Assembly: GCF_027587175.1 (NCBI RefSeq)
Contig: NZ_JAPCID010000016.1
Coordinates: forward strand, 62,001-126,000
Source: Solirubrobacter deserti
GTDB taxonomy: Bacteria > Actinomycetota > Thermoleophilia > Solirubrobacterales > Solirubrobacteraceae
DNA length: 64,000 nucleotides
Reading direction: 5' to 3'
In this document: positions 1 to 64,000 of the stretch, piece after piece
Numbering within the stretch: the stretch's first letter is position 1
Layout: the number at the start of each line of letters is the position of its first letter
Program-made: the position numbers and the translations under genes
The notes under the pieces: model-generated
Told to the model about the DNA's origin: nothing
The model's database searches: none
The model's input: only the letters and a program-made list of their open reading frames with translations

Positions 1-1674
1 GAACTGCACCTCCTCGCCGACCGTCCACGCGTCCGGCGCCGTGATCTTGACCGTCGGCGGAGCCCCGACCGTGATCGTCTGCGAGGCCGTGTCCGTCTGC
101 CCCGTGGCGTCGGTGACGCGCACGCCGGCGGTCACGTTGCCCGGCGTGGTGTACGTTCGAGAGGGCGCGGCCTCCGTGGAGTCGTCATAGGCGCCGTCGC
201 CGTCGAGATCCCACTCGTAGATGAGGGCTCGCCCCTCGGGATCGCTCGAGGCGGACGCGTCGAACCGCACCTCCAGCGGCACGATGCCCTCCGTGGGCGT
301 CGCCGTCAGCCGCGCGGTCGGCCGGTTGACGTGCGCCTCGATCCGGACGATCGACCCGCGTTTGAGATCGCCGTAGTAGAGCGCGCCGTCCGGGCCCTGC
401 GTCAGCGTGACCGGGAACTCGGCGCCGGTGGCGAACGGCTCGAGCGTGCCCATGTCGGGCAGGCCGTCGGCGCCCTCGTACGCGACCCAGATGCAGCCGC
501 GCGTGTAGTCGCTGAAGAACAACGCGTCGCTGTAGCGGGCCGGGAACGCGGCGCCCGTGTAGAAGGCCACGCCGGAGACCGACCCCTGCCCCACGGGGCA
601 GCCGTCGCCGGGCACGACCGGCTGGTCGTGGTCGTACAGGAAGTACGACGAGCGGGCTCCGCCCTCCGCGTACAGGCTCTCGCACGCGGCGTTCCCGAGC
701 GTGCCGAAGGACCAGTGCCGGTGCTCGCCGTCGAAGCACGGCCAGCCGAAGTTGGGCACCTCGGGCCGGTCCTCGACGCGATTGATCTCCTCGACGAAGT
801 CCGCCCCGACCTCGCCCACCCAGAGCTCGCGCGTACCCGGCCGGAACGTGAAGCGGAACGGGTTGCGCAGCCCGTACGCGATGATCCGGCGCCGGTTCTC
901 GTCCGGGTCGCCGGCGGCGGGGTTGTCCGCCGACGCGTCGCCGGTCCGCGGGTCGACGCGCACGATCGAGCCGTTGAGCGAGACGTCGAGACCGGGCATG
1001 CGCCGGAACGACTGTGAGCGCAGGGAGCCGCCGAGCGAGGTCGCGGCGTCGAGCACCTTCCCCGGCGGGTCGCCGCACGGGTTGCCGTTCTGGCCGTAGT
1101 CGCCCCACAGGAACGACGCGCCGTCGCCGGCCGAGGCGTACAGCTGCCCGTCCGGCCCGAACTCGAGCCAGCCGACCGAGTGGCTCGGGAACTGCTGGCA
1201 CCAGTCCTCGATCAGCACGGTCTCCGAGCCGTCCGGCGCCAGCCGCGAGAGCCGGCCGCTGACGACGCAGCCGTCCTCGGTCGGCCCGGGCGGTGACGGG
1301 CACGTGTCCCCCCAGCGCGGCTGCAGGTCGCTGTCGGGGGCTTTGTCGTACGGGTAGAGCACGTAGACGTCGGCGCTCGCGGGGTCGAGCGCCATGCCGA
1401 GCAGGCCCCGGTCCCAGTAGTCGTGCACCTTCTCGCTGAGGTCCGCGAACTCCGTCGGCGTCCGGTCCTCGAGCGAGTCGTAGACGTAGATGACCCCGCG
1501 CTTGTTCGCCACCAGGACGCGGCCGTCGGGAGCGAAGCGGATCACCGTCGGAAGGCCGACGCCGGTCCAGACCGTCGTCGCCCTGAACCCCTCGGGCAGA
1601 TCGACGGCGCTCGCGGACCCCGCGTGCCCGACCAGCGCGGCGAACATCAGCACGAGAGCGAGCGGCCACCGCAT
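1..1674 (-). CDS. PQQ-type glucose/sorbosone dehydrogenase with PKD domain (3' end outside window)
   Basis: Reading from the ATG at 1674, the product begins with a Sec signal peptide (MRWPLALVLMFAALVGHAGS, cleavage near AVD) and continues into a six-bladed propeller of the glucose/sorbosone dehydrogenase family. Typical blocks are LPTVIRFAPDGRVLVANK near residue 40, RGLLGMALDP near 90, and GLRNPFRFTFRP followed by LWVGEVG around residues 270-285. After about residue 450 comes a PKD domain (YEWDLDGDG...SRTYTTPG), and the frame is still open at base 1, 558 codons in. Family members are exported quinoprotein dehydrogenases or sugar-binding relatives; the true substrate cannot be read here. It lies downstream of the acetyltransferase gene on the same strand, 60 bp away, and is probably a separate unit. 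Confidence 0.85.
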   Translation of the reverse strand, partial: MRWPLALVLMFAALVGHAGSASAVDLPEGFRATTVWTGVGLPTVIRFAPDGRVLVANKRGVIYVYDSLEDRTPTEFADLSEKVHDYWDRGLLGMALDPASADVYVLYPYDKAPDSDLQPRWGDTCPSPPGPTEDGCVVSGRLSRLAPDGSETVLIEDWCQQFPSHSVGWLEFGPDGQLYASAGDGASFLWGDYGQNGNPCGDPPGKVLDAATSLGGSLRSQSFRRMPGLDVSLNGSIVRVDPRTGDASADNPAAGDPDENRRRIIAYGLRNPFRFTFRPGTRELWVGEVGADFVEEINRVEDRPEVPNFGWPCFDGEHRHWSFGTLGNAACESLYAEGGARSSYFLYDHDQPVVPGDGCPVGQGSVSGVAFYTGAAFPARYSDALFFSDYTRGCIWVAYEGADGLPDMGTLEPFATGAEFPVTLTQGPDGALYYGDLKRGSIVRIEAHVNRPTARLTATPTEGIVPLEVRFDASASSDPEGRALIYEWDLDGDGAYDDSTEAAPSRTYTTPGNVTAGVRVTDATGQTDTASQTITVGAPPTVKITAPDAWTVGEEVQF

Positions 1675-1734
1675 CGCCTGGAACGTACCTCAAGGCGCTC
1701 ACCGCGCAGGGAACATTCGTCCAGTGACTGGGCC

Positions 1735-2349
1735 TCAGCTCACGATGAACGCGGGCGGCGGCGTGCCCTCGATGCGCACGGGCACCTCGGCCAGCGCGCT
1801 GCGCTCCCAGACGCCGCGCACCAGTGCGAACACGACCACGTCGTGCATCTCTTCACCGTGCCGGTGCCACGCGCGCAGCACGCCCTCGCGCCGGAACCCG
1901 ACGCGCTCCAGCGCCCGCTGCGAGCGCCCGTTGCGCGTGTTCGCCCACGCCGTCAGCCGCTCCATCCCGAGCCGCTGGAACGCCAGCGCGGCCACCATGG
2001 CCTTTGCCTCGAAGTTCACGCCCGACCCCCAGTACGGCTGCCCGAGCCAGGACCCGACCGTCGCCCGCCGGTCACGCCGCGCGATCTCCGTCAACCCGGT
2101 CACGCCCAGCGCGCCTTGCTCCCCCACGACGAGGAAGTCCATGATCTCGCCCGCCTCGCGCCTGGCCGGCTGGGCGTCGATCCACGCCGACGCCTGCGCG
2201 ACCTCCGTGTACGGCCCCCACGAGAACCAGCGCGTCACCTGCGGGTCCGAGGCGAGCTCGAACAGCCGCGCCGCGTCCTCGGCCCGCGGGTAGCGCAACT
2301 GCAACCGCGGGCCGTGGACGACGAGCGGGTCGCGCTCGTGCGGCGTCAA
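1735..2349 (-). CDS. GNAT family N-acetyltransferase (RimJ/RimL type)
   Basis: A 204-residue GNAT protein. The N-terminal half has the RimJ/RimL pattern (GPRLQLRYPRAEDAARLFEL, then TRWFSWGPY). The acetyl-CoA part follows at about residues 105-160 (LGQPYWGSGVNFEAKAMVAA, ERLTAWANTRNGRSQRALER, then VGFRREGVLR). The family acetylates N-terminal residues of ribosomal proteins or small amines; the acceptor here is unknown. The TTG start at 2349 overlaps the stop of the mini-gene upstream as TTGA, so the two are probably translated together at the end of the pentose-phosphate operon. Nothing in the sequence ties its function to sugar metabolism. Confidence 0.85.
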   Translation of the reverse strand: MTPHERDPLVVHGPRLQLRYPRAEDAARLFELASDPQVTRWFSWGPYTEVAQASAWIDAQPARREAGEIMDFLVVGEQGALGVTGLTEIARRDRRATVGSWLGQPYWGSGVNFEAKAMVAALAFQRLGMERLTAWANTRNGRSQRALERVGFRREGVLRAWHRHGEEMHDVVVFALVRGVWERSALAEVPVRIEGTPPPAFIVS

Positions 2350-2516
2350 GAATCCATCGCGTCGTACGCCTCGCGGTCGACGGTCTGGTGGACCTCGTCG
2401 TCGTCGGGCGTCTCGTCGTGCTCCTCGGTCAGGTGATCCTTGAGCTGGCGCGCCAGCTCCTCGTCGTCAGCCGCCGACAACGTCTCACCACAGATGTTGC
2501 ACTCGATGGTGCGCAA
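2346..2516 (-). CDS. DUF1059-like 56-residue protein
   Basis: A 56-residue protein starting at TTG 2516. A G-rich Shine-Dalgarno (AGGGGGAT) lies about 6 nt upstream and merges with the rpiB stop region, leaving only 11 nt between the genes. The protein opens RTIECNICGETLSAADDEEL, with a CxxC pair (Cys6 and Cys9), followed by QLKDHLTEEHDE and an acidic tail. This matches the small DUF1059 type (Cys pair, then a KxHLxxxH segment), which suggests metal binding; that assignment comes from memory of the family and is not proven. Its stop overlaps the TTG start of the GNAT gene. Placement, spacing and ribosome binding site support a real gene. Confidence 0.75.
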   Translation of the reverse strand: MRTIECNICGETLSAADDEELARQLKDHLTEEHDETPDDDEVHQTVDREAYDAMDS

Positions 2517-2527
2517 ACCAGATCCCC

Positions 2528-2989
2528 CTAGATGTCGTCCCGCAGGAACTCACGCTCGATGCCGTCGATCTTCGCCAGGCGCCGCTGATGGCGGTCCTCC
2601 CCGGTGAAGCCCGCGGCCAGATACGCCTTGATGATGTCCGCGGCGAGCGCGGGACCGATCACGCGGCCGCCGAGGCACAGGATGTTGCAGTCGTCGTGCT
2701 CGACGGACTGGTGCGCGGTGTAGGTGTCGTGGGCCACGACGGCCCGCACGCCCGGGAACTTGCACGCCGCGACCGCCACGCCCGCGCCCGACCCGCACAC
2801 GAGCACGGCGCGGTCGGCGGCGCCGGTGCGCACGGCCTCGGCGGCCAGCCGCGCCGTGTCGGGGTAGTCGACGGGATCGGTCGACCAGGTGCCGAGGTCG
2901 GTCACCTCGTGCCCCGCCGCCTCGACGGCCTCCAGCACCATGGGCTTGAGCGGGAACCCCGCGTGGTCGAACGCGCATGCGATCTTCAA
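2528..2989 (-). CDS. rpiB: Ribose-5-phosphate isomerase B
   Basis: A 153-residue RpiB/LacAB-family isomerase that interconverts ribose-5-phosphate and ribulose-5-phosphate in the cytoplasmic non-oxidative pentose phosphate pathway. Visible family features are CAFDHAGFPLK at the N-terminus, DLGTWSTDPVDYPD near residue 35, VCGSGAGVAVAACK around residues 64-77 (including the Cys that is catalytic in E. coli RpiB), and HDTYTAHQSVEHDDCNILCLGGRVIG around 90-115. The length is normal. The TTG start at 2989 is one base after the TGA of the ROK kinase gene, so the two are coupled. Confidence 0.93.
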   Translation of the reverse strand: MKIACAFDHAGFPLKPMVLEAVEAAGHEVTDLGTWSTDPVDYPDTARLAAEAVRTGAADRAVLVCGSGAGVAVAACKFPGVRAVVAHDTYTAHQSVEHDDCNILCLGGRVIGPALAADIIKAYLAAGFTGEDRHQRRLAKIDGIEREFLRDDI

Positions 2990-2990
2990 C

Positions 2991-3992
2991 TCAGCCGCCC
3001 TCCCCCGAGATGGCGCCCTGCAGGTTGCGGCCCGTGTCCTCGGCGTACTCCTGCGCGGCGATCAACGCCGCGCCCAGCACGCCGGCGCGCGGCCCGTGGC
3101 GCGCGATCCGGATCGTCGTGTTCAGGCCCAGGCCCGGCACGACGTGGCGGAAGGCCGCGTCGCGCGCCGGCTCCAGCAGCAGCGCGCCCGCGCGCGAGAC
3201 GCCGCCGCCGAGCACGACCTCCAGCGGGTCGAACGTGTTGATGGCGTTCGCGATCCCGATGCCGATCCGCTCGCCGAGCACGCGCAGGCACCACAGGCAC
3301 GCGTCGTCACCCGCTTCAGCACCCGCGACGACGTCGTGGCCGTCGACGTTGCCCTTCTTGGCGGTCACCTTGCCCAGGTGGGAGTCGGGGTACTGGATCG
3401 CGGCGTAGTCGGCGAGCCGGTCCAGCGCCCGCCCGGAAGCCAGCGTCTCCAGCGACCCCCGCTGCGGGAACGGGTCGCCCGGCACGTGGTTGCCGAAGTC
3501 GACGTCGCGGCCGATGATCGTGTGCCCGACCTCGGCGGCGCTCGTGGTGGCGCCGCGGTAGAGCTTGCCGTTGAGCACCCAACCGCCGCCGACGCCCGTG
3601 CCGATGGTCAACATCACGAGCGAGTCGACCACGATCCGGCCGTCGTCGAACGCCTCGGCCAGCGCCGCGCAGCCCGCGTCGTTCTCGACGTAGACCGGTA
3701 CGCCCAGGCGATCGGTGAGCAGCGAGCGCAGCGGGATGTCGTGCAACGGGATGTTGACCGACGCGAGGATCTTGCCGGTCTTGAACTCGATGATCGACGG
3801 CATGCCGATGCCGACCCCGCGCGTCCCGGGCGTCACGGCCGCCTCGATGGCGGTCGCGATCTGCTCGACCAGCGCCTCCTGGGAGGCCTGGTTGGTGGGC
3901 GTGACCACGGACTCCGAGAGGACGCCGTTCTCCAACACGGAGACCGCGATCTTGGTCCCCCCGACATCCACACCGATGAACTGATCGCTCAT
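2991..3992 (-). CDS. ROK family sugar kinase (probable glucokinase) lacking the zinc motif
   Basis: A 333-residue ROK protein with the ATP-binding N-terminus (FIGVDVGGTKIAVSVL), the sugar-binding VYVENDAGCAALAEAF around residue 100, the ROK signature LTIGTGVGGGWVLNGKLYRG around residues 127-147, and the EVGHTI catalytic block. Its position between pgl and rpiB suggests it phosphorylates glucose to feed the cluster, but ROK members also include other sugar kinases and regulators. There is no helix-turn-helix extension, so a kinase is preferred. The usual CxCGxxGC zinc-binding block after EVGH is absent: the segment reads GRDVDFGNHVPGDPFPQRGS, with the downstream LETLASG retained. Its ATG overlaps the pgl stop by 4 nt (ATGA). 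Confidence 0.85.
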   Translation of the reverse strand: MSDQFIGVDVGGTKIAVSVLENGVLSESVVTPTNQASQEALVEQIATAIEAAVTPGTRGVGIGMPSIIEFKTGKILASVNIPLHDIPLRSLLTDRLGVPVYVENDAGCAALAEAFDDGRIVVDSLVMLTIGTGVGGGWVLNGKLYRGATTSAAEVGHTIIGRDVDFGNHVPGDPFPQRGSLETLASGRALDRLADYAAIQYPDSHLGKVTAKKGNVDGHDVVAGAEAGDDACLWCLRVLGERIGIGIANAINTFDPLEVVLGGGVSRAGALLLEPARDAAFRHVVPGLGLNTTIRIARHGPRAGVLGAALIAAQEYAEDTGRNLQGAISGEGG

Positions 3993-4675
3993 TCGAGCTC
4001 CTTGGCCGCAGCCGGATCCAGTACGACGAGCAGCTCCCCCGCGCTCGGGCGCACGGACGCCGCGGGCGAGCTGAAGTCGGGTGTCTTACCAAAGGCGCGC
4101 GCAACCGCCTGCGCCTTGTCGGCTCCCGTCACGAGAAACACGGTCATCCGAGCGCTGTTCAAAGCCGGCAGCGTCAGCGAGATGCGCGGCACCTGCGGCT
4201 CCATCCCGGCCAGCTCGACGCCGGTGACGAGCCGCGAGCGCTCCTCCACCTCCGGCTTGCCGGGGAACAGCGAGGCGCAATGGGCGTCAGGCCCGAGCCC
4301 GAGCAGCAGCAGGTCCCAGCGCGGGTCCGCGCCCATCCGCTCGCGCACGGACGCCTCATACGAGGCGCTGCCCGCATCCGGCCCGAGCTCGCCTTCCATC
4401 CGCATGACGGTCGGCCGCACGCCGCGGTCCAGCCGGCCCAGCAGCGCCTCGTTCGCCATCCGGAAGTTCGACAGCCCGCTCTCGGGCGGCACGCAGCGCT
4501 CGTCGCTGAACCAGACGGTCGCGTTGCTCCAATCCGCTCCCGCGCGCGACGCGATCTCGTACGCGAGCTTGGGCGTGGACCCGCCCGTGAGCACGACGTC
4601 CCCACCCGCGGACGCGGCCTCCGCCAACAGGGCGGCCACCACCTCCGCCGGGTTCTCCTCCACTCGGAATTCCAC
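3989..4675 (-). CDS. pgl: 6-phosphogluconolactonase
   Basis: A 228-residue member of the glucosamine-6-phosphate isomerase / 6-phosphogluconolactonase family. It hydrolyses 6-phosphogluconolactone made by Zwf. Recognisable blocks are VVLTGGSTPKLAYEIA near residue 30, VWFSDERCVPPESGLSNFRM near residue 55, and LLLLGLGPDAHCASLFPG near residue 125. The GTG start at 4675 shares one base with the TAG stop of opcA (TAGTG), and the stop overlaps the ROK gene start. The gene follows opcA and zwf in the same unit, which fixes the assignment to the lactonase rather than NagB. Confidence 0.93.
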   Translation of the reverse strand: MEFRVEENPAEVVAALLAEAASAGGDVVLTGGSTPKLAYEIASRAGADWSNATVWFSDERCVPPESGLSNFRMANEALLGRLDRGVRPTVMRMEGELGPDAGSASYEASVRERMGADPRWDLLLLGLGPDAHCASLFPGKPEVEERSRLVTGVELAGMEPQVPRISLTLPALNSARMTVFLVTGADKAQAVARAFGKTPDFSSPAASVRPSAGELLVVLDPAAAKELE

Positions 4676-5724
4676 TAGACCACCATTGCTTCGGCCGATT
4701 TGAGGGCCGGACGATAGGTGGGATCGCGCAGCAGTGCTTGCCGGACGCCCTCACCGAGGATCCCGCCCTCGCCGCGCGAGGCCCCCATGACCGTCCACGC
4801 GCGCTCGACGCCGTCGCGTTCGCGGCGCGACGCGCGCAGTCCGCCGGGCGCGCGGTCGAGCGACACCGTCTGCCCGCTCGCGAGCTCGATCGTCACGCCC
4901 GCGAGCCCGGGCGAGCTCATCTCCACCGGCTCGAGCGTGAGCTTGATGTCCTGCCGGCGCGTGTGCGCGGTCCCCGTCCACCGGCCGCGGCCCTGCGTCA
5001 CCGCGCCCGGCTCCCACCCCAACCGGGACGCGAGCCAGCCGCAGAACAGCAGCCCGGACGCGAGCGAGTCCTCGCGGTGGCGCACGTGCACGGCGCTGAT
5101 CGCCTTCAGGTCGGGCCGCCGGCGCGGCGAGTCGAACGCGGCCGCGATCCGCTCGCGCCACGGCGTCGAGCGCAGCCAGGCGAGGTCCACCACGTAGGTG
5201 TCGTCGGTGAGGCTGTCGGCGCGCAGCAGCGCGCGCTCGACGCCCTGCTCGTCCTGGGAGTCGATCAACACCACCTGCGCCAGCGACCGCAGCTCGTCGA
5301 CCGCCTCCGGGTAGCCGTGCGGCGACCACACCATCGTCGCCAGGTCGGTGACGACGAGCGGGTCGACGATCGTGTCGAGCTTCTTGAGGTGCTTTTCGCC
5401 GACGAGCAGCGACACGCGCTCGCGGCCCACGCTGATCGAGCCCGCCTTCTGCGCGTCCACGGTGCCGACGCGCACCGACGCCGCCAGGCGCGTGCGACCC
5501 GGGTCGACGAGCACGAAGACCAACCGCGACGGGTGGAAGCGCCCGACCCGCTGCAGCCGGTTCTCGATCTCGCCGCGGAACTCACGGTCGGCGATCACGA
5601 CCATGTTCATCACGCGCGCCGGGACGTACGCGCGCTCCTCCTTGTGGCGCTCGGCGAACATGCGCCGCAGCGCCGCCTCGATCCGGCCGGGCGTCGTGTC
5701 GTCCTCGCGCCACAGGTCTTCCAC
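4675..5724 (-). CDS. opcA: Glucose-6-phosphate dehydrogenase assembly protein OpcA
   Basis: A 349-residue OpcA homologue, which activates or assembles glucose-6-phosphate dehydrogenase in cyanobacteria and actinobacteria. It shows the family N-terminus with a PARVMNMVVIADRE segment, a central region rich in LVVTDLATMVWSPHGYPEAV and VVLIDSQDE, and the C-terminal sugar-phosphate-type block. The GTG start at 5724 shares one base with the zwf TAG (TAGTG), exactly as its own stop does with pgl, so zwf, opcA and pgl are translationally chained. The location directly after zwf is the conserved actinobacterial arrangement. Confidence 0.93.
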   Translation of the reverse strand: MEDLWREDDTTPGRIEAALRRMFAERHKEERAYVPARVMNMVVIADREFRGEIENRLQRVGRFHPSRLVFVLVDPGRTRLAASVRVGTVDAQKAGSISVGRERVSLLVGEKHLKKLDTIVDPLVVTDLATMVWSPHGYPEAVDELRSLAQVVLIDSQDEQGVERALLRADSLTDDTYVVDLAWLRSTPWRERIAAAFDSPRRRPDLKAISAVHVRHREDSLASGLLFCGWLASRLGWEPGAVTQGRGRWTGTAHTRRQDIKLTLEPVEMSSPGLAGVTIELASGQTVSLDRAPGGLRASRRERDGVERAWTVMGASRGEGGILGEGVRQALLRDPTYRPALKSAEAMVV

Positions 5725-7268
5725 TAGAGCCCCCTCCAGCGGTGGGGAGCGATCAGCTCATCCGCGGCCGCCGGCCCGCCCGTGCCCGACTCATAGGTGT
5801 GCAGCGGCTCGTCGTCGGCCGCCCACGCCTGCAGGATCGGGTCGATGATCGACCACTGGGCGATCACCTCGTCGTTGCGGGTGAAGAGCGTCGCCTCGCC
5901 GCGCATCGCGTCCAGGATCAGGCGCTCGTAGGCCTCCGGCGACTGCGACATGAACGCCGAGCCGTACAGGAACTCCATGTTCACCGGCCGGATGCGCATG
6001 CTCGAGCCCGGGATCTTCGCGCCCAGCGACAGTGACACGCCCTCGTTGGGCTGCATCGTCAGCACGAGCTGGTTGGGCTTGACGCCGACCGACCCGTGCG
6101 ACTGGAACGCGAGGTGCGGGACCGGCTTGAGCTGGACCGCGATCTCGGTGACCTTGCGCGTCAGCCGCTTGCCCGTGCGCAGGTAGATCGGGACGCCCGC
6201 CCAGCGCCAGTTGTGCACTTCGAGCTTGAGCGCCGCGTACGTCTCCGTGCGCGAGTCGTCGGGCACGCCCTCTTCCTCGAGGTACCCGCCCACGTCCTCG
6301 CCGCCCTCGGTCCCCGCGAGGTACTGCGCCCGCACGGTGCACTGGCGCACCTCCTCGGCCGTCGGCGGCGTGATCGACTGCAGCACCTTGACCTTCTCGT
6401 CGCGCACCTTGTCGGCCTCGAACGACGCCGGCGGCTCCATGCACACGAGCGTGAGCAGCTGGAGCATGTGGTTCTGGACGAGGTCGCGCAGGGCGCCCGC
6501 CTGGTCGTAGTAGCCCGCGCGCGTCCCGATGCCGATGTCCTCGGCGGCGGTGATCTGGATGTTCTCGATGTAGTTGCGGTTCCAGACCGGCTCGAACATG
6601 AAGTTCGCGAACCGGAACGCCATCACGTTCTGGACGGTCTCCTTGCCCAGGTAGTGATCGATGCGGTAGACCTGCTGCTCGCGGAAGACGTGCTCGACGA
6701 CGCGCTGGAGCTCCAGCGCCGACTCGAGGTCGGTGCCGAACGGCTTCTCGATGATGCAGCGGACGTCGACGTCGGGGTCGTAGTTGAGCTCGGCCTCGCG
6801 CAGCGCCTTGACGATCACCGGGAAGAACTCGGGCGCCGTCGAGAGGTAGAACGCGCGGTTGAGCTTGCCGCCGCCCTCCTCGTCGAGCGCCTCGATGACC
6901 GCGCGCAGCTTCGCGTAGCTCTCCACGTCGGCGAAGTCGAAGCCGACGTAGCGGACGCGGCCGAGCAGCCCTTCGAGCACCGTCGGGTCGGTCTCGCGGC
7001 GCGAGTACTTCTCGATCGCGGCCCGCATCACCTCGCGGAACTCGTCGTCGGGCATCTCGCGGCGCGAGACGCCGATCAGGTTGAAGCGCTCGGGCAGCGC
7101 GCCCTCGTGGGCGAGGTTGTAGAGCGCGGGCAGCAGCTTGCGGTGGGCGAGGTCGCCCGTCGCGCCGAAGATCGTCAGCGTCGTCGCCGGCACGGGCAGG
7201 CGCTCGAGACCCTCGATCAGCGGGTTCTCGCCGATGGCCTGCGGGTCGGGTCTGACGTCCACCGCCAT
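5724..7268 (-). CDS. zwf: Glucose-6-phosphate 1-dehydrogenase
   Basis: A 514-residue enzyme that oxidises glucose-6-phosphate to 6-phosphogluconolactone with reduction of NADP+, the first step of the oxidative pentose phosphate branch. It shows the nucleotide-binding motif TLTIFGATGDLAHRKLLPAL at about residue 30, IIEKPFGTDLESA, and the active-site block YRIDHYLGKETVQN around residue 205 with the catalytic His. Length and motif order are typical. The ATG at 7268 begins one base after the gnd stop (TGATATG), with a GGAG inside the end of gnd as a ribosome binding site. Confidence 0.97.
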   Translation of the reverse strand: MAVDVRPDPQAIGENPLIEGLERLPVPATTLTIFGATGDLAHRKLLPALYNLAHEGALPERFNLIGVSRREMPDDEFREVMRAAIEKYSRRETDPTVLEGLLGRVRYVGFDFADVESYAKLRAVIEALDEEGGGKLNRAFYLSTAPEFFPVIVKALREAELNYDPDVDVRCIIEKPFGTDLESALELQRVVEHVFREQQVYRIDHYLGKETVQNVMAFRFANFMFEPVWNRNYIENIQITAAEDIGIGTRAGYYDQAGALRDLVQNHMLQLLTLVCMEPPASFEADKVRDEKVKVLQSITPPTAEEVRQCTVRAQYLAGTEGGEDVGGYLEEEGVPDDSRTETYAALKLEVHNWRWAGVPIYLRTGKRLTRKVTEIAVQLKPVPHLAFQSHGSVGVKPNQLVLTMQPNEGVSLSLGAKIPGSSMRIRPVNMEFLYGSAFMSQSPEAYERLILDAMRGEATLFTRNDEVIAQWSIIDPILQAWAADDEPLHTYESGTGGPAAADELIAPHRWRGL

Positions 7269-7269
7269 A

Positions 7270-8181
7270 TCAGGTCTCCTCGACCTTCTTGACCGCGTGG
7301 CCGCCGAACTGGTTGCGCAGCGCGGCCAGCACGCGGGCCGCGTAGTCGCCCTCCTTGCGCGAGTAGAAGCGCGCGTAGAGGGAGGCGGCGAGCGCGGGCG
7401 TCGGGACGGCCATCTCGATGCCGTCGTTCATCATCCAGCGGCCCTCGCCGGAGTCGTCGACGTAGCCGACCAGGCGGCTGAGGTCGTTGCCTTCCTCCTC
7501 GAAGGCCTTCTCGGCGAGCTCGCACAGCCATGAGCGCACGACCGAGCCGCGGTTCCACAGCCCCGCGACCTCCTTGAGCTCGATCGGGAAGGGCGACTGG
7601 TGCATGAGGTCGAAGCCCTCGGCGTAGGCCTGCATCATCCCGTACTCGACGCCGTTGTGGACCATCTTCACGAAGTGGCCGGCGCCGGCGGGGCCGAAGT
7701 GGCGCCAGCCGTCCGGCGGCGCGAGCACGTCGAGGATCGGCGACAGGCGCTGGATCGACTCCTCGGGACCGCCGGCCATCATGCAGTAGCCGAGGTCCAG
7801 GCCCCAGACGCCGCCGGACGTGCCGACGTCGGCGTAGCGGATCCCGCGCGGCTCGAGCTCGTTCGCGCGGCGCTGGTCGTCGTGCCAGTTCGTGTTGCCG
7901 CCGTCGACGATCGTGTCGCCTTCCTCGAGCAGGTCGGCGAGCTTGGTGATCGTGTCCTCGGTGATCTTGCCGGAGGGCACCATCAGCCACACCAGGCGCG
8001 GCGCGTCGAGCTTGGACACGAGCTCCTCAAGCGACGACGCGCCCACGGCGCCGTGGCTCTCGGCGGCGGCGACGGCCTCCGGGTTCGGGTCGAAGGCGAC
8101 GACCTCATGGTCCGAGTCGCGCTCGATCCGATGGACCATGTTGCCGCCCATCTTGCCGAGGCCGACGAATCCGATCTGCAT
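7270..8181 (-). CDS. gnd: 6-phosphogluconate dehydrogenase, short (GndA-like) form
   Basis: A 303-residue decarboxylating 6-phosphogluconate dehydrogenase of the short type, about 300 residues against about 470 in the classical form. It shows the Rossmann motif IGFVGLGKMGGNM at the N-terminus, DTIVDGGNTNWHDD near residue 90, DVGTSGGVWGLDLGYCMMAG around 118-137, and the catalytic stretch HFVKMVHNGVEYGMMQAYAE around 170-190. It converts 6-phosphogluconate to ribulose-5-phosphate and CO2. The ATG directly abuts the pgi TAG (TAGATG), and zwf follows after one base. Confidence 0.95.
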   Translation of the reverse strand: MQIGFVGLGKMGGNMVHRIERDSDHEVVAFDPNPEAVAAAESHGAVGASSLEELVSKLDAPRLVWLMVPSGKITEDTITKLADLLEEGDTIVDGGNTNWHDDQRRANELEPRGIRYADVGTSGGVWGLDLGYCMMAGGPEESIQRLSPILDVLAPPDGWRHFGPAGAGHFVKMVHNGVEYGMMQAYAEGFDLMHQSPFPIELKEVAGLWNRGSVVRSWLCELAEKAFEEEGNDLSRLVGYVDDSGEGRWMMNDGIEMAVPTPALAASLYARFYSRKEGDYAARVLAALRNQFGGHAVKKVEET

Positions 8182-9735
8182 CTACAGCTCCTTGAGGTCC
8201 TTGACGTCGATGCGCACGGCCGGCAGGCCGTGGTTGCGAAGGGTCTCGAGGTCGCCGTCGGCCTGGGCCCGGATCAGCGACGCGAACGTGAACGGCTCGT
8301 CCGGGACCTCGAGGTCCTGCTGGGGCTCGTCGACGATCTGCAGGAACCGTCCGGTCTTCGGGCCGCCCTTGTGGAACTGGCCCGTCGAGTGGAGGAAGCG
8401 CGGGCCGTAGCCCCACGTCGTCGCCACCTTGTGCTGCTCGATGAGCCGCTGCCGCACGCGCGCGACGGCGGCCTCGGTCTCTTCGGAGTACGGCAGGTAG
8501 CCCATGATCGCGTAGTACGCCGGCGGTTCGAGACCCTCGGTCAGCTCGCCCAGCGTTCCCGGTTCCAGACCGCCGGAACCCTCCTTGAGGACCCGGCTGG
8601 TGTTGTCCTTGGCTTCCTGGACGTTGGGCTGGTCGAACGGGTTGATCTCCAGCACCCAGCCGGCGACGGCCACCGCGAACTCGCTCAGGTAGAAGATCCG
8701 GCCGAGGTCGGTCGCGCCGAGCGCGTGCAGCGTGATGACCGGGTGGCCGGCGTCCTTGAGCGCGCGCAGCTTGCCCGCGTTGCCGCCGCCCTCGACGGCG
8801 ACGTGCAGGAACACGCGGTCGTCGCCGTAGGCCTCCGGCGCGAGCAGCGGCTCGTCCGCGATCGGCAGGATGCCCGTGCCGTGCTTGCCGGTGGACTCGG
8901 CGACGAGCTGCTCGGCCCAGACGCCGTAGGAGCTCAGCGGGTCGTCGGCGACGAACGTGAGCTTGTTGCGGCCGGCCCGGGCGAGCTCGCCGAGCGCGGC
9001 GCCGAGCCACAGCCCGCCGTTGCCGCCGGACTCCGAGCGGCACTCCTCGCCCGCGGTGATCGCGCCGTCGAGCACGGCGGCGACGTCATAGCCCGCCACC
9101 ACCGCGGGAACGAGGCCGAACGCGCTCAGCGCGCTGTAGCGGCCGCCGATGTCCGGGTCGCCGTGGAACACGCGCCGGAAGCCCTTCGTGTTGGCCAGCG
9201 TCTCCAGGCTCGTGCCGGGGTCGGTCACGGCGACGAAGTTCGGGGCGGGCATCCGCGCGGCGAACGCCTTGTACATCGACATCGGCTCGATCGTCCCGCC
9301 CGACTTGCTCGACACGATCGCGAGCGTCTTGCTCAGGTCGAGCTTGTCGAGGTACTTGGCGACCTCGTCCGGGTGCGTGGAGTCCAGCACGTGCAGCCTG
9401 AGCCCGTTCTCGGCGGGCCGGAAGGACTGGCGGAAGACCTCGGGGGCGAGGCTGGAGCCGCCCATGCCGAGCACGATCGCGTCCGTGAAGTTCTCGCGCA
9501 GTAGCTCGTCGCGCAGCTGCTCGTAATCGGCGAGCTCCTCGCGGGAGCGCTCGGCGATGTCCAGCCAGCCGAGCCGGTTCGTGACCTCGGGCGTGCCCTC
9601 GGGCGCCCACAGCGTCCCGTCCCTGCGCCAGAGCCGGCCGACGATGTCCTCGTCGGCGGCTCGTCTGAGCCGGGTCTGAACCGCATCGGCGTAGCGCTCG
9701 GGGACGTCGGCCTCGATCGTCGTGACGTCACTCAT
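8182..9735 (-). CDS. pgi: Glucose-6-phosphate isomerase related to the Tal-Pgi fusion family
   Basis: A 517-residue phosphoglucose isomerase interconverting glucose-6-phosphate and fructose-6-phosphate. SIS-fold landmarks are AIVLGMGGSSLAPEVFRQ near residue 88, LAIVSSKSGGTIEPM near residue 137, and a C-terminal HSTGQFHKGGP segment near residue 445. The divergent sequence and an N-terminus opening with RLRRAADEDIVGRLWRRD resemble the isomerase half of bifunctional transaldolase/glucose-6-phosphate isomerases, but no transaldolase part is fused here or present nearby. The ATG at 9735 has a purine-rich ribosome binding site (GGAAGGAA) in the leader. A strong GC hairpin 57 bp upstream separates it from the nuclease-like gene. 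Confidence 0.92.
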   Translation of the reverse strand: MSDVTTIEADVPERYADAVQTRLRRAADEDIVGRLWRRDGTLWAPEGTPEVTNRLGWLDIAERSREELADYEQLRDELLRENFTDAIVLGMGGSSLAPEVFRQSFRPAENGLRLHVLDSTHPDEVAKYLDKLDLSKTLAIVSSKSGGTIEPMSMYKAFAARMPAPNFVAVTDPGTSLETLANTKGFRRVFHGDPDIGGRYSALSAFGLVPAVVAGYDVAAVLDGAITAGEECRSESGGNGGLWLGAALGELARAGRNKLTFVADDPLSSYGVWAEQLVAESTGKHGTGILPIADEPLLAPEAYGDDRVFLHVAVEGGGNAGKLRALKDAGHPVITLHALGATDLGRIFYLSEFAVAVAGWVLEINPFDQPNVQEAKDNTSRVLKEGSGGLEPGTLGELTEGLEPPAYYAIMGYLPYSEETEAAVARVRQRLIEQHKVATTWGYGPRFLHSTGQFHKGGPKTGRFLQIVDEPQQDLEVPDEPFTFASLIRAQADGDLETLRNHGLPAVRIDVKDLKEL

Positions 9736-9791
9736 GGCTTCCAGTTCCTTCCCGTGGCGGCTCCAGGACTTGCGTTCCGGACGCTAGCGAA

Positions 9792-9823
9792 CTGCGCGTC
9801 CGCGACGTGTCGCGGACGCGCAG
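9792..9823 (-). terminator. Perfect 15-bp hairpin between nuclease-like gene and pgi
   Basis: Two perfectly complementary 15-nt arms, 9792-9806 (CTGCGCGTCCGCGAC) and 9809-9823, are separated by only GT. The stem starts about 10 nt after the stop of the nuclease-like gene. There is no U-run, as is usual for GC-rich actinobacteria, so it could act as a terminator or RNA-stabilising stem for that gene. It implies that pgi has its own promoter in the following 57 bp, or that there is read-through from tkt. Termination itself is inferred. Confidence 0.7.
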
Positions 9824-9833
9824 CCGGGAAGGA

Positions 9834-11867
9834 TCAGCGCTGCCAGACGGTGGCTTCGGGTGCGGCCGCCGTGAGGTTCACGGTGCCGCGCCACTGCACG
9901 AAGGACGGCAGCGGCAGGTAGTCCTCGCCGAGGAAGAACCCGCGGTTGACGGCGCGGAACACCGCCTCGGTGCGGGTCGCGGTCGGGACGAGGATGGCCT
10001 TGATCTCCTCGACGTCGGCCTCGGTCGTGCCGGCCGGGAGCTCGATCGTCGTGGCGGCGCTGCCGTCACGCTCGATCGACCAGCCGGGCTGGAGGTGGTC
10101 GGCGCGGTACCAGACGCCGTCGACCTTGGCCGCCAGCGTGACCGGCGCGCCGGTCTTCTCCAGCTCGAGCCACAGGTAGTTGCGCTGGTCGGAGACCTCG
10201 ACCGTCGCCGGGTTCGACGTCGCCTCGAGGCGGCCCTCGCGCAGCATCTCCTTGGCCATGACCTGGTAGGTCCAGGGCTCGGCGTCCATCGCGGCCTCGC
10301 GCGTGCGGCCGGCGGGCAGCGTGCGGCTGGTGTCCAGGAAGAAGCGGTAGCCGGACGTCTCCGCCAGGTTCGTGACCTGGGTCATGTTGTTGTTGGAGCT
10401 GTTGACCTCCAGGAGCGGGTGGTCGCCCTCCTTGAGGCCGGTGAACGGCGTGGTGACGTGGTTGAGGCCGTGGAACTCACCCGCGATGGCGTTGCCGGCC
10501 GCGTCGACCTTCACGCGGTAGAGCCATTCGATGTCGGTCGTGCGGCCCCAGCGCGCCATCAGCGCGGGCGAGTTGGTGCCGCCGTCCTCGTTGGACCAGA
10601 TGACCGTGTACTCGATCGTGCGCGTGCCGTCGGCGTGCGGCGTGATCGTGTGGTAGGAGAGCAGCGGCACGTCGGTGCGCGCGTTCTCCCAGCGGCCGGC
10701 GACCTCCGGGATGTCGCGGCCGTAGAGGATCGGCGCGTGGCGGGCGACGAGGTCGCCGACCGGGCTGAGGCTCGGCTTGAGGTTGCTCACGTTCACCGGG
10801 CCCACCGCGGGCGGCGACATGCGGTCGTTGAGCACGATCCGGATCTGGTGGTTGCCGGACTGCACGCGGCCGAGCGCGACCTCGTAGGCGAACTGGCGCG
10901 CGCCCTGGTGCAGGACGACGTCCTGCGTCTTGACGCCGTCGACCAGCACCGACACGACCGCGGCCTCACGGCCGTTGCGCGCCCAGTCGGTGTCCGGCGC
11001 GGAGGCCGTGAACGTGAGCTTGGCCTCCGTCGCGCGCGTCGCGCGCAGCGTCGTCTTGGCCAGCACGCCCTTCTCCGGCTTGACCTGGAGCTTCGCGCTC
11101 ACGGGCAGGTGGTCGGAGGCGGGCGTCGGGTGCACCTGGGCCTTCTTGACGTCCACGTCCGGCGAGACGAAGACGTAGTCGATCCGGCGGTCCGGCGCCT
11201 CGGCCGGGTAGGTGAAGCCCTCGCCGACGCCGCCGAGCGTCCAGGCGTCGTCGAAGCGCGTGTACAGCGGCGCGAGCTCGGGCGCGGTCGGCAGGGCGTT
11301 GAGGTCGCCCAGGAGCACGGTCGGCTCCTCGGCCGGCTCGAGCAGTTCGAGGATGCGGTTGACCTGCGCCGTGCGCTCCACGTCGCTGTTGTGCTGCAGG
11401 TGCGTGTTGGCGACGCGCACGCGCGCCTTGCCGACCTTGATCACGGCCTCCAGCAGCCCGCGCTGCTCACCGTTGTTGGGACGCGGCAGCAGCGTGTTGC
11501 GCGAGCTGACGATGTCGTAGGAGGACAGGATCGCCGTGCCGTACTGGCGGCGCGGCTGGCCCGGGTTCAGCGGCTCAAGGTCGAGGTTCGGTGCGTACAC
11601 GACCTTCATGTCCAGGCGCTTGGCGAGCCGCTCGGCCTGGTCGACGAACTCCGACCGCGCGCCCCAGTGGCGGTCGACCTCCTGCAGGCCGATCACGTCA
11701 GCCTTGGTCTTGCGGATCTCGTTCGCGATCCGCGGGATGCTGAGCGTCCCGTCCACGCCCTCGGCGTGGTGGATGTTGTAGGTCGCGACGTTCAGCGACG
11801 CGGCCTGCGCGCTCGGCGCCGCGGCGGCGGCCAGCGCGACCGCGCCGGCCAGGACAAGCTTCTTCAT
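9834..11867 (-). CDS. Exported endonuclease/exonuclease/phosphatase-fold protein
   Basis: A 677-residue protein with a clear Sec signal peptide (MKKLVLAGAVALAAAAAPSA, cut near AQA-A). Residues 24-260 form an endonuclease/exonuclease/phosphatase domain: VATYNIHHAEG at the start, VIGLQEVDRHW with the metal-binding Glu near residue 60, VRVANTHLQHNSD, VLLGDLNALPTAPEL near residue 200, and the closing SDHLPVSA near residue 255. This metal-dependent fold includes DNases, sphingomyelinases and other phosphodiesterases; the substrate is unknown. The remaining 400 residues look like beta-sandwich carbohydrate-binding or Ig-like modules without recognisable motifs. It sits between tkt and pgi, bracketed by hairpins, and has no metabolic link to them. 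Confidence 0.85.
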   Translation of the reverse strand: MKKLVLAGAVALAAAAAPSAQAASLNVATYNIHHAEGVDGTLSIPRIANEIRKTKADVIGLQEVDRHWGARSEFVDQAERLAKRLDMKVVYAPNLDLEPLNPGQPRRQYGTAILSSYDIVSSRNTLLPRPNNGEQRGLLEAVIKVGKARVRVANTHLQHNSDVERTAQVNRILELLEPAEEPTVLLGDLNALPTAPELAPLYTRFDDAWTLGGVGEGFTYPAEAPDRRIDYVFVSPDVDVKKAQVHPTPASDHLPVSAKLQVKPEKGVLAKTTLRATRATEAKLTFTASAPDTDWARNGREAAVVSVLVDGVKTQDVVLHQGARQFAYEVALGRVQSGNHQIRIVLNDRMSPPAVGPVNVSNLKPSLSPVGDLVARHAPILYGRDIPEVAGRWENARTDVPLLSYHTITPHADGTRTIEYTVIWSNEDGGTNSPALMARWGRTTDIEWLYRVKVDAAGNAIAGEFHGLNHVTTPFTGLKEGDHPLLEVNSSNNNMTQVTNLAETSGYRFFLDTSRTLPAGRTREAAMDAEPWTYQVMAKEMLREGRLEATSNPATVEVSDQRNYLWLELEKTGAPVTLAAKVDGVWYRADHLQPGWSIERDGSAATTIELPAGTTEADVEEIKAILVPTATRTEAVFRAVNRGFFLGEDYLPLPSFVQWRGTVNLTAAAPEATVWQR

Positions 11868-11889
11868 CGAGTCTCCCGCTCGTGTTGAC

Positions 11890-11940
11890 CCGGCAACCCC
11901 TTGCCGGACGTTCGGGTCGCGAGGCTAGGCCCCGCGACCC
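11890..11940 (-). repeat. Two GC hairpins between tkt and the nuclease-like gene
   Basis: Two perfect inverted repeats lie in the 159-bp gap after the tkt stop. One has 7-bp arms CCGGCAA/TTGCCGG around CCCC (11890-11907); the other has 8-bp arms GGGTCGCG/CGCGACCC around 11 nt (11914-11940). On the minus strand they follow tkt and precede the nuclease-like gene, so they may end the tkt transcript or shape the leader of the next gene. No clear promoter hexamers were recognised beside them. Confidence 0.5.
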
Positions 11941-12026
11941 CGAGCGATGTGAACGGCGAGTGACTCGCGCTGTGCGCTCGCACTCGCTGGGGGAACTCGC
12001 CCTTACGGCTCGCTCCCCTGCCCCGC

Positions 12027-14039
12027 TTACTTTGCCAGCACCCCGCGGGCGACGTCGGCGACGTTCTCGCCGGTGAAGCCGAAGTGCTTGTAGAGCGCGC
12101 CGGCCGGCGCGGAGGCGCCGAACGTGGTCATGGCCACGACCGCGCCGCGGTCACCGACCCAGCGGTGCCAGCCGAGCGGCGAGGCGGCCTCGACGGCCAC
12201 GCGCGCCGTCACCGACGGCGGGAGCACCGAGTCGCGGTAGGCCTGGTCCTGCACCTCGAAGCGGTCCAGGCACGGCATCGACACCAGGCGCACCTTGACG
12301 CCCTCGCCGTCCAGGATCTTGAGCGCGTCGTGCGCGATGTGGACCTCGGTGCCGGACGCCATCAGGATCAGGTCCGGCTCGCCCTCGCTGTCGCGCAGCA
12401 CGTACGCGCCGCGCTCGATCGCGTCCCGTGGGACACCGGCCGGGTCCCACACGGGCACGCCCTGGCGGGAGAGCGCGAGCGCCGTCGGCGTCTCGGTGGC
12501 GGACAGCGCGAAGCGCCAGGCCAGCGCGGTCTCGTTGTAGCCCGCGGGCCGCACGACGTTGATGTTCGGCGTCGCGCGCAGCGCCGCGAGCTGCTCGATC
12601 GGCTGGTGGGTCGGGCCGTCCTCGCCGACGCCGATCGAGTCGTGCGTGAACACGAACGTCGACGGGATGCGCATGATCGCCGCCAGGCGCAGCGACGCCT
12701 TCATGTAGTCGCTGAAGATGAAGAAGCCGGCGCCGTACGCGCGGAAGCCGGAGAGCGTCAGGCCGTTGACGATCGCGCCCATGCCGTGCTCGCGGATGCC
12801 GAAGTGCAGGTTGCGGCCGCCGTAGGACCCGGCCTGCACGGAGTCCGCGTCCTTGATCAGGGTGAGGGTCGAGGGCGCGAGGTCGGCGGAGCCGCCGATC
12901 ATCTCCGGCACCTGCGCGGCCGCCCACTGGATGATGTCCTGGGACGCCTTGCGGGTGGCGATCATACCGGCGTCCGGGCCCTTGGTCGGCACCTCGGCGT
13001 CCCAGTTCTCCGGCAGCTTGCGCGCGAGCTGGCGCTCGAACTGCTCGGCCAGCTCGGGGTGCGCGGCGCGGTAGGCCTCGAAGCGCTCCTTCCAGGCCGA
13101 CTCGAGCTCCTCGCCCTTGGTCTCGCACTCGCGGAAGTGGTTGAGCGCCTCCTCCGGAACGAAGAACGGCTCCTCCGACGGCCAGTTGTAGGCCTGCTTG
13201 GTGAGCTTGATCTCCTCCTCGCCGAGCGGCGCGCCGTGCGCCTCGTGCGTGTCCTGCTTGTTCGGCGAGCCGGGCGCGATGTGCGTGCGGACGACGATCA
13301 GCGACGGCTTGTCGGTGACGTCGCGGGCGTTGGCGAGCGCCTCCTCGATCCGGTCCAGGCCGATGTCCTCGCCGAGGTTCTGGACGTGCCAGCCGTACGC
13401 CTCGTAGCGGGCGGCGACGTCCTCGGTGAAGGAGATCGCGGTGTCGCCCTCGATCGAGATGTGGTTGTCGTCCCAGAAGGAGATCAGCCGGCCGAGGCCG
13501 AGGTGGCCGGCGAGCGAGGACGCCTCGGAGGCGATGCCCTCCTGCAGGTCGCCGTCGGACGCGATCACGTACGTGTAGTGATCGACGATCTCGTGACCCT
13601 CGCGGTTGTAGCGCTCGGCCAGCATGCGCTCGGCGAGCGCCATGCCGACGGCGGTCGAGATGCCCTGGCCGAGCGGCCCGGTCGTGGTCTCGATGCCCGC
13701 AGCGTGGCCGTACTCCGGGTGGCCGGCGGTCGGCGAGCCGAGCTGGCGGAAGTTCTTGAGGTCGTCCAGTGTGAGGCCGTACCCGGTCAGGTACAGCATC
13801 GAGTACAGGAGCATCGAGGCGTGGCCGCAGGACAGCACGAAGCGGTCACGATCGGCCCACTTGTCGTTCTTGGGGTTGTGCTCCATCACCCGCGTGTAGA
13901 GCACGTACGCGAGCGGCGCGAGCGCCATCGGCGTGCCGGGGTGGCCGGAGTTGGCCTTCTGCACCGCATCCATCGAGAGGGTGCGGATCGTGTTCACGCA
14001 GAGCTCGTCGAGGGTGGTCCGATCTTCTGCGACGGACAA
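12027..14039 (-). CDS. tkt: Transketolase
   Basis: A 670-residue thiamine-diphosphate enzyme transferring two-carbon ketol units between sugar phosphates in the non-oxidative pentose phosphate pathway. It shows the N-terminal block [20 protein letters not shown], the diphosphate-binding [17 protein letters not shown] around residue 155, the pyrimidine-domain [14 protein letters not shown] near residue 418, and [20 protein letters not shown] around 470. The TTG start at 14039 has GGAGG eight bases upstream; no in-frame ATG explains the N-terminus better. It is the first gene of the pentose phosphate cluster, but is separated from pgi by the nuclease-like gene. Confidence 0.96.
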
Positions 14040-14067
14040 CGCTGGCCTCCAGTGGAGTTCGGAAAGT

Positions 14068-14111
14068 AAGGTCGGATGATCGGGGTGGGGCGGAGGGGAT
14101 GCCCCGCCTTC
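14068..14111 (-). repeat. 44-bp dispersed intergenic repeat, copy 1
   Basis: First of three near-identical 43-44 bp elements (others at 27037 and 35603). Read on the minus strand it begins GAAGGCGGGGCATCCCC and ends GATCATCCGACCTT. The opposite strand contains four G-runs with single-base loops (GGGG T GGGG C GG A GGGG), a possible two-tier G-quadruplex. It lies 18 nt after the end of a small minus-strand gene and 28 nt before tkt, so like the other copies it is just 3' of a gene in the same orientation. Confidence 0.8.
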
Positions 14112-14129
14112 CTTTTCGGACCCGAGAAG

Positions 14130-14590
14130 CTAGCGCGACGCCTCGTCCAAGTGCTTCGCGATCACGACGGCGGCCTGCTCCTGCGCGGCGTACGCGGCCG
14201 CTATGTCGGCGTCGGGCGGATGGGGCGCTCGAGCATCCGGCCGACGTCGATCACGAGCGCCTCGCCGCCCACCGCGTCGGCGAGGTGGTTGAGCGTGCCG
14301 GCCCGCACGTGCGCGCCGTCGACGAACGCGGCGTTGATCGTGTCGGCCGACAGCGGCGCGCGACCGAAGACGCGGCCGTGCAGGACGGCGGCGTTGGTCC
14401 GGTGTGCGCTGACCTGCTCGGCGTGGGTGTCGATCCCGGCCGCCTCGCCGAGGTGGTCGAGCGCCTGCGTGATCCCGGTCGCGTCGACCGGCAGCGACGC
14501 CCGCAGAGCCGGGGAGAGCTGCTCGAGCAGGGCGGTCCGCTCCGCTCTCGCGCCGGCCAGGATGGCTTGCACCTGCGCCTGATGCGTCAT
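14130..14590 (-). pseudogene. Small hypothetical gene with an apparent single-base frameshift
   Basis: From the ATG at 14590 (GAAGG upstream) the frame encodes MTHQAQVQAILAGARAERTA and continues as a helical, His/Ala-rich protein to a stop at 14201 (129 residues). The composition of a real gene continues in another frame past that stop, encoding PPDADIAAAYAAQEQ and AVVIAKHLDEASR up to a TAG at 14130. One extra C in the CCCC tract near 14223 would join both parts into a protein of about 152 residues (ERPHPPDADIAAAY). The sequence is therefore either a genuine frameshift mutation or a sequencing error; a functional 129-residue form is also possible. I do not recognise the family. Confidence 0.6.
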
Positions 14591-14697
14591 GCCTTCGAAG
14601 CGTAAGGGAGGGGGCCGACGGCCCTAAGGGGTGTGGCGCGCGAGCGCGCTCCGAACGCCCGATGTGGGGGTCGCGTCGGAGCTTGAAGATGGCTCCC

Positions 14698-14850
14698 ATG
14701 CACCCCCAGTTGATGACGATGTACGCCGAGGCGCAGAGCCAGGCCCTGCTTGAAGCCGCCGCCACGCGTCGCCGCGGCCGGCTCGCCGTACCCTTGAAGG
14801 CATGGCCACGGAGATCGAGAAGACTGACGCGCAGTGGCGTGAGGAGCTGA
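14698..14850 (+). CDS. Possible 50-residue basic mini-protein overlapping msrB
   Basis: An open frame from ATG 14698 begins [20 protein letters not shown] followed by [10 protein letters not shown]. It resembles, from memory, the short MHP-initiated basic helical proteins common in actinobacteria. The last 16 residues overlap the msrB start in another frame and are poor coding sequence, so the true end is doubtful. An ATG nine bases earlier (14689) is an alternative start. There is no strong ribosome binding site. Tentative. Confidence 0.3.
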
Positions 14851-15200
14851 CGCCGGAGCAGTACGCGGTGCTGCGCCAGGCCGGCACCGAGCGGGCCTTC
14901 ACGGGCAAGTACTGGGACTGCCACGACGACGGCATGTACCGCTGTGCCGGCTGCGGCGCGGAACTGTTCTCCAGCGACACGAAGTTCGAGTCGGGCTCGG
15001 GTTGGCCGAGCTTCACGGAGCCCGCGTTCGCCGAGAACGTGGAGACCAAGCAGGATGTCTCGCACGGCATGATCCGGACCGAGGTCGTCTGCAAGCGCTG
15101 CGGCGGGCACCTCGGCCACGTGTTCCCGGACGGCCCGCGCGAGGCGGGCGGACTGCGCTACTGCATCAACAGCGCCGCGCTGGACCTCGACGCAAAGTAG
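14802..15200 (+). CDS. msrB: Peptide-methionine (R)-S-oxide reductase
   Basis: A 132-residue MsrB that reduces methionine-R-sulfoxide in damaged proteins. Structural zinc Cys pairs are visible at CAGC (near residue 48) and CKRC (near 97). Other landmarks are [20 protein letters not shown] and the catalytic Cys in [10 protein letters not shown] near the C-terminus. The length is typical for single-domain MsrB. It stands alone on the plus strand, divergent from the small frameshifted gene, with 47 bp before the ABC transporter genes. Confidence 0.96.
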
Positions 15201-15247
15201 GCGCACCCGCCTGAGCGCGGCTTTATAGAGCGGCCTACGGTGGGTAG

Positions 15248-15916
<669 letters not shown>

Positions 15917-15953
15917 CCGCGCGCCGGGACGTCGGCCGCGCGAGGCGGCGCGC

Positions 15954-18359
15954 GTGATCCGCGACGCCCTCGCGGCACTCCGTGCCCGTCGCGGCCGCAC
16001 GCTGCTGGCCGCGCTCGGCGTGCTCGCGGCGTCGCTCGTGGTGGGCACGAGCGTGACCGTCGGCTACTCGCTCGCGACCGGCTTCCAGCGCTCCGCCGAG
16101 CAGGCGCAGCTGCCCGACGTGATCGCGCGCTTCGACGAGCAGCCGCGGCGCCGGATCGACGCACGCGTGTCCGCTCTGCCGAACCTCGAGGCCCGCTCCT
16201 ACCGGTTCGAGGACCTCAACGAGGACCTCAGCGCCGGGCTCAACTCGACGGGCAAGGGCGCCGTGACCACGGTCTTCAACGGGCGCCGCGGCTACAAGGT
16301 CGTCGAGGGCCGCGACATCCGCGACGGCAGCACCGGCGAGGTCGTGGTCGAACGCGGCGTGGCGCGCGAATGGGACCTGCGGGTCGGGGACGACCTGTTC
16401 GTCGAGGAGCACGGCACGCTCCGCATCAGCGGCATCGCGGTCTCGCCCGACAACGTCGCGTTCCCGCTCGCCAGCACCGCGCGCGTCTACGTCACGCGCG
16501 CGCAGCACCGGCGCGTCGCGCCCAACGTCGCGCTGCTATGGCTCAGCGACCCCGATAAGGCCGACGTCACGCTCGCCCAGGCGCGCTCGGTCACGTTCGG
16601 CCTCGGCAAGCTCCAGTTCATCACCCGCACGGGCGTCGAGATCCTGCTCTCGCAGGCGGCGGGGATCGTGATCTCGCTGCTGATCGCGTTCTCGCTCGTC
16701 GCGCTGCTGGCCGCCGGCACGATGCTCGCCGCCAGCGCGCACGCCGACGTCCAGCGCCGCCTGACCGGGCTCGGCGTCCAGCGCGCGCTCGGCTTCGGCC
16801 CCGGGCGGATCGCCGCGCAGCAGGCGGTCGAGTCCGCGCTGGTCGCGCTCCCGGCCGCGCTCGCGGGGATCGCGATCGGCGCGCTGCTCGTCGCGCGCCC
16901 CGCGGCGGAGCTGATCGCCGCGCTCAACGAGCTCGGCCCGGGCGCCACGCTGCTCGGCCCGCTAACTCTGGCGGCGGCCGCCGTCGTCGCGCTCGTCGTC
17001 GCCGCCGCCACCTGGCCCGCGTGGCGCGCCGCGCGCCGCCCACCGGTCGAGATCCTGCGCGGCGGCGACCTCGCGAAGCGACCGCGCCGCCGCACGAGAG
17101 CGTCCGCCACGGCGCTCCAGCCGGCCGCGCGCGGCCCCCGTACGCGCGGAACATCCCCCTCTTTCGGCGAAGCCGGTTCCGCGCTTCGGGGGTCGCGCGC
17201 GGCCGGCCCCCACGGCGTCGGCGCCCCCACCGGGCGGCCGACGTCGAGCGACTCCGGCCCCCACGGCGGCGGCTCGCTCTTCGGCCTCGGGGTGCGGTTC
17301 GCCACCGCCGCGCGCGCCCGCTGGTTCGCCGCCGTCGCGACGATCGCCGTCTGCGCGGGCGTCGTCACGCTCATGCTCGCGCTCGCCAGCCTGCTCGAGC
17401 GCCTGCGCGAGGACCCCGGGACGGTCGGCAAGCGCTACCAGCTCGCGGTGCAGCTCGACTCGTCGCAGCTCGACGCCGCCCGCGCGCTGCCGGGCGTGGC
17501 CGACGTCGGCGAGCGCTACTCGATCGACGCCGCCGACTCGTTCCGCCTCGGCGAGCCGATCCGGCTCGTCGCCTATCCCGGCGACCACACCCGCTTCGAG
17601 AACCCGCCGCTCGCCGAGGGCCGCCGGATCGCGAACGCGAACGAGGTGGAGGTCGGCCTCGGCATGGCGGACGCGCTCGGCCTGCGCCCCGGGAGCACGC
17701 TCGCCGCCCAGATTCCCGACGGGGGCGAGGTGCGCTTCAAGGTCGCAGGCATCGTGCGCGCGCTCGAGAACGACGGCCGCATCGCGTGGATCCAGCCTGA
17801 CAAGCTGCTCGAGACGCGGCCGGACCTGACGCCCCAGGTCGTCGTGCGCCTGGAGCCCAACACGGACCCGGCGACCGTGACGCGGGAGCTGGTGAACCTC
17901 GGCGCCAGCCTCCAGCCCGTCGGCGCCGCGCAGACCGACAACGCCGCGTTCCTGGCCGTGCTCGCCGCGGTGCTGCGCGGCGTCGGCCTGGCGGTCGGCC
18001 TCGTGTGCCTGTACGCGCTCATCCAGGCGCTCACGGTCACCGCGCGCGAACGGCGCGGCGCCGTCGCGCTGCTGCGCGCCACCGGCGCCGACGCGACGAC
18101 CATCGGCCTCGTGCTCGCGGGCGTCGCCGTCGCCGTCGCCGTCCCGGCCGCGATCGCGGGCGTCGTGCTCGAGCTCACCGTCTTCGGCCCGCTCGTCTCG
18201 CGCCTGGCCGCGAGCTTCGCCTCCCTCCCGCTCGGCGCGTCCGCGGGTGAGATCGCGCTGGTCATCGGCGGCCTGCTCGCGCTCTCCGTGCTGGCGACCG
18301 CGTTCGTCGCGCGCCGCGTGATGAGCGAGCCGATCATCGCGGGGTTGCGCGAAGAATGA
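15954..18359 (+). CDS. FtsX-like ABC transporter permease
   Basis: An 801-residue permease with two FtsX-like halves. It has an N-terminal membrane helix (LLAALGVLAASLVVGTSVTV), a large extracytoplasmic domain (residues about 45-215), three helices (about 230-360), then a second unit beginning near residue 445 (FAAVATIAVCAGVVTLMLAL) with its own ectodomain and final helices. The GTG start at 15954 follows the ATPase gene, and the stop overlaps the metallophosphoesterase start (ATGA). The Arg/Pro/Gly-rich linker at about residues 380-440 is encoded by a long perfect-stem palindrome (separate entry) that looks inserted. Confidence 0.9.
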   Translation: MIRDALAALRARRGRTLLAALGVLAASLVVGTSVTVGYSLATGFQRSAEQAQLPDVIARFDEQPRRRIDARVSALPNLEARSYRFEDLNEDLSAGLNSTGKGAVTTVFNGRRGYKVVEGRDIRDGSTGEVVVERGVAREWDLRVGDDLFVEEHGTLRISGIAVSPDNVAFPLASTARVYVTRAQHRRVAPNVALLWLSDPDKADVTLAQARSVTFGLGKLQFITRTGVEILLSQAAGIVISLLIAFSLVALLAAGTMLAASAHADVQRRLTGLGVQRALGFGPGRIAAQQAVESALVALPAALAGIAIGALLVARPAAELIAALNELGPGATLLGPLTLAAAAVVALVVAAATWPAWRAARRPPVEILRGGDLAKRPRRRTRASATALQPAARGPRTRGTSPSFGEAGSALRGSRAAGPHGVGAPTGRPTSSDSGPHGGGSLFGLGVRFATAARARWFAAVATIAVCAGVVTLMLALASLLERLREDPGTVGKRYQLAVQLDSSQLDAARALPGVADVGERYSIDAADSFRLGEPIRLVAYPGDHTRFENPPLAEGRRIANANEVEVGLGMADALGLRPGSTLAAQIPDGGEVRFKVAGIVRALENDGRIAWIQPDKLLETRPDLTPQVVVRLEPNTDPATVTRELVNLGASLQPVGAAQTDNAAFLAVLAAVLRGVGLAVGLVCLYALIQALTVTARERRGAVALLRATGADATTIGLVLAGVAVAVAVPAAIAGVVLELTVFGPLVSRLAASFASLPLGASAGEIALVIGGLLALSVLATAFVARRVMSEPIIAGLREE
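17121..17206 (+). repeat. 86-bp nested palindrome inside the permease gene
   Basis: The outer arms 17121-17140 (CCGGCCGCGCGCGGCCCCCG) and 17187-17206 are complementary over 20 bp with one mismatch. After a 3/2-nt bulge come 9-bp perfect arms GCGCGGAAC (17144-17152) and GTTCCGCGC (17176-17184). The apical loop contains CGGC-GAA-GCCG (17165-17175). A 15-bp direct repeat, CCGGCCCCCACGGCG, follows at 17203 and 17254. It is read in frame as a low-complexity linker between the two permease halves, so it resembles a palindromic element tolerated within a coding sequence. Confidence 0.75.
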
Positions 18360-19756
18360 CCGCGCCCCGCGCCGCCCGCCGCGCGTTCGCCGCGACCGTC
18401 CTCGCGGCCCTTGCCTTCGCCGCGTGCGGTGACGACTCGCCGCCCGCGGCCGGCGGCGACTCGACCCTGCGGTCGACGCTCGTCGACCCCGACCGCGACG
18501 GCTTCCTCGACGCCGGACCGGCCGAGCCGCTCACGGACCGCGGCACGCCGTCACGGCTCGGCGAGACCCTCGTCACGTTCGGCCAGCTGACGGACACACA
18601 CGTGCGCGACGAGGAGTCGCCGGCGCGGGTGCCGTTCCTGGACCGCATCGGCACCCCGTTCACGTCTACGTTCCGCCCGCAGGAGGCGTTCAGCGCCCAG
18701 ACGCTGGACGCCGCGATCCGCGCGCTCAATGCGCAACGACCCGACGCCGTCTTCCTCACGGGCGACATCACCGACAACGCGCAGCGCAACGAGCTCGAGC
18801 TCGCGCTCGCCACGCTCGAGGGCGGGCGCGTGAACCCCGACAGCGGCGGCCCGGGCTATCGCGGCGTGCAGCAGCCCGACTCCGCCGACCCGTTCTACTA
18901 CCGCCCCGACTTCGACGCGCCCGCGCACCCCGGCGCGCTCGCGCAGGCCCAGCGCGCGTTCACCGCCGAGGGCCTGAAGGCGCCGCTGTACCCGCTCGTC
19001 GGCAACCACGACGTGCTCGCCCAGGGCGAGGTCCAACCGACCGAGCAGATCAACGCCTACGCCACCGGCGACGAGCTCATCACCGCGCTCGACCCCGAGC
19101 TGCTCGACCAGCTCCCGCGCGCGGAGATCGACGCCCAGCGCGCGACCGCCGCCCTGCTCGGCAACCAGTTCTTCCTCCCGAGCGTCGACGTCCCCGCCGA
19201 CGACACGCGCCGGCTGGTCGGCTCCGGTGAGTGGGAGCGGGCGTTCCGCCGCGAGCGCTTCGACTACACGGTCGACCTCACCGACCGCGTCCGCGCGATC
19301 ACCGTCGACACCGTCAACCGCGACGGCACCAGCCGCGCCCGCATCAACCCCGACCAGCTGCAGCGGCTGGACGAGCAGCTGGACACGGATCGCCACGCGA
19401 TCGTCTTCTCCCACAACCCGCTCACGCCCGAAGCCCTCCAGATCCTCGACCGCCACCCCAACGTCGTCGCCGCGATCTCCGGCAACAGCCACCGCAACCG
19501 CGTCACCCCGCGCGGCCGCTACTGGCTGGTCAGCACGAGCTCGCTCGCCGACTTCCCCCAGCAATCGCGCATGTTCCGCCTGCGGGAGACGGCGGACGGC
19601 GCCGCGCTGGAGACGTGGATGGTCGACCACGACGGCCGGGGCCTCGCCGGCATCAGCCGCGAGCTCGCGTTCCTGGACGCCCAGGGCGGGCGCCCCCAAC
19701 GTTTCGCCGGCGAGAGGCAAGACCGCAACGTCCGCCTGTTCGTGAACGTTTCATAA
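18356..19756 (+). CDS. Metallophosphoesterase lipoprotein (TIGR03767-like)
   Basis: A 466-residue calcineurin-like phosphoesterase. The N-terminus is a lipoprotein signal ending LAFAACGDD with a lipobox Cys near residue 24, so it is probably anchored outside the membrane. Metal-binding motifs are GQLTDTHVRDEE (DxH), VFLTGDITDN (GDxxD), PLVGNHDV (GNHD), HAIVFSHNP and a late GNSH. Motif order and length fit the family remembered as TIGR03767. The substrate is unknown. It overlaps the permease stop by 4 nt, so it belongs to the same operon as the exporter. Confidence 0.88.
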   Translation: MTAPRAARRAFAATVLAALAFAACGDDSPPAAGGDSTLRSTLVDPDRDGFLDAGPAEPLTDRGTPSRLGETLVTFGQLTDTHVRDEESPARVPFLDRIGTPFTSTFRPQEAFSAQTLDAAIRALNAQRPDAVFLTGDITDNAQRNELELALATLEGGRVNPDSGGPGYRGVQQPDSADPFYYRPDFDAPAHPGALAQAQRAFTAEGLKAPLYPLVGNHDVLAQGEVQPTEQINAYATGDELITALDPELLDQLPRAEIDAQRATAALLGNQFFLPSVDVPADDTRRLVGSGEWERAFRRERFDYTVDLTDRVRAITVDTVNRDGTSRARINPDQLQRLDEQLDTDRHAIVFSHNPLTPEALQILDRHPNVVAAISGNSHRNRVTPRGRYWLVSTSSLADFPQQSRMFRLRETADGAALETWMVDHDGRGLAGISRELAFLDAQGGRPQRFAGERQDRNVRLFVNVS

Positions 19757-19818
19757 CCCGCAACCAATTCCGCTCGCAGCCGCTTCACCGGCAAGCATCA
19801 CAGCGAGAGGAGAAGTAC

Positions 19819-21981
19819 GTGATTTCCAGGGCTTTTCTGGGCACTTGCGCTGCCCTGAGCCTGGCCGCGGCATGCCCTGCCGCAGGCCACGCCGCCGTGC
19901 AGGTGAGCCAGTCGGGCTGGCAGTGGGGCAACCCGACGCCGCAGGGCAACACAATCAGGGCGATCGACTTCGCCCAGGGTCGGGGGTACGCGATCGGCGA
20001 CGACGGCACCGCCCTCAGGACCGATGACGGCGGCGCGACCTGGACCGGTCTCCCGACCGGCACGTCGCTCGACCTCAACCGCATCCAGGCCGTCACGCCG
20101 GACGTCGTGACGATCCTCGGCGGTGACGGTTGCGTACTGCGCCGCTCCGACGACGGCGGCCGCACGTTCCGCCGCTTCTACGTGCTGACCGAGATCGACT
20201 GCCCGGAGCCCGTCGCGGCGACGTACTTCGTCACCCCGCAGCTCGGCTACATCCTGCTGCGCAACGGCAACGTCCTCAGGACCACCGACGGCGGCGAGAG
20301 CTTCAGCCGCGTCACCGCGATCCCCGGCACGCCCGGCAGCGCGGGCGGCGGCAACGCCACGCCCGCGGACGCCATCTTCACCTCCCCCGACGCGGGCATC
20401 GTCTTCCTCTCGGGCACGAACACGGCGTTGCGCACCACCGACGCGGGCGCGTCGTGGACGCCGGAGCCCGACGTCGCGGGCGGCAGCGTCCGGCGCCTGG
20501 AGGCGATCGACGCGACCACGTTCTACGCCTTCGGCCCCGACACGCTGCTGCGCTCGACCGATGCGGGCCAGAGCTGGCAGGCCAAGCCCGTCGCCGCGAC
20601 CATCACCGGCGTGAGCTGCGCGACGCTCGACCTGTGCCTGCTCACCACCGACCGCGGTGACCGCCTCCTCAGAACCGAGAACGGCGGCGACACGACCGAG
20701 CCGATCACGGCCGCCACCGCCCCGCTCTACGCCGCGGGCTTCGCCAATCCGGCCCGCGCCGTCGCCGCGGGCGTGGGCGGCGCGACCGCCGTCTCCAACG
20801 ACGCGGGCCGCAACTACACGCCGGTCGGCGGTGACATCGCGGGCTCGTTCGGCCTCGGCCTGCGGCTCGGCCCCGCCCCGAACATCGCGCTCGCGCTCGG
20901 CTCGGGCGGCCAGCTCGCCCGCACGACCGACAACGGCGTCACGTGGCGCGCCATCAACGTCGCCACCTCGTCCAACCTGCGCGACACGTCCTTCAGCAGC
21001 GAGAACGAGGGCTACGCGCTCGACTTCCGCGGCGGGCTGTTCCGCACCAGCAATGGCGGCGCGAGCTGGTCACCGATCGACCCGGGCACGACGAGCGCCC
21101 CGCTGGCCGTGATCACGCGCGGCGACACGGTCCTGCTCGCCGGCCCGCGCGGCGTCCGCCGGGCTACGGGCGGCGGACAGTTCAGCGCCGTCGAGAACCG
21201 CACGCGGGTGACGACGTTCGACCGTGCCGGCAGCACGATCTTCGCCTACGGACGCAACGCCGCGATCCGCTCGACCAACGGCGGTCGGCGGTGGACGACG
21301 GTCCGGCGCCCCGGTCGCCTCGCCGACCTCGACATGACGTCCGCCAACGGCGGCTACGCGCTGACCACGGACGGCCGCGTGTGGCGGACCACGAACGGCG
21401 GCCGGCGCTGGCGGGAGCTGGCCGCGGTCGGCACCAGCCGTGGCCTCGCGCTCGCGTTCGGCTCCTCCACGCACGGCTACCTGACGCTCAGCGGGTACCC
21501 GGCGGACGTCGGCGTCGCGTACGTCCTGCGCACCAGCGACGGCGGCCGGCACTGGCGCCCGCAGCGCATCTCGGCCGGCCAGTTCCCGGGCACGGAGGGC
21601 GTGATCAGCCCGAGCGCCTCGCGCTCGTACGCGCTCACCTCCACCCCCGCGGTCAACGCCGGCGTCTTCCGCAGCCTGTTCACGACGGCGAGCGGCGGAG
21701 ACTTCGGCACGCGCTCGACGATCACGCTCAACCGCGCCCGCCGCAGCGGTCGCACCGTCACCGTGACGGGACGGCTGAACGGCGCACAGGGCGGCGAGCC
21801 GATCGTCGTCTCGGCGCGCACCGGCAGCCGCTGGACCGAGCAGGTCGTGACCGCGGGCGCGAACGGGGGCCGCTTCACGGCGAGCTTCCGCCTGCGCGGC
21901 CGCGCATCGTTCGTCGCCCGCTGGGCCGGTGACTCGGGCCGTCAGGGCGCCGGATCCAGCGCACTCAGGGGGCCGCGTTAG
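19819..21981 (+). CDS. Exported BNR/YCF48-type propeller protein
   Basis: A 720-residue protein starting at GTG 19819, eight bases after a strong purine-rich ribosome binding site (GAGAGGAGAAG). It carries a signal peptide (VISRAFLGTCAALSLAAACP, cut after GHA-A). About a dozen Asp-box-like repeats follow (TDDGGATWTG, TTDGGESFSR, TTDAGASWTP, STNGGRRWTT, TTNGGRRWRE), typical of BNR or YCF48 beta-propellers. The last 90 residues are a beta-sandwich (ITLNRARRSGRTVTVTGRLN). No sialidase catalytic residues were recognised, so the role is probably binding or scaffolding outside the cell. Confidence 0.88.
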   Translation: MISRAFLGTCAALSLAAACPAAGHAAVQVSQSGWQWGNPTPQGNTIRAIDFAQGRGYAIGDDGTALRTDDGGATWTGLPTGTSLDLNRIQAVTPDVVTILGGDGCVLRRSDDGGRTFRRFYVLTEIDCPEPVAATYFVTPQLGYILLRNGNVLRTTDGGESFSRVTAIPGTPGSAGGGNATPADAIFTSPDAGIVFLSGTNTALRTTDAGASWTPEPDVAGGSVRRLEAIDATTFYAFGPDTLLRSTDAGQSWQAKPVAATITGVSCATLDLCLLTTDRGDRLLRTENGGDTTEPITAATAPLYAAGFANPARAVAAGVGGATAVSNDAGRNYTPVGGDIAGSFGLGLRLGPAPNIALALGSGGQLARTTDNGVTWRAINVATSSNLRDTSFSSENEGYALDFRGGLFRTSNGGASWSPIDPGTTSAPLAVITRGDTVLLAGPRGVRRATGGGQFSAVENRTRVTTFDRAGSTIFAYGRNAAIRSTNGGRRWTTVRRPGRLADLDMTSANGGYALTTDGRVWRTTNGGRRWRELAAVGTSRGLALAFGSSTHGYLTLSGYPADVGVAYVLRTSDGGRHWRPQRISAGQFPGTEGVISPSASRSYALTSTPAVNAGVFRSLFTTASGGDFGTRSTITLNRARRSGRTVTVTGRLNGAQGGEPIVVSARTGSRWTEQVVTAGANGGRFTASFRLRGRASFVARWAGDSGRQGAGSSALRGPR

Positions 21982-21992
21982 CCTCAGTACGC

Positions 21993-22346
21993 ATGTCGCT
22001 CGCCCGCGCCGTGCTCGGCGCCTCGTTCATCACCACCGGGCTCCTGCACTTCGCCAGGCCCCGGTTGTACGAGGCGATCATGCCGCGCTACCTCCCGGCC
22101 CACCGTGAGCTCGTGCTCGCGAGCGGCGTCGCGGAGCTGGCCGGCGGCGCGGGCGTGCTGCACCCCAAGACCCGGCGCGCCGCGGGCTGGTGGCTGATCG
22201 CCACGCTCGTCGGCGTGTTCCCGGCCAACGTCGAGATGGCCGTGCACCCGGAGCGCTTCCGGCGCATCCCGAAGTCGTTGCTGTACGCACGCCTGCCGCT
22301 GCAGGGTGCGATGATCGCCTTGGTGTGGAAGACCGCGCTGCGCTAA
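21993..22346 (+). CDS. DoxX-like membrane protein
   Basis: A 117-residue protein with four predicted hydrophobic helices. It has the DoxX-family opening ARAVLGASFITTGLLHFARP, followed by RELVLASGVAELAGGAGVL and a short basic loop (KTRRAAG). Members are small inner-membrane proteins of unclear role, sometimes linked to redox enzymes. It starts 11 bp after the propeller gene and ends 8 bp before the kinase-like gene. Confidence 0.85.
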   Translation: MSLARAVLGASFITTGLLHFARPRLYEAIMPRYLPAHRELVLASGVAELAGGAGVLHPKTRRAAGWWLIATLVGVFPANVEMAVHPERFRRIPKSLLYARLPLQGAMIALVWKTALR

Positions 22347-22354
22347 GCGCGGCG

Positions 22355-23155
22355 GTGGCAGTGGCGCGCGCGCACGGATTGCGCGTGGAGGAGCCCGTCA
22401 TCCTGCGCGATCAACTGAACGTGCTCGTCCACCTTCGCCCTGCGCCGGTGGTGGCGCGCGTGGCCGGGACGATCGCGGCCGTGCGCCCGGGCCCGGCCTG
22501 GCAGGCGCGCGAGCTGAGCGTCGCGGGGCATCTGGCGCGCGCGGGCGCGCCCGTGGTCGCACCGAGCGGAGAGCTGCCGCCGGGCCCGCACGAGCATGAG
22601 GGCCGGGTGCTCTCGTTCTGGCGCTACGCGCCGCCGGCCGAGGTCGACGCGGCGCGGGCCGGCGAGGCGCTCGCGCACTGCCACGAGGCGCTGCGCTCCT
22701 ACCGCGGCTCGCTCCCACTGCTGGGCACGGTCACCGAGGCCGAGGCGCTGCTCGCCCGGCTCGCGGCGGAGGAGCGCATCGCGCCCGACGCGGCGACCGC
22801 GTTGCTGCTGCGCTTCCAGGAGCTGATCCCGGTCCTGTCGGAGCTGCGCTCCCCGGTCCAGCCGCTCCACGGCGACGCCCACCTCGGCAACGTGCTGGGT
22901 GGACCGCTGTGGAACGACTGGGAGGACACGTGCCTCGGCCCGGTCGGGTGGGACGCGGCCTGCCTGCTGGCCGGCCGCTACGGCCGCGAGCGCCAGGAGG
23001 CGGCCTACGCCGCCTCCCGCATGGGCCTCGATCCGGGGGAGCTGAAGCTGTGGATCGAGGCGCGCTCGCTACAGCTCGCCGTGTGGCGTCAGGTCATGAC
23101 GGGCACGGCGTTGCCGTCCGGCTCGGCGGGCGTGGACGGCGACACCAGGAAGTAG
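22355..23155 (+). CDS. Aminoglycoside-phosphotransferase-fold kinase
   Basis: A protein of about 266 residues of the APH/choline kinase fold. The catalytic loop is PLHGDAHLGNVLGG (near residue 170), and the metal-binding Asp lies in LWNDWEDTCLGPVGWD. The start is uncertain: GTG 22355 follows the DoxX stop by 8 nt, and GTG 22361 is equally possible. The C-terminal 67 bp overlap the end of the convergent MFS gene. Homologues phosphorylate antibiotics, homoserine or other hydroxyl substrates; nothing here identifies the acceptor. Confidence 0.8.
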   Translation: MAVARAHGLRVEEPVILRDQLNVLVHLRPAPVVARVAGTIAAVRPGPAWQARELSVAGHLARAGAPVVAPSGELPPGPHEHEGRVLSFWRYAPPAEVDAARAGEALAHCHEALRSYRGSLPLLGTVTEAEALLARLAAEERIAPDAATALLLRFQELIPVLSELRSPVQPLHGDAHLGNVLGGPLWNDWEDTCLGPVGWDAACLLAGRYGRERQEAAYAASRMGLDPGELKLWIEARSLQLAVWRQVMTGTALPSGSAGVDGDTRK

Positions 23156-24528
23156 GCCGCCAGCGCGCCGACGATGGCCATCCCGGCCCCGACGGTGAGC
23201 GCGAGCTGGAAGCCCTCGGTCATCGCGTTGGGGAGCGCGCTGCCGGCCTCCAGCACCGAGTCGCGGCGCGAGTTGCCGATCGAGGCCAGCACGGCGAGGC
23301 CGAGCGCGCCGCCGATCTGCTGGCTCGTGTTGATCATGCCGGAGGCCAGGCCCGCCTCGTGCGGCTCGACGCCCGCCACCGCGGCGATCGTCATCGGCAC
23401 GAACGCGAACCCGAGCCCGAACGCGCTGACCAGCGACGGCCCGAGGATGTCGGCGAGGTAGCTGCCGCCGACCGAGATCTGCGAGAACCACAGCAGGCCG
23501 ATCGCCGTCAGCAGCAGGCCCGCGACCAGCACCGGCCGGACGCCGAGCCGGGTGACCAGCGTCGAGGCGATGCCCGCCGAGACGATGATGCCGCCGGCCA
23601 GCGGCAGGTAGCCGAGCCCGGTCTCCAGCGCGTCGAAGCCGAGCACCTGCTGCAGGTAGAGCGAGATGAAGAAGAACATCGAGAACAGCGCGGCCGCGAC
23701 CAGCAGGCCGGTGAGGTTCACGCCGCGCACGGTCCGCAGCCGGAAGATGCCCGGGAACGGGACCAGCGGCGCGCGGTTGCGCAGCTCGAGGACGACGAAC
23801 ACGGCGAGGATGACGAGCGCGACGCCGAGCAGCACGAGCGTCTCGGTCGACGTCCAGCCCGCCTCGTTCGCGTTCACGAGCGAGTAGACGAGCAGCGACA
23901 GGCCGGCGGTGACGGTGATGGCGCCCGCGACGTCGAAGTGGCGGTGCCCTTCCTCGCGCGACTCGGGCAGCAGGCGCGGGGCGAGCAGCGCCGCGGCGAC
24001 GCCGATCGGCACGTTGACGAACAGCACCCACTCCCAGCCGGCCCACTCGGTGAGCATGCCGCCGAGCAGCACGCCGGCGGCGCCGCCGGAGCCCGCTACC
24101 GCGCCCCAGACGCCCATCGCCTTGTTGCGTTCAGCGCCTTCCTTGAACAGCACGGTGACGAGCGAGAGCGCGGCCGGGGAGAGCAGCGCGGCGCCGAGGC
24201 CCTGGACGGCGCGGGCGATGATCAATTGGATGTCGCTCTGGGCGAAGCCGCCCGCGAGTGAAGCGCCGGCGAACAGGATCAGGCCGAGGATGAACAGGCG
24301 CCGCCGGCCGAGCAGGTCGGCGAGCCGGCCGCCGAGCAGCAGGAAGCCGCCGAAGGCGAGCGTGTAGGCGTTGACCACCCAGGACAGATCGTCCGGGCTG
24401 AAGCTGAGCGACTGACCGATCGACGGGAGCGCGACGTTGACGATCGACGCGTCGAGGACCACCACGAATTGTGCGGCGGCGAGGAGGACGAGCGCGAGCC
24501 AGCGCCGGTCCGTGGAGGTGGAAGACAT
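23089..24528 (-). CDS. MFS drug-efflux transporter, DHA2 (14-TM) family
   Basis: A 479-residue transporter beginning at ATG 24528 (MSSTSTDRRWLALVLLAAAQ). It has motif C-like features and the DHA2 hallmarks FVVVLDASIVNVALPSIGQ in helix 1 and GGRLADLLGRRRLFILG after helix 2. Hydrophobic segments number about fourteen. Such proton-driven pumps expel drugs and dyes. An upstream in-frame start at 24606 would add a hydrophilic tail and run through the promoter, so it was not chosen. The divergent tetR gene and an operator between the promoter hexamers indicate repression by that TetR. Confidence 0.92.
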   Translation of the reverse strand: MSSTSTDRRWLALVLLAAAQFVVVLDASIVNVALPSIGQSLSFSPDDLSWVVNAYTLAFGGFLLLGGRLADLLGRRRLFILGLILFAGASLAGGFAQSDIQLIIARAVQGLGAALLSPAALSLVTVLFKEGAERNKAMGVWGAVAGSGGAAGVLLGGMLTEWAGWEWVLFVNVPIGVAAALLAPRLLPESREEGHRHFDVAGAITVTAGLSLLVYSLVNANEAGWTSTETLVLLGVALVILAVFVVLELRNRAPLVPFPGIFRLRTVRGVNLTGLLVAAALFSMFFFISLYLQQVLGFDALETGLGYLPLAGGIIVSAGIASTLVTRLGVRPVLVAGLLLTAIGLLWFSQISVGGSYLADILGPSLVSAFGLGFAFVPMTIAAVAGVEPHEAGLASGMINTSQQIGGALGLAVLASIGNSRRDSVLEAGSALPNAMTEGFQLALTVGAGMAIVGALAAYFLVSPSTPAEPDGNAVPVMT

Positions 24529-24576
24529 GATGACCCCTGGGGAGGAAATGGAGGTGGAGTTCCGGTTTCGCTTCGC

Positions 24577-24616
24577 AAGATACGGAGTTGAAGTTCCGTT
24601 TGTCAAGCCCTACAGT
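24577..24616. promoter_or_regulatory. Divergent MFS/tetR promoters with a TetR operator
   Basis: On the minus strand, TTGACA (24606-24601) and TATCTT (24582-24577) are 18 bp apart and serve the MFS gene. On the plus strand, TTGAAG (24588-24593) and TACAGT (24611-24616) are 17 bp apart and serve tetR, whose ATG is only 6 nt after the -10, so the mRNA is probably leaderless. The 18-bp imperfect palindrome ACGGAGTTGAAGTTCCGT (24582-24599) fills the MFS spacer and covers the tetR -35, the classic place for a TetR dimer to block both promoters. Confidence 0.65.
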
Positions 24617-24622
24617 CGACCC

Positions 24623-25210
24623 ATGTCCATCCCCACCGAACGCCCGCTCCGCGCCGACGCGCGCCGCAACCGCGAGCGGGTGCTGGAGGGCGCCCGAGCC
24701 GTCTTCGCCGAGCACGGGCGAGACGCGCAGATGGACGATGTGGCCCGCAAGGCCGGCGTCGGCGTCGGGACCGTGTACCGCCACTTCCCGACCAAGGAGG
24801 CGCTCGTCTCGGCGCTCGCGGTCTCGCTGTTCGAGCAGGTGCTCGCGTCCGCGCGCCGCGCGCTCGAGATCGACGACCCGTGGGAGGCGTTCACGACGGC
24901 GCTGTGGGCTGGCGTCGAGGTCCTCGCCTCCGACCGCGCGTTCACCGAGATCATCGGCCAGGCCGAGATGCCGTTCGACACCGACCTGATGGCCGAGATG
25001 AACGACGCGTACATGCAGCTCGTGCAGCGGGCGAAGGATTCGGGCGATCTGCGCCCGGACATCGTCCTGGACGACATCCCGATGTTCACCTGCGGCATCG
25101 GCATGGCCACCGTCAAGCCTCACATGTGCCAGGCCGCGTGGCGCCGCCACCTGGCGATCATCATCGACGGCCTGCGCGCCACGAACGCTTCCGGGCCACT
25201 GCCGTCGTAG
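24623..25210 (+). CDS. TetR family transcriptional regulator
   Basis: A 195-residue regulator. The N-terminal helix-turn-helix spans about residues 12-60 (RRNRERVLEGARAVFAEHG, then MDDVARKAGVGVGTVYRHF, then TKEALVSALA). The ligand-binding C-terminal domain has no recognisable specificity. It is divergent from the DHA2 efflux pump, with a shared operator, so it most likely represses the pump and itself until a toxic ligand binds. The ATG at 24623 fits the leaderless promoter; earlier in-frame starts overlap the operator. Confidence 0.93.
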   Translation: MSIPTERPLRADARRNRERVLEGARAVFAEHGRDAQMDDVARKAGVGVGTVYRHFPTKEALVSALAVSLFEQVLASARRALEIDDPWEAFTTALWAGVEVLASDRAFTEIIGQAEMPFDTDLMAEMNDAYMQLVQRAKDSGDLRPDIVLDDIPMFTCGIGMATVKPHMCQAAWRRHLAIIIDGLRATNASGPLPS

Positions 25211-25220
25211 CCTTGGGGGC

Positions 25221-27038
25221 ATGAGCGCCCCCGATACCGTGAGCGACCCCGAGCTGCAAGAGGTCGCGTGGGACCTCACCGACCTGTTGAACGGCGCCGG
25301 GGAAGACCCGCAGGCGGGCGTCGACGCGCTGCTCGCCGACGCGCAGGCGCGCGCGGACACGTTCGCCGAGACCTACGCGGGGAAGCTGTCGTCGATCGAC
25401 GGCGCGGGCCTGATCGCCGCCATGCAGGAGCTGGCGGAGATCGAGGAGATCGCCGCGCGTGCCGGCACCTACGCCCACCTCGCCTTCAGCACCGACACGC
25501 AGTCCCCGGCGAACGGCGCGCTGCTGCAGCGCGTCGAGGAGAAGGGCACCGCGATCGAGACCAAGCTGCTGTTCTTCCACCTGGAGTGGGCGGCGCTCGA
25601 CGACGCGAAGGCGGACGAGCTGCTCGCCACCGACGGGCTCGACTTCGCGCGCCACCATCTGAAGACGGCGCGCCGCTACCGGCCGCACCTGCTGAGCGAG
25701 CCCGAGGAGCGCATCCTCGCCGAGAAGCAGCTGTCCGGCCGGTCGGCGTGGGTGCGGCTGTTCGAGGAGCAGACGGCGGCGATCACGGTCGAGCTGCCCG
25801 ACGAGGGCGACGTGCCGCTGGACGCCGCGCTCTCGCGCCTGTTCTCGCCCGATCGCGAGGTGCGCCGCGACACCGCCGAGCGCGTCACGGGCGCGCTGGC
25901 GCCCGGCTTGCGCACGCGGGCGTACGCGTTCAACACGCTGCTCGCGGACAAGATGACCGACGACCGGCTGCGCAACTACCCGCACTGGCTGGCGGCGCGC
26001 AACCTGTCCAACGAGGCCTCCGACGAGTCCGTGCAGGCGCTGATCGAGGCCGTCCGCGCGCGCTATGAGGTGCCGCGCCGCTGGTACCGGCTCAAGGCCC
26101 AGCTGCTCGGGCTCGACAAGCTCGCCGACTACGATCGCATGGCGGCCGTGACACAGGACAACGAGAAGATCGGCTGGCCGCAGGCGAAGGAGATCGTCCA
26201 GGACGCGTACTCCTCCTTCTCCGACGAGCTCGGCGGGATCGTGTCGCAGTTCTTCGCGCAGCCGTGGATCGACGGGCCGGTGCGGCCGGGCAAGCGCGGT
26301 GGCGCGTTCTGCTCCTACGGCGTGCCGAGCGCGCACCCGTACGTGCTGCTCAACTACACGCACCTGCGCCGTGACGTGCTGACGCTCGCCCACGAGCTGG
26401 GCCACGGCGTGCACGCCGTGCTGGGCGGGTCGCAGGGCGTGTTCCACATGGCGACGCCGCTGACGCTGGCGGAGACCGCTTCGGTGTTCGGCGAGACGCT
26501 GGTCTTCGGGCGGCTGCTCGAGGCCTCTCCCTCCGCGGAGTCCCGCCTGTCGCTGCTGGCGGAGTCGATCGAGGGCTCGATCGCGACTGTCTTCCGCCAG
26601 GTGGCGATGAACCGCTTCGAGCACCTCATCCACACGCACCGGCGCGAGACGGGCGAGCTGTCCGTGGACGACTTCGGCGCGCTGTGGGCGCAGTCGCAGG
26701 AGGAGCTGCTGGGCGACGCCGTCGAGGTCACCGAGAACTACCGCTCCTGGTGGTCCTACGTCCCCCACTTCGTCGCCTCCCCCGGCTACGTCTACGCCTA
26801 CGCGTACGGGCAGCTGCTCGCGCTGGCGGTCTACGGCCGCTACGAGGAGGAGGGCGCGGGCTTCGAGGCCGACTACGTGAACCTGCTGCGCGCGGGCGGC
26901 TCCAAGTCGCCCGAGGATCTGGGTCAGATCGTCGGCGTCGACCTCGCCGACCCGGGCTTCTGGGACAAGGGCCTGGACCTCGTCGAGCGCAAGCTCGAGC
27001 AGGCCGAGCAGGCCGCGAAAGACGCTGGCCGAATTTGA
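25221..27038 (+). CDS. pepF: Oligoendopeptidase F (M3 family metallopeptidase)
   Basis: A 605-residue cytoplasmic zinc peptidase that cleaves short peptides. The M3 zinc motif appears as LTLAHELGHGVHAVLGG (HExxH near residue 391), with the downstream glutamate ligand in LAETASVFGETLV near residue 418. The length is typical of PepF/pz-peptidase-like enzymes. The start has GGGGG six bases upstream, 10 bp after tetR. The TGA stop is the first part of a dispersed repeat (separate entry). Confidence 0.94.
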   Translation: MSAPDTVSDPELQEVAWDLTDLLNGAGEDPQAGVDALLADAQARADTFAETYAGKLSSIDGAGLIAAMQELAEIEEIAARAGTYAHLAFSTDTQSPANGALLQRVEEKGTAIETKLLFFHLEWAALDDAKADELLATDGLDFARHHLKTARRYRPHLLSEPEERILAEKQLSGRSAWVRLFEEQTAAITVELPDEGDVPLDAALSRLFSPDREVRRDTAERVTGALAPGLRTRAYAFNTLLADKMTDDRLRNYPHWLAARNLSNEASDESVQALIEAVRARYEVPRRWYRLKAQLLGLDKLADYDRMAAVTQDNEKIGWPQAKEIVQDAYSSFSDELGGIVSQFFAQPWIDGPVRPGKRGGAFCSYGVPSAHPYVLLNYTHLRRDVLTLAHELGHGVHAVLGGSQGVFHMATPLTLAETASVFGETLVFGRLLEASPSAESRLSLLAESIEGSIATVFRQVAMNRFEHLIHTHRRETGELSVDDFGALWAQSQEELLGDAVEVTENYRSWWSYVPHFVASPGYVYAYAYGQLLALAVYGRYEEEGAGFEADYVNLLRAGGSKSPEDLGQIVGVDLADPGFWDKGLDLVERKLEQAEQAAKDAGRI

Positions 27039-27080
27039 AGGCAGGACATCCCCTCCGCCCCACCCCGATCATCCGACCTT
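27037..27080 (+). repeat. 44-bp dispersed intergenic repeat, copy 2
   Basis: The second copy reads GAAGGCAGGACATCCCC at its start and GATCATCCGACCTT at its end on the plus strand. It exactly fills the gap between two convergent genes: its first bases belong to the pepF stop TGA, and its last two bases to the stop (TTA on this strand) of the M20 peptidase gene. The C-rich middle, CTCCGCCCCACCCC, gives the same four-G-run pattern on the opposite strand as copy 1. Confidence 0.8.
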
Positions 27081-28272
27081 AAACGGGGGCGCGATTGACG
27101 GCCCGCACGATCGTGCGGGCCACCGTGGCGAGCTCGTCGATCGCGACGGACTCGTCCACGGCGTGCGCGAGCTCGATGTCGCGCGTGCCGACCATCACGG
27201 CGGGGATGCCGCGGGCGGTGAACAGCCTCATGTCGGCGCCCCACGGGACGCCGGCGAGCGGGGCGCTGCCGGTTTCCGCGGCGAGCGCCTCCTGCACCGT
27301 CTTGACCCACGGATGGTCGGGGTCGGTGGTGCCGGGCGCGAACGCGCCGCCCTCCCAGGTGAGCCGGCAGGGGGGAAGCCCGTCGTCGAGCGCGCGATCG
27401 AGCACGGCCTGAAGCTCGTCGCGGGCCTGCTGCAGATCGGCGCCGACGGGAACGCCGAGGCGCCCCTCGAACACGAGGCGGTCCGGCACCATGCTCGACC
27501 ACTCGCCGGCGTGCAGCTGGCCCACGAGCAGCGGGTACGGCAGCGGGAGCTCGCGCATGAGCGGGTGCGCGACATCGGTGTTGACGGCGCGCTCGTGCGC
27601 GGCGAAGGCGGCGTGGACCTTGACGTAGCGGTCGATGGCCGAGTGGCCGGAGAGCCGCTCGGCGGCGTGGGCGGCGACGCCGCGGATCTCGCCCTTGAAG
27701 GTGAGCGCGCCGGCTTGCGCGCAGACCACGCGCAGGCCGGTCGGCTCGGGAAGCAGGGCGGCGTCGAAGGTCGCATCCCGTTCGAGCTCGGCGAACGTGC
27801 CCAGCCCACCGTCCTCCTCGGACGGGACGGCCATCAGCACGACCTCGGGGCGCTCCTGGTCCTTGAGCGCCGCGAGCGCGTGCAGCGCGGCGACGACCGG
27901 GCCCTTCATGTCGACGGCGCCGCGGCCGTGCAGCCGCCCACCCTCGACCGCGCCGGACCACGGGCCGAGCCGCCACGGCTCGGTGCCGGGCGAGACGACG
28001 TCGACGTGGCCGTTGAGCGCGATCCGGCCGGGCCGGGTGCCGGGCAGGGTGACCGTGAGGCCCCACAGCTCGTCGCGCGGCGCCTCCTCGCCGGGGTGAT
28101 CCGGATGCGTACGCAGCGCCGCGAGATCGTGCCGGTGCAGGTCACATTCGAGACCGAGCGCGGCGGCCAGCTCGCCGAGCCGTTCGAGCGCCGCGCGCTC
28201 GTCTCCGGTCACGCTCGGCACGCTGACGAGCGCTGCAGCATCCCGGACCATTGCGTCCACATCGATGGTCAT
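27079..28272 (-). CDS. M20 family metallopeptidase (ArgE/DapE-like)
   Basis: A 397-residue dinuclear-zinc amidohydrolase. Motifs are IALNGHVDVVSPG near residue 83, GRGAVDMKGPVVAALHAL near residue 115, VLMAVPSEEDGGLGTF with the catalytic Glu near residue 144, and a late AHAVDESVAIDEL. The family deacylates amino acids or cleaves dipeptides (acetylornithine, succinyl-diaminopimelate, carnosine); the substrate is unknown. The ATG at 28272 gives the standard N-terminus (MTIDVDAMVRDAAALVSVPS). Confidence 0.9.
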   Translation of the reverse strand: MTIDVDAMVRDAAALVSVPSVTGDERAALERLGELAAALGLECDLHRHDLAALRTHPDHPGEEAPRDELWGLTVTLPGTRPGRIALNGHVDVVSPGTEPWRLGPWSGAVEGGRLHGRGAVDMKGPVVAALHALAALKDQERPEVVLMAVPSEEDGGLGTFAELERDATFDAALLPEPTGLRVVCAQAGALTFKGEIRGVAAHAAERLSGHSAIDRYVKVHAAFAAHERAVNTDVAHPLMRELPLPYPLLVGQLHAGEWSSMVPDRLVFEGRLGVPVGADLQQARDELQAVLDRALDDGLPPCRLTWEGGAFAPGTTDPDHPWVKTVQEALAAETGSAPLAGVPWGADMRLFTARGIPAVMVGTRDIELAHAVDESVAIDELATVARTIVRAVNRAPV

Positions 28273-28352
28273 ACGCGGCGAGGCTAGTACGTCCGTCCTC
28301 GCCTGGACCATCGGGTAGGGCGACCCACCCGTGCTGAACGGATGATCGGCCC

Positions 28353-28883
28353 ATGCCCGCGCCACTTGTCGAGGCCGCCGCACTGGAACTGCGCTTCGGC
28401 CACCGGGCGGTGCTCTCAGGGATCGATCTGTGCGTCGGCGCCGGCCAGGTCCACGGCCTGATCGGCCCGTGCGGGGCAGGCAAGAGCGTGCTGCTGCGGG
28501 TGCTCTCCGGCGAGCTCGCGCCGACCGGCGGCGTGGCGCGGGCCCAGGACGTCGTGCTGGTCGCGGACGCCGCCGCCTCGCCGCTGCTGCTCGCGCAGGC
28601 GCTCGCGGGCAACCCGTCCGTGTTGCTGGTGGACGAGCCATCCGCGGGCTTCAGCAGCGAGGCCCGCGCGGCGGTGCGCTCGCTCGTCGTGCGCCACACC
28701 GCCCGCGGCGGCGCCGCCGTGTGGGCCACGCGCCGCCTGGACGCGCTCCACCGCCTCGCCTCTGATGTCACTTTGCTGGCCGGCGGCCGGGTCCGGTACG
28801 CTGGAAGCGTCGAAGTGCTTGTTTTGCGCTCATTGGCGCAGTCCGCCGAGGACGTCGCGGACGAGATCTCCCGCGCCGCGTAG
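28353..28883 (+). CDS. Compact ABC-type ATPase lacking the helical signature domain
   Basis: A 176-residue protein with the beginning and end of an ABC ATPase: Walker A in GLIGPCGAGKSVLLRVLSGE (near residue 37) and Walker B in PSVLLVDEPSAGF (near residue 95), then VWATRRLDALHRLASDVTLLAGG. The middle is missing. Between LAPTGGVARAQDVVLVADA and LAQALAGNP there is no Q-loop helical subdomain and no LSGGQ signature, and the H-loop His appears replaced (WATRR). Normal subunits have 220-250 residues. No permease is adjacent. It may be a degenerate or regulatory ATPase. Confidence 0.75.
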   Translation: MPAPLVEAAALELRFGHRAVLSGIDLCVGAGQVHGLIGPCGAGKSVLLRVLSGELAPTGGVARAQDVVLVADAAASPLLLAQALAGNPSVLLVDEPSAGFSSEARAAVRSLVVRHTARGGAAVWATRRLDALHRLASDVTLLAGGRVRYAGSVEVLVLRSLAQSAEDVADEISRAA

Positions 28884-28910
28884 ACGTCATCAAACTTCCG
28901 CACGGCCCGC

Positions 28911-28940
28911 TTGACAGTTTTCGGGACGTCGCGCGTTAGT
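28911..28940 (+). promoter_or_regulatory. Probable promoter of the XRE-cupin regulator
   Basis: A perfect -35 TTGACA lies at 28911-28916, followed after 18 bp by GTTAGT at 28935-28940 (or after 19-20 bp by TTAGTC or TAGTCT). The GTG start of the regulator is only 10 nt further, so the leader is absent or very short. Only the -35 is strong; the exact -10 is uncertain. Confidence 0.5.
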
Positions 28941-28950
28941 CTGGAAGACG

Positions 28951-29508
28951 GTGCTTAGCGGCTTCCCTTCCACCAACGGTTTCGAGACCGACCTCGGCGC
29001 GCGTGTGCGAACGCTGCGCCGCGAACGCGGGCTGACCCTCAAGGGTCTCGGCCGGCTCGCTGGTCTGTCCCATCCGTTCCTGTCGCAGGTCGAGCGCGGC
29101 CTCGCCAAGCCGAGCGTGAGCTCGGTCGAGCGCATCGCCGCCGCCCTGGACGTCTCGGTCGCCCACCTCTGGGCGCCGCCGCGCCAGGGCGAGGCGGTCC
29201 GCGTCGTGCGCCGCGACGAGGGCGCGGTCGCCGAGCACCACGGCGCCACCCTCCGCGAGCTCCCCGGCGAGCCCGCCGCCCCGACCCTGCGCGAGTGGAC
29301 GGCGGCGAACCGGCGCTGGCCCGCCGAGGCCGCCACCGAACCCGGCGAGGTCGCGATCTACGTCGCGCGCGGCTCGATCGAGGTCGACGTCGCCGGTTCG
29401 CTGACGACGCTCGAAGAGGGCGACACGCTGCGCTTCGACGGCGCGCTTCCGCACCGCCTGCGCCGCGCGGGCGGCACCAGCACCCGCGCGCTGATCGTCA
29501 CCTCTTAG
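28951..29508 (+). CDS. XRE family regulator with C-terminal cupin domain
   Basis: A 185-residue regulator. Residues about 12-72 form the XRE helix-turn-helix (LGARVRTLRRERGLTLKGLG, then LSHPFLSQVERGLAKPSVSS, then ERIAAALDVS). A cupin small-molecule sensor follows at about residues 115-183 (GEVAIYVARGSIEVDVAG and EEGDTLRFDGALPHRLRR). Such proteins often control amino-acid, polyamine or sulfur metabolism genes. The next gene is convergent and overlaps its stop by 3 nt, so the target is not obvious. Confidence 0.92.
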   Translation: MLSGFPSTNGFETDLGARVRTLRRERGLTLKGLGRLAGLSHPFLSQVERGLAKPSVSSVERIAAALDVSVAHLWAPPRQGEAVRVVRRDEGAVAEHHGATLRELPGEPAAPTLREWTAANRRWPAEAATEPGEVAIYVARGSIEVDVAGSLTTLEEGDTLRFDGALPHRLRRAGGTSTRALIVTS

Positions 29509-30269
29509 GGCCGGTTGGCCAGCTCGGCGGGGGGCTCTCCCCCGCCCAGGAGCGTCTTCGCGGCGCGGCCCAGCGCCGCCATCGCGACGCCGAGCGGCCC
29601 CGGGCCGTAGCTCACGCGTGGGATGCCCAGCCGCGCGAGCTCGTCCAGCGTCGGCCCGCCGGCGCCGCCGAACACGCTGATCGGGCCGCGGATCTTGATC
29701 ACGAGTTGCTCGAGCGTGGCGACGTCGCTCACGCCGGGGATGAAGATCACGTCCGCGCCCGCGCCCAGGTAGGCGCGGGCTCGCGCGACGGCCTCGTCGA
29801 ACTCGAGGCCTTCGAGAAAGACGTCGGTGCGCGCGTTGATCACCAGCGGCACGCCGGCGGACTCACCCGCGGCGCGGGCGGCCTGCACCGCGGCGACGTG
29901 CGCTTGGACCGGTACCAGCGCGCCCTTTCCGTCGGAGTCCTCGAGGTTGCAGCCGACGGCGCCGGCCTCGATCGCGCGGGCGACGGTCGCGCCGGCGTCC
30001 CCGAAGCCGCGCTCCAGGTCGGCGGTCACGGGCAGCTCGACCGCGCGGGCGACGATGCGCACCGCGTCGATCATCTCGTCGAGCGGGATCTGCTCACCGT
30101 CGCCGTAGCCGCGGGCGGCGGCCACGGACCAGCTCGCGGTGGCGATCGCGCGCGCACCGGCGTCGGCGACCACCCGGGCACTCACGGCGTCCCAGGCGTT
30201 GACCAGGACCAGCGGCTCGGGCGCCGCGTGCAGGCGGCGCAGCTCTTCGGCCTTCTCTCGCTGCGTCAT
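29505..30269 (-). CDS. Isocitrate lyase/PEP mutase superfamily protein
   Basis: A 254-residue (beta/alpha)8 enzyme of the PEP mutase-like branch. It shows LVNAWDAVSARVVADAGARA (near residue 22), TADLERGFGD (near 83, metal-binding region), AVGCNLEDSDGK (near 105), and INARTDVFL (near 142). The KKCGH loop of true isocitrate lyases is absent. Possible reactions include oxaloacetate decarboxylation, carboxyphosphonoenolpyruvate or methylisocitrate-type C-C bond cleavage; none can be chosen. It converges on the XRE-cupin gene with a 4-nt overlap. Confidence 0.88.
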   Translation of the reverse strand: MTQREKAEELRRLHAAPEPLVLVNAWDAVSARVVADAGARAIATASWSVAAARGYGDGEQIPLDEMIDAVRIVARAVELPVTADLERGFGDAGATVARAIEAGAVGCNLEDSDGKGALVPVQAHVAAVQAARAAGESAGVPLVINARTDVFLEGLEFDEAVARARAYLGAGADVIFIPGVSDVATLEQLVIKIRGPISVFGGAGGPTLDELARLGIPRVSYGPGPLGVAMAALGRAAKTLLGGGEPPAELANRP

Positions 30270-30335
30270 TCCTCAAGCCTTTCACGCCCCGGAAAGGGAC
30301 GACTTCACGATCGCTGCGGCGGCGCGACGCCCCGC

Positions 30336-30956
30336 CTATCGCCGGAGACGCATGCGGTGGATCGCGCCCTGGGGGATCTCCGGCGCCGTGCGCGTCTCGA
30401 TGTCGAACACCTCGCCGATGCGTTCGAGGAAGGGGCCGGCCTCCCGCCGGCCGGGGTCCGCGAGCCAGATCTCGCCGCGCGCGTCGATCAGCCGGGGCAG
30501 CAGCGGCGCCAGCGCGACCCCGTTGCGCGCCTCGTAGAGCACGTCCGACGCGAGCACGAGCTCCCACGGCGCCCGCTCGACGAGCACGCCCGGCGAAGCC
30601 CAGTCCACGCACAGCGCTTCGAGCGTCAGCCCGTTGCGCGCGGCGTTGCGCTCGAGCAGTGCGATCGAGTCGGGCGCCCAGTCGGTCGCGGTCACGCGCG
30701 CGCCCGCCGCGGCCGCCGCCAGACCCACCAGCCCGAGTCCGCACCCGAGCTCCAGCGTTCGCCTGCCCCGCAGGGCGCGGGCGCCGATCACCCGCGCGAG
30801 CGCCGTGGCGCTCGGCCACAGCTCCGCCCAGTAGGGCAGGAACTCGTCGTGCGCGAAGTCGTCCTCGCTCAGGAGCGCTTCGGCGTCGCGCGGGCGCAGC
30901 ACAGCGAGGTCGCGCCCCGCCACGCCGACCACTTCCTCGACCAGGTCGTCGTCCAC
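30336..30956 (-). CDS. Class I SAM-dependent methyltransferase (METTL21/Nnt1-like)
   Basis: A protein of about 206 residues with a Rossmann-fold methyltransferase core: LPYWAELWPSATALARVI, then TLELGCGLGLVGLAAAAAGA (motif I near residue 80), VTATDWAPDSIALLERNAAR, and ELVLASDVLYEARN. The pattern resembles the nicotinamide N-methylase / protein lysine methyltransferase family 16 group. The GTG start at 30956 is only 9 bp from the divergent lacI start, so a start further in (GTG near 30932) is possible. Confidence 0.82.
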   Translation of the reverse strand: MDDDLVEEVVGVAGRDLAVLRPRDAEALLSEDDFAHDEFLPYWAELWPSATALARVIGARALRGRRTLELGCGLGLVGLAAAAAGARVTATDWAPDSIALLERNAARNGLTLEALCVDWASPGVLVERAPWELVLASDVLYEARNGVALAPLLPRLIDARGEIWLADPGRREAGPFLERIGEVFDIETRTAPEIPQGAIHRMRLRR

Positions 30957-30965
30957 GTCCCTAGG

Positions 30966-31943
30966 ATGGCGGACATCTCCGCTCCGCCCCGCGTCACCAG
31001 CGTCGACGTCGCGCGCCGCGCAGGCGTCTCGCAGTCGACGGTCTCGCTCGTGCTCTCCGGCAAGGCCCGGGGCCGGATCTCCGCGCGCACCGAGGAAGCG
31101 GTCCGCGCCGCGGCGGCCGAGCTCGGCTACCGCCCGAACGTCGCGGCCCGCGCGCTCCGCACCGGCGTCGCGCGCAGCGTCGCGCTCGTGGTCCCCGACA
31201 TCACGAACCCGTTCTTCGGCCGCGTGCTGCGCGGCGCCCAGCGCGCCGCGCAGGAAGCGGGCTACACGGTCGTGCTCGTCGACATCGGCAACAACCGCGC
31301 GTGGGAGGCGGCGTCGGTGCAGGCGCTGCTGGCCGGGCCCGCCGACGGGCTGCTGCTGTTCGAGTCCGACCTGCCGCCCGGCACGTCCGAGCACGCGATC
31401 CAGATCGAGATGATGCCCGGCCGCGGCCTGCCGGTCGTGCGCCTGGACGTCGAGGCGGGCGTCGACTTCGCCGTCGACCATCTGCTCGCGCTCGGGCACA
31501 CCCGGATCGGCCACGTCAGCTCCAACTTCGACGCGCCGACGTTCGACCTGCGCGCGGCGCGCATGGCGGAGCGCCTCGGCGGCCCGCCGCCCACCGTCAA
31601 GGCCCCGTTCACCTTCGAGGGCGCCAAGCAGGCCGCGCTCGACATGCTCGACGAGGGCGTGACCGCGGTCTTCTGCGACGACGACATCCTCGCCGGCGGC
31701 GTCTACCTCGCGGCCCGCGACCGCGGCGTGCGCATCCCGGAGGACCTGTCCGTGATCGGCTTCGACGACCTCGACTTCGCACGCGTGCTCGCGCCGCCGC
31801 TCACGACGGTGGCGGTCGACGCCGAGGGCCTGGGCGCGATCGCGTTCGAAGCCCTCGCCCGCGACCTCGCGGGCGACCGCCCGCCCGACGAGCAGGTCAT
31901 GCCCGTCGCGCTGAAGGTCCGCGAGTCGACCGCGCCGCCCTGA
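30966..31943 (+). CDS. LacI family transcriptional regulator
   Basis: A 325-residue LacI/GalR repressor. The DNA-binding head is SVDVARRAGVSQSTVSLVLS (near residues 12-31), with the hinge region YRPNVAARALRTGVARSVAL. The periplasmic-binding-protein core shows LVVPDITNPFFGRVLRGAQR and VSVIGFDD-like text (LSVIGFDDLDFARVLAPPLT near residue 265). It should sense a sugar or nucleoside. No transport or catabolic operon is adjacent. A perfect palindrome 18 bp beyond its stop may be its operator (separate entry). Confidence 0.93.
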   Translation: MADISAPPRVTSVDVARRAGVSQSTVSLVLSGKARGRISARTEEAVRAAAAELGYRPNVAARALRTGVARSVALVVPDITNPFFGRVLRGAQRAAQEAGYTVVLVDIGNNRAWEAASVQALLAGPADGLLLFESDLPPGTSEHAIQIEMMPGRGLPVVRLDVEAGVDFAVDHLLALGHTRIGHVSSNFDAPTFDLRAARMAERLGGPPPTVKAPFTFEGAKQAALDMLDEGVTAVFCDDDILAGGVYLAARDRGVRIPEDLSVIGFDDLDFARVLAPPLTTVAVDAEGLGAIAFEALARDLAGDRPPDEQVMPVALKVRESTAPP

Positions 31944-31960
31944 CACCCGAGTGATCGTTC

Positions 31961-31979
31961 TGTCAACCAGGGGTTGACA
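31961..31979. promoter_or_regulatory. Perfect inverted repeat downstream of lacI
   Basis: TGTCAACC-AGG-GGTTGACA: 8-bp perfect arms with a 3-bp centre, between lacI and the small exported-protein gene. The right arm contains TTGACA. It sits about 40 bp before the -35 of the next gene, so a repressor or activator site is plausible. Its odd-length centre differs from the CG-centred sites of most LacI proteins. Confidence 0.45.
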
Positions 31980-32019
31980 AACCGACCGCTCGGAGGGCTG
32001 ACCGTCTCAAGTTCTTCAC

Positions 32020-32048
32020 TTGCGAGCCGCCGTCATACGTATTATGCT
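32020..32048 (+). promoter_or_regulatory. Leaderless promoter of the small exported-protein gene
   Basis: TTGCGA (32020-32025) and TATGCT (32043-32048) are 17 bp apart. The ATG chosen at 32056 is 7 nt beyond the -10, which predicts transcription starting at or next to the start codon. An 8-bp palindrome, ATACGTAT, fills the end of the spacer. Confidence 0.55.
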
Positions 32049-32055
32049 CATTCGT

Positions 32056-32436
32056 ATGACCAAGACGATCCAGATTCGCCTCGCCGTTCCGGCGGGCATT
32101 GCGCTCGCGCTCGTCGCGGGCACTGCGATCGCGAGCCCCGAGGACCATCGGTCCCAGCGGGCGATCGTGGTCGCCGGCGCTGCCGCCACCGACAAGGCCG
32201 CGCTCAAGCAGGCGCATGCCGTCGCGACCGCGACGGATGCCGACCTGAAGGTCGTGAAGACCACCGCCGAGCAGCTCGGCGTGATTCACATGCTCGCCGC
32301 TCGCGACTACGACGTGGTCGTGACGGTCGGCGTGGACCGGAGCAGCGCTGTCGCGCCGGTCGCGGAGAAGTTCCCGCGCGTCCGCTTCGTCGCCGCCAAG
32401 GCCAATGGCCTCGGCGCGGCGATGAGCGGCGCGTAG
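32056..32436 (+). CDS. Small exported protein resembling a fragment of BMP-type binding proteins
   Basis: A 126-residue protein with a signal peptide (IQIRLAVPAGIALALVAGTA, cut after IAS). The mature part contains VVKTTAEQLGVIHMLAARDY, DVVVTVGVDRSSAVAPVAEK and FPRVRFVAA. This resembles the segment of basic-membrane-protein-like nucleoside-binding lipoproteins in which a mobile domain reads as the family pattern GYDxVIxVG...FPxxxF. Full-length relatives have over 300 residues, so this is a stand-alone short form or a remnant. In-frame ATGs at 32020 and 32044 overlap the promoter and are less likely. Confidence 0.6.
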   Translation: MTKTIQIRLAVPAGIALALVAGTAIASPEDHRSQRAIVVAGAAATDKAALKQAHAVATATDADLKVVKTTAEQLGVIHMLAARDYDVVVTVGVDRSSAVAPVAEKFPRVRFVAAKANGLGAAMSGA

Positions 32437-32451
32437 GACGCGCCTACCTGC

Positions 32452-32670
32452 CTACTTGTAGCGGTAGACGATGCGTCCGCGGTTGAGGTCGTAGGGCGAG
32501 ACCTCGACACGGACCTTGTCGCCCGGAAGGACGCGGATGCGGAACCGGCGCATCTTGCCGGCCAGGTGGGCGAGCAGCTCGTGGTCGTTCTCGAGCTTCA
32601 CGCGGAACAGCAGGTTCGGCAGGGCCTCGGTGACCTCGCCGTCGATCTCAAGCTTCTGCTCTACTGCCAT
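32452..32670 (-). CDS. infA: Translation initiation factor IF-1
   Basis: A 72-residue S1/OB-fold protein that binds the 30S A site during initiation. The sequence is canonical: [39 protein letters not shown] and [15 protein letters not shown] at the end. The ATG at 32670 with AAAGG upstream gives the standard N-terminus; the longer reading to 32745 is not conserved. It stands apart from a ribosomal-protein operon here, with the small exported-protein gene converging 15 bp away. Confidence 0.96.
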
Positions 32671-32775
32671 AGACGCCTTTCGTGGGGGAATGCGCGGACG
32701 TGCGGAAGCGCAGCTCGCGCGGACATACACCATTCTACCCCTCACGGATCGACCGTCCCAGGCGTTTCACCGGTC

Positions 32776-33267
32776 ATGCACGCCGCACTTCTCCCCTGCC
32801 CGGTCGGACCGCTCCACGTGACGCTCGAGGACGGTCACGTGACCGCCCTCTACACGGCCGAGCACAAGCGTCACGTCGCCGTGCAACCGCCGAGCGACGA
32901 CGCTTTCGACGCCGTCCGCGAGCAGCTCGACGAGTACTTCGCCGGCACGCGCACCGGCTTTGACCTCCCGCTCGCACCGAAGGGCACCGCGTTCGAGCAG
33001 GCCGTCTGGCAGCGCCTCACGCAGATCCCGTTCGGCGAGACCACGACCTACGGCGAGATCGCGCGGGAGCTCGGCTCGGTCCCGAGAGCCGTCGGCCGCG
33101 CCAACGGCCGCAACCCGATCTCGATCATCGTCCCCTGCCACCGGGTGATCGGCGCCAACGGCAGCCTCACGGGCTACGCCGGCGGGCTGGCCACCAAAGA
33201 GCGGCTGCTCGCGCACGAAAGTGTGTGCGCCGGGCGGCTATCGGAGCCGCCCGGCGTCGCGTTCTAA
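32776..33267 (+). CDS. ogt: Methylated-DNA-protein-cysteine methyltransferase
   Basis: A 163-residue DNA repair protein that removes alkyl groups from O6-alkylguanine by suicide transfer to its own Cys. The active site is IIVPCHRVIGANGSLTGYAG with the PCHR motif. FEQAVWQRLTQIPFGETTTY and VGRANGRNPI are the expected DNA-binding elements. There is no AraC/Ada domain, so Ogt rather than Ada. Its stop overlaps a convergent mini-gene by 3 nt. Confidence 0.95.
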   Translation: MHAALLPCPVGPLHVTLEDGHVTALYTAEHKRHVAVQPPSDDAFDAVREQLDEYFAGTRTGFDLPLAPKGTAFEQAVWQRLTQIPFGETTTYGEIARELGSVPRAVGRANGRNPISIIVPCHRVIGANGSLTGYAGGLATKERLLAHESVCAGRLSEPPGVAF

Positions 33268-33371
33268 CGAGGCGTGGCGTCGAGGGCGCCGCCGCAATGC
33301 GGGCAACCTGCCCGCTCTGCAACGCGCGCCTCCGGCCACAGCCGAAGACAGCGAAGGCACAGGATCCTCAT
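33264..33371 (-). CDS. 35-residue zinc-ribbon mini-protein
   Basis: A minus-strand gene starting at ATG 33371 with a strong Shine-Dalgarno, AAAGGAGG, at the ideal distance (the GGATCT between them). The product is MRILCLRCLRLWPEARVAE followed by RAGCPHCGGALDATPR: two CxxC knuckles (Cys5/Cys8 and Cys23/Cys26), as expected for a single zinc ribbon. It ends convergently with ogt and is divergent from glgP. Its function is unknown; rubredoxin-like, nucleic-acid or protein contacts are all possible. Its size puts it below most gene-finding cut-offs. Confidence 0.8.
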   Translation of the reverse strand: MRILCLRCLRLWPEARVAERAGCPHCGGALDATPR

Positions 33372-33442
33372 AGATCCTCCTTTCATCGGCCGAGAGCGCT
33401 GCGATGGCGCTCGATCAGCACTGTCAAGCTTATCGGCAGGCA

Positions 33443-33457
33443 TTCAGGGAACCTGAA
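33443..33457. promoter_or_regulatory. Inverted repeat just before glgP
   Basis: TTCAGG-GAA-CCTGAA, perfect 6-bp arms, ends 5 bp before the glgP ATG and occupies the position of a ribosome binding site. It may be an operator or an initiation-region hairpin that controls glgP translation. No regulator is identified. Confidence 0.4.
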
Positions 33458-33462
33458 GACCT

Positions 33463-35604
33463 ATGCTGGCCCACGTGCAAGCAGGCAGCCGCGACCTGGA
33501 GCGAGCCGCCGAGGCGCTCGCTTCTCGCCTTCCAGAACCGTTGGGCGTCTACGCCCGTCTCGCCTATAACTACCGCTGGGCTTGGGACCCGGACGGCCCC
33601 GACGTGTTCCGCGACCTGGACCCGGAGCGCTGGGAGAAGGTCGCCGAGAACCCGGTCAAGCAGCTGCAGGAGGCGTCGACCGCCGGCCTGAGCGCCGCGG
33701 CGCAGAACCCCGAGCTCCTCGCCCGCGTCGCGGCCGTCGAGGAGCGCGTGAACGCCGACCTCAACCGCCCGCCCCACGACGGCCCCGCGTCGACCGAGCG
33801 CCCGATCGCGTACTTCTCCGCCGAGTACGGCTTCCACGGCTCGTTCCCGATTTACTCGGGCGGGCTCGGCGCGCTCGCCGGCGACATCCTCAAGGAGGCG
33901 TCCGACCGCGCGTGGCCGCTGGTCGCCGTCGGCCTCCTGTACCGCCACGGCTACTTCCGCCAGCGCATCGACAACCGCGGTTGGCAGCACGAGTACTGGG
34001 TCGACACCGACCCGGACCGCCTCCCCGCCGCGCTCGTCACCGACGACGCCGGCAAGCCGATCACGATCTGCGTCCACATCGGCACCGAGGAGGTCGTGGC
34101 GCAGATCTGGCGCACGAACGTCGGCCGCGTGCCGCTGTACCTGCTCGACGCCGAGCGCCCGGAGAACAACGAGTCCGCGCGCTGGATCACGAGCCGTTTG
34201 TACATCGGCGACGAGGACACGCGCCTGGCCCAGTACATGCTGCTCGGCATCGGCGGCGTGCGCGCGCTCGAGGCGATGGCGATCGAGCCGAGCATCGTGC
34301 ACCTCAACGAGGGCCACGCGGCGTTCGCCTCGCTGGAGCTGGCCAAGCGCGAGTACAGCGGCCAGGGCTCGCTCGGCCCCGCGCTCGACGTCGCGCGTCA
34401 GCGGACGGTCTTCACCACCCACACGCCGGTCCCGGCCGGCAACGACACCTACCCGGCCCATCAGGTCGAGAGCGTGCTCGAGCACATGGCCGGCACGCTC
34501 GGCGTCAACGCCTCGGAGGTCATCCGCCTCGGACGCACCAACCCCGAGGAGGAGGCCGAGCCGTTCGGCGTGACCCAGTTCGCGCTGCGCACGAGCCGCG
34601 CCGCCAACGGCGTCGCCCGCCGCCACGGCGAGGTCGCGCGCGAGATGTGGAACGCGATGTGGCCGGACAAGGCCGTCGACGACGTGCCGATCACCCACGT
34701 CACCAACGGCGTCCACATCCCCACGTGGCTCGGCCGCCCGATGTGGGCGCTGCTGAACCAGCATCTCGGGGAGGACTGGCTCGACCGCGCGACCGACCCC
34801 GCCACCTGGGCGCCCGTGGAGGACATCCCGGCCCAGGAGCTGTGGGCCGTCCGCACCCAGCAGCGCGCCGAGCTGATCGAGTACGTGCGCCATCGCGCCG
34901 TCGTGGACCGGCTGGCACGGGACGAGTCGCGCCCGTACGCCGAAGCCGCGGCCGCGTTCGACCCGGACGTGCTGACGGTCGGCTTCGCCCGCCGCCTCGC
35001 GACCTACAAGCGCCTGAACCTGCTGCTGCAGGACGTCGAGCGCGCGATCCGCGTCGTCGGCAGCGACCGCCCGATCCAGGTGCTGCTCGCGGGCAAGGCG
35101 CACCCGCGCGACGACGCCGGCAAGTCGCTCGTCCAGGGCCTGTTCTCGATGAAGCACGCGCCGGGCTTCGCGGGCCGCGTCGCCTACCTGGACGACTACG
35201 ACCTGCGCATGGCCGCCCATCTGGTCCGCGGCTGCGACGTCTGGATCAACCTCCCGCGCCCGCCGCTGGAGGCGTCCGGCACGTCCGGCATGAAGAACGT
35301 GATGAACGGCGGCCTGCAGCTGTCGGTGCTCGACGGCTGGTGGGCGGAGGGCTACGACGGCGACAACGGCTGGGCGCTGCCGGGCGACGTCGACCCCGAT
35401 CACGGCGCCCAGGACGCGCGCCACGCGCACGAGCTCTTCCGGCTGCTGGAGGAAGAGGTCGCGCCCGAGTTCTACACGGCCGGCGAAGACGGCATCCCCA
35501 AGAACTGGGTGACCCGGATCCGGCGCTCGCTGCGCACGCTCGGCCCGGAGTTCGGCGCCGGGCGCATGCTCGAGGACTACGAGAAGAAGGTCTACGGGAA
35601 GTGA
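33463..35604 (+). CDS. glgP: Alpha-glucan (glycogen) phosphorylase
   Basis: A 713-residue phosphorylase of the shorter bacterial type, releasing glucose-1-phosphate from alpha-1,4-glucans with phosphate. Landmarks are LAYNYRWAWDPDGPDVFRDL at the N-terminus, IAYFSAEYGFHGSFPIYSGG near residue 115, LNEGHAAFASLELA near residue 284, and the C-terminal pyridoxal-phosphate block EASGTSGMKNVMNGGLQLSV near residue 603, with the cofactor Lys in GMKN. No other glycogen gene is adjacent. The stop TGA is part of dispersed repeat copy 3. Confidence 0.94.
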   Translation: MLAHVQAGSRDLERAAEALASRLPEPLGVYARLAYNYRWAWDPDGPDVFRDLDPERWEKVAENPVKQLQEASTAGLSAAAQNPELLARVAAVEERVNADLNRPPHDGPASTERPIAYFSAEYGFHGSFPIYSGGLGALAGDILKEASDRAWPLVAVGLLYRHGYFRQRIDNRGWQHEYWVDTDPDRLPAALVTDDAGKPITICVHIGTEEVVAQIWRTNVGRVPLYLLDAERPENNESARWITSRLYIGDEDTRLAQYMLLGIGGVRALEAMAIEPSIVHLNEGHAAFASLELAKREYSGQGSLGPALDVARQRTVFTTHTPVPAGNDTYPAHQVESVLEHMAGTLGVNASEVIRLGRTNPEEEAEPFGVTQFALRTSRAANGVARRHGEVAREMWNAMWPDKAVDDVPITHVTNGVHIPTWLGRPMWALLNQHLGEDWLDRATDPATWAPVEDIPAQELWAVRTQQRAELIEYVRHRAVVDRLARDESRPYAEAAAAFDPDVLTVGFARRLATYKRLNLLLQDVERAIRVVGSDRPIQVLLAGKAHPRDDAGKSLVQGLFSMKHAPGFAGRVAYLDDYDLRMAAHLVRGCDVWINLPRPPLEASGTSGMKNVMNGGLQLSVLDGWWAEGYDGDNGWALPGDVDPDHGAQDARHAHELFRLLEEEVAPEFYTAGEDGIPKNWVTRIRRSLRTLGPEFGAGRMLEDYEKKVYGK

Positions 35605-35645
35605 AGGCGGGCATTCCCTCCACCCCACCTCGATCATCCGACCTC
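35603..35645 (+). repeat. 43-bp dispersed intergenic repeat, copy 3
   Basis: This copy begins in the glgP stop TGA, reads GAAGGCGGGCATTCCC, and ends GATCATCCGACCTC. It is the most diverged copy, but keeps the four G-runs on the opposite strand (GG T GGGG T GG A GGG) and the small GGG-CATT-CCC stem. It lies between the convergent glgP and giant-protein genes. Confidence 0.78.
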
Positions 35646-35701
35646 AACTCGCGCGCCGCAAGCGCGGGGGCGCTCCGGCCGAAGCGCCCCCGCACCGCGT
35701 C

Positions 35702-38700
35702 CTAGCTCGCCCGCAGCACCAGCTTGAGCTTCTTGTTGCGGGCGCTCTTGGGCACCTTGACCTTCACCACGCGCGCTTCACCGGCGCGCACGTTGTAGGT
35801 CGCACGGCCCACCACACGCGCGCCCTGCTTGAGCTCGATCCGCCCGCGGCAGCGCTCGCCCTCGTCCGGGCAGGTGACCTCCACACTGACCCGGCCCGCG
35901 CTGACCTTGCCGAGCTTGGCCCGCACGGGCTTGCGAGTCGTCGGCGCCGGCAGCACGATCCTGTCGCCCGGCGTGTACGCCACCGTGACCGGCGCGCTCA
36001 GCGCCTGCGCGCTCGAGCCGGTCGCGTTGGACGCGACCACACCGCAGCGCACGGTGCGGCCGGAGCTGCCCGCGGGCACCGTCCAGGTCGCGCCCGTCGC
36101 CGCCTCGGCGCCCTCGACCAGCCACACGTAGGCGAAGCCGGTCGGGTCGTCGCTCCACGTGCCGGGCTCGCACCGCAGCTCCGCGCCAGCGGCCGCCGTG
36201 CCCGCCACGCTCGGCGCCGTGATCGCCTCGGGCTCGCGCGCCAGCACCGTCACCGCCGCGCTCGCCGCCGGCGCGCTGTCGCCACCCGCGTTGGTCGCGA
36301 CCACCTGGCACGTGAGCGCACGCCCGACGTCCTCCGCCGTCGCGACGTGCGTCTCGCCCGTCGCCCCGCCGATCGCCACGCCGCCGCGCAGCCACCGGCG
36401 CGCGTACGCCGTCGGCGTGCGCGTCCACTCGCCCGTCGAGCAGGTGAGCGCCTCGCCGCGCTTGGCCGTACCGGAGATCGCGGGCGCGGCCGTGTTGATC
36501 GGCGCCGGGAGCGGCACGGTCACCGGCGCGCTCACCGCCGGCTCGCCCGCCCCCGCGTCGTTGGTGGCGGTCACCGAGCACGTGAGTGCCTTGCCCGCCG
36601 CGCTCTCCGGGATCGTGTAGGTCGCCGTCGCCACGCCCGGGACGGACGCCCCGTCGACGGACCACGAGTAGACGTACGATGCCGGGAAGTTGCGCCACGT
36701 GCCCGTGGAGCAGCTCACCGTCTCGCCCACGCGCGCCGTTGCGCCGATCGCGGGCGGCTCCACGTTCACCGGCGCCTCGGCCTGCACGTACCCGAGCGCG
36801 CCCGTCGCGGTGCCGCCGAGGTGGACGAACCAGCCGCCGATCCACAGCTTCGGGCCGTGCGAGTACAGCGCGAAGGCGTTGCCGTCGGCCTGCGCGTCCC
36901 AGCCCGCGAGCGTTGCGCCCGTGGCCGCGTCGACCGCCGCCAGGCCACGCCGCTCGACGCCGCCGACGCTGGTGAAGCGGCCGGCCACGAACACCGCGCC
37001 GCCGTGGCGCTCGACCGCGGTCACGTGGCCGTCGGTGGTGACCGCGAACCCGGACAAGCGCCTGCCGGTGGCGGCGTCGAGCCGCACCACAGCGCCGGAC
37101 CGGCCGTTGAGGGCACCGCCGGCCACGAGCAGCGCGCCGTCCGCGTCCGCGCGCAGCACGTCGACCGCGTCCCAGCCCGCGGGCAGCTCGCCCTCGAAGC
37201 CGGGCACCGCGGCACCGTCACGGTCATAGGCCCTGAGCTCGAGCCGGTAGGCCTCGTCGACGGCCACACGCGAGACGGCGTACACGCGGTCGCCCGCGGA
37301 GAACACACGCAGCACGCGCCCGTCGGTCTCGGCCACGAGCCCGGGCTGCACGCGGCCCGTGCGCGCGTCCAGCGCGGCGAGGTTGAGGCGCCCGACGCCG
37401 TCCAGGAACGTGAACTCACCGCCGACCAGCAGCTGGTCGCCCCGGGCCGCGAGTGCGTGAATCGAGCCCGCGACCTCGAGTGCGAAGCTCTCGTCGATGC
37501 CGCCGTCCTCTGGGTCGGCGCGGCGCAGCGCCGACCCGTCCTGCGCGACGAAGTACAGCCAGCCGCCCGCCGGCGCGAGCAGCCGCGGGGCGACGCCCGC
37601 GAGCGCGAACCCGCGGTCGATCTCGCCCGTCCGGGCATCGAACGCGAACGCGTGCGTCGCGATCCCGGCCATGTCGAACGAGCCGCCGACGACGACGCGT
37701 GAGCCCGCAGCGGCGAGGCCGCCCAGCGTCAGCGGCTGCTGCGTAGCCGAGACCGTCGCATAGGCGCCGCGCAGCTGGCCGGTATCCGCGTCCAGCGCCG
37801 TCAGCCGGCCCGCCGGGGACGCGTGCCACAGCGTCGCGCCGGCCAGCAGCAGCGGGCCGCCGGACGTGCCCGTGGACGCGCTCGGCACGCCGAAGCCGGG
37901 AACCGTCGCGCCCGTGGTGGCGTCCACGGCGTAGACGGGTCCGGCGAGGCCCGCGACCGTCGTGGCGGTGGAGACGTAGACCACGCCGTCGCCGACGGCG
38001 AGCCCGCGCACGATCGAGTTCGCGGCGACCGTGGGGATGAACGCCGTGTCCAGCGTGCCGGCGTCGTCGGTGCGGATCGCGGCCAGCGCGCGGCGGGCCG
38101 TGCCGTTGACCGTCGTGACGTTGCCGGCGACGAACAGCCGCGTGCCGGAGACGACGAGCTCGTCGATCAGGGCGCCGGCGGCGGTCGGGGCCCACGTGTG
38201 GTCGACGGCGCCCGTAACGGCGTCGGCGCGCGCCAGGCGCGTGTGCGTGGCGTCGCCGGCGCGGGTGAACTGGCCGCCCACGTACAGGCGGTCGCCGTCG
38301 ACCGTGAGCGCCTGCACCACGCCGCCCGTGACGGCGACGGGCGTGAAGCCCGCGACCGGCGCGCCGTCCGCGCCCACGGCGATGACGCCGGACGCACCGC
38401 CCAGGTAGACCGTGCCGCCGCGCACCGCCAGCGCGCTGATCGCACCGGTGACCGCCGGGGCCCAGCCGGAGACCGTGCCGTCCGCACGGATGTGCGCCAG
38501 CCCGGCGCGGGCGGTCTCGCCCACGCGCGTGAACGAGCCGGAGAGGTACACGCCGCCCGCGCCGTCGGAGACGATCGCGGTGACCGTGCCGTCCACGCGC
38601 GGCCAGCCGTCGGCCAGCGCCCCGACGAGCGGGTCCACCACCGCGACCGAACCCGTGTCGCGCACCAGCCCCGAGAGTCCGGAGGTGTTGAAGTAGTCGC

Positions 38701-40849
38701 CCGTGGCGTACACGCGCGGGCCGTCACCCAGCAGGCCCGTGACCATGTCGCGCGCCTGCCGGCCGATGCCGTGCCCGCGGTCGGACGGCATCGCCCCGGA
38801 GGCCGGGGCGCCTGGGCGCGCCGGCGGGAGCAGGCGTCCGAGGTTGCGCAGGATGGACGTCTCGCCCGTCACCCACACGTCGCCTGACGGCGTCACGGCG
38901 AGCGTCTGGTCGCCGAGCCCGAAGTCGGCGAACAGCGGCTGATCGCCGATGGTGGTCACGACCTGCGGCTCGAGCGTCGCGCCGTCCGCCAGACCCGCGA
39001 CCGGCACGCGCCAGACGCTGCGGTCGAACATCCGCGGCTCGGAGAAGTCGCCCTCACCCGTCAACGCCACGAGCGCGCCGTCTGGCGCCGTTGCGAGGTC
39101 GAGGATCCGCGCGAGCGAGGTCGGGCGGACGAACGTGCGCGTCGTGCGCGCCGCGACGTCGTAGGCGATCAACGCGAGCTCCGGCGCCTCCAAGAACACC
39201 GTGCCGCCGTCGCGCGTGACCGCGAGCCCGGTGGCCACGGCGTCGTGGACCTTCTCCGCCGTCCCGTCGGGGGCGACGCGCAACACTCCCTGCGGCGACG
39301 CGACCCACCAGCCGCCGGTGCGCGGGTCACGGGCGAGGTCTCCGCCGTAGTCGAGGTTCACGGGCGCACCGTCGAGCGTGATCGGCGTGGTCTTGACACC
39401 GGTCGCCTCGCCGCCGGTGCGGCGCAGCGCGACCTCGAGGATCGCGCCCGGGCCGGCGTTGCCGCCCGGCGAGCCGCCGTGCAGCACCGCGAGGCGCGTG
39501 CTGTCGACCGCGGTCAGACCGTGGAGCCGGTAGAGCGGCTCGTCGGCGGCGGCGATCTGACGGCGGCCGTCCGGAAGGTCGCGGCGCATCGCGGCGCGGA
39601 AGACGGTGAAGCCGCGCGGGTTGCCCGCGTCGACGGTGAGCAACAGGTTGCGCTGCGGGACGGCGAGGATGCCCTCGGGCTCGCCGCCGCTCGGGAGCGC
39701 CTGCATGAGCTTGGGCTGCGTGGGGTCCGTGACGTCGACGAACACGACCGCGTCGCCGCGCTCGGCGCCGATCGCGGCGACGGTCGTGCGCCCGTAGGTG
39801 CCGACATCGACGCCCTCGAACTCGGCGCCGTGCGACGTGCTGCGGTCGTCGGGATACAGGCCGCGGTCGGCGAGGTACTTCTCGACGCGCTCCTTGGAGT
39901 CGTACACGAGCGTGCCGTCGAGGGCGTGGATCGTGAACGAGCGCCCGCCCAGGCCGGCCTCGCCCTCGTTGGCGAGGATCACGTGCTCGCCGCCGGGCAA
40001 CAAGCCGATGGCGTCCGGCTCGCGCGGCGCGCCGAGCGTGGCGTCCTGGCGGTCCGTGAGCGGGTCGGTGAACGCGATCCGGTTGGGCGTCCGGTTGCGG
40101 TCCGAGAGCTGGTTGTCGGTGCGCCCGGCGCTCCAGATGTCGGTGATCGCGTTGCCCGGGATGTCGACGACCGCGACCGCGTTGTTCTCCTGCAGCGTGA
40201 CGACGGCCGTGTTGTCGGGCCGGATGTCGATGAACTCGGGCTGGAGGTCGTTCGGGTTCGCCAGCGCGGGGTCGGTCGCGTCGATCGCGATCCCGTTGAT
40301 CTCCCAGTCCGCCGGGTCGGTTCCTTCCAGCCTCACGCGCGCGAGCTCGCCCTGGACGCCGGCGGGCTCGTTCTCGATGGCGATCAGCGCCCACTGGCCG
40401 TCGGGGGAGATCGCGACGCCGTCGGGCTGGCCCGCGAGCGGCCACGTGACCAGCGGCGCCAGCGTGCGCGCGTCGAACACCGACAGGCGCGAGACCTGCA
40501 GCGTGCCGCTGGCCTTCTGGGTGACGAGCAGGTGACGCCCGTCCGGCGTGACGTTGACCGAGGTGACGTAGGCGCCGTTGCCGATGCCGATCGTGCGCTG
40601 GAACTTCGGCTTGGCCGGGTCGCTGAGGTCCCAGGCGCTGAAGCCACGCTCGCCGAGCGTGGTGAACAGCCGCATGCCGTCGGGCGTGACGTCGGCGATC
40701 TCCGGCGTCTGGCTGCCGGACGTCGGACCGGGCGGTGGTCCGGACCGGCTGACGAGCTCGAACGTGTCGTAGGCGGGCGGTTTCGCCGCCTGCGCCGGTG
40801 AGGCCAGGATCAGGAGCGCCGCGATGACGGCGCCGAACAACGACCGCAT
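35702..40849 (-). CDS. Giant exported beta-propeller and Ig-like repeat protein
   Basis: A 1,715-residue exported protein starting at ATG 40849 with a signal peptide (MRSLFGAVIAALLILASPAQ, cut after AQA). Residues about 30-430 form a propeller with repeats such as TPDGMRLFTTLGERGFSAWD and SPDGQWALIAIENE. A second propeller-like region (about 440-650) follows. Then come about a dozen delta-60-like repeats (LYVGGQFTRAGDATHTRLAR, LFVAGNVTTVNGTARRALAA, LLVGGEFTFLDGVGRLNLAA) to about 1,300, three Ig-like modules of about 95 residues with paired Cys (GEALTCSTGEW, ALTCQVVATNAGGDSAPAAS), and a Lys-rich C-terminal sandwich. No catalytic motif or cell-wall anchor was seen. Probably a surface scaffold or adhesin. 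Confidence 0.85.
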   Translation of the reverse strand: MRSLFGAVIAALLILASPAQAAKPPAYDTFELVSRSGPPPGPTSGSQTPEIADVTPDGMRLFTTLGERGFSAWDLSDPAKPKFQRTIGIGNGAYVTSVNVTPDGRHLLVTQKASGTLQVSRLSVFDARTLAPLVTWPLAGQPDGVAISPDGQWALIAIENEPAGVQGELARVRLEGTDPADWEINGIAIDATDPALANPNDLQPEFIDIRPDNTAVVTLQENNAVAVVDIPGNAITDIWSAGRTDNQLSDRNRTPNRIAFTDPLTDRQDATLGAPREPDAIGLLPGGEHVILANEGEAGLGGRSFTIHALDGTLVYDSKERVEKYLADRGLYPDDRSTSHGAEFEGVDVGTYGRTTVAAIGAERGDAVVFVDVTDPTQPKLMQALPSGGEPEGILAVPQRNLLLTVDAGNPRGFTVFRAAMRRDLPDGRRQIAAADEPLYRLHGLTAVDSTRLAVLHGGSPGGNAGPGAILEVALRRTGGEATGVKTTPITLDGAPVNLDYGGDLARDPRTGGWWVASPQGVLRVAPDGTAEKVHDAVATGLAVTRDGGTVFLEAPELALIAYDVAARTTRTFVRPTSLARILDLATAPDGALVALTGEGDFSEPRMFDRSVWRVPVAGLADGATLEPQVVTTIGDQPLFADFGLGDQTLAVTPSGDVWVTGETSILRNLGRLLPPARPGAPASGAMPSDRGHGIGRQARDMVTGLLGDGPRVYATGDYFNTSGLSGLVRDTGSVAVVDPLVGALADGWPRVDGTVTAIVSDGAGGVYLSGSFTRVGETARAGLAHIRADGTVSGWAPAVTGAISALAVRGGTVYLGGASGVIAVGADGAPVAGFTPVAVTGGVVQALTVDGDRLYVGGQFTRAGDATHTRLARADAVTGAVDHTWAPTAAGALIDELVVSGTRLFVAGNVTTVNGTARRALAAIRTDDAGTLDTAFIPTVAANSIVRGLAVGDGVVYVSTATTVAGLAGPVYAVDATTGATVPGFGVPSASTGTSGGPLLLAGATLWHASPAGRLTALDADTGQLRGAYATVSATQQPLTLGGLAAAGSRVVVGGSFDMAGIATHAFAFDARTGEIDRGFALAGVAPRLLAPAGGWLYFVAQDGSALRRADPEDGGIDESFALEVAGSIHALAARGDQLLVGGEFTFLDGVGRLNLAALDARTGRVQPGLVAETDGRVLRVFSAGDRVYAVSRVAVDEAYRLELRAYDRDGAAVPGFEGELPAGWDAVDVLRADADGALLVAGGALNGRSGAVVRLDAATGRRLSGFAVTTDGHVTAVERHGGAVFVAGRFTSVGGVERRGLAAVDAATGATLAGWDAQADGNAFALYSHGPKLWIGGWFVHLGGTATGALGYVQAEAPVNVEPPAIGATARVGETVSCSTGTWRNFPASYVYSWSVDGASVPGVATATYTIPESAAGKALTCSVTATNDAGAGEPAVSAPVTVPLPAPINTAAPAISGTAKRGEALTCSTGEWTRTPTAYARRWLRGGVAIGGATGETHVATAEDVGRALTCQVVATNAGGDSAPAASAAVTVLAREPEAITAPSVAGTAAAGAELRCEPGTWSDDPTGFAYVWLVEGAEAATGATWTVPAGSSGRTVRCGVVASNATGSSAQALSAPVTVAYTPGDRIVLPAPTTRKPVRAKLGKVSAGRVSVEVTCPDEGERCRGRIELKQGARVVGRATYNVRAGEARVVKVKVPKSARNKKLKLVLRAS

Positions 40850-40953
40850 ATTCCCTCCGTGGATGGGGACCGGCGAAGAGTCCACCGGACCCAGCGGTCC
40901 GCGGCAACGGCCACTTACGGGATGTTCACGCCGCATTCACGGCGTGGGCGCGC

Positions 40954-41424
40954 TCAGGGTTCGATGATCTCGGGTTCGGTCGGCGTCGGGGTGACCGAAG
41001 CGTCGGGGGTCGTCTCGCCCTCGATCGTCGGCTCCGGCGGGAGCTCGCCCTCGGTGGTGGGTGCGGGCGTCGGGGTCTCGGTCGGCAGCGGCGTCACCGT
41101 CGGCGTCGGCACCGCGCCCACGCCGCCGGCCGGGATGCGTGCGTCCAGCTCACGGCGCACGTCGGTCTGCAGCTGCTGGAAGTTGCGGTCGATCTCGCCG
41201 CGGACCGAGTTCACGCGGTCGTCGACCTCCTGGACGGTGATGTAGAACATCAGGCCGACGCCGGCCAGCACGACGAGCGCCGTCACCACGAGCATCCACG
41301 GCGCCACGCCCCCGCTGCGACGGAAGTTCGCCGTGCAGTACGGGCACTGCGGACCGGTCGCCCACGAGATCCGAGCGCACTTGGGACATACGCGCTGCGG
41401 AGGCGCGCCGACTGAACCCTCCAT
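40954..41424 (-). CDS. Zinc-ribbon single-pass membrane protein with coiled coil and Thr/Pro tail
   Basis: A 156-residue protein. It begins with a zinc ribbon (CPKC at residues 13-16 and CPYC at 27-30), then a basic patch (FRRSGG). A single helix follows (MLVVTALVVLAGVGLMFYIT, about residues 44-63), then a probable coiled coil (VDDRVNSVRGEIDRNFQQL) and a PT/PE-rich low-complexity tail ending PEIIEP. The ribbon is probably cytoplasmic and the tail outside. I do not recognise a family. The zinc-ribbon-plus-membrane layout recurs in the large gene at 43490. Confidence 0.8.
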   Translation of the reverse strand: MEGSVGAPPQRVCPKCARISWATGPQCPYCTANFRRSGGVAPWMLVVTALVVLAGVGLMFYITVQEVDDRVNSVRGEIDRNFQQLQTDVRRELDARIPAGGVGAVPTPTVTPLPTETPTPAPTTEGELPPEPTIEGETTPDASVTPTPTEPEIIEP

Positions 41425-41485
41425 ATCCCACTAGCGTAGGACAAGGTCCGGGCTCGCCGACGCGCCTCATGCGCAGTTCAGTGCG

Positions 41486-42994
41486 TCATGGCCGCTGCCA
41501 CGTCAGCGTGAAGGCGCCGCTGCCGCTGTAGGAGGAGACGCGCCAGTAGTAGTACCCGGGCGTTCCGGAGTAGCGGATCTCCTCCACCGACTGCGGCGAG
41601 TCCGACACCGCGACCTGCGTCCAGCCGGAGCCGTTCCACTTGAGCAGCGACACGTCGAAGTCGGTGCCCGCCGGGCCGGTCAGGCACGCGCGGTGCGTGC
41701 CGGCGACCGTCGACTGGTAGTAGGTGCCGTTCGGGACGATCACGGACGCGCCGGCGCGCGCGAGCGAGCCCGTCGCGGTCTGGTTCCCGCACGGCGCGGG
41801 CGTCGGCGTGGGAGTGGGAGTCGGCGTCGGGCTCGGGGTCGGCGTGGGCGTGGGCGTCGTGCCGCCGCCGGACGCGGCGACGTGCAGCAGCCGGTTCGGC
41901 GAGCCGGTCCCCGGGCTGGAGACCTTGCCGGTCGTCGCGGCGCCGATCAGCGCGCTCGCGACCTCCGCGGGGCTCGCCGTGGGGTTGCCCTGCAGGAAGA
42001 CGGCGGCCGCACCCGCGACGTGCGGCGAGGCCATCGACGTGCCGCTGATCGTGCTCGTCGCCGTGTTGGACGTGTGCCAGGCGGACGTGATGCCGCTGCC
42101 TGGGGCGAAGACGTCGACGCAGCTGCCGTAGTTGGAGAACGAGGCGCGAGCGTCGGTGCGCGTCGTCGCGCCGACCGTGATCGCCTCGGCCGTGCGCGCC
42201 GGCGACGAATTGCACGCGTTGGCGTTCTCGTTGCCGGCCGCGAGCGCGTACGTCACGCCGGCGTTGATCGAGTTGCGAACGGCGGTGTCGAGCGCGTTGG
42301 AGATGCCGCCGCCGAGGCTCATGTTGGCGACCGCCGGCCCGCTGCCCCGATTGCTGGTCACCCAGTTCACGCCCGCGATCACGCCGGACGTGGTGCCGTC
42401 GCCGTTGCAGTCGAGCACGCGCACCGCGACCAGCGACACGTTCTTCGCGACGCCGTACGTGCTGCCGCCGACCGTGCCCGCGACGTGCGTGCCGTGGCCG
42501 TTGCAGTCATCGGCGCTGCCGCCGTCGACGGCGTCGTAGCCGCTCGTCGCGCGCCCGCCGAAGTCGCCGTGGGTGAGCCGGATGCCGGTGTCGATGATGA
42601 ACGCCTTCACGTTCTGGCCGGTGTTGCCGTAGGTGTAGGTCGTGCTGAGCGGCAGATCGCGCTGGTCGAGGCGGTCGAGCCCCCACGTCGCGTTCGCCTG
42701 CGTCGCGCCGACACTGATCACCTGGTCCTGCTCCACGAACGCGACGGCCGGGTCCTGCTTGACGGCCGCGAGCGCCTTGCCGTCGAGCTCGGCGGCGAAT
42801 CCGTTGAGCACGCGACCGAAGCTCTCGCGCTGGATCTGCCCCCCGCGGTCGCGCGCCTTCTTCTTGACGGTCGTGGTGCTCGCGTTGTCCTTGAGCACGA
42901 CGATGTACTGCCCGTCGATCGGCTCCTGCGCGTACGCGCTCGACGGAACGACCACGAGCGCTGCCCCGAGCAGCGCCAGTGCCACTGACCTCAA
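41486..42994 (-). CDS. Exported subtilisin-like serine protease (S8) with C-terminal domain
   Basis: A 502-residue proteinase K-like protease. It has a signal peptide, an inhibitor I9 propeptide (GQYIVVLKDNASTTTVKKKA to FVEQDQVIS), then the catalytic domain with Asp in AFIIDTGIRLTHGD, His in CNGHGTHVAGTVGG and Ser in ISGTSMASPHVAGAAA. A TP/SP-repeat linker of about 25 residues leads to a PPC-like C-terminal domain (VIVPNGTYYQSTVAGTHRAC to GAFTLTWQRP). It is secreted and probably degrades extracellular protein. The TTG start at 42994 has GGAGG seven bases upstream. Confidence 0.95.
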   Translation of the reverse strand: MRSVALALLGAALVVVPSSAYAQEPIDGQYIVVLKDNASTTTVKKKARDRGGQIQRESFGRVLNGFAAELDGKALAAVKQDPAVAFVEQDQVISVGATQANATWGLDRLDQRDLPLSTTYTYGNTGQNVKAFIIDTGIRLTHGDFGGRATSGYDAVDGGSADDCNGHGTHVAGTVGGSTYGVAKNVSLVAVRVLDCNGDGTTSGVIAGVNWVTSNRGSGPAVANMSLGGGISNALDTAVRNSINAGVTYALAAGNENANACNSSPARTAEAITVGATTRTDARASFSNYGSCVDVFAPGSGITSAWHTSNTATSTISGTSMASPHVAGAAAVFLQGNPTASPAEVASALIGAATTGKVSSPGTGSPNRLLHVAASGGGTTPTPTPTPSPTPTPTPTPTPAPCGNQTATGSLARAGASVIVPNGTYYQSTVAGTHRACLTGPAGTDFDVSLLKWNGSGWTQVAVSDSPQSVEEIRYSGTPGYYYWRVSSYSGSGAFTLTWQRP

Positions 42995-43036
42995 CTTCGG
43001 CCTCCCTTTGGCCCCTGACTGTTCAGGACGTCAAAC

Positions 43037-43054
43037 CGTCCCGCTCCCGGGACG
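43037..43054. repeat. Small hairpin upstream of the subtilase gene
   Basis: CGTCCCG-CTCC-CGGGACG, perfect 7-bp arms, 43 bp upstream of the protease TTG start and 65 bp before the divergent thioredoxin-fold gene. It could be an operator or a leader stem. No promoter hexamers were convincing around it. Confidence 0.35.
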
Positions 43055-43118
43055 CAGGTTAAGCGGACGACGCGCCCCGGCACAAGACAGTGTCCGTGCG
43101 CGGACCTACGATCTTCAC

Positions 43119-43493
43119 GTGCCCGAGCTGACCCTTCTCCACAACCCGCACTGCCCGACGTCCGTCCACGCGCTGGATGCGCTGCAGGAGGCCGGGCACG
43201 AGGTGAGGATCCGCAAGTACCTGCTCGTCGCGGAGCGCCTGGACGAGGCCGAGCTGCGCTCGCTCGCGGAGCGCCTGCAGGGGGACCCGGTCGACGCGCT
43301 GATCCGGCGCGACAAGAAGTACAAGGACCTCGGGCTCGACGCGGACGGCTGGGACGTCGACCAGGTCGTGGCGACGCTGCTCGAGCACCCGTCGCTGCTG
43401 CAGCGCCCCATCCTCGACGATGGGACGGCGGTCATGATCGGCCGCCCGCGCTCCCGGGCGGCGGACTGGGCCGCGGCCGGCAAGGTGGCCTAG
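43119..43493 (+). CDS. ArsC/Spx-like thioredoxin-fold protein
   Basis: A 124-residue protein starting at GTG 43119 (MPELTLLHNPHCPTSVHALD), with the glutaredoxin-type ArsC/Spx opening. A Cys follows HNPH, but the surrounding motif (CPTS) lacks the usual arginine. The rest shows IRKYLLVAERLDEAELRSLA and a later RPILDDGTAVMIGRPRS, which is the ArsC-family C-terminal strand (RPIL). It is likely a thiol oxidoreductase or regulator rather than a working arsenate reductase. It overlaps the convergent PASTA-domain gene by 4 nt. Confidence 0.8.
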   Translation: MPELTLLHNPHCPTSVHALDALQEAGHEVRIRKYLLVAERLDEAELRSLAERLQGDPVDALIRRDKKYKDLGLDADGWDVDQVVATLLEHPSLLQRPILDDGTAVMIGRPRSRAADWAAAGKVA

Positions 43494-45790
43494 AACGCCG
43501 GGTTGACGCCGTGGGCGAGCGTCCGCACGCGCGGGCGTTCGCGCTTGAGGTCGAGGAGGTCGACCTTGCCGTCGTCGGCCGCGCGCGTGCCGCGCCGCAG
43601 CGCCAGACGGTGTCCGTGGGCGGCGAGCTCGAAGCCCGTCAGCCGCGGGAAGTCCTTGAGGACCGTGAACCGGCCGTCGGCGGCGCGCGCGAGCAGGCGC
43701 ACGTGCGCGGGCGCACCGGGGCGGTCGGCGACGAGCACCGCGACGCGGTCGTCGCCGACCCACGCCGCCGACTGGATGTGCGCGGCGCGGTACGCCGACA
43801 CCGGCTTGCGCCAGCGCTGCGCGTCCCCGCCGCGCGCGGTGTACACGACCAGCTCGTGGTAGCGGCCGCCGAGCGCGAGGACCGAGCGCCCGTCCGGCGA
43901 CCAGACGGGCCGCCCGACCGGACGCCCACGCGCGCACGTCGGCTCGCCCGCGTCCTGCGGGTCGAGCACGCAGAGCCGGCCGGCGTCGGCGGGGCCGCGC
44001 TTGGCGTCACGCGCGACGAACGCCAGCAGCCCGCGGTGCGCGGAGTAGTGCGGCCGGTGGATGCGTCCGTGCACGAGCGGCTCGACCGTCTTGCCGTCGC
44101 TGGAGATCCGCACGAGCCGACGCGCGCCGTCCTCGACGTGCACCGCCGCGTACCCGTCGTCGGTCTTGGTCGGCGTCTCGAGCCGGTACTTGGCGGCGGT
44201 CAGCCGGGTCGTCCTCGCGCCGGTCGAGCGATACAGCTGGCCGCTGGTCGACCCGGCGAACACGAGGCTCGCCGGCAGCGCGGCGCTCGCGGCGGCCTTC
44301 ACCTTCGCTTCGGCCTTCCTGGCGGACCCCGCCTTGGTCTTGGCCGCACCCGCATCCGGTGCCGGCGACGGCTCGGCCTGGGGTGCCGGCGCGGCGGGAA
44401 CGGTCGGGACCGGCGTCGGAGTGGCCTGGGGCGTGCGGTCCTCGACGGCGAGCGTGACCTTCGTGCCGACCTCGCGCTTGGTGCCGGGCGTGGGGTCCTG
44501 GCGGATGACCACCCAGTCGTTGCCCGCGCTCGACGGCTGCGGGTCGTACACGAAGCCGGCGTCGGTGAGCGCGTCGGCGGCCCGGGCGAGCGGCATGCCG
44601 TTCACGGGCGGGACCGCGGCCTTCTCGGGCGGCGCCGCGAGCGTGATGTGCACCTCTTCGCCGCGCTCCATCTCGGCGCCGCCCGCGGGCTGCTGGGCGA
44701 TGACCGTGCCGAGCGGGACGTCCTTGGGGCCGGTCGCGTAGCGCGTGCGGCCGAGCTGCAGACCGTGCTTCTCGAGGATCACGTGCGCCTCCGCCCGCGT
44801 GTCGCCCGTGAGCTTGGGCACGTCGGTGTCGCGCTGGAGCAGCACCAGGACGAGCGCGAACGCGGCGACCAGCGCGACGGCCGGCGGGACCCACCAGGGC
44901 AGCCACGGCCGCTGGCGGAACGTCACGCGCTGCGGGACCGGGTCGGCATCGGCGCCGCTCGCGCGGTGGGTCACGTCGATGTGGTGGTCGACGGGCCGGC
45001 CGCACAGCAGCGGGCGGGGGACGTGGACGCGCACGATCCCGGCCGCGGTCGCGCCGACCGGGATCAGCACCCGCTCCGGGTACACGGTCACCGGGCACCG
45101 CGCCTCGGTGTCGCGCGCGCCGATCGTGATCTCCAGCGGGCTGTTGCCGTGGTTGGTGACGGCGACGTCGAACGCGGCGTGCCGGCGCCCGCGGCGGCGC
45201 TCCGGGCCGACGCGCATCGCCGTGGCCTCGAACGGCGCGACGTGGAGCGTCGCGGGCGCCCAGGCCACGTCGGTGCCGAGCGAGCGCGAGCGCGCGACGA
45301 CCATCACCGGCCACGCGCGCGCCTCGGAGGCGGACACGCGCGGCGGGTGCAGCGTGATCTGCAGCTCGCGCTGGAAGTCGCCGGCGGAGCCCCACGGATT
45401 CAGGAAGACGGTCGGCGCCGAGATCGTCGCCCAGCCCTCGGGCAGGCCGTCGACGCGCAGGTCATAGGTGTCGACGATCTCGCCCTGGTTGCGGACCGTG
45501 GCCAGCACGGACACGTGCCCGCCCGGCACGACGCCCACCGCGACCGCCGCGTTCGGGTCGTCCTGGCGCGCGGGATCGCGCAGCGTCAACAGCGTCGCGC
45601 GGCGCGGCTCGGCGGGCGCCGGAGCACGGTAGGTCGCGGGCGCGGCGACGGGCTCCTCCCCGTCGCCGAACGTCAGCTCCCAGCCCAGGTACTCACCGCA
45701 GGCGCAGAAGTCGCGGTTGACCGCGACCGTGCCGCACTTCGGGCATTCGAGCTCGCCGACCGCGGGCGAGGAGATCCTGGTGTCGTGCAT
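43490..45790 (-). CDS. Composite membrane protein: zinc ribbon, PASTA repeats and propeller
   Basis: A 766-residue protein. Residues 16-31 are a zinc ribbon (CPKC...CAC). Residues about 70-290 are two Ig-like/NEW3-type domains (GHVSVLATVRNQGEIVDTYD, FDVAVTNHGNSPLEITIGAR). A single helix is at about 300-320 (VALVAAFALVLVLLQ). Two PASTA-type domains follow (about 325-460; VPKLTGDTRAEAHVILEKHG, GEEVHITLA), then an Ala/Pro/Lys-rich linker and a C-terminal TolB-like propeller from about 510 (PVWSPDGRSVLALGGRYHEL). PASTA modules usually sense cell-wall muropeptides, but no kinase domain is present. The architecture is unfamiliar to me. Confidence 0.8.
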   Translation of the reverse strand: MHDTRISSPAVGELECPKCGTVAVNRDFCACGEYLGWELTFGDGEEPVAAPATYRAPAPAEPRRATLLTLRDPARQDDPNAAVAVGVVPGGHVSVLATVRNQGEIVDTYDLRVDGLPEGWATISAPTVFLNPWGSAGDFQRELQITLHPPRVSASEARAWPVMVVARSRSLGTDVAWAPATLHVAPFEATAMRVGPERRRGRRHAAFDVAVTNHGNSPLEITIGARDTEARCPVTVYPERVLIPVGATAAGIVRVHVPRPLLCGRPVDHHIDVTHRASGADADPVPQRVTFRQRPWLPWWVPPAVALVAAFALVLVLLQRDTDVPKLTGDTRAEAHVILEKHGLQLGRTRYATGPKDVPLGTVIAQQPAGGAEMERGEEVHITLAAPPEKAAVPPVNGMPLARAADALTDAGFVYDPQPSSAGNDWVVIRQDPTPGTKREVGTKVTLAVEDRTPQATPTPVPTVPAAPAPQAEPSPAPDAGAAKTKAGSARKAEAKVKAAASAALPASLVFAGSTSGQLYRSTGARTTRLTAAKYRLETPTKTDDGYAAVHVEDGARRLVRISSDGKTVEPLVHGRIHRPHYSAHRGLLAFVARDAKRGPADAGRLCVLDPQDAGEPTCARGRPVGRPVWSPDGRSVLALGGRYHELVVYTARGGDAQRWRKPVSAYRAAHIQSAAWVGDDRVAVLVADRPGAPAHVRLLARAADGRFTVLKDFPRLTGFELAAHGHRLALRRGTRAADDGKVDLLDLKRERPRVRTLAHGVNPAF

Positions 45791-45936
45791 GCCGCCCGGG
45801 GATCGGCCCGGACCGGCCCAACTTGAGGTCCTCCGATCGAAGTTGGGGCGCGGACCCGATCGGGCGCTGCCTCCGCGCGCCTCAAAGGGCGGCGGAGGCC
45901 GGCCCGAGCGCGATCAAGGGAGGTGCCAGCCACCAC

Positions 45937-47043
45937 TCATCGCGTACGCCCCTGCAGGGTCACCGTGACGGTGGAGCTCGTCGCCTTCCCGGCGATCGTC
46001 GTGGTGACCTCGAGCTTGACCTTCGTGCTGCGTCCGCGCAGGCGCTTGGCCGCCGCGGAGCCGAGCTTGAGCTTGACCGTCCCGGCCCGCCCGGCGCCCA
46101 GCCGCGTCTTCGTCGACAGCGTGGCCGCGTAGCGCTTGCCGGCGATCGTCAGCCGCAGCGTCTTGGGCACGCGCACCGAGCAGCCCGCGGCGGCGCCCGC
46201 CGGGCACGCGACCGTCGCGAGCGTCGCGACGCGCCGGCTCGACAGGCGCGGCTTGCCGGCCGCCACGGTGGCGACCCGTGCGGCTGCCGGCTCCGGCGTC
46301 GGCGCGGGGGCGGCCGGCGTGCTCGGCGTGGGGGTCGGGGTCGGCGCGGGGTCGGCCGAGTCCGGGTCGGTCTGCGGGGTCCCGAAGCGCGCGGCGATCG
46401 TGAGCGGGTCGAACGGCTCGCCCTCCGGGTAGCTGCCGAACACCTGCGCGCCCTCGGCGGTGAGCGCGGTCGGCAGCGTGCTCCAACCAAGGCCGCCGTC
46501 GATCGGGGTCGCGTCGCGGGCCGTGAGGTCGATCCGCACGACCGGCACGTTCGTGCGCGTGATCGGCGTCGGGTTCTCGAGCGTCGCGCCGGTCGTGTCG
46601 GCCATCAGCGTGCCGGTGGCGCCTTCGGCGACGATCCGCAGGTTCGTGAAGCGGGTGTCGAGCTGCGGCGTCGTGTTCCCCGGCCGGTGGTGGTCGTGGC
46701 CCCAGAAGCGCACCGTGCCGCGCAGCGAGAGCGACAGCTTCCCGGCGTCGTAGGACCCGCCGCGGATCGGGAAGCGCAGCACCTCCGAGCCCGCGTTGCG
46801 CCCCGTGCACAACGGCCCGGTGGCCGGCGTGCCCGCGACCTTCTCGACGCCGCCGGAGACCTCGATCTGCCCGCGCGCGACGTTGCCGACGACGTAGCAG
46901 CGCCAGCGGTTGGCGAAGCCCCAGTCGACGGTCCCGCCGCCGAACGTGACGGGCTCGGCCGACGCCTGCGGGGACGACAGCAGCACAGCGAGCACGGCCA
47001 GCGCGAGCGCCGCGCCCCAGCGCGGACGACCCGTTCCTTCCAT
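45937..47043 (-). CDS. Exported HtaA-domain (heme-binding) protein
   Basis: A 368-residue protein with a signal peptide (cut after ASA). An HtaA domain spans about residues 30-210: VTFGGGTVDWGFANRWRCYV near the start, LRGTVRFWGHDHHRPGNTTP and a final ARFG segment. HtaA proteins of corynebacteria bind heme at the surface and are iron-regulated. After a PT-rich linker comes a sandwich of about 110 residues (PRLSSRRVATLATVACPAGA). There is no sortase motif or clear C-terminal membrane helix, and no hmuTUV transporter is adjacent. A DtxR-like palindrome lies 27 bp upstream. Confidence 0.88.
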   Translation of the reverse strand: MEGTGRPRWGAALALAVLAVLLSSPQASAEPVTFGGGTVDWGFANRWRCYVVGNVARGQIEVSGGVEKVAGTPATGPLCTGRNAGSEVLRFPIRGGSYDAGKLSLSLRGTVRFWGHDHHRPGNTTPQLDTRFTNLRIVAEGATGTLMADTTGATLENPTPITRTNVPVVRIDLTARDATPIDGGLGWSTLPTALTAEGAQVFGSYPEGEPFDPLTIAARFGTPQTDPDSADPAPTPTPTPSTPAAPAPTPEPAAARVATVAAGKPRLSSRRVATLATVACPAGAAAGCSVRVPKTLRLTIAGKRYAATLSTKTRLGAGRAGTVKLKLGSAAAKRLRGRSTKVKLEVTTTIAGKATSSTVTVTLQGRTR

Positions 47044-47069
47044 CAGTCGAATCCTTGGTCGGGGAGCGA

Positions 47070-47085
47070 GTTAGGGCACCCTAAC
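47070..47085. promoter_or_regulatory. DtxR/IdeR-like palindrome upstream of the HtaA gene
   Basis: GTTAGGG-CA-CCCTAAC, perfect 7-bp arms, at 27 bp before the HtaA-gene ATG. The TTAGG/CCTAA half-sites match those of iron-dependent DtxR/IdeR operators, although the full 19-bp consensus is not met. Repression of a heme-uptake gene under iron-replete conditions would fit. Binding is inferred. Confidence 0.6.
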
Positions 47086-47170
47086 ACGAAGCGTCAACTG
47101 AGCTTGCGCACGTCGCCTCGGGCCCGGTGTACCGTTCGCCGTTCACGCGAGTCTTCGAGGGAGGGTGCGC

Positions 47171-48004
47171 ATGTGCTTGCCGGGAACGATCGAGGCCGTT
47201 CGGGAGAGCGGGGCGACGGTCAGCCGCCGTGGATTGCTGGCCGGGACCGGTGCGGCCGCGCTGGCCGCGCTGCTGCCGGGTGACGCGCTCGCGCAGGCCC
47301 CGAAGCCCAAGCCGGGACGCAACCGCGGGCGGGTCGTCGACCTCACCCACGAGTTCACGACCGACTTTCCCGTCTACACGCCGCCGCAGGCCACGCGGCG
47401 CACGATCGCCCAGCTGCCGGGCGACGGCTACTACGCGCAGGAGTGGACGTTCGGCGAGCACACCAGCACGCACATGGACGCGCCTGGGCACTTCGTCCAG
47501 GGCGGGCGCTTCGTCACGCAGCTCAAGCCCGCGGAGCTCGTCGTGCCGATCGTCGTCGTCGACATCACCGCCAAGGCGCGGCGCGATCCCGACGCCCAGG
47601 TCACGCCCGACGACCTGCGCAAGTGGGAGCGCAAGCACGGGCGCATCCCCGACCGCGCGCTCGTGGCCATGAACTCGGGCTGGGCGGCCAAGCTCGGGAC
47701 GCCCGCCTTCACCGGCCGCGACCCCGGCAACGTCTTCCACTTCCCCGGCTTCAGCGAGGACGCGGTCGAGGCGCTGCTCGAGGGCCGCCGCGCGTCCGCG
47801 ATCGGCGTCGACACGCTCAGCCTCGACCACGGTCCCGCCCCGGTGTTCGTCGCGCACTCGAAGTGGCTCGGTGCCGACAACTACGGCATCGAGTGCCTGA
47901 ACAACCTGGACAAGCTCCCGGCCGTCGGCGCCACCGCCGTCGTCGGCGTGATCCCGTGGCAGGAGGGCTCGGGCGGCCCCGCGCGCGTGCTCGCGACCTA
48001 CTGA
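47171..48004 (+). CDS. Tat-exported cyclase family protein (kynurenine formamidase-like)
   Basis: A 277-residue protein of the cyclase/KynB fold. The metal-binding motif is HTSTHMDAPGHF near residue 100; IGVDTLSLDHG and a late IEC-type turn are further landmarks. The N-terminus carries a twin-arginine signal (SRRGLLAGTGAAALAALLPG), so the protein is exported folded. Relatives hydrolyse N-formylkynurenine or cyclise polyketides; the substrate is unknown. ATG 47171 was preferred over GTG 47165 because the GAGGGAGGG ribosome binding site is correctly spaced from it. It overlaps the convergent VOC gene by 7 nt. Confidence 0.87.
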   Translation: MCLPGTIEAVRESGATVSRRGLLAGTGAAALAALLPGDALAQAPKPKPGRNRGRVVDLTHEFTTDFPVYTPPQATRRTIAQLPGDGYYAQEWTFGEHTSTHMDAPGHFVQGGRFVTQLKPAELVVPIVVVDITAKARRDPDAQVTPDDLRKWERKHGRIPDRALVAMNSGWAAKLGTPAFTGRDPGNVFHFPGFSEDAVEALLEGRRASAIGVDTLSLDHGPAPVFVAHSKWLGADNYGIECLNNLDKLPAVGATAVVGVIPWQEGSGGPARVLATY

Positions 48005-48339
48005 TCCGGGGACTCGGCGAGCGCGAGCGCGTTCCCGTCGGGGTCCGGCACGCAGACGTGGCGGACCCCGTTCGAGTACGTCGCGACCGGCTCGTGCTCG
48101 AGGCCGGCCGCACGCATCCGCTCCAGCAGCGCGTCGAGCCCGGTCACGCCGAGCGTCACCCGCCCCGCGCCCGCCTGCTCCGGGTTGGGCTCGATGAACA
48201 GGATCGCGCCCGGGCCGATGTCCCACAGGATCTCGTCGCCGACGCGCAGGTCGGGAGCGCGGCCGAAGAAGCGCGTGTACCAGTCGAGGCTCGCGTCCAG
48301 GTCGGACACCGGGACGCCCGCGTAGAGAGCGGTGATCAT
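47998..48339 (-). CDS. VOC/glyoxalase superfamily protein
   Basis: A 113-residue single vicinal-oxygen-chelate module: YAGVPVSDLDASLDWYTRFF at the N-terminus, ILFIEPNPEQAGAGRVTLGV in the middle and VCVPDPDGNALALAES at the end, where the Glu is normally a metal ligand. The superfamily includes glyoxalases, dioxygenases and antibiotic-binding proteins; no substrate can be assigned. It is convergent with the cyclase-like gene and divergent from the next membrane-protein gene. Confidence 0.85.
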   Translation of the reverse strand: MITALYAGVPVSDLDASLDWYTRFFGRAPDLRVGDEILWDIGPGAILFIEPNPEQAGAGRVTLGVTGLDALLERMRAAGLEHEPVATYSNGVRHVCVPDPDGNALALAESPDQ

Positions 48340-48388
48340 GGTGCGTTTGACGGGCGCACGGGTGGAAAGTCATCGGTACGGTCACGAC

Positions 48389-48904
48389 ATGTCCAGCGCG
48401 CCCGAGCCGGCCCCCGCGCCCATGTACCCGCCGCCGCCGCAGCAGCCGCCCAAGCGGCGCACGGGCCGGATCATCCTGATCGTGGTGAGCGTGGTCGTGG
48501 TGTCGTTCATCGCGCTCATCGCGGGCCTGTTCCTGCTCGTCAACGAATCCACCGAGGACGCGCAGAAGGTCTCCGACGAGCTCGTCACCGCGGTCCAGGC
48601 CGGCGACGGCGCGAAGGTCTACTCGCTCACGGGCCCGTCGTTCCGCGCGGCCACGAACGAGCAGCAGACGACCGAGCTCGTCGACCAGGTCGCGCCGCTG
48701 GTCACCAAGGCCAGGAAGTCACCCGACGGCAAGGCCATCAACTCCAGCACCGAGAACGGCACGATCGCCGTCTTCACCTACACGATGGACGGCACCAGCG
48801 GCGAGCCCGTGTACTTCAAGACCCAGATCCGCGACGAGGAGGGCCGCTGGCAGGTGATGAACTTCCGCTTCGCCGAGACCGAGCTGAGCACCGAGATCGA
48901 ATGA
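48389..48904 (+). CDS. Single-pass membrane protein with an extracytoplasmic DUF4878-like domain
   Basis: A 171-residue protein. A Pro-rich N-terminus (YPPPPQQPPKRRTG) is followed by one membrane helix (IILIVVSVVVVSFIALIAGL, about residues 26-46) and an alpha+beta domain of about 110 residues (VSDELVTAVQAGDGAKVYSL, TYTMDGTSGEPVYFKTQIRD, GRWQVMNFRF). This resembles NTF2-like/DUF4878 lipoprotein domains of actinobacteria. ATG 48389 was chosen because TACGGT six bases upstream could be the -10 of a leaderless transcript, though no -35 was found. Confidence 0.78.
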   Translation: MSSAPEPAPAPMYPPPPQQPPKRRTGRIILIVVSVVVVSFIALIAGLFLLVNESTEDAQKVSDELVTAVQAGDGAKVYSLTGPSFRAATNEQQTTELVDQVAPLVTKARKSPDGKAINSSTENGTIAVFTYTMDGTSGEPVYFKTQIRDEEGRWQVMNFRFAETELSTEIE

Positions 48905-48941
48905 GCCGGTAAGCGCGGCGCGGGTCCGGACAGATACGGGC

Positions 48942-49457
48942 ATGAACCCGGTGATCCGCGCTCTGCCGCAACCGGCCGGTGAACGCGAGCGGTTCGCGGC
49001 GCTCTACGAGGTCCACGGGCCCGCGGTGCTCGCGTATGCGCGTCGGCGTCTTAGCGCCGACGAGGCCGACGACGTGCTCGCCGAGACCTTCCTGGTCGCC
49101 TGGCGCCGGCGGCGGGAGCTGCCCGCCGACGCGCTGCCGTGGCTGTACGCGGTGGCGGGGAACGTGGTGCGCAACCGCGCACGGGCCGACCGCCGCCGCG
49201 GCGCGCTGCAGGCGCGGATGGCGGTCGAGCCGGCGCCCGCGGCGAGCGACGAGGCGCCGGACCCGATGCTCGGCGAGGCGCTGGCGCGGCTGAAGCCGAT
49301 CGACCGCGAGGCGCTGCTGCTGACGGCGTGGGAGGACCTGTCGCCCGAGCGCGCGGCCCGCGCCGCCGGGTGCAGCCGCGCGACCTTTCACGTGCGCCTG
49401 CACCGTGCGCGCACCCGGCTCGCTCACGCCCTGGCCCAGATCGAGAGGCAGCGATGA
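48942..49457 (+). CDS. ECF-type RNA polymerase sigma factor
   Basis: A 171-residue sigma-70 family protein. Region 2 is ERFAALYEVHGPAVLAYARR to DVLAETFLVAWRRRRELP and WLYAVAGNVVRNRARADRRR. Region 4 is LARLKPIDREALLLTAWEDL to RAARAAGCSRATFHVRLHRA. It is a short extracytoplasmic-function factor. The next gene overlaps by 4 nt and encodes a membrane protein likely to sequester or sense for it. No autoregulated promoter could be recognised upstream. Confidence 0.93.
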   Translation: MNPVIRALPQPAGERERFAALYEVHGPAVLAYARRRLSADEADDVLAETFLVAWRRRRELPADALPWLYAVAGNVVRNRARADRRRGALQARMAVEPAPAASDEAPDPMLGEALARLKPIDREALLLTAWEDLSPERAARAAGCSRATFHVRLHRARTRLAHALAQIERQR

Positions 49458-50266
49458 ACGACGTGACCGACCGCCTGCGGGCGGCCAACCCCGTCAAGGA
49501 GGAGCCGGCGCTGCCGCCGGTCGCGCCGCTGCTGGCCCGGCTGGACGACGCTCCGGCGCCGCGGCGCCCGCGACGCCGGCTGCTGCTCGTCCTGGCGCTC
49601 GTGATGACGGTGCTGGCGGCGATCGTCGTCGGCCTCGAGCTGCGCGGGCCGGACGTCGACGTGGTGGCCGAGGCGCGCGCTGCGCTCGGCGGCACGGACG
49701 CGATCGTCCATGTCGTGGCCCGCGACGAGCGCTTCAATCCCGACGGCACGCTCGTCGACCGCTCCGGGACGACGTCGGAGATCTGGTCGGCGCGGGACCC
49801 GCTGCGCTTGCGCATCCGCGAGGCGAACGTCGAGTCCGCGTACGCCGACGGCGTCATCACCACCCGCGCGGACGGGAAGGTGCAGACCACCCGGCTCGAC
49901 GACGCCGCGCGGCGTGCGATCGAGGACATGGACAGCAGCACGAGCCTCACCCAGCCGGGCCGTGATCCGCTGGCCGTCGTCCGGCGCCTGCTGGACGAGG
50001 GCGCCTTGCGGCCCGACGGGACGGCCGAGGTGGGCGGGCGCGAGGTGCGGCGGCTCGTCGGCAGCCGGCCCGCGCCCGACGCCATGGGTCCGGCGGTGCA
50101 GGTCGAGTACCTCGTCGACGCGGACTCCTACGCACCGGTCCGGCTCTCCACCCGGGCCACGCTCGAGGACGGACGCCCCGCGGGTGCGCGCACCCTGACG
50201 TTCCTCGAGTACCAGCGGCTGCCGCTCACGCGCGCGAACGAGCCGCTGCTGGCGATCGGGGGTTAG
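49454..50266 (+). CDS. Membrane protein paired with the ECF sigma factor (CU044_5270-like, probable anti-sigma role)
   Basis: A 270-residue protein starting at ATG 49454, overlapping the sigma stop (ATGA). The N-terminal 40 residues are cytoplasmic (NDVTDRLRAANPVKEEPALP), then there is one helix (LLLVLALVMTVLAAIVVGLE, about 45-65) and an extracytoplasmic domain of about 200 residues with lipoprotein-like strands (IVHVVARDERFNPDGTLVDR, VQVEYLVDADSYAPVRLSTR). This layout is that of the CU044_5270 family seen beside ECF factors. No zinc-binding anti-sigma HxxxCxxC motif is present, so the anti-sigma function is inferred from context. Confidence 0.82.
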   Translation: MNDVTDRLRAANPVKEEPALPPVAPLLARLDDAPAPRRPRRRLLLVLALVMTVLAAIVVGLELRGPDVDVVAEARAALGGTDAIVHVVARDERFNPDGTLVDRSGTTSEIWSARDPLRLRIREANVESAYADGVITTRADGKVQTTRLDDAARRAIEDMDSSTSLTQPGRDPLAVVRRLLDEGALRPDGTAEVGGREVRRLVGSRPAPDAMGPAVQVEYLVDADSYAPVRLSTRATLEDGRPAGARTLTFLEYQRLPLTRANEPLLAIGG

Positions 50267-50778
50267 CGGCGGTTGCCGGCGCGGATCGCGCTGTTGGCCA
50301 TCTTCACGAACGCCGAGCGGCCGCCGAGCGCCTTGGCCTGCAGCTCGTAGCGCACGCCCTTCTGCACCCACGAGATCGACGGCGGCGAGCACGAGCCGCC
50401 GCACGACTCCTTCTGGTAGTAGCCCTTCAGGCCGAGCGCGAGCGACACGTTGGTGGACCGGTAGCCGAGCGGCGCGCCCTTGCGCCCGCTGAACTCGGCC
50501 AGGAAGCACGCGTTGGCCCCGCCGCAGTCCTCGGCGCCGCTGAGCGACAGCGAGTACGTGCCCTGACGCCGGTTGCCCTCGCCCTCGGCGAAGACCTCGG
50601 TGTCGCCGTCGATGTCCAGGTTCACGCGCGACGGGAACAGCACGACGATGCCCGCGTCACGGGCGTCGCCGAGCGCCGGGTTCAGCGCGTCCGGGACGTC
50701 GATCACCCGCGCCGAAGCCGGCGCCGCCAGCACCGCGAAGCCGGCCAGGACGAGCACGATCACCCACATGCGCTGCAT
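50263..50778 (-). CDS. Exported hypothetical protein with paired cysteines
   Basis: A 171-residue protein starting at ATG 50778 with a signal peptide (MQRMWVIVLVLAGFAVLAAP, cut after ASA). The mature part shows VNLDIDGDTEVFAEGEGNRR, EDCGGANACFL and ESCGGSCSPPSISW, so two disulfides are likely. No known domain is recognised. It overlaps the convergent sigma-partner gene by 4 nt and lies just downstream of the giant exported-protein gene on the same strand (41 bp). Confidence 0.8.
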   Translation of the reverse strand: MQRMWVIVLVLAGFAVLAAPASARVIDVPDALNPALGDARDAGIVVLFPSRVNLDIDGDTEVFAEGEGNRRQGTYSLSLSGAEDCGGANACFLAEFSGRKGAPLGYRSTNVSLALGLKGYYQKESCGGSCSPPSISWVQKGVRYELQAKALGGRSAFVKMANSAIRAGNRR

Positions 50779-50819
50779 ACACACACTCCCGTCTGAGTTC
50801 AGTCGCCGCACATGATCGA

Positions 50820-53800
50820 CTATTTGCGCGCCGAGGACCGGGCGAGCGCCAGCGCCCGTGAACGGGAGCGCCCGGCCAGGCCGCCGCCGGCCATCACCAG
50901 CGTCAGCGCGGCGATGCCGCCCGCGATCTCCCACGGCCACGGCGAGGGCGGATGCGCATAGGCGACCGCGGCGCTGTCGGCCTCGTAGGCGTACTCCTCG
51001 CGGCGCTGCTCGGCGTGCTGCATGACCTGGAACGGCTGCACCTGCGGCGCCTCGAACGCTTGCACCTGCAGGCCCTGCGGCGGCGAAGGCGGCGCGGCCG
51101 GAACCGGCGGCTTGGGCGCGGGCGCAACGGGCGGGCGCGCGGTGTCGGCGGCGGGCGGCGCGACCGGTGCGGCCGGCGCGGGCTCCACCGGCGGGACGGG
51201 CGGCACGGACACGGGCGGCGCCGGGTTCGGCTCCGCGGGCGCCGGTTGCTGGGGCTGCGGCTGCTGTGGCTGCGGCTCGGGCTCCGCCGCGGGTGCGGGG
51301 TCGGAGACCGGCGGCAGCACGTCGGCGGGCGGCTGGGGCGTCGCGGTGGGCTTCGGGTCCTCGGGGGTCCGCTCGATGTCGGGGAACGCGCACGTGCCCG
51401 CGGGCACCGGGGTCGCCTGGATGCCGCGCCCGACCCGCGGGACCGGAATGACCTCGAGCGGGCTCGTCACCCGCCGGCCGAACGCGGTCACCGTGACGTT
51501 CACCCTGCCCAGCGCGAGCGGGCACACGAAGCCGCGGGGGTCGTCGACGACGTTCCCGGCCGCGTCGAGGACCACCTCGGGACTGCCGTTGCCCCCGGAC
51601 CCGCTTGGGCGCACCGCGACGAAGCGGGCGATCCGCGCGTCCGAGGACACGTACGTCATGTTCGTGGCGACGACGGTCCGGCACGACCGCAGAAAGAACC
51701 GGCACTGCTCGAGCATCGGCCCGGACGTGGTGCTGGGGCTCGCCGGGCGCGCCGGCTCACCCGGGGCCGGCGACATCAGGAAGCGCCGCGGGCTGAGATC
51801 GCTCGCCGTGACGAACAGCGGGAAGGCCCAGCCCAGCGGGACGGTCCGGGAGTTCGGGTCCAGGCCCAGCCCGCGCAGCAGCGGCTCGGCCGCGCCCTCC
51901 ACGGGTGCGACGCCCGTGGCCGGGTCCAAGCGGCCGACGGCCACGTCGACCAGCAGCAGCGCGGCGCGCGTCTGGCGGATGGAGATCTCCTCGTCGATGC
52001 CGACCGAGAACCGGCGCGACGGCGCGTAGCCCAGCGTGGAGGACTGCAGCAGGGTGAGCGGAGCGGCGGTGCCGGGGGCCTCGACGACGCTCTGCGCGAG
52101 CGCGCCGCCGAAGTACTCGTCGGCGGGGTCGTCCACGCCGGCGGTGGAGACGTAGGCCGAAGCGCGGCCCGCGAGCAGCGCGATCTGCTCGGCCGCGTCC
52201 TCGGCGGGCCTCGCGTCCTGGCTGTCGTCGAGCGGCACGCTGCCGACCACGATCGACGGGAAGCCGTTCTGCCGCGCCTGCTCCATCGTTGCGCGGAGCC
52301 ACTGGGCCTGTGCGCCGTCCGGACCGCCCGCGAGCCGGCCCGCGGTGTTGTCGATCGCGATCACGCGCACGGTGCCCGCCGCGGCGGCGACGTCGAACGC
52401 GAACGCGGTCCGTGGCCCGCCGTCGGCCGCGGCCTCGGGCTGCGTGACGGTGCGCAGGTCGACGCCCGTGGGGACCTCCCCGGTGCCCTGCGGCGCGGGC
52501 GCGGTGGCGAAGGCCGAAGCGAACGCTTGCGCGCCACCGTTCGGGAGATCGCCCGGTCCTGGCAGCACGTACGTCGGCACGCCCGCGCCCTGGGTGAGCT
52601 CGCGGTAGCGGCGGGCGCCGCCCAGGTCCAGTGGCTCGCCGCCGACCGAGGCCCGTCCACCGCCGATGAGCAGCGCGGCCGGGCCGGCGCCGGCGGCCGT
52701 CATCGCGCGCACGCGCTCAGTCGCGGCCTGCAGGTGCGTGTCGGGGGCGTAGCCCTGGCCGGCCGCGCCGGCGCAGCGGTCCAGGCACGCCGGATGGCCG
52801 CCGACGGCGAGGCGCACCCAGCCGGCCGGCGGAGGCGTCTCGCCGGCTTGGGACGGGTCGGCGGGCGGGGCGGCGAGCGCGCCCCGCTCCAGCCGGCGCA
52901 CCGAGGCCACGCCGCCCAGGGTCGGCGACTCCGGGCCGCTGCGCCACGGCGGTGCCATCGAGGGATCCGACACGCCGCCGAGCAGCAGGCCGCTGCCTTC
53001 GCCGTCCACGAGCAGCACGCGCGTGTTCGGCGTCATATCCGGCAGGTCGCGGCCGCCCGAGCGCTGGAAGCGCGAGCGGTCCAGGTCGACCCAGCCGTCG
53101 GCCGTCTCGCGCAGCACCACCGCGTCGGTCGGGGACGGCGCGGGCCGCGACGGTCCTGGGGGCGGCTGCGGCGGCGGGTCGTCGTCGTCGATCGGCGGTG
53201 GCTGGCGGTCCGGCTCGTACGGCTCCGGCAGCGGGGTCGCCTCCGAGGTCGCGGACACGATCGTCCGGACGGCGCCATCCGGGTCGCGGAAGGCGGCGAG
53301 GGCGTACGGGTGCAGCTCCAGCGGCGCGGCGGTCGGGCGCCAGGACGCGGTGGCGTTGTCGCGCACGAAGCGGCCGTCGACCGCGACGCCGCCGTCGGCC
53401 ACGGTCGCCACCGTGCGCACGGCGGCGGGCAGGCCCGCGGTGGCCATCCGGCTCCGCAGGTCCTCGTCGCGCGCGTAGCCGTCGCCGGACGCGTTGCCCA
53501 CGTAGAGCCCGTCGGTCGTCGCCAGCAGCGGCGTGCGGCCGTCGAAGGCGACGCCCGTGATGTGCGTCGGCTCCGGCGCCGAGTCCGGCAGGGCCTGCAG
53601 GCGCCAGTTGAAGCCGTCGCCGCGCGCGATCAGCCCTTCCAGGCCGACGGCGACGCAGTCCAGCGGGTCCGACGGCGTGCACGCGACGGCGAGCACGACG
53701 TTGCGGTCGGTCAGCGCGTCGAAGTTGGTGAGCCGCGCGGGCGGCGGGCGCTGGTCCTCGAAGCCGAGGTCGAGGCCGAGCGGGTCGACGTTGGTCGTCG

Positions 53801-55548
53801 CCAGCAGCCCGTAGCCGCCGCCGGCGATGATCACGTTCGGACGCGGCCAGGCGAGCGCGAGCGGCGGCGAGATCACCTCCAGCACGGGGCTGTAGGCCTG
53901 CGTCCAGCCGCGGTCGGGCGCGTAGAGCACCGCGCCCGTCGAGCGGGTGAGGGCGAAGACGCGGCCGTCGCCGGTCGGGGCGTTCGCCGCGGCGACGAGC
54001 GCGTCGGGGAAGACCACCGGCTCTGCCGCCGGCGGCGGGCCGGCGGCGTCGCGGCTGACCGCGCCGAACGCGACGGTCCCACCCGTGAAGCCCGTGCCGT
54101 CCGCGGAGAAGGAGATCGCCTGCGTCGTCGAGCTGCCGTCCTCGCCGATGCCCGGGCGCAGCGTGAACGCCTCGCCCTCCAGCGCGGCGTAGCCGCCCTG
54201 GCGCTGGGCGTCCCGGGCGCGCGCGTCCGCCGCGACACCGCGGTCGACGGGCGCGCTGACGGTGCGCGAGCCGAACCGGGCGGTGGGCGTCGCGGCCGTG
54301 GCCAGCGAGCGGTAGCCGCGGCTTCCGCGGGCGAACGTGAAGCCCAGCGGGCGGTCGCAGAGCGGCCGGACGTCGCACCAGCGGCCGTCCAGGACCAGGC
54401 GCGGCGGGCCGGCCGTCGGGGTTTCGCTCGGCGTGCCGGTCGCGGTCGCCGTCGCCGTCGCCGTCGAGCTGGGCGTGGCGGTCGCGGTCGCCGTCGAGGA
54501 CGCGGTCGCGGTGGCGGTGGGCGTGGCGGTCGGCTCCGCGTCCGGCCCCGCGATCCTCAGCCGCTCGGTGAGGTCGATGGGCGCGGTCGCCCCGGTCGGC
54601 GTGACGCGCAGGTCGATCCAGACCCCGTCGGCCGTCACCGTGAGCGGGTCGGCGGGCGGTGGAGCGACCTCGACCTTCGCGACGGCGGTGCGCAGCTCCT
54701 CGTCGAAGCTCGCGGGCACCCAGCGCGGGCCGGCCGGGTCGCGGCGCAGCAGGACGACGCTGTCGGAGGCCGCCGCGAGCATCCACGCGCGGTCGGGCGC
54801 CGCCGCGGCCAGCGCGACGGGGCGGACGGGGTCCGGCGCGTCGATCGGCTCCCGGGCCCATCCGTCGGCATCCAGGCGCAGCACCGCGGTGGCGGTGCCG
54901 TCGGCGATGGTCGGCGCGACGAACGTCGCCGGCGCGTCGCCGCCGACGACGGCGAGCAACGTGCGGGCAGTCGACGCCGCGGCCCCGCCTCCGACGAGCT
55001 GCTCGTCGGTGGCCAGCGCGCCGCCGGGGTCGGGCGCCGCCGTGAACTCCGCGGCCGGCGCGCGGGTGAACAGCCGCGTCGGCTCGGCCAGCAGGACCGC
55101 GCCATGGCCGTCGGCCGTCATCTCCCCCGCGTGCTGCGGCGCCTCGGCACCGACGGGCGGGCCGGCCGCCAGGCGCGTGGCCGTCCAGCCGCCGCGCGGG
55201 CCCGGCCGGCAGGACGCCGCCAGGGCCGCCGGCCGCCATCTCCCCCGCGTGCTGCGGCCCCTCGGCACCGACGGGCGGGCCGGCCGCCAGGCGCGTGGCC
55301 GTCCAGCCGCCGCGCGGCGCGCGCCGCATGACGACGGTGGCGTCGCCGGCGCGGCCGAGCGCCCACGCGCGCGGGCCGTCGGGCGTCGTCTCGATCCCGA
55401 AGGGCACCAGCGTGTGCGCCGCGCCGGGGACCTCCGGGCGGGTGGACAGCGGCGCGGGCGGAGCGGGTTCACCGCCGTCCTGCGCGAGGGCGAGGGCCGC
55501 GCCGGCGGTCGCGAGCGCGACCGCACCCAGGGCGAGCCGGCGTCTCAC
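50820..55548 (-). CDS. Giant exported, C-terminally anchored protein with a frame break
   Basis: From the GTG at 55548 the frame gives a signal peptide ([20 protein letters not shown]) and a propeller-like start (WALGRAGDATVVMRRAPRGG). At a 118-bp tandem duplication near 55199 the good frame shifts by one base; the product then runs to 50820 (about 1,570 residues in total if restored). Later parts are propeller repeats, a TATAT-rich linker, a degenerate metallophosphoesterase-like region (ALLIGGGRASVGGEPLDLGG, VYVLPGPGD-like PTYVLPGPGDLPNGG), a VFVTASDLSPRRFL-type segment (PLFVTASDLSPRRFLM), a Pro-rich stretch and a last membrane helix (IAGGIAALTLVMAGGGLAG) with a basic tail. Translationally coupled to the FtsH-type protease by a GTGA overlap. 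Removing one G from the GGGCCC at the junction would restore the frame. Confidence 0.75.
55081..55316 (-). repeat. 118-bp tandem duplication breaking the giant-protein frame
   Basis: Two abutting units, 55081-55198 and 55199-55316. The 88 bases 55112-55199 and 55230-55317 differ at about three positions, while the remaining 30-40 bases are more diverged. Each unit encodes GGWTATRLAAGPPVGAE followed by QHAGEM. Because 118 is 39 codons plus one base, the second unit is read in a different frame from the first. Confidence 0.85.
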
Positions 55549-57419
55549 TGCGCCGGGCGCCCGCCGTTGCGCGGCGCGGCGCGGACCGCGGCAAGGTGCG
55601 TCGCGAGCTGCGCGTCGTCCAGCGTCTCGTGCGCCACGAGGTCGCGCGCCATCCGCCGGACGATCTCCCAGTTGGCGTTCAGCGTGTGCGCGGCGCGCTC
55701 CTCGGCGGCCTCCACGATCACGCGCGTCTCGGCGTCGATGCGTTCCAGCGTGCCCGGTCCGACGCTGCCCAGCTCCTGCAGCGACGCCCCGAGGAAGACC
55801 TCCGCGCTCTGCTCGCCGATGGTCACCGGACCGAGCGAGGACATGCCGAAGGACGTGACCATCGAGCGGGCGAGCTGCGTCGCGGTGTGCAGGTCGTCGT
55901 TGACCGCCGTCGAGACCTCGCCGAACGCGAGCCGTTCCGCGGCGGCGCCGGCGAGCGCGATCTCCAGCTGGCGCTCCAGGTCGCTGCGGCGCAGCACCGT
56001 GCGGTCACGGTCGAGCAGCAGCGCGGTGGAGCGGCCGAGCCGGCGCCCGCGGGAGACGATCGAGACCTGGTGCACCTGCGCGCCGTCCTGGTGCGCGGCG
56101 GCCACGACGGCGTGCGCGGCCTCGTGGACGGCGATCGTCTCCAGCTCGTCCGGGCCGAGCACGTGCGTGTCGTTGCGCGGGCCGCCGACCGTGCGCTGGA
56201 TCGCCTCGTCGAGGTCGTGCATCGCGATCGCCGTGTGGCCCGCGCGCGCGGTGAGCAGCGCCGCCTCGTTGACGACGTTCTCGAGCTCGGCGCCCGTGAA
56301 GCCGGGGCAGCGGCGCGCGATCTCGGCCGGGTCGACGTCCTCCGCCACCGGGCGGCCCTGGAGGTAGAGCGACAGGATCTCCGCGCGACCCTCGGCGTCG
56401 GGGGCGTCGACGGTCACCTGGCGGTCGAAGCGGCCCGGCCGCAGCAGCGCCGGATCGAGGATGTCCGGTCGGTTGGTCGCGGCGAGCACGATCAGTCCGC
56501 CGCCGGCGTCGAAGCCGTCCATCTCCACCAGCAGCTGGTTGAGCGTCTGCTCGCGCTCGTCGTTGCCCTGCCCGACGCCCGCGCCGCGCTTGCGGCCGAC
56601 CGCGTCGAGCTCGTCGATGAACACGATCGCGGGCGCCGCGGCGCGCGCCTTGGCGAACAGGTCGCGGATGCGGGCCGCGCCGACGCCGACCAGCGACTCG
56701 ACGAACTCCGCGCCCGAGACCGAGAAGAACGCGGCGTGGGCCTCGCCGGCGGTCGCGCGCGCGAGCAGCGTCTTGCCCGTGCCGGGCGGGCCGACGAGCA
56801 GCGCGCCCTTCGGCGGGCGGGCGCCGAGCGCGCGGTAGCGGTCCGGGCTGCGCAGCAGGTCGCACAGCTCCTCGAGCTCGGCGACGGCGGCGGGCGCGCC
56901 CGCGACGTCCGCGAACGACGGCCCTTCCGGGTTGCCCGGGCCGAGCTTGGAGCGCCGCCCGGTCCAGCGGCTGAACGCGCCCATCCCGCCCGCGTCGGAC
57001 TTCTGGCTGATGCGCATGAACAGCGCGAACAGCGACGCGAGGATCAGGATCGGCAGCAGCACCTGCACGATCAGGCGCTTGGCCTGCTTGCCGCTCTGGG
57101 AGTCGACCGTGACGTTCCCGCCCGACTGCCGGATCGTGTTCAGCAGCTGGTCCTGGAGCCCGCCGTTGGCCGGGTAGCTCGCCCACACGTCGCGCCCGGC
57201 GCGATCGGAGACGAGCACGCGGTGGTCATAGTCCAGCTGGCGCGCCTGGCGGACGTTGCCCGTTCCCGCCATCCGCTGGACCGTCGTGAACGGCACCTCG
57301 ATCCCCCGGCTGTGCGGCTGCGTGGAGCCGAGCATGACCAGGAAGACGATCAGCAGGACGAGCGCCAGGCCCGCGAACAGCACGGCGAGGGGATCGAGTG
57401 AGAGACGGGGCAGGCGCAT
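55545..57419 (-). CDS. ftsH: FtsH-type membrane AAA+ zinc protease (M41)
   Basis: A 624-residue protein with two N-terminal helices (residues about 12-30 and 115-135) around a short external domain. The AAA+ module has Walker [15 protein letters not shown] near residue 215, Walker [17 protein letters not shown] near 270 and the second region of homology [20 protein letters not shown] near 320. An M41 protease domain follows, with [13 protein letters not shown] (HExxH) near 440 and a late VNDDLHTAT carrying the third ligand Asp. FtsH degrades membrane and misfolded cytoplasmic proteins. It is translationally coupled to the giant exported protein, so it may be a dedicated paralogue; the housekeeping copy may lie elsewhere. 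Confidence 0.93.
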
Positions 57420-57560
57420 GGGGAGATCCAGTCGCAGAACGGACGGCGCTTGCCTTAAGTAGCGCGAGATCCGGCCTTTGTGACCGCCTCAGACGAATAG
57501 TCGAGCCACCTGCTCCACTTCGCGACCCTGGCAACAGGACGTTCACGACCCCGCCGCGGC

Positions 57561-58523
57561 TCAGGGCCTGTAGGTCTGCACCGCCCCGGGCAGCCGGCTC
57601 CAGTCGGCGTACCAGGCGTCGAAGAGCGCGAGCTGGCGCTCGACATAGCCGCGCTGGCTCGGCGTGAGCTCGTCGGTCTCGTTGAAGTGCAGCGTGTACT
57701 CGGCCTCGCCGCGCAGGACGAGCATGTACTTGAAGTAGAGGACCAGGTCCGGCCCGACGTCGAAGGAGGAGAGCACCGCCATCGCCTGCTCGAGCTCGAG
57801 CGCGCGCTGGCGCGCCTCCGCCTCTCCCCGGGCCGCCGCCACGCACAGGTTGGTCAGGTGCAGCACCTCGACGGGCAGCACGTTGCCGATGCCGGTGATC
57901 GCGCCGCACGCCCCGCAGTTGACGTAGCCGTGGAAGACGTTGGTGTCGACGCCGATCGCGAGCTTGACTTCGTCATCGGCGCTCGTGATGTGCTCGGCGG
58001 CGTAGCGCAGGTCGTCCTCGCCGCCGAACTCCTTGAAGCCGACGAGGTTCGGGTGCTGCCGGCGCAGCTCGAAGAACAGGTCGGCACGCGTCGCGAAGCC
58101 GTAGTACGGGCTGTTGTAGATGACCGCCTCCAGCTCGGGGGCGGCGGAGAGGATCGCGCTGAAGTGCGCGCGCTGCGCCGCCAGGACCGACCCGCGCGAG
58201 AGCACGCGCGGGATCACCATCAGCCCCTTGGCTCCGACCTCCTGCGCGTGCGTGGCGAGCGCGACCGCGGTGCGCGTGTTGACCGCGCCGGTGCCGACGA
58301 TCACCGGGATGCCCGCGCCCACGAGCCGCTCGACGCCCTCCATGCGCTCCGCGTCGGTCAGCAGCGGCCAGTCGCCCATCGACCCGGCGTAGATCATCGC
58401 CGTCATGCCGTGCTCCATCAGCTGCTGGGCCTTGCGCACGAGCGCGTCGAAGTCCGGCGTGCGGTCCTCGGCGCAGGGCGTCATCAGCGCCGGAAGCGTG
58501 CCGTTGAAGATCGATGCGGTCAT
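57561..58523 (-). CDS. DapA/dihydrodipicolinate synthase family aldolase
   Basis: A 320-residue class I aldolase of the DHDPS/N-acetylneuraminate lyase family. Landmarks are NGTLPALMTPCAEDRTPDFD at the N-terminus, GSMGDWPLLTDAERMEGVER near residue 50 (replacing the usual GTTGE), VIYNSPYYGFATRADLFFE near residue 135 with the Tyr, and LVGFKEFGGEDDLRYAAEH with the Schiff-base Lys near 165. The altered GTTGE motif argues against true DapA; a keto-sugar-acid or hydroxyproline-pathway aldolase is more likely. It is monocistronic, with 137 bp before the FtsH-type gene. Confidence 0.88.
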   Translation of the reverse strand: MTASIFNGTLPALMTPCAEDRTPDFDALVRKAQQLMEHGMTAMIYAGSMGDWPLLTDAERMEGVERLVGAGIPVIVGTGAVNTRTAVALATHAQEVGAKGLMVIPRVLSRGSVLAAQRAHFSAILSAAPELEAVIYNSPYYGFATRADLFFELRRQHPNLVGFKEFGGEDDLRYAAEHITSADDEVKLAIGVDTNVFHGYVNCGACGAITGIGNVLPVEVLHLTNLCVAAARGEAEARQRALELEQAMAVLSSFDVGPDLVLYFKYMLVLRGEAEYTLHFNETDELTPSQRGYVERQLALFDAWYADWSRLPGAVQTYRP

Positions 58524-58650
58524 GGTCCTCGTGCTTTCCTCGGGATGCGAGCGACCAGCTTGCCGGGCACCGCGTGCCGCGACCAGCGACAGATGCCGCG
58601 TCTTGCATCGACACCTGTCGCCCGCTTCGGCCCCTTCTGCGATGCGCGGG

Positions 58651-59265
58651 TCAGCGCGCCATGCGCCGCAACAGCCGCCGCGCGCCGAAGACCGCCGCCC
58701 CCGCGCCAGCCACCCACGGCCCAGCGACGATCACCGGGTCGAGCAGGTGGTGGCGCCGGTCGGAGCGGCCGCGGCGGGCCGCACCGTCGGCGGAGAACTC
58801 GGAGAGCACGCCGGTCTGGGTCACCGGGTTGTCCGGCCGCAGCGTCGCGAACGAGCGCACATGGCTGCCCCAGGCGTCGACCCGGTCACCCACGATGAGC
58901 AGGAGCCAGTGCCCCAGCCGGGCCTCGCTGTACCGCGCGTACGCCAGCCGGCGGATGTGGCCGGACACGCCGTGCAGCGGCTGCGCGGTTCCGAACACGG
59001 GCGTGACGAAGGCGTGCTCGATCGAGCGTTCGCGCCCTTCGGCCCCGGGCTGGCGCTCGGGGAAGCGCCAGTGCGCGCCCGTGCCGTCCGGGTCGTACCG
59101 CAGCTTGGGGTGCGACGGGCGGTCGGCCGGATCCAGGTCCGCGCCCCAGCCGGGAATCCGCGCCCGCAGCTGCTCGGGGGTCTCGCGCAGCTGCGGCCGG
59201 TCGGGGACGTAGGCGATCGGGAGCTCGTCCGTGCTGCGGGTGTGCGTCTTGCTCGGATCGGTCAT
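58651..59265 (-). CDS. Hypothetical protein paired with the zinc alcohol dehydrogenase
   Basis: A 204-residue protein starting at ATG 59265, 11 bp after the dehydrogenase stop. It is mostly hydrophilic (LPIAYVPDRPQLRETPEQLR, PSHPKLRYDPDGTGAHWRFP), with a central ARYSEARLGHWLLLIVGDRV segment. It ends in a possible amphipathic or membrane segment with a basic tail (VAGAGAAVFGARRLLRRMAR). The family is not recognised. Co-transcription with the dehydrogenase suggests an accessory role. Confidence 0.7.
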   Translation of the reverse strand: MTDPSKTHTRSTDELPIAYVPDRPQLRETPEQLRARIPGWGADLDPADRPSHPKLRYDPDGTGAHWRFPERQPGAEGRERSIEHAFVTPVFGTAQPLHGVSGHIRRLAYARYSEARLGHWLLLIVGDRVDAWGSHVRSFATLRPDNPVTQTGVLSEFSADGAARRGRSDRRHHLLDPVIVAGPWVAGAGAAVFGARRLLRRMAR

Positions 59266-59276
59266 GGTCGGCGCTC

Positions 59277-60425
59277 CTAGGACGCGCTGGGCAGGATCAG
59301 CGGCTTGATGCAGCCGTCGAGCTTCGCCGAGAAGACGTGGTACGCCTCGGAGATGTTCTCGAGCGGGAAGCGGTGGGTCACCATCGCTCGGGGCGTGAGG
59401 TAGCCGTTGCGGACGTGCTCGAACATCCGCGGCCACTGTCGCTTGACCGGCGTCTGGTTCATGCGCAGGCTCAGGCCCTTGTTGACCGCGTCCCCGAACT
59501 TGACGGCGCTGGGGATCGGCCCGTAGGCGCCGACCACGGCGACCGTGCCGCCCTTTCGCACGCTGTCGATCGCCCAGTTGAGCGCGACGGGTGAGCCGCC
59601 CTGCAGCTTGAGCTTGGTCCCCGCGATGTGCTGCAGGCAGCTGCCGTCGGCCTCGGCGCCCACCGCCTCGATCACGACGTCCGCGCCGAGGAAGTCGGTC
59701 TGCTGCTTGAGCTCGACCACGATGTCGTCGTACTCGTCGTAGTCGAGCGTCTCGGCGTAGGCCATCGTGCGGGCCTTCTCGAGCCGCTCGGTCAGGTGGT
59801 CGACGACGATGACCCGGCCGGCGCCCATCAGCCACGCGGACTGCGCGGCGATCAGCCCGACCGGCCCGGCGCCGAGGACGACCACGGTGTCGCCCTCGGC
59901 GATCTCGCCGAGCTGCGCGCCGAAGTACCCCGTCGCGGCGGCGTCGGTGAGCAGCACGGCGTCCTCGTCGTGCATCCAGTCGGGGATCTTTACGGGGCCG
60001 ACGTCGGCGAACGGCACCCGGACGTACTCCGCCTGGCCGCCGTCGTAGCCGCCGGTCGTGTGCGAGTAGCCGTAGATCCCGCCCACCGCCGTGGCGTTGG
60101 CGTTCACGTTGTGGCAGTTGCTGTACAGGCCGCGGGCGCAGAACCAGCAGCTGCCGCAGAAGATGTTGAAGGGCACCATCACCCGGTCGCCGACCTGCAG
60201 GTGCTCGACCGAGGACCCGATCTCGTCCACCACGCCGATGAACTCGTGCCCGAACGTGTGGCCGATCCGGGTGTCCGGCATCATCCCGTGGTACAGGTGC
60301 AGGTCGGAGCCGCAGATCGCCGCCAGCTGCACGCGGACGATCGCGTCATTGGGGTGCTCGATGCTGGGCTTGTCCTTCTCCTCTACCCGCAGCTTGTACG
60401 GGCCGCGGTACGTCATCGCGCGCAT
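59277..60425 (-). CDS. Zinc-dependent alcohol dehydrogenase (MDR family)
   Basis: A medium-chain dehydrogenase of about 382 residues. The catalytic-zinc Cys is in QLAAICGSDLHLYHG, and GHTFGHEFIGVVDEIGSSVE follows. The structural-zinc lobe is CGSCWFCARGLYSNC near residue 90. The coenzyme fold shows VVVLGAGPVGLIAAQSAWLM near residue 170. It resembles glutathione-independent formaldehyde or sorbitol/threonine dehydrogenases; the substrate is unknown. Of the two adjacent ATGs after GGAGG, 60425 has the better spacing (60428 is the other). Confidence 0.9.
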   Translation of the reverse strand: MRAMTYRGPYKLRVEEKDKPSIEHPNDAIVRVQLAAICGSDLHLYHGMMPDTRIGHTFGHEFIGVVDEIGSSVEHLQVGDRVMVPFNIFCGSCWFCARGLYSNCHNVNANATAVGGIYGYSHTTGGYDGGQAEYVRVPFADVGPVKIPDWMHDEDAVLLTDAAATGYFGAQLGEIAEGDTVVVLGAGPVGLIAAQSAWLMGAGRVIVVDHLTERLEKARTMAYAETLDYDEYDDIVVELKQQTDFLGADVVIEAVGAEADGSCLQHIAGTKLKLQGGSPVALNWAIDSVRKGGTVAVVGAYGPIPSAVKFGDAVNKGLSLRMNQTPVKRQWPRMFEHVRNGYLTPRAMVTHRFPLENISEAYHVFSAKLDGCIKPLILPSAS

Positions 60426-60517
60426 CATGCCTCCACACAGCAAGGGACGGGGCTGTCGAGCTTCCCGCCCGGATCTGCGCCGAAACCCGCCGCACCCGCG
60501 AACGGACCGCGGACGGT

Positions 60518-61714
60518 CTAGGCGGCGCCGACGGCGCTGTGCGCGAGAAGCGCGGCGGCCACGGCGAGCGCGGCGAGCGTCCAGAGCAGCGGTGTGTAGC
60601 CGACGACGGAGACGTAGAGCGCCGCGGCGAACGGGCCCGCCGCGCGGGCGGCGGTCGTGATGCCACCGGCGACGCTGGCGATGGTGCCGTACGCGCCGGC
60701 GCCGTAGAGGTCCGCGATCGAGGTCGCGCGGGCGAGGGTCGCCATGCCGTTGCCCATGCCGAGGATCACGAGCCCGACGAGAACGGCGGCGGTGGAGTCG
60801 AGGGTGACGACGATCGTCACGCCCAAGGCGATCAGCGCGAAGACGCTCGCCGTCGCGAGCGGGGCGGGCAGGAGCGCCGCAGCGGGAGCGAACAGCAGCC
60901 GTCCGGGGATCTGCGACACGCCGATCAGTCCGACGGCGAAGGCCGCGAAGGCGGGCGAGTGGCCGCGCTCGAGCAGGAACGGGATCGTGAACACGGTCAT
61001 CGCGATGGTGGCCAGCGAGGCGAGCACGAACGCGGTTGTGAGCAGCCAGAACGGTGTGGAGCGCAGGACGTCACGAGCGGCGATGGACGGCTCGGTGGCG
61101 TGCTCGGGCGCGTGCGCGGGCGCGGGGCGCAGGACGAACGCGTGGAGGGGAATCGTGATGACCGCCAGCACCACGGCCAGGATCAGCGCGGCGTCGCGCC
61201 AGCCGTGCGCGTCGATCAGCAGTTGCGAGAGCGGGAGGAAGATGAAGCTGGCCAGGGCGGCGACGAGCGTCATCGCGGTCATCGCGCGGCGACGCTCGTT
61301 CGCGACCGGGAAGTGCTTGGCGAGCACGGTGAAGGCCGGTTCGTAGAGCACCGCGGCCATGACGACACCGATGGCGGCCCAGACCAGGTAGAACGCGAGC
61401 AGCCCGTCGACCTGAGACCACGCGACGACGAGCAGCGACCCCACGACCGACCCGACCGCCATCACCGTACGCGGGCTGTGGCGGTCCAGGTGGCGGCCGA
61501 CGGCGACGCCCGCCACGGCGCAGACCGCGAGGGCGAGCGAGAACGCGCCCGTGAGCTGCGCCTCCGAGTAGCCGAGGTCCTGCTGCATCGGCACCAGGAA
61601 CGCGGCGAAGGCGTAGTAGAGGATGCCCCAGGAGACCGTCTCGGTGATCGAGAGCGCGGCGACGATCGCCCACGCCCGGGATGAGGGTTCAGCCGTGTGC
61701 GCGGGCGCGCTCAA
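60518..61714 (-). CDS. MFS transporter in the arsenic locus
   Basis: A 398-residue twelve-helix major facilitator. It shows WGILYYAFAAFLVPMQQDLG in helix 1, LTGAFSLALAVCAVAGVAVG, then GRHLDRHSPRTVMAVGSVVG (motif A-like) and a second bundle beginning near residue 200 (PFWLLTTAFVLASLATIAMT). The TTG start at 61714 overlaps the stop of the flavoprotein gene as TTGA, so the two are co-translated. Location beside arsR suggests efflux of an arsenical, but it lacks recognisable arsB or Acr3 similarity; substrate inferred from context only. Confidence 0.85.
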   Translation of the reverse strand: MSAPAHTAEPSSRAWAIVAALSITETVSWGILYYAFAAFLVPMQQDLGYSEAQLTGAFSLALAVCAVAGVAVGRHLDRHSPRTVMAVGSVVGSLLVVAWSQVDGLLAFYLVWAAIGVVMAAVLYEPAFTVLAKHFPVANERRRAMTAMTLVAALASFIFLPLSQLLIDAHGWRDAALILAVVLAVITIPLHAFVLRPAPAHAPEHATEPSIAARDVLRSTPFWLLTTAFVLASLATIAMTVFTIPFLLERGHSPAFAAFAVGLIGVSQIPGRLLFAPAAALLPAPLATASVFALIALGVTIVVTLDSTAAVLVGLVILGMGNGMATLARATSIADLYGAGAYGTIASVAGGITTAARAAGPFAAALYVSVVGYTPLLWTLAALAVAAALLAHSAVGAA

Positions 61715-63042
61715 CGCGCTTGCACGTCGACCAGCGCGTCCCTCGTGGAGCCGCTGCCGCAGCAGGCCGACGCCGACGCGCCGGCCGTGGCGTCGGCGTC
61801 GGGGACCGGCGACCGGTTGCAGACGCCGGTCTCGGGCAGGACCAGCTCGACGCGATGCGCCGCCTCCCACTCCCCGGCGAGCGCGGCCACGACGGAGCGC
61901 ACCTGCTCGTAGCCGGTGCGCAGCAGGAACGTCGGGGCGCGCCCGTAGCTCTTCATGCCGACGATGTAGACGCCGTTGTCCGGGTGCGTGAGCTCGTCGA
62001 CGCCGTGGGGCGGCACCGACCCGCAGGAGTGCAGGTTCGGATCGATCAGCGGCGCGAGCGCGCGGGCGGCTTCCACGCGATCGTCGAGATCGAGGCGCAG
62101 CTCACCGAGCACGGTCAGGTCAGGGCGGAAGCCGGTGGCGGCGATCACCTCGTCGGCGACGATCTCGCGCTCACCGTCGGCGAGCACGATCGACCCGTCG
62201 CGCGTGCTGACGACGCGTGTCTGGAACCCGCCGGCGAGCGCGATCGAGCCATCCTCCACGAGGCCGCGCACGGCGGCGCCGAGCGCTCCGCGCTCGGGCA
62301 GCTGGTCGTCTCCGCCGCCCCCGTACTTGCGCCCCGGCGCCTGGCCGCGGATGGCCCAGACGATCTGCGTCGCGGGCTCGGATTCGCGCAGCGCGACCAG
62401 ATCGAGGATCGCGTTGAACGCCGAGTGTCCGCTGCCCACGACCACGACCCGCTTGCCCGCGTAGCGGGCGCGGGCCGTGTCGAGCACGTCCGGGATGCCG
62501 TAGGCGATCCGGTCAGCGAGCGCGCGCTCACCGGCCGCGCGCAGGCCGCCGGCGCCCAGCGGATTGGGCTGTGTCCAGGTGCCGGAAGCGTCGATCACCG
62601 CGCTGGCGACGTAGCGGCGCTCGCTGCCGTCCTCGTCGACCACCAGCTCGAACGGCGCTTCGTCCCGACCCGCGTCCTTGAGCTTGTCGACGCCTTCACG
62701 CGTGACGCCGGTGACGCGCGCGCCGAGCCGCAGCGCGGCGGCGATCTCCGGCGTCGCGGCCAGGGGCTCGAGGTAGCGCTCGACGAGCTCCGCGCCCGTG
62801 GGATAGCCCTCGCTCGGGGGAGCGTCCCAGCCGTGCCGGTCCAGCAGTTCGACGGCGGCCGGGTCGACGTTGAACTCCCACGGCGAGAAGACGCGCACGT
62901 GGCTCCACTCCCGGACGCTCGCGCCGACGCGGTCGCCCGCCTCGAAGACGATGGGCTGCAGACCGCGGGCGACCAGGTGGGCGGCGGCCGCCAAGCCGAC
63001 CGGACCGGCGCCGATCACCGCGACAGGGTTGGAGGGATTCAT
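61711..63042 (-). CDS. ArsO-like flavin-dependent monooxygenase with a Cys-rich tail
   Basis: A 443-residue FAD/NAD(P)H protein. The FAD dinucleotide fold is VAVIGAGPVGLAAAAHLVAR near the N-terminus. The NADPH fold is RVVVVGSGHSAFNAILDLVA near residue 198. EVIAATGFRPDLTVL is the late ATG-motif, and NGVYIVGMKSYGRAPTFLLR lies near residue 370. The C-terminal 40 residues contain GVCNRS and ACCGSG, a Cys-rich tail able to bind a thiophilic metalloid. The combination with two ArsR genes and arsC fits an ArsO-type role in organic or trivalent arsenic handling. It is divergent from arsR1 with shared operators. Confidence 0.82.
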   Translation of the reverse strand: MNPSNPVAVIGAGPVGLAAAAHLVARGLQPIVFEAGDRVGASVREWSHVRVFSPWEFNVDPAAVELLDRHGWDAPPSEGYPTGAELVERYLEPLAATPEIAAALRLGARVTGVTREGVDKLKDAGRDEAPFELVVDEDGSERRYVASAVIDASGTWTQPNPLGAGGLRAAGERALADRIAYGIPDVLDTARARYAGKRVVVVGSGHSAFNAILDLVALRESEPATQIVWAIRGQAPGRKYGGGGDDQLPERGALGAAVRGLVEDGSIALAGGFQTRVVSTRDGSIVLADGEREIVADEVIAATGFRPDLTVLGELRLDLDDRVEAARALAPLIDPNLHSCGSVPPHGVDELTHPDNGVYIVGMKSYGRAPTFLLRTGYEQVRSVVAALAGEWEAAHRVELVLPETGVCNRSPVPDADATAGASASACCGSGSTRDALVDVQAR

Positions 63043-63062
63043 GCTCTCAGCGCTCCTCGGGT

Positions 63063-63134
63063 ATCGAGAAATTTCGATGCGTTGCCGGGACCGTAGCGGA
63101 CGCGTTGCGAGAGATCAAGTTTTTTCGATATCCT
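63063..63134. promoter_or_regulatory. Divergent ars promoters with two ArsR-type operators
   Basis: Two 16-bp sites, ATCGAGAAATTTCGAT (63063-63078) and ATCAAGTTTTTTCGAT (63114-63129), have the AT-rich ATCxA...TxGAT symmetry of ArsR operators and are centred 51 bp apart. For the plus-strand arsR gene, TTGCGA (63105-63110) and TATCCT (63129-63134), with an 18-bp spacer, end 7 nt before the ATG. For the minus-strand flavoprotein gene, TTGATC (63118-63113) and TACGGT (63095-63090) have a 17-bp spacer. One operator covers the promoter hexamers of both genes; the other lies in the flavoprotein leader. Confidence 0.7.
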
Positions 63135-63141
63135 GCAGGGC

Positions 63142-63471
63142 ATGACGTCGCTGCCCGTTGTGTCGTGTTGTCCCCCGCTCGGGGCGCCACGCCTGAGCGA
63201 CGACGAGGTGGTCGAGCTCGAGCGCGTCTTCAAGGCGCTCGCCGACCGGCACCGCGTACGCATCCTCAACCGGCTGCTGTCGGCCGGTGGCGAGGCGGTC
63301 TGCGTGTGCGAGTTCGAGGACATGCTCGGCCTCAAGCAGTCAACCGTGAGCTACCACCTCAAGCAACTGCTCGAGGCCGGCATCGTCGAGCGCGAGAAGC
63401 GCGGCTCGTTCGCCTACTTCAGCTTGGCCGAAGGCGCACTGGCCTACGTGCGCGGCCTGCTCGGCGAGTAG
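63142..63471 (+). CDS. arsR: ArsR family arsenic-responsive repressor 1
   Basis: A 109-residue winged-helix repressor. An N-terminal Cys pair (Cys9-Cys10 in VVSCCPPLG) and Cys54/Cys56 in EAVCVCEFEDML recall the CgArsR-type arsenite sites (N-terminal CC plus a central Cys). The DNA-recognition region is LGLKQSTVSYHLKQLLEAGI, and a wing follows (VEREKRGSFAYFSL). It probably represses itself and the divergent flavoprotein/MFS operon. It ends one base before the convergent second arsR. Confidence 0.93.
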   Translation: MTSLPVVSCCPPLGAPRLSDDEVVELERVFKALADRHRVRILNRLLSAGGEAVCVCEFEDMLGLKQSTVSYHLKQLLEAGIVEREKRGSFAYFSLAEGALAYVRGLLGE

Positions 63472-63472
63472 C

Positions 63473-63829
63473 TCAGCCGAGCCAGGCGGCCAGCTCGTCG
63501 AGCGCGCCCGGGAGGACGTAGTAGTACGCCCACAGGCCCTGCCGCTCGGAGTCGACGATGCCGGCCTCCCGCAACTTCTTGAGGTGATGGCTGATCGTCG
63601 GCTGAGCCACGTCGAACAGCGGGATCAGCTCGTGCACGCACACCTTGCCGGCGTGCTTGCGCAGCACGTCGACGAGCTGCAGCCGGATCGGGTCACCCAA
63701 GGCCTTGGCGACCTCGGCCATGCGCGCAGCATGCTCGCGCTCGACGTCCGGGTAGACGACCGGCTCACAGCACGGGCCGGAGCCGTTGGGCCGCTTCGTC
63801 TTCGGCGTCAGCTCCATATCGATGGCCAT
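63473..63829 (-). CDS. arsR: ArsR family arsenic-responsive repressor 2
   Basis: A 118-residue repressor with the Cys pair at 20-21 (GSGPCCEPVV) and Cys64 in GKVCVHELIP, the three-Cys arrangement of CgArsR. Recognition helix: DVAQPTISHHLKKLREAGIV; wing: DSERQGLWAYYYVL. It lies 17 bp downstream of arsC on the same strand, so it is the distal gene of an arsC-arsR unit. The start may be ATG 63829 or the internal ATG 63817 (MELTPKTKRP). Confidence 0.93.
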   Translation of the reverse strand: MAIDMELTPKTKRPNGSGPCCEPVVYPDVEREHAARMAEVAKALGDPIRLQLVDVLRKHAGKVCVHELIPLFDVAQPTISHHLKKLREAGIVDSERQGLWAYYYVLPGALDELAAWLG

Positions 63830-63846
63830 CGATGCGATCCTAGCGA

Positions 63847-64000
63847 TCAGCTCGCGTCCAGCTCAGCCACGAGCTCGTCGATCCGGTGCGCGATGTCCTC
63901 GCGCAGCTCGCGGACGGCGTCGACGGACTGGCCCTTCGGATCGGGGAGCTCCCAGTCGATGTAGCGCTTGCCCGGAATGAACGGGCACGCGTCGCCGCAG
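63847..64000 (-). CDS. arsC: Arsenate reductase ArsC, low-molecular-weight phosphatase type (C-terminal end only)
   Basis: The last 50 codons of a gene that enters from the right edge. The peptide reads CGDACPFIPGKRYIDWELPD, then PKGQSVDAVRELREDIAHRI and a final ELVAELDAS. CGDACPxxPGxxxxDWxLPDP is the C-terminal signature of thioredoxin- or mycoredoxin-linked ArsC, and includes one of the redox Cys residues. The active-site loop CxxNxxRS is outside the window. It reduces arsenate to arsenite for export. Confidence 0.9.
   Translation of the reverse strand, partial: CGDACPFIPGKRYIDWELPDPKGQSVDAVRELREDIAHRIDELVAELDAS

What the first reader, a model, noticed from the sequence alone, without database searches (positions are those of the whole stretch)
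17121..17206. 86-bp nested palindrome read in frame within an FtsX-like permease gene
A 20-bp stem with one mismatch, a 9-bp perfect inner stem and a 4-bp apical stem occupy the linker between the two permease halves, adding an Arg/Pro/Gly-rich stretch. Linkers do not need such base pairing, so the DNA or RNA structure itself seems to be the selected or mobile unit, similar in concept to palindromic elements that insert into coding sequence. A 15-bp direct repeat follows.
Basis: partly seen in the sequence, partly recalled or inferred. Interest (0 to 1): 0.6.

Follow-up and report, generated by a model that had tools for sequence, protein, structure and literature searches.

The report
Gene-embedded mobile DNA palindromes in Solirubrobacter
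An 86-base DNA hairpin has been copied to at least eight places in this soil bacterium's genome, always where it is read through as protein without breaking the gene, much like the protein-coding "selfish" palindromes known from Rickettsia but in an unrelated phylum.

Summary
It is one of eight dispersed copies (82-100% identical) in this Solirubrobacter genome. Single-site relatives occur in two other species; a scan of 84,980 species found nothing convincing elsewhere. Orthologues of the permease, a LysR regulator, two glycosyltransferases and the operon junctions lack it; the LysR protein carries exactly 46 extra residues. The stem is kept by compensatory changes (12 of 36 pairs; 0/500 shuffles), while the bulge ACATCCCCC is invariant. 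The copies are read in several frames and both strands, so the nucleic acid, not the peptide, is the unit. All eight own copies lie in an open, in-frame context, four of them in mini-ORFs whose stop overlaps the next gene's start. A roughly 9-bp duplication flanks two, perhaps three copies. Best reading: a low-copy non-autonomous mobile palindrome of the Rickettsia-palindromic-element kind. The mobilising enzyme is unknown; the genome's three RAYT-like transposases sit beside different hairpins.

The parts
15248..15916 (+). ABC transporter ATPase, partner of the permease
   Evidence: Pfam ABC_tran, E 1.7e-33
15954..18359 (+). FtsX-like permease that hosts the element in the linker between its two FtsX domains
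   Evidence: Pfam FtsX PF02687, two stretches; orthologues in G001, G002, G003, G005 lack the insertion
17115..17120 (+). left border segment CTCCAG, shared with other copies (consensus CTCCAG)
   Evidence: flank comparison of 11 copies
17121..17140 (+). 5' outer arm of the hairpin
   Evidence: sequence; fold; compensatory changes across copies
17144..17152 (+). 5' inner arm GCGCGGAAC
17153..17164 (+). asymmetric unpaired bulge ATCCCCCTCTTT; ATCCCCC invariant in all 11 copies
17165..17175 (+). tip stem-loop CGGC-GAA-GCCG
17176..17184 (+). 3' inner arm GTTCCGCGC
17187..17206 (+). 3' outer arm of the hairpin
17207..17229 (+). 3' tail CCCCCACGGCGTCGGCGCCCCCA (family consensus about CCACCACGGCGCCGGCGCTC), present beside most copies
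17240..17272 (+). second degenerate copy of the 3' arm end and tail (source of the 15-bp direct repeat); copies L003, L006 and L007 likewise carry repeated tails
   Evidence: 51-nt direct repeat pair 17179/17230 at 71%; tail repeats of period 27 (L007) and 50 (L006); second tail at C40:86277-86311

Best explanation
This is one copy of a small, non-autonomous dispersed palindromic element confined, as far as searched, to the genus Solirubrobacter. The unit is a short left border (CTCCAG), an 81-88-nt asymmetric hairpin and a 3' tail (about CCACCACGGCGCCGGCGCTC), roughly 105-115 nt in all. It has been copied into gene linkers, gene starts and operon junctions. SHOWN: dispersal; absence in orthologues; a stem conserved by covariation; an invariant one-sided bulge; use in several reading frames and orientations; an open frame in all six directions; in-frame context at every own copy. 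INFERRED: the element moves as DNA (hairpin formed on a single strand or as a cruciform), is recognised through the bulge and tip by an unidentified enzyme acting in trans, and makes a target duplication of about 9 bp. Insertions that break a gene or its translational coupling are lost. Those that keep the frame in flexible linkers, N-termini or coupling mini-ORFs survive, and the peptide they add is a by-product.
For: Eight own copies at 82-100% identity by BLAST and by covariance model, the same eight in a second strain of the species, two in G001, one in S. phytolaccae (G003). Empty orthologous sites: permease linker 69 vs 14-34 aa; LysR 314 vs 268 aa, a clean 46-residue gap in four orthologues; PMT-type glycosyltransferase N-terminus 35 vs 6-7 aa in the three nearest relatives; glycosyltransferase linker 53 vs 18-35 aa; empty znu, permease and phosphoesterase junctions. 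Covariation: 96.1% of cells paired vs 86.7% shuffled, 12 pairs with changes on both sides vs 5.2, 0/500 shuffles. At least three sense frames plus one antisense coding insertion (L025). All six frames open in all 11 copies. Perfect 9-bp direct repeats at matching borders in L005 (CGCCGAGCC) and L008 (CGAGCAGGT), 8/9 in L003; 0 of 110 swapped flank pairs reach 9/9; permutation P = 0.0016. All four junction copies lie in a mini-ORF whose stop overlaps the next start.
Against: No mobilising enzyme or autonomous partner found. Copy number is low and the copies are diverged, so current mobility is not shown; both strains of the species carry the same sites. The duplication test used border windows chosen after seeing two sites, and with wide windows it is not significant (P = 0.18). 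Only 2-3 of 11 copies show a clear repeat. Linkers in this genus are GC-rich and vary in length anyway.
Confidence: 0.8

Rival explanations
1. The hairpin is a selected functional element: an mRNA structure that tunes translation, transcript stability or domain folding pauses, or a DNA protein-binding site. It is kept where it lands because it does something for the host gene or operon.
For: Stem kept by compensatory change, and the bulge ACATCCCCC invariant in 11 copies. The orthologous DUF2339 insertion in G001 and G003 keeps the hairpin, with two pairs changed on both sides between them. Copies sit in transcribed, coupled contexts, 8 of 10 independent sites in the same orientation as the gene.
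Against: Host genes are unrelated in function, and orthologues do without the hairpin. The orientation bias is not significant for 8 of 10 (two-sided binomial P about 0.11, own calculation). It is found on the antisense strand in L025 and L006.
Confidence: 0.12
2. The element is a REP-type sequence moved by one of the genome's Y1 (RAYT-like) transposases.
For: Three Y1_Tnp genes in the genome; REP/RAYT systems act on single-stranded hairpins (PMC3733652).
Against: Each of the three genes lies beside its own, different hairpin, of the type CCTAAAGAGGGAC-N-GTCCCTCTTTAGG; BLAST of the element against these loci gives only short chance matches. No GTAG or CGTC tag at the foot of the hairpin. Copy number 8 rather than hundreds. 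HUH-type movement would not leave a 9-bp duplication (general knowledge).
Confidence: 0.1
3. The hairpin pairing is kept without selection by replication template switching between the arms (quasipalindrome correction), so covariation says nothing about function or mobility.
For: The mechanism is documented and can maintain hairpins with compensatory-looking changes (PMC8794818, abstract). It would explain in-situ changes at the shared DUF2339 site.
Against: It does not explain dispersal to eight unrelated sites, the shared tail, or the invariant one-sided bulge, which arm-to-arm copying should tend to remove (inference). It can operate alongside the best explanation.
Confidence: 0.15
4. Ordinary GC-rich linker sequence that happens to be palindromic.
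For: Linkers in the genus are GC-rich, repetitive and variable in length.
Against: The same 86 nt recurs at seven other places and in other species; fold z-scores are -6.8 to -10.7 in the 11 copies.
Confidence: 0.01

Closest known systems
Rickettsia palindromic elements (RPE) and the Wolbachia equivalents
   Same: Short palindromes dispersed in one genus, found both between genes and in frame inside unrelated protein genes, tolerated in non-structured segments, absent from orthologues (PMC10969869, PMC2229807, PMC2996958).
   Different: RPEs are 105-150 bp, in dozens of copies and ten families. This element is 86 nt (about 110 with tail), GC-rich (about 80%), eight copies, has an invariant one-sided bulge and a repeated 3' tail, and occurs in Actinomycetota.
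Coding palindromes of Methanocaldococcus jannaschii (cited in PMC2996958 and PMC2229807)
   Same: Palindromic repeats with coding potential inside genes.
   Different: Archaeal; sequence relation not tested here.
Bacterial MITEs, in particular YPAL/RU-2 and ERIC
   Same: Non-autonomous, hairpin-forming, dispersed, sometimes fused in frame; YPAL/RU-2 has internal inverted repeats, is not AT-rich and duplicates its target (PMC2229807).
   Different: Not primarily intergenic; no parent transposon identified; no terminal inverted repeats at the borders.
REP/REPIN sequences with RAYT transposases
   Same: Palindromic, sometimes intragenic (PMC3733652); RAYT-like genes are present in the genome.
   Different: Larger, low copy, no GTAG/CGTC tag at the foot, and the resident RAYT-like genes adjoin other hairpins.

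Membership tests
Rickettsia-palindromic-element kind (protein-coding palindromes) | dispersed palindromic repeat within one genus | tested here: met
   8 copies in the genome, 2 in G001, 1 in S. phytolaccae, none convincing outside the genus
Rickettsia-palindromic-element kind (protein-coding palindromes) | in-frame insertion in unrelated protein genes, absent from orthologues | tested here: met
   FtsX, LysR, two glycosyltransferases, ABC transporter, DUF2339
Rickettsia-palindromic-element kind (protein-coding palindromes) | sequence homology to a described RPE family | not tested
   RPE sequences were not compared directly; the element's core pattern has no match in any Rickettsia among 84,980 species
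MITE | short, non-autonomous, forms a stable hairpin | tested here: met
MITE | target-site duplication | tested here: inconclusive
   9/9 at two sites, 8/9 at a third, border-restricted permutation P 0.0016 but post hoc; wide-window P 0.18
MITE | ends shared with an autonomous insertion sequence | tested here: not met
   search with the 3' half and tail in seven genomes gave the known copies and weak chance-like matches; no transposon end recognised among those examined
REP/RAYT | same hairpin flanks a Y1 transposase gene | tested here: not met
   three Y1 loci carry different hairpins
REP/RAYT | GTAG or CGTC tag at the hairpin foot | tested here: not met
   foot is CTCCAG followed by CCGG
known structured RNA (Rfam) | match to a covariance model at gathering score | tested here: not met
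   no match in the window

The most novel reading that the evidence does not exclude
A previously undescribed class of mobile DNA hairpin in Actinomycetota that persists only where it is translated, including in stop-start-coupled mini-ORFs between operon genes, is recognised through an invariant one-sided C-rich bulge by an unknown enzyme, and keeps its structure after insertion. It would thereby act as a recurrent source of new protein linkers and N-termini.
Probability: 0.3. Interest if true: 0.75.

Novelty: new variant of a known kind. Interest (0 to 1): 0.55.

Why it matters
Protein-coding palindromes were described from Rickettsia and Wolbachia, and once in an archaeon; that is as far as the papers held here show. 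An independent case in a free-living, GC-rich soil actinomycete shows that the phenomenon is not a peculiarity of reduced intracellular genomes. It also gives a tractable comparison: few copies, clear empty sites, sister species with and without each insertion, and an architecture (invariant bulge, covarying stem, tail) that points at a specific recognition event.

Tried and rejected
Ordinary linker: rejected by the dispersed copies. RAYT-linked REP: the three Y1 genes have other hairpins. Phage or plasmid origin: no match. Known RNA family: none. Contig breaks caused by unassembled copies: sampled contig ends are GC-rich low-complexity sequence, not element arms. The tail motif as an independent repeat family: close matches (at most one mismatch) occur only beside element copies, with one exception at C49; at two mismatches the counts exceed the control but look like chance coding matches. 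The Alphaproteobacteria MAG hit of the pattern scan (L110) has no hairpin and is chance. An AlphaFold model of the LysR protein had mean pLDDT 52.6, too low to place the insertion in a fold; residues 178-266, which span it, are all below 50, so it was not used.

Full report
OBSERVATION. The structure is far more stable than shuffled sequence (z about -8 as DNA and as RNA). One feature was missed: 12 nt (17153-17164, ATCCCCCTCTTT) are unpaired on the 5' side only, so the object is an asymmetric hairpin. The host is an 801-aa permease with two FtsX domains, next to its ABC ATPase.

IT IS A DISPERSED FAMILY. The 86 nt search of the window's own genome (G000, 7.09 Mb, 129 contigs) returned eight loci. 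A covariance model built from them found the same eight and no more, each matched on both strands because of the palindrome. A second strain of the species has the same eight. Two other species carry two (G001) and one (G003) copies, and G005 has one distant hairpin with the same core and architecture but a different outer stem (L027). G002 and G004 have none. Fifty-five other genomes of the family and order had none. An exact-core scan of 84,980 species returned Solirubrobacter sp. CPCC 204708, S. phytolaccae and one chance match. No match in IMG/VR, phage or plasmid records.

WHERE IT SITS. In this genome: (1) FtsX linker (window); (2) the substrate domain of a LysR regulator; (3) the N-terminus of a PMT-type glycosyltransferase; (4) a linker in a group-1 glycosyltransferase; (5-8) four operon junctions (ribokinase-like/phosphoesterase, two ABC permease genes, znuC/znuB-like, and one junction of unnamed genes). 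In G001: between the membrane and ATPase domains of an ABC transporter (antisense orientation) and in the N-terminal part of a DUF2339 protein. In G003: the same DUF2339 site.

EMPTY SITES. The permease linker is 69 aa here and 14, 21, 16 and 34 aa in G001, G005, G002 and G003. The LysR protein is 314 aa against 268 in two orthologues, with a single 46-residue gap opposite the element in all four aligned orthologues. The PMT-type glycosyltransferase starts with 35 aa where the three nearest relatives have 6-7. The junctions are empty in relatives. The DUF2339 site is empty in the window's own species. Several of these regions vary in length anyway, so the LysR case and the glycosyltransferase N-terminus are the cleanest.

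THE UNIT IS NUCLEIC ACID. The copies are read in at least three sense frames and once antisense. Across 11 copies 96.1% of 387 pair cells are standard pairs; 12 of 36 pairs show changes on both sides; no shuffle of 500 reaches any of the five measures. The bulge ACATCCCCC never varies. Cells count sequences and not events, and the copies are related. But the orthologous DUF2339 copies of G001 and G003 differ by two pairs changed on both sides, so pairing has apparently been kept after insertion, either by selection or by template switching between arms (PMC8794818). Each of the 11 copies is free of stops in all six frames (about 19% expected for one shuffled copy).

FRAME IS KEPT EVERYWHERE. 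Besides the in-gene copies, three junction copies (L003, L005, L007) lie in a mini-ORF that begins at a start codon overlapping or abutting the upstream stop and ends in a stop overlapping the next gene's start. The fourth (L006) lies in a mini-ORF with the same kind of end. Relatives without the element already have such mini-ORFs at some of these junctions (L134, L135), so the element was added to a coupling ORF. By chance each frame has about one chance in three; for the three strict cases that is about 0.04, so this is suggestive and not strong.

BORDERS. A left segment CTCCAG and a right tail CCACCACGGCG... accompany most copies. Perfect 9-bp direct repeats at matching distances flank L005 and L008, and 8/9 flanks L003. 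With border-restricted windows own flanks match better than swapped flanks (P = 0.0016), but the windows were set after seeing the first cases, and an unrestricted test gives P = 0.18. How these arise is unexplained.

MOBILISER. Three Y1_Tnp genes exist, each next to another kind of hairpin, so they are not evidence for moving this element. No autonomous partner was recognised.

WHAT IT IS LIKE. The closest kind is the Rickettsia palindromic element and its Wolbachia and M. jannaschii parallels (PMC10969869, PMC2229807, PMC2996958). It shares dispersal, in-frame coding insertion and tolerance by the host protein; it differs in size, composition, copy number, the invariant bulge, the tail and the phylum. 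The primary RPE papers are not held in the library (for one of them), so this comparison rests on reviews. Sequence homology to RPEs was not tested directly. YPAL/RU-2 is the nearest MITE by architecture.

CONFIDENCE. That this is a dispersed, in-frame palindromic element: very high. That it moved by a DNA transposition-like route with a target duplication of about 9 bp: moderate. Identity of the enzyme: unknown.

Noticed in passing
L031 1251-1281, L032 1994-2026, L033 1395-1427 and 2018-2050: The three RAYT-like (Y1_Tnp) genes lie beside perfect hairpins of the form CCTAAAGAGGGAC-N-GTCCCTCTTTAGG, on both sides of the gene at L033: apparently their own REP/TIR family, unrelated to the element.
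   Followed up: partly
L145 (C112 start), L171 (C22 end), L172 (C37 end), L210 (G003 C161 start): Contig ends carry AAGTCGGATCGTAG / AAGTCGGAGGCCAA, which look like leftover sequencing-adapter sequence (BGI/MGI type, from memory), so some contig ends in these assemblies are artefactual.
   Followed up: no
L026 (G003, S. phytolaccae), element at about 1145-1240: The element copy in the DUF2339 gene is one base shorter in its 5' arm than the G001 copy, which puts the upstream and downstream coding parts in different frames: a real frameshift or a sequencing error in the hairpin.
   Followed up: partly
L027 1515-1590 (G005): A hairpin with the same one-sided bulge and GGGC-GAA-GCCC tip but a different outer stem lies just after the stop of a sigma-factor-like gene; it has no second copy in G005. 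The core may be older than the dispersed family.
   Followed up: partly
L134, L135, L131 and own L003, L005, L007: Operon junctions in Solirubrobacter often contain short mini-ORFs whose start overlaps the upstream stop and whose stop overlaps or adjoins the downstream start, with or without the element; they look like translational-coupling relays.
   Followed up: partly
L054 end / L059 start (G005), L044 end / L040 start (G004): Assembly breaks fall exactly in the linkers of the glycosyltransferase (Gly/Ala-rich tandem repeats) and of the permease, the same linkers that carry the element in the window's species.
   Followed up: partly
L006 1373-1522 and 1576-1695: Two tandem arrays (period 50 and period 42) flank the L006 copy on its two sides; only the period-50 array contains the element's tail.
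   Followed up: no
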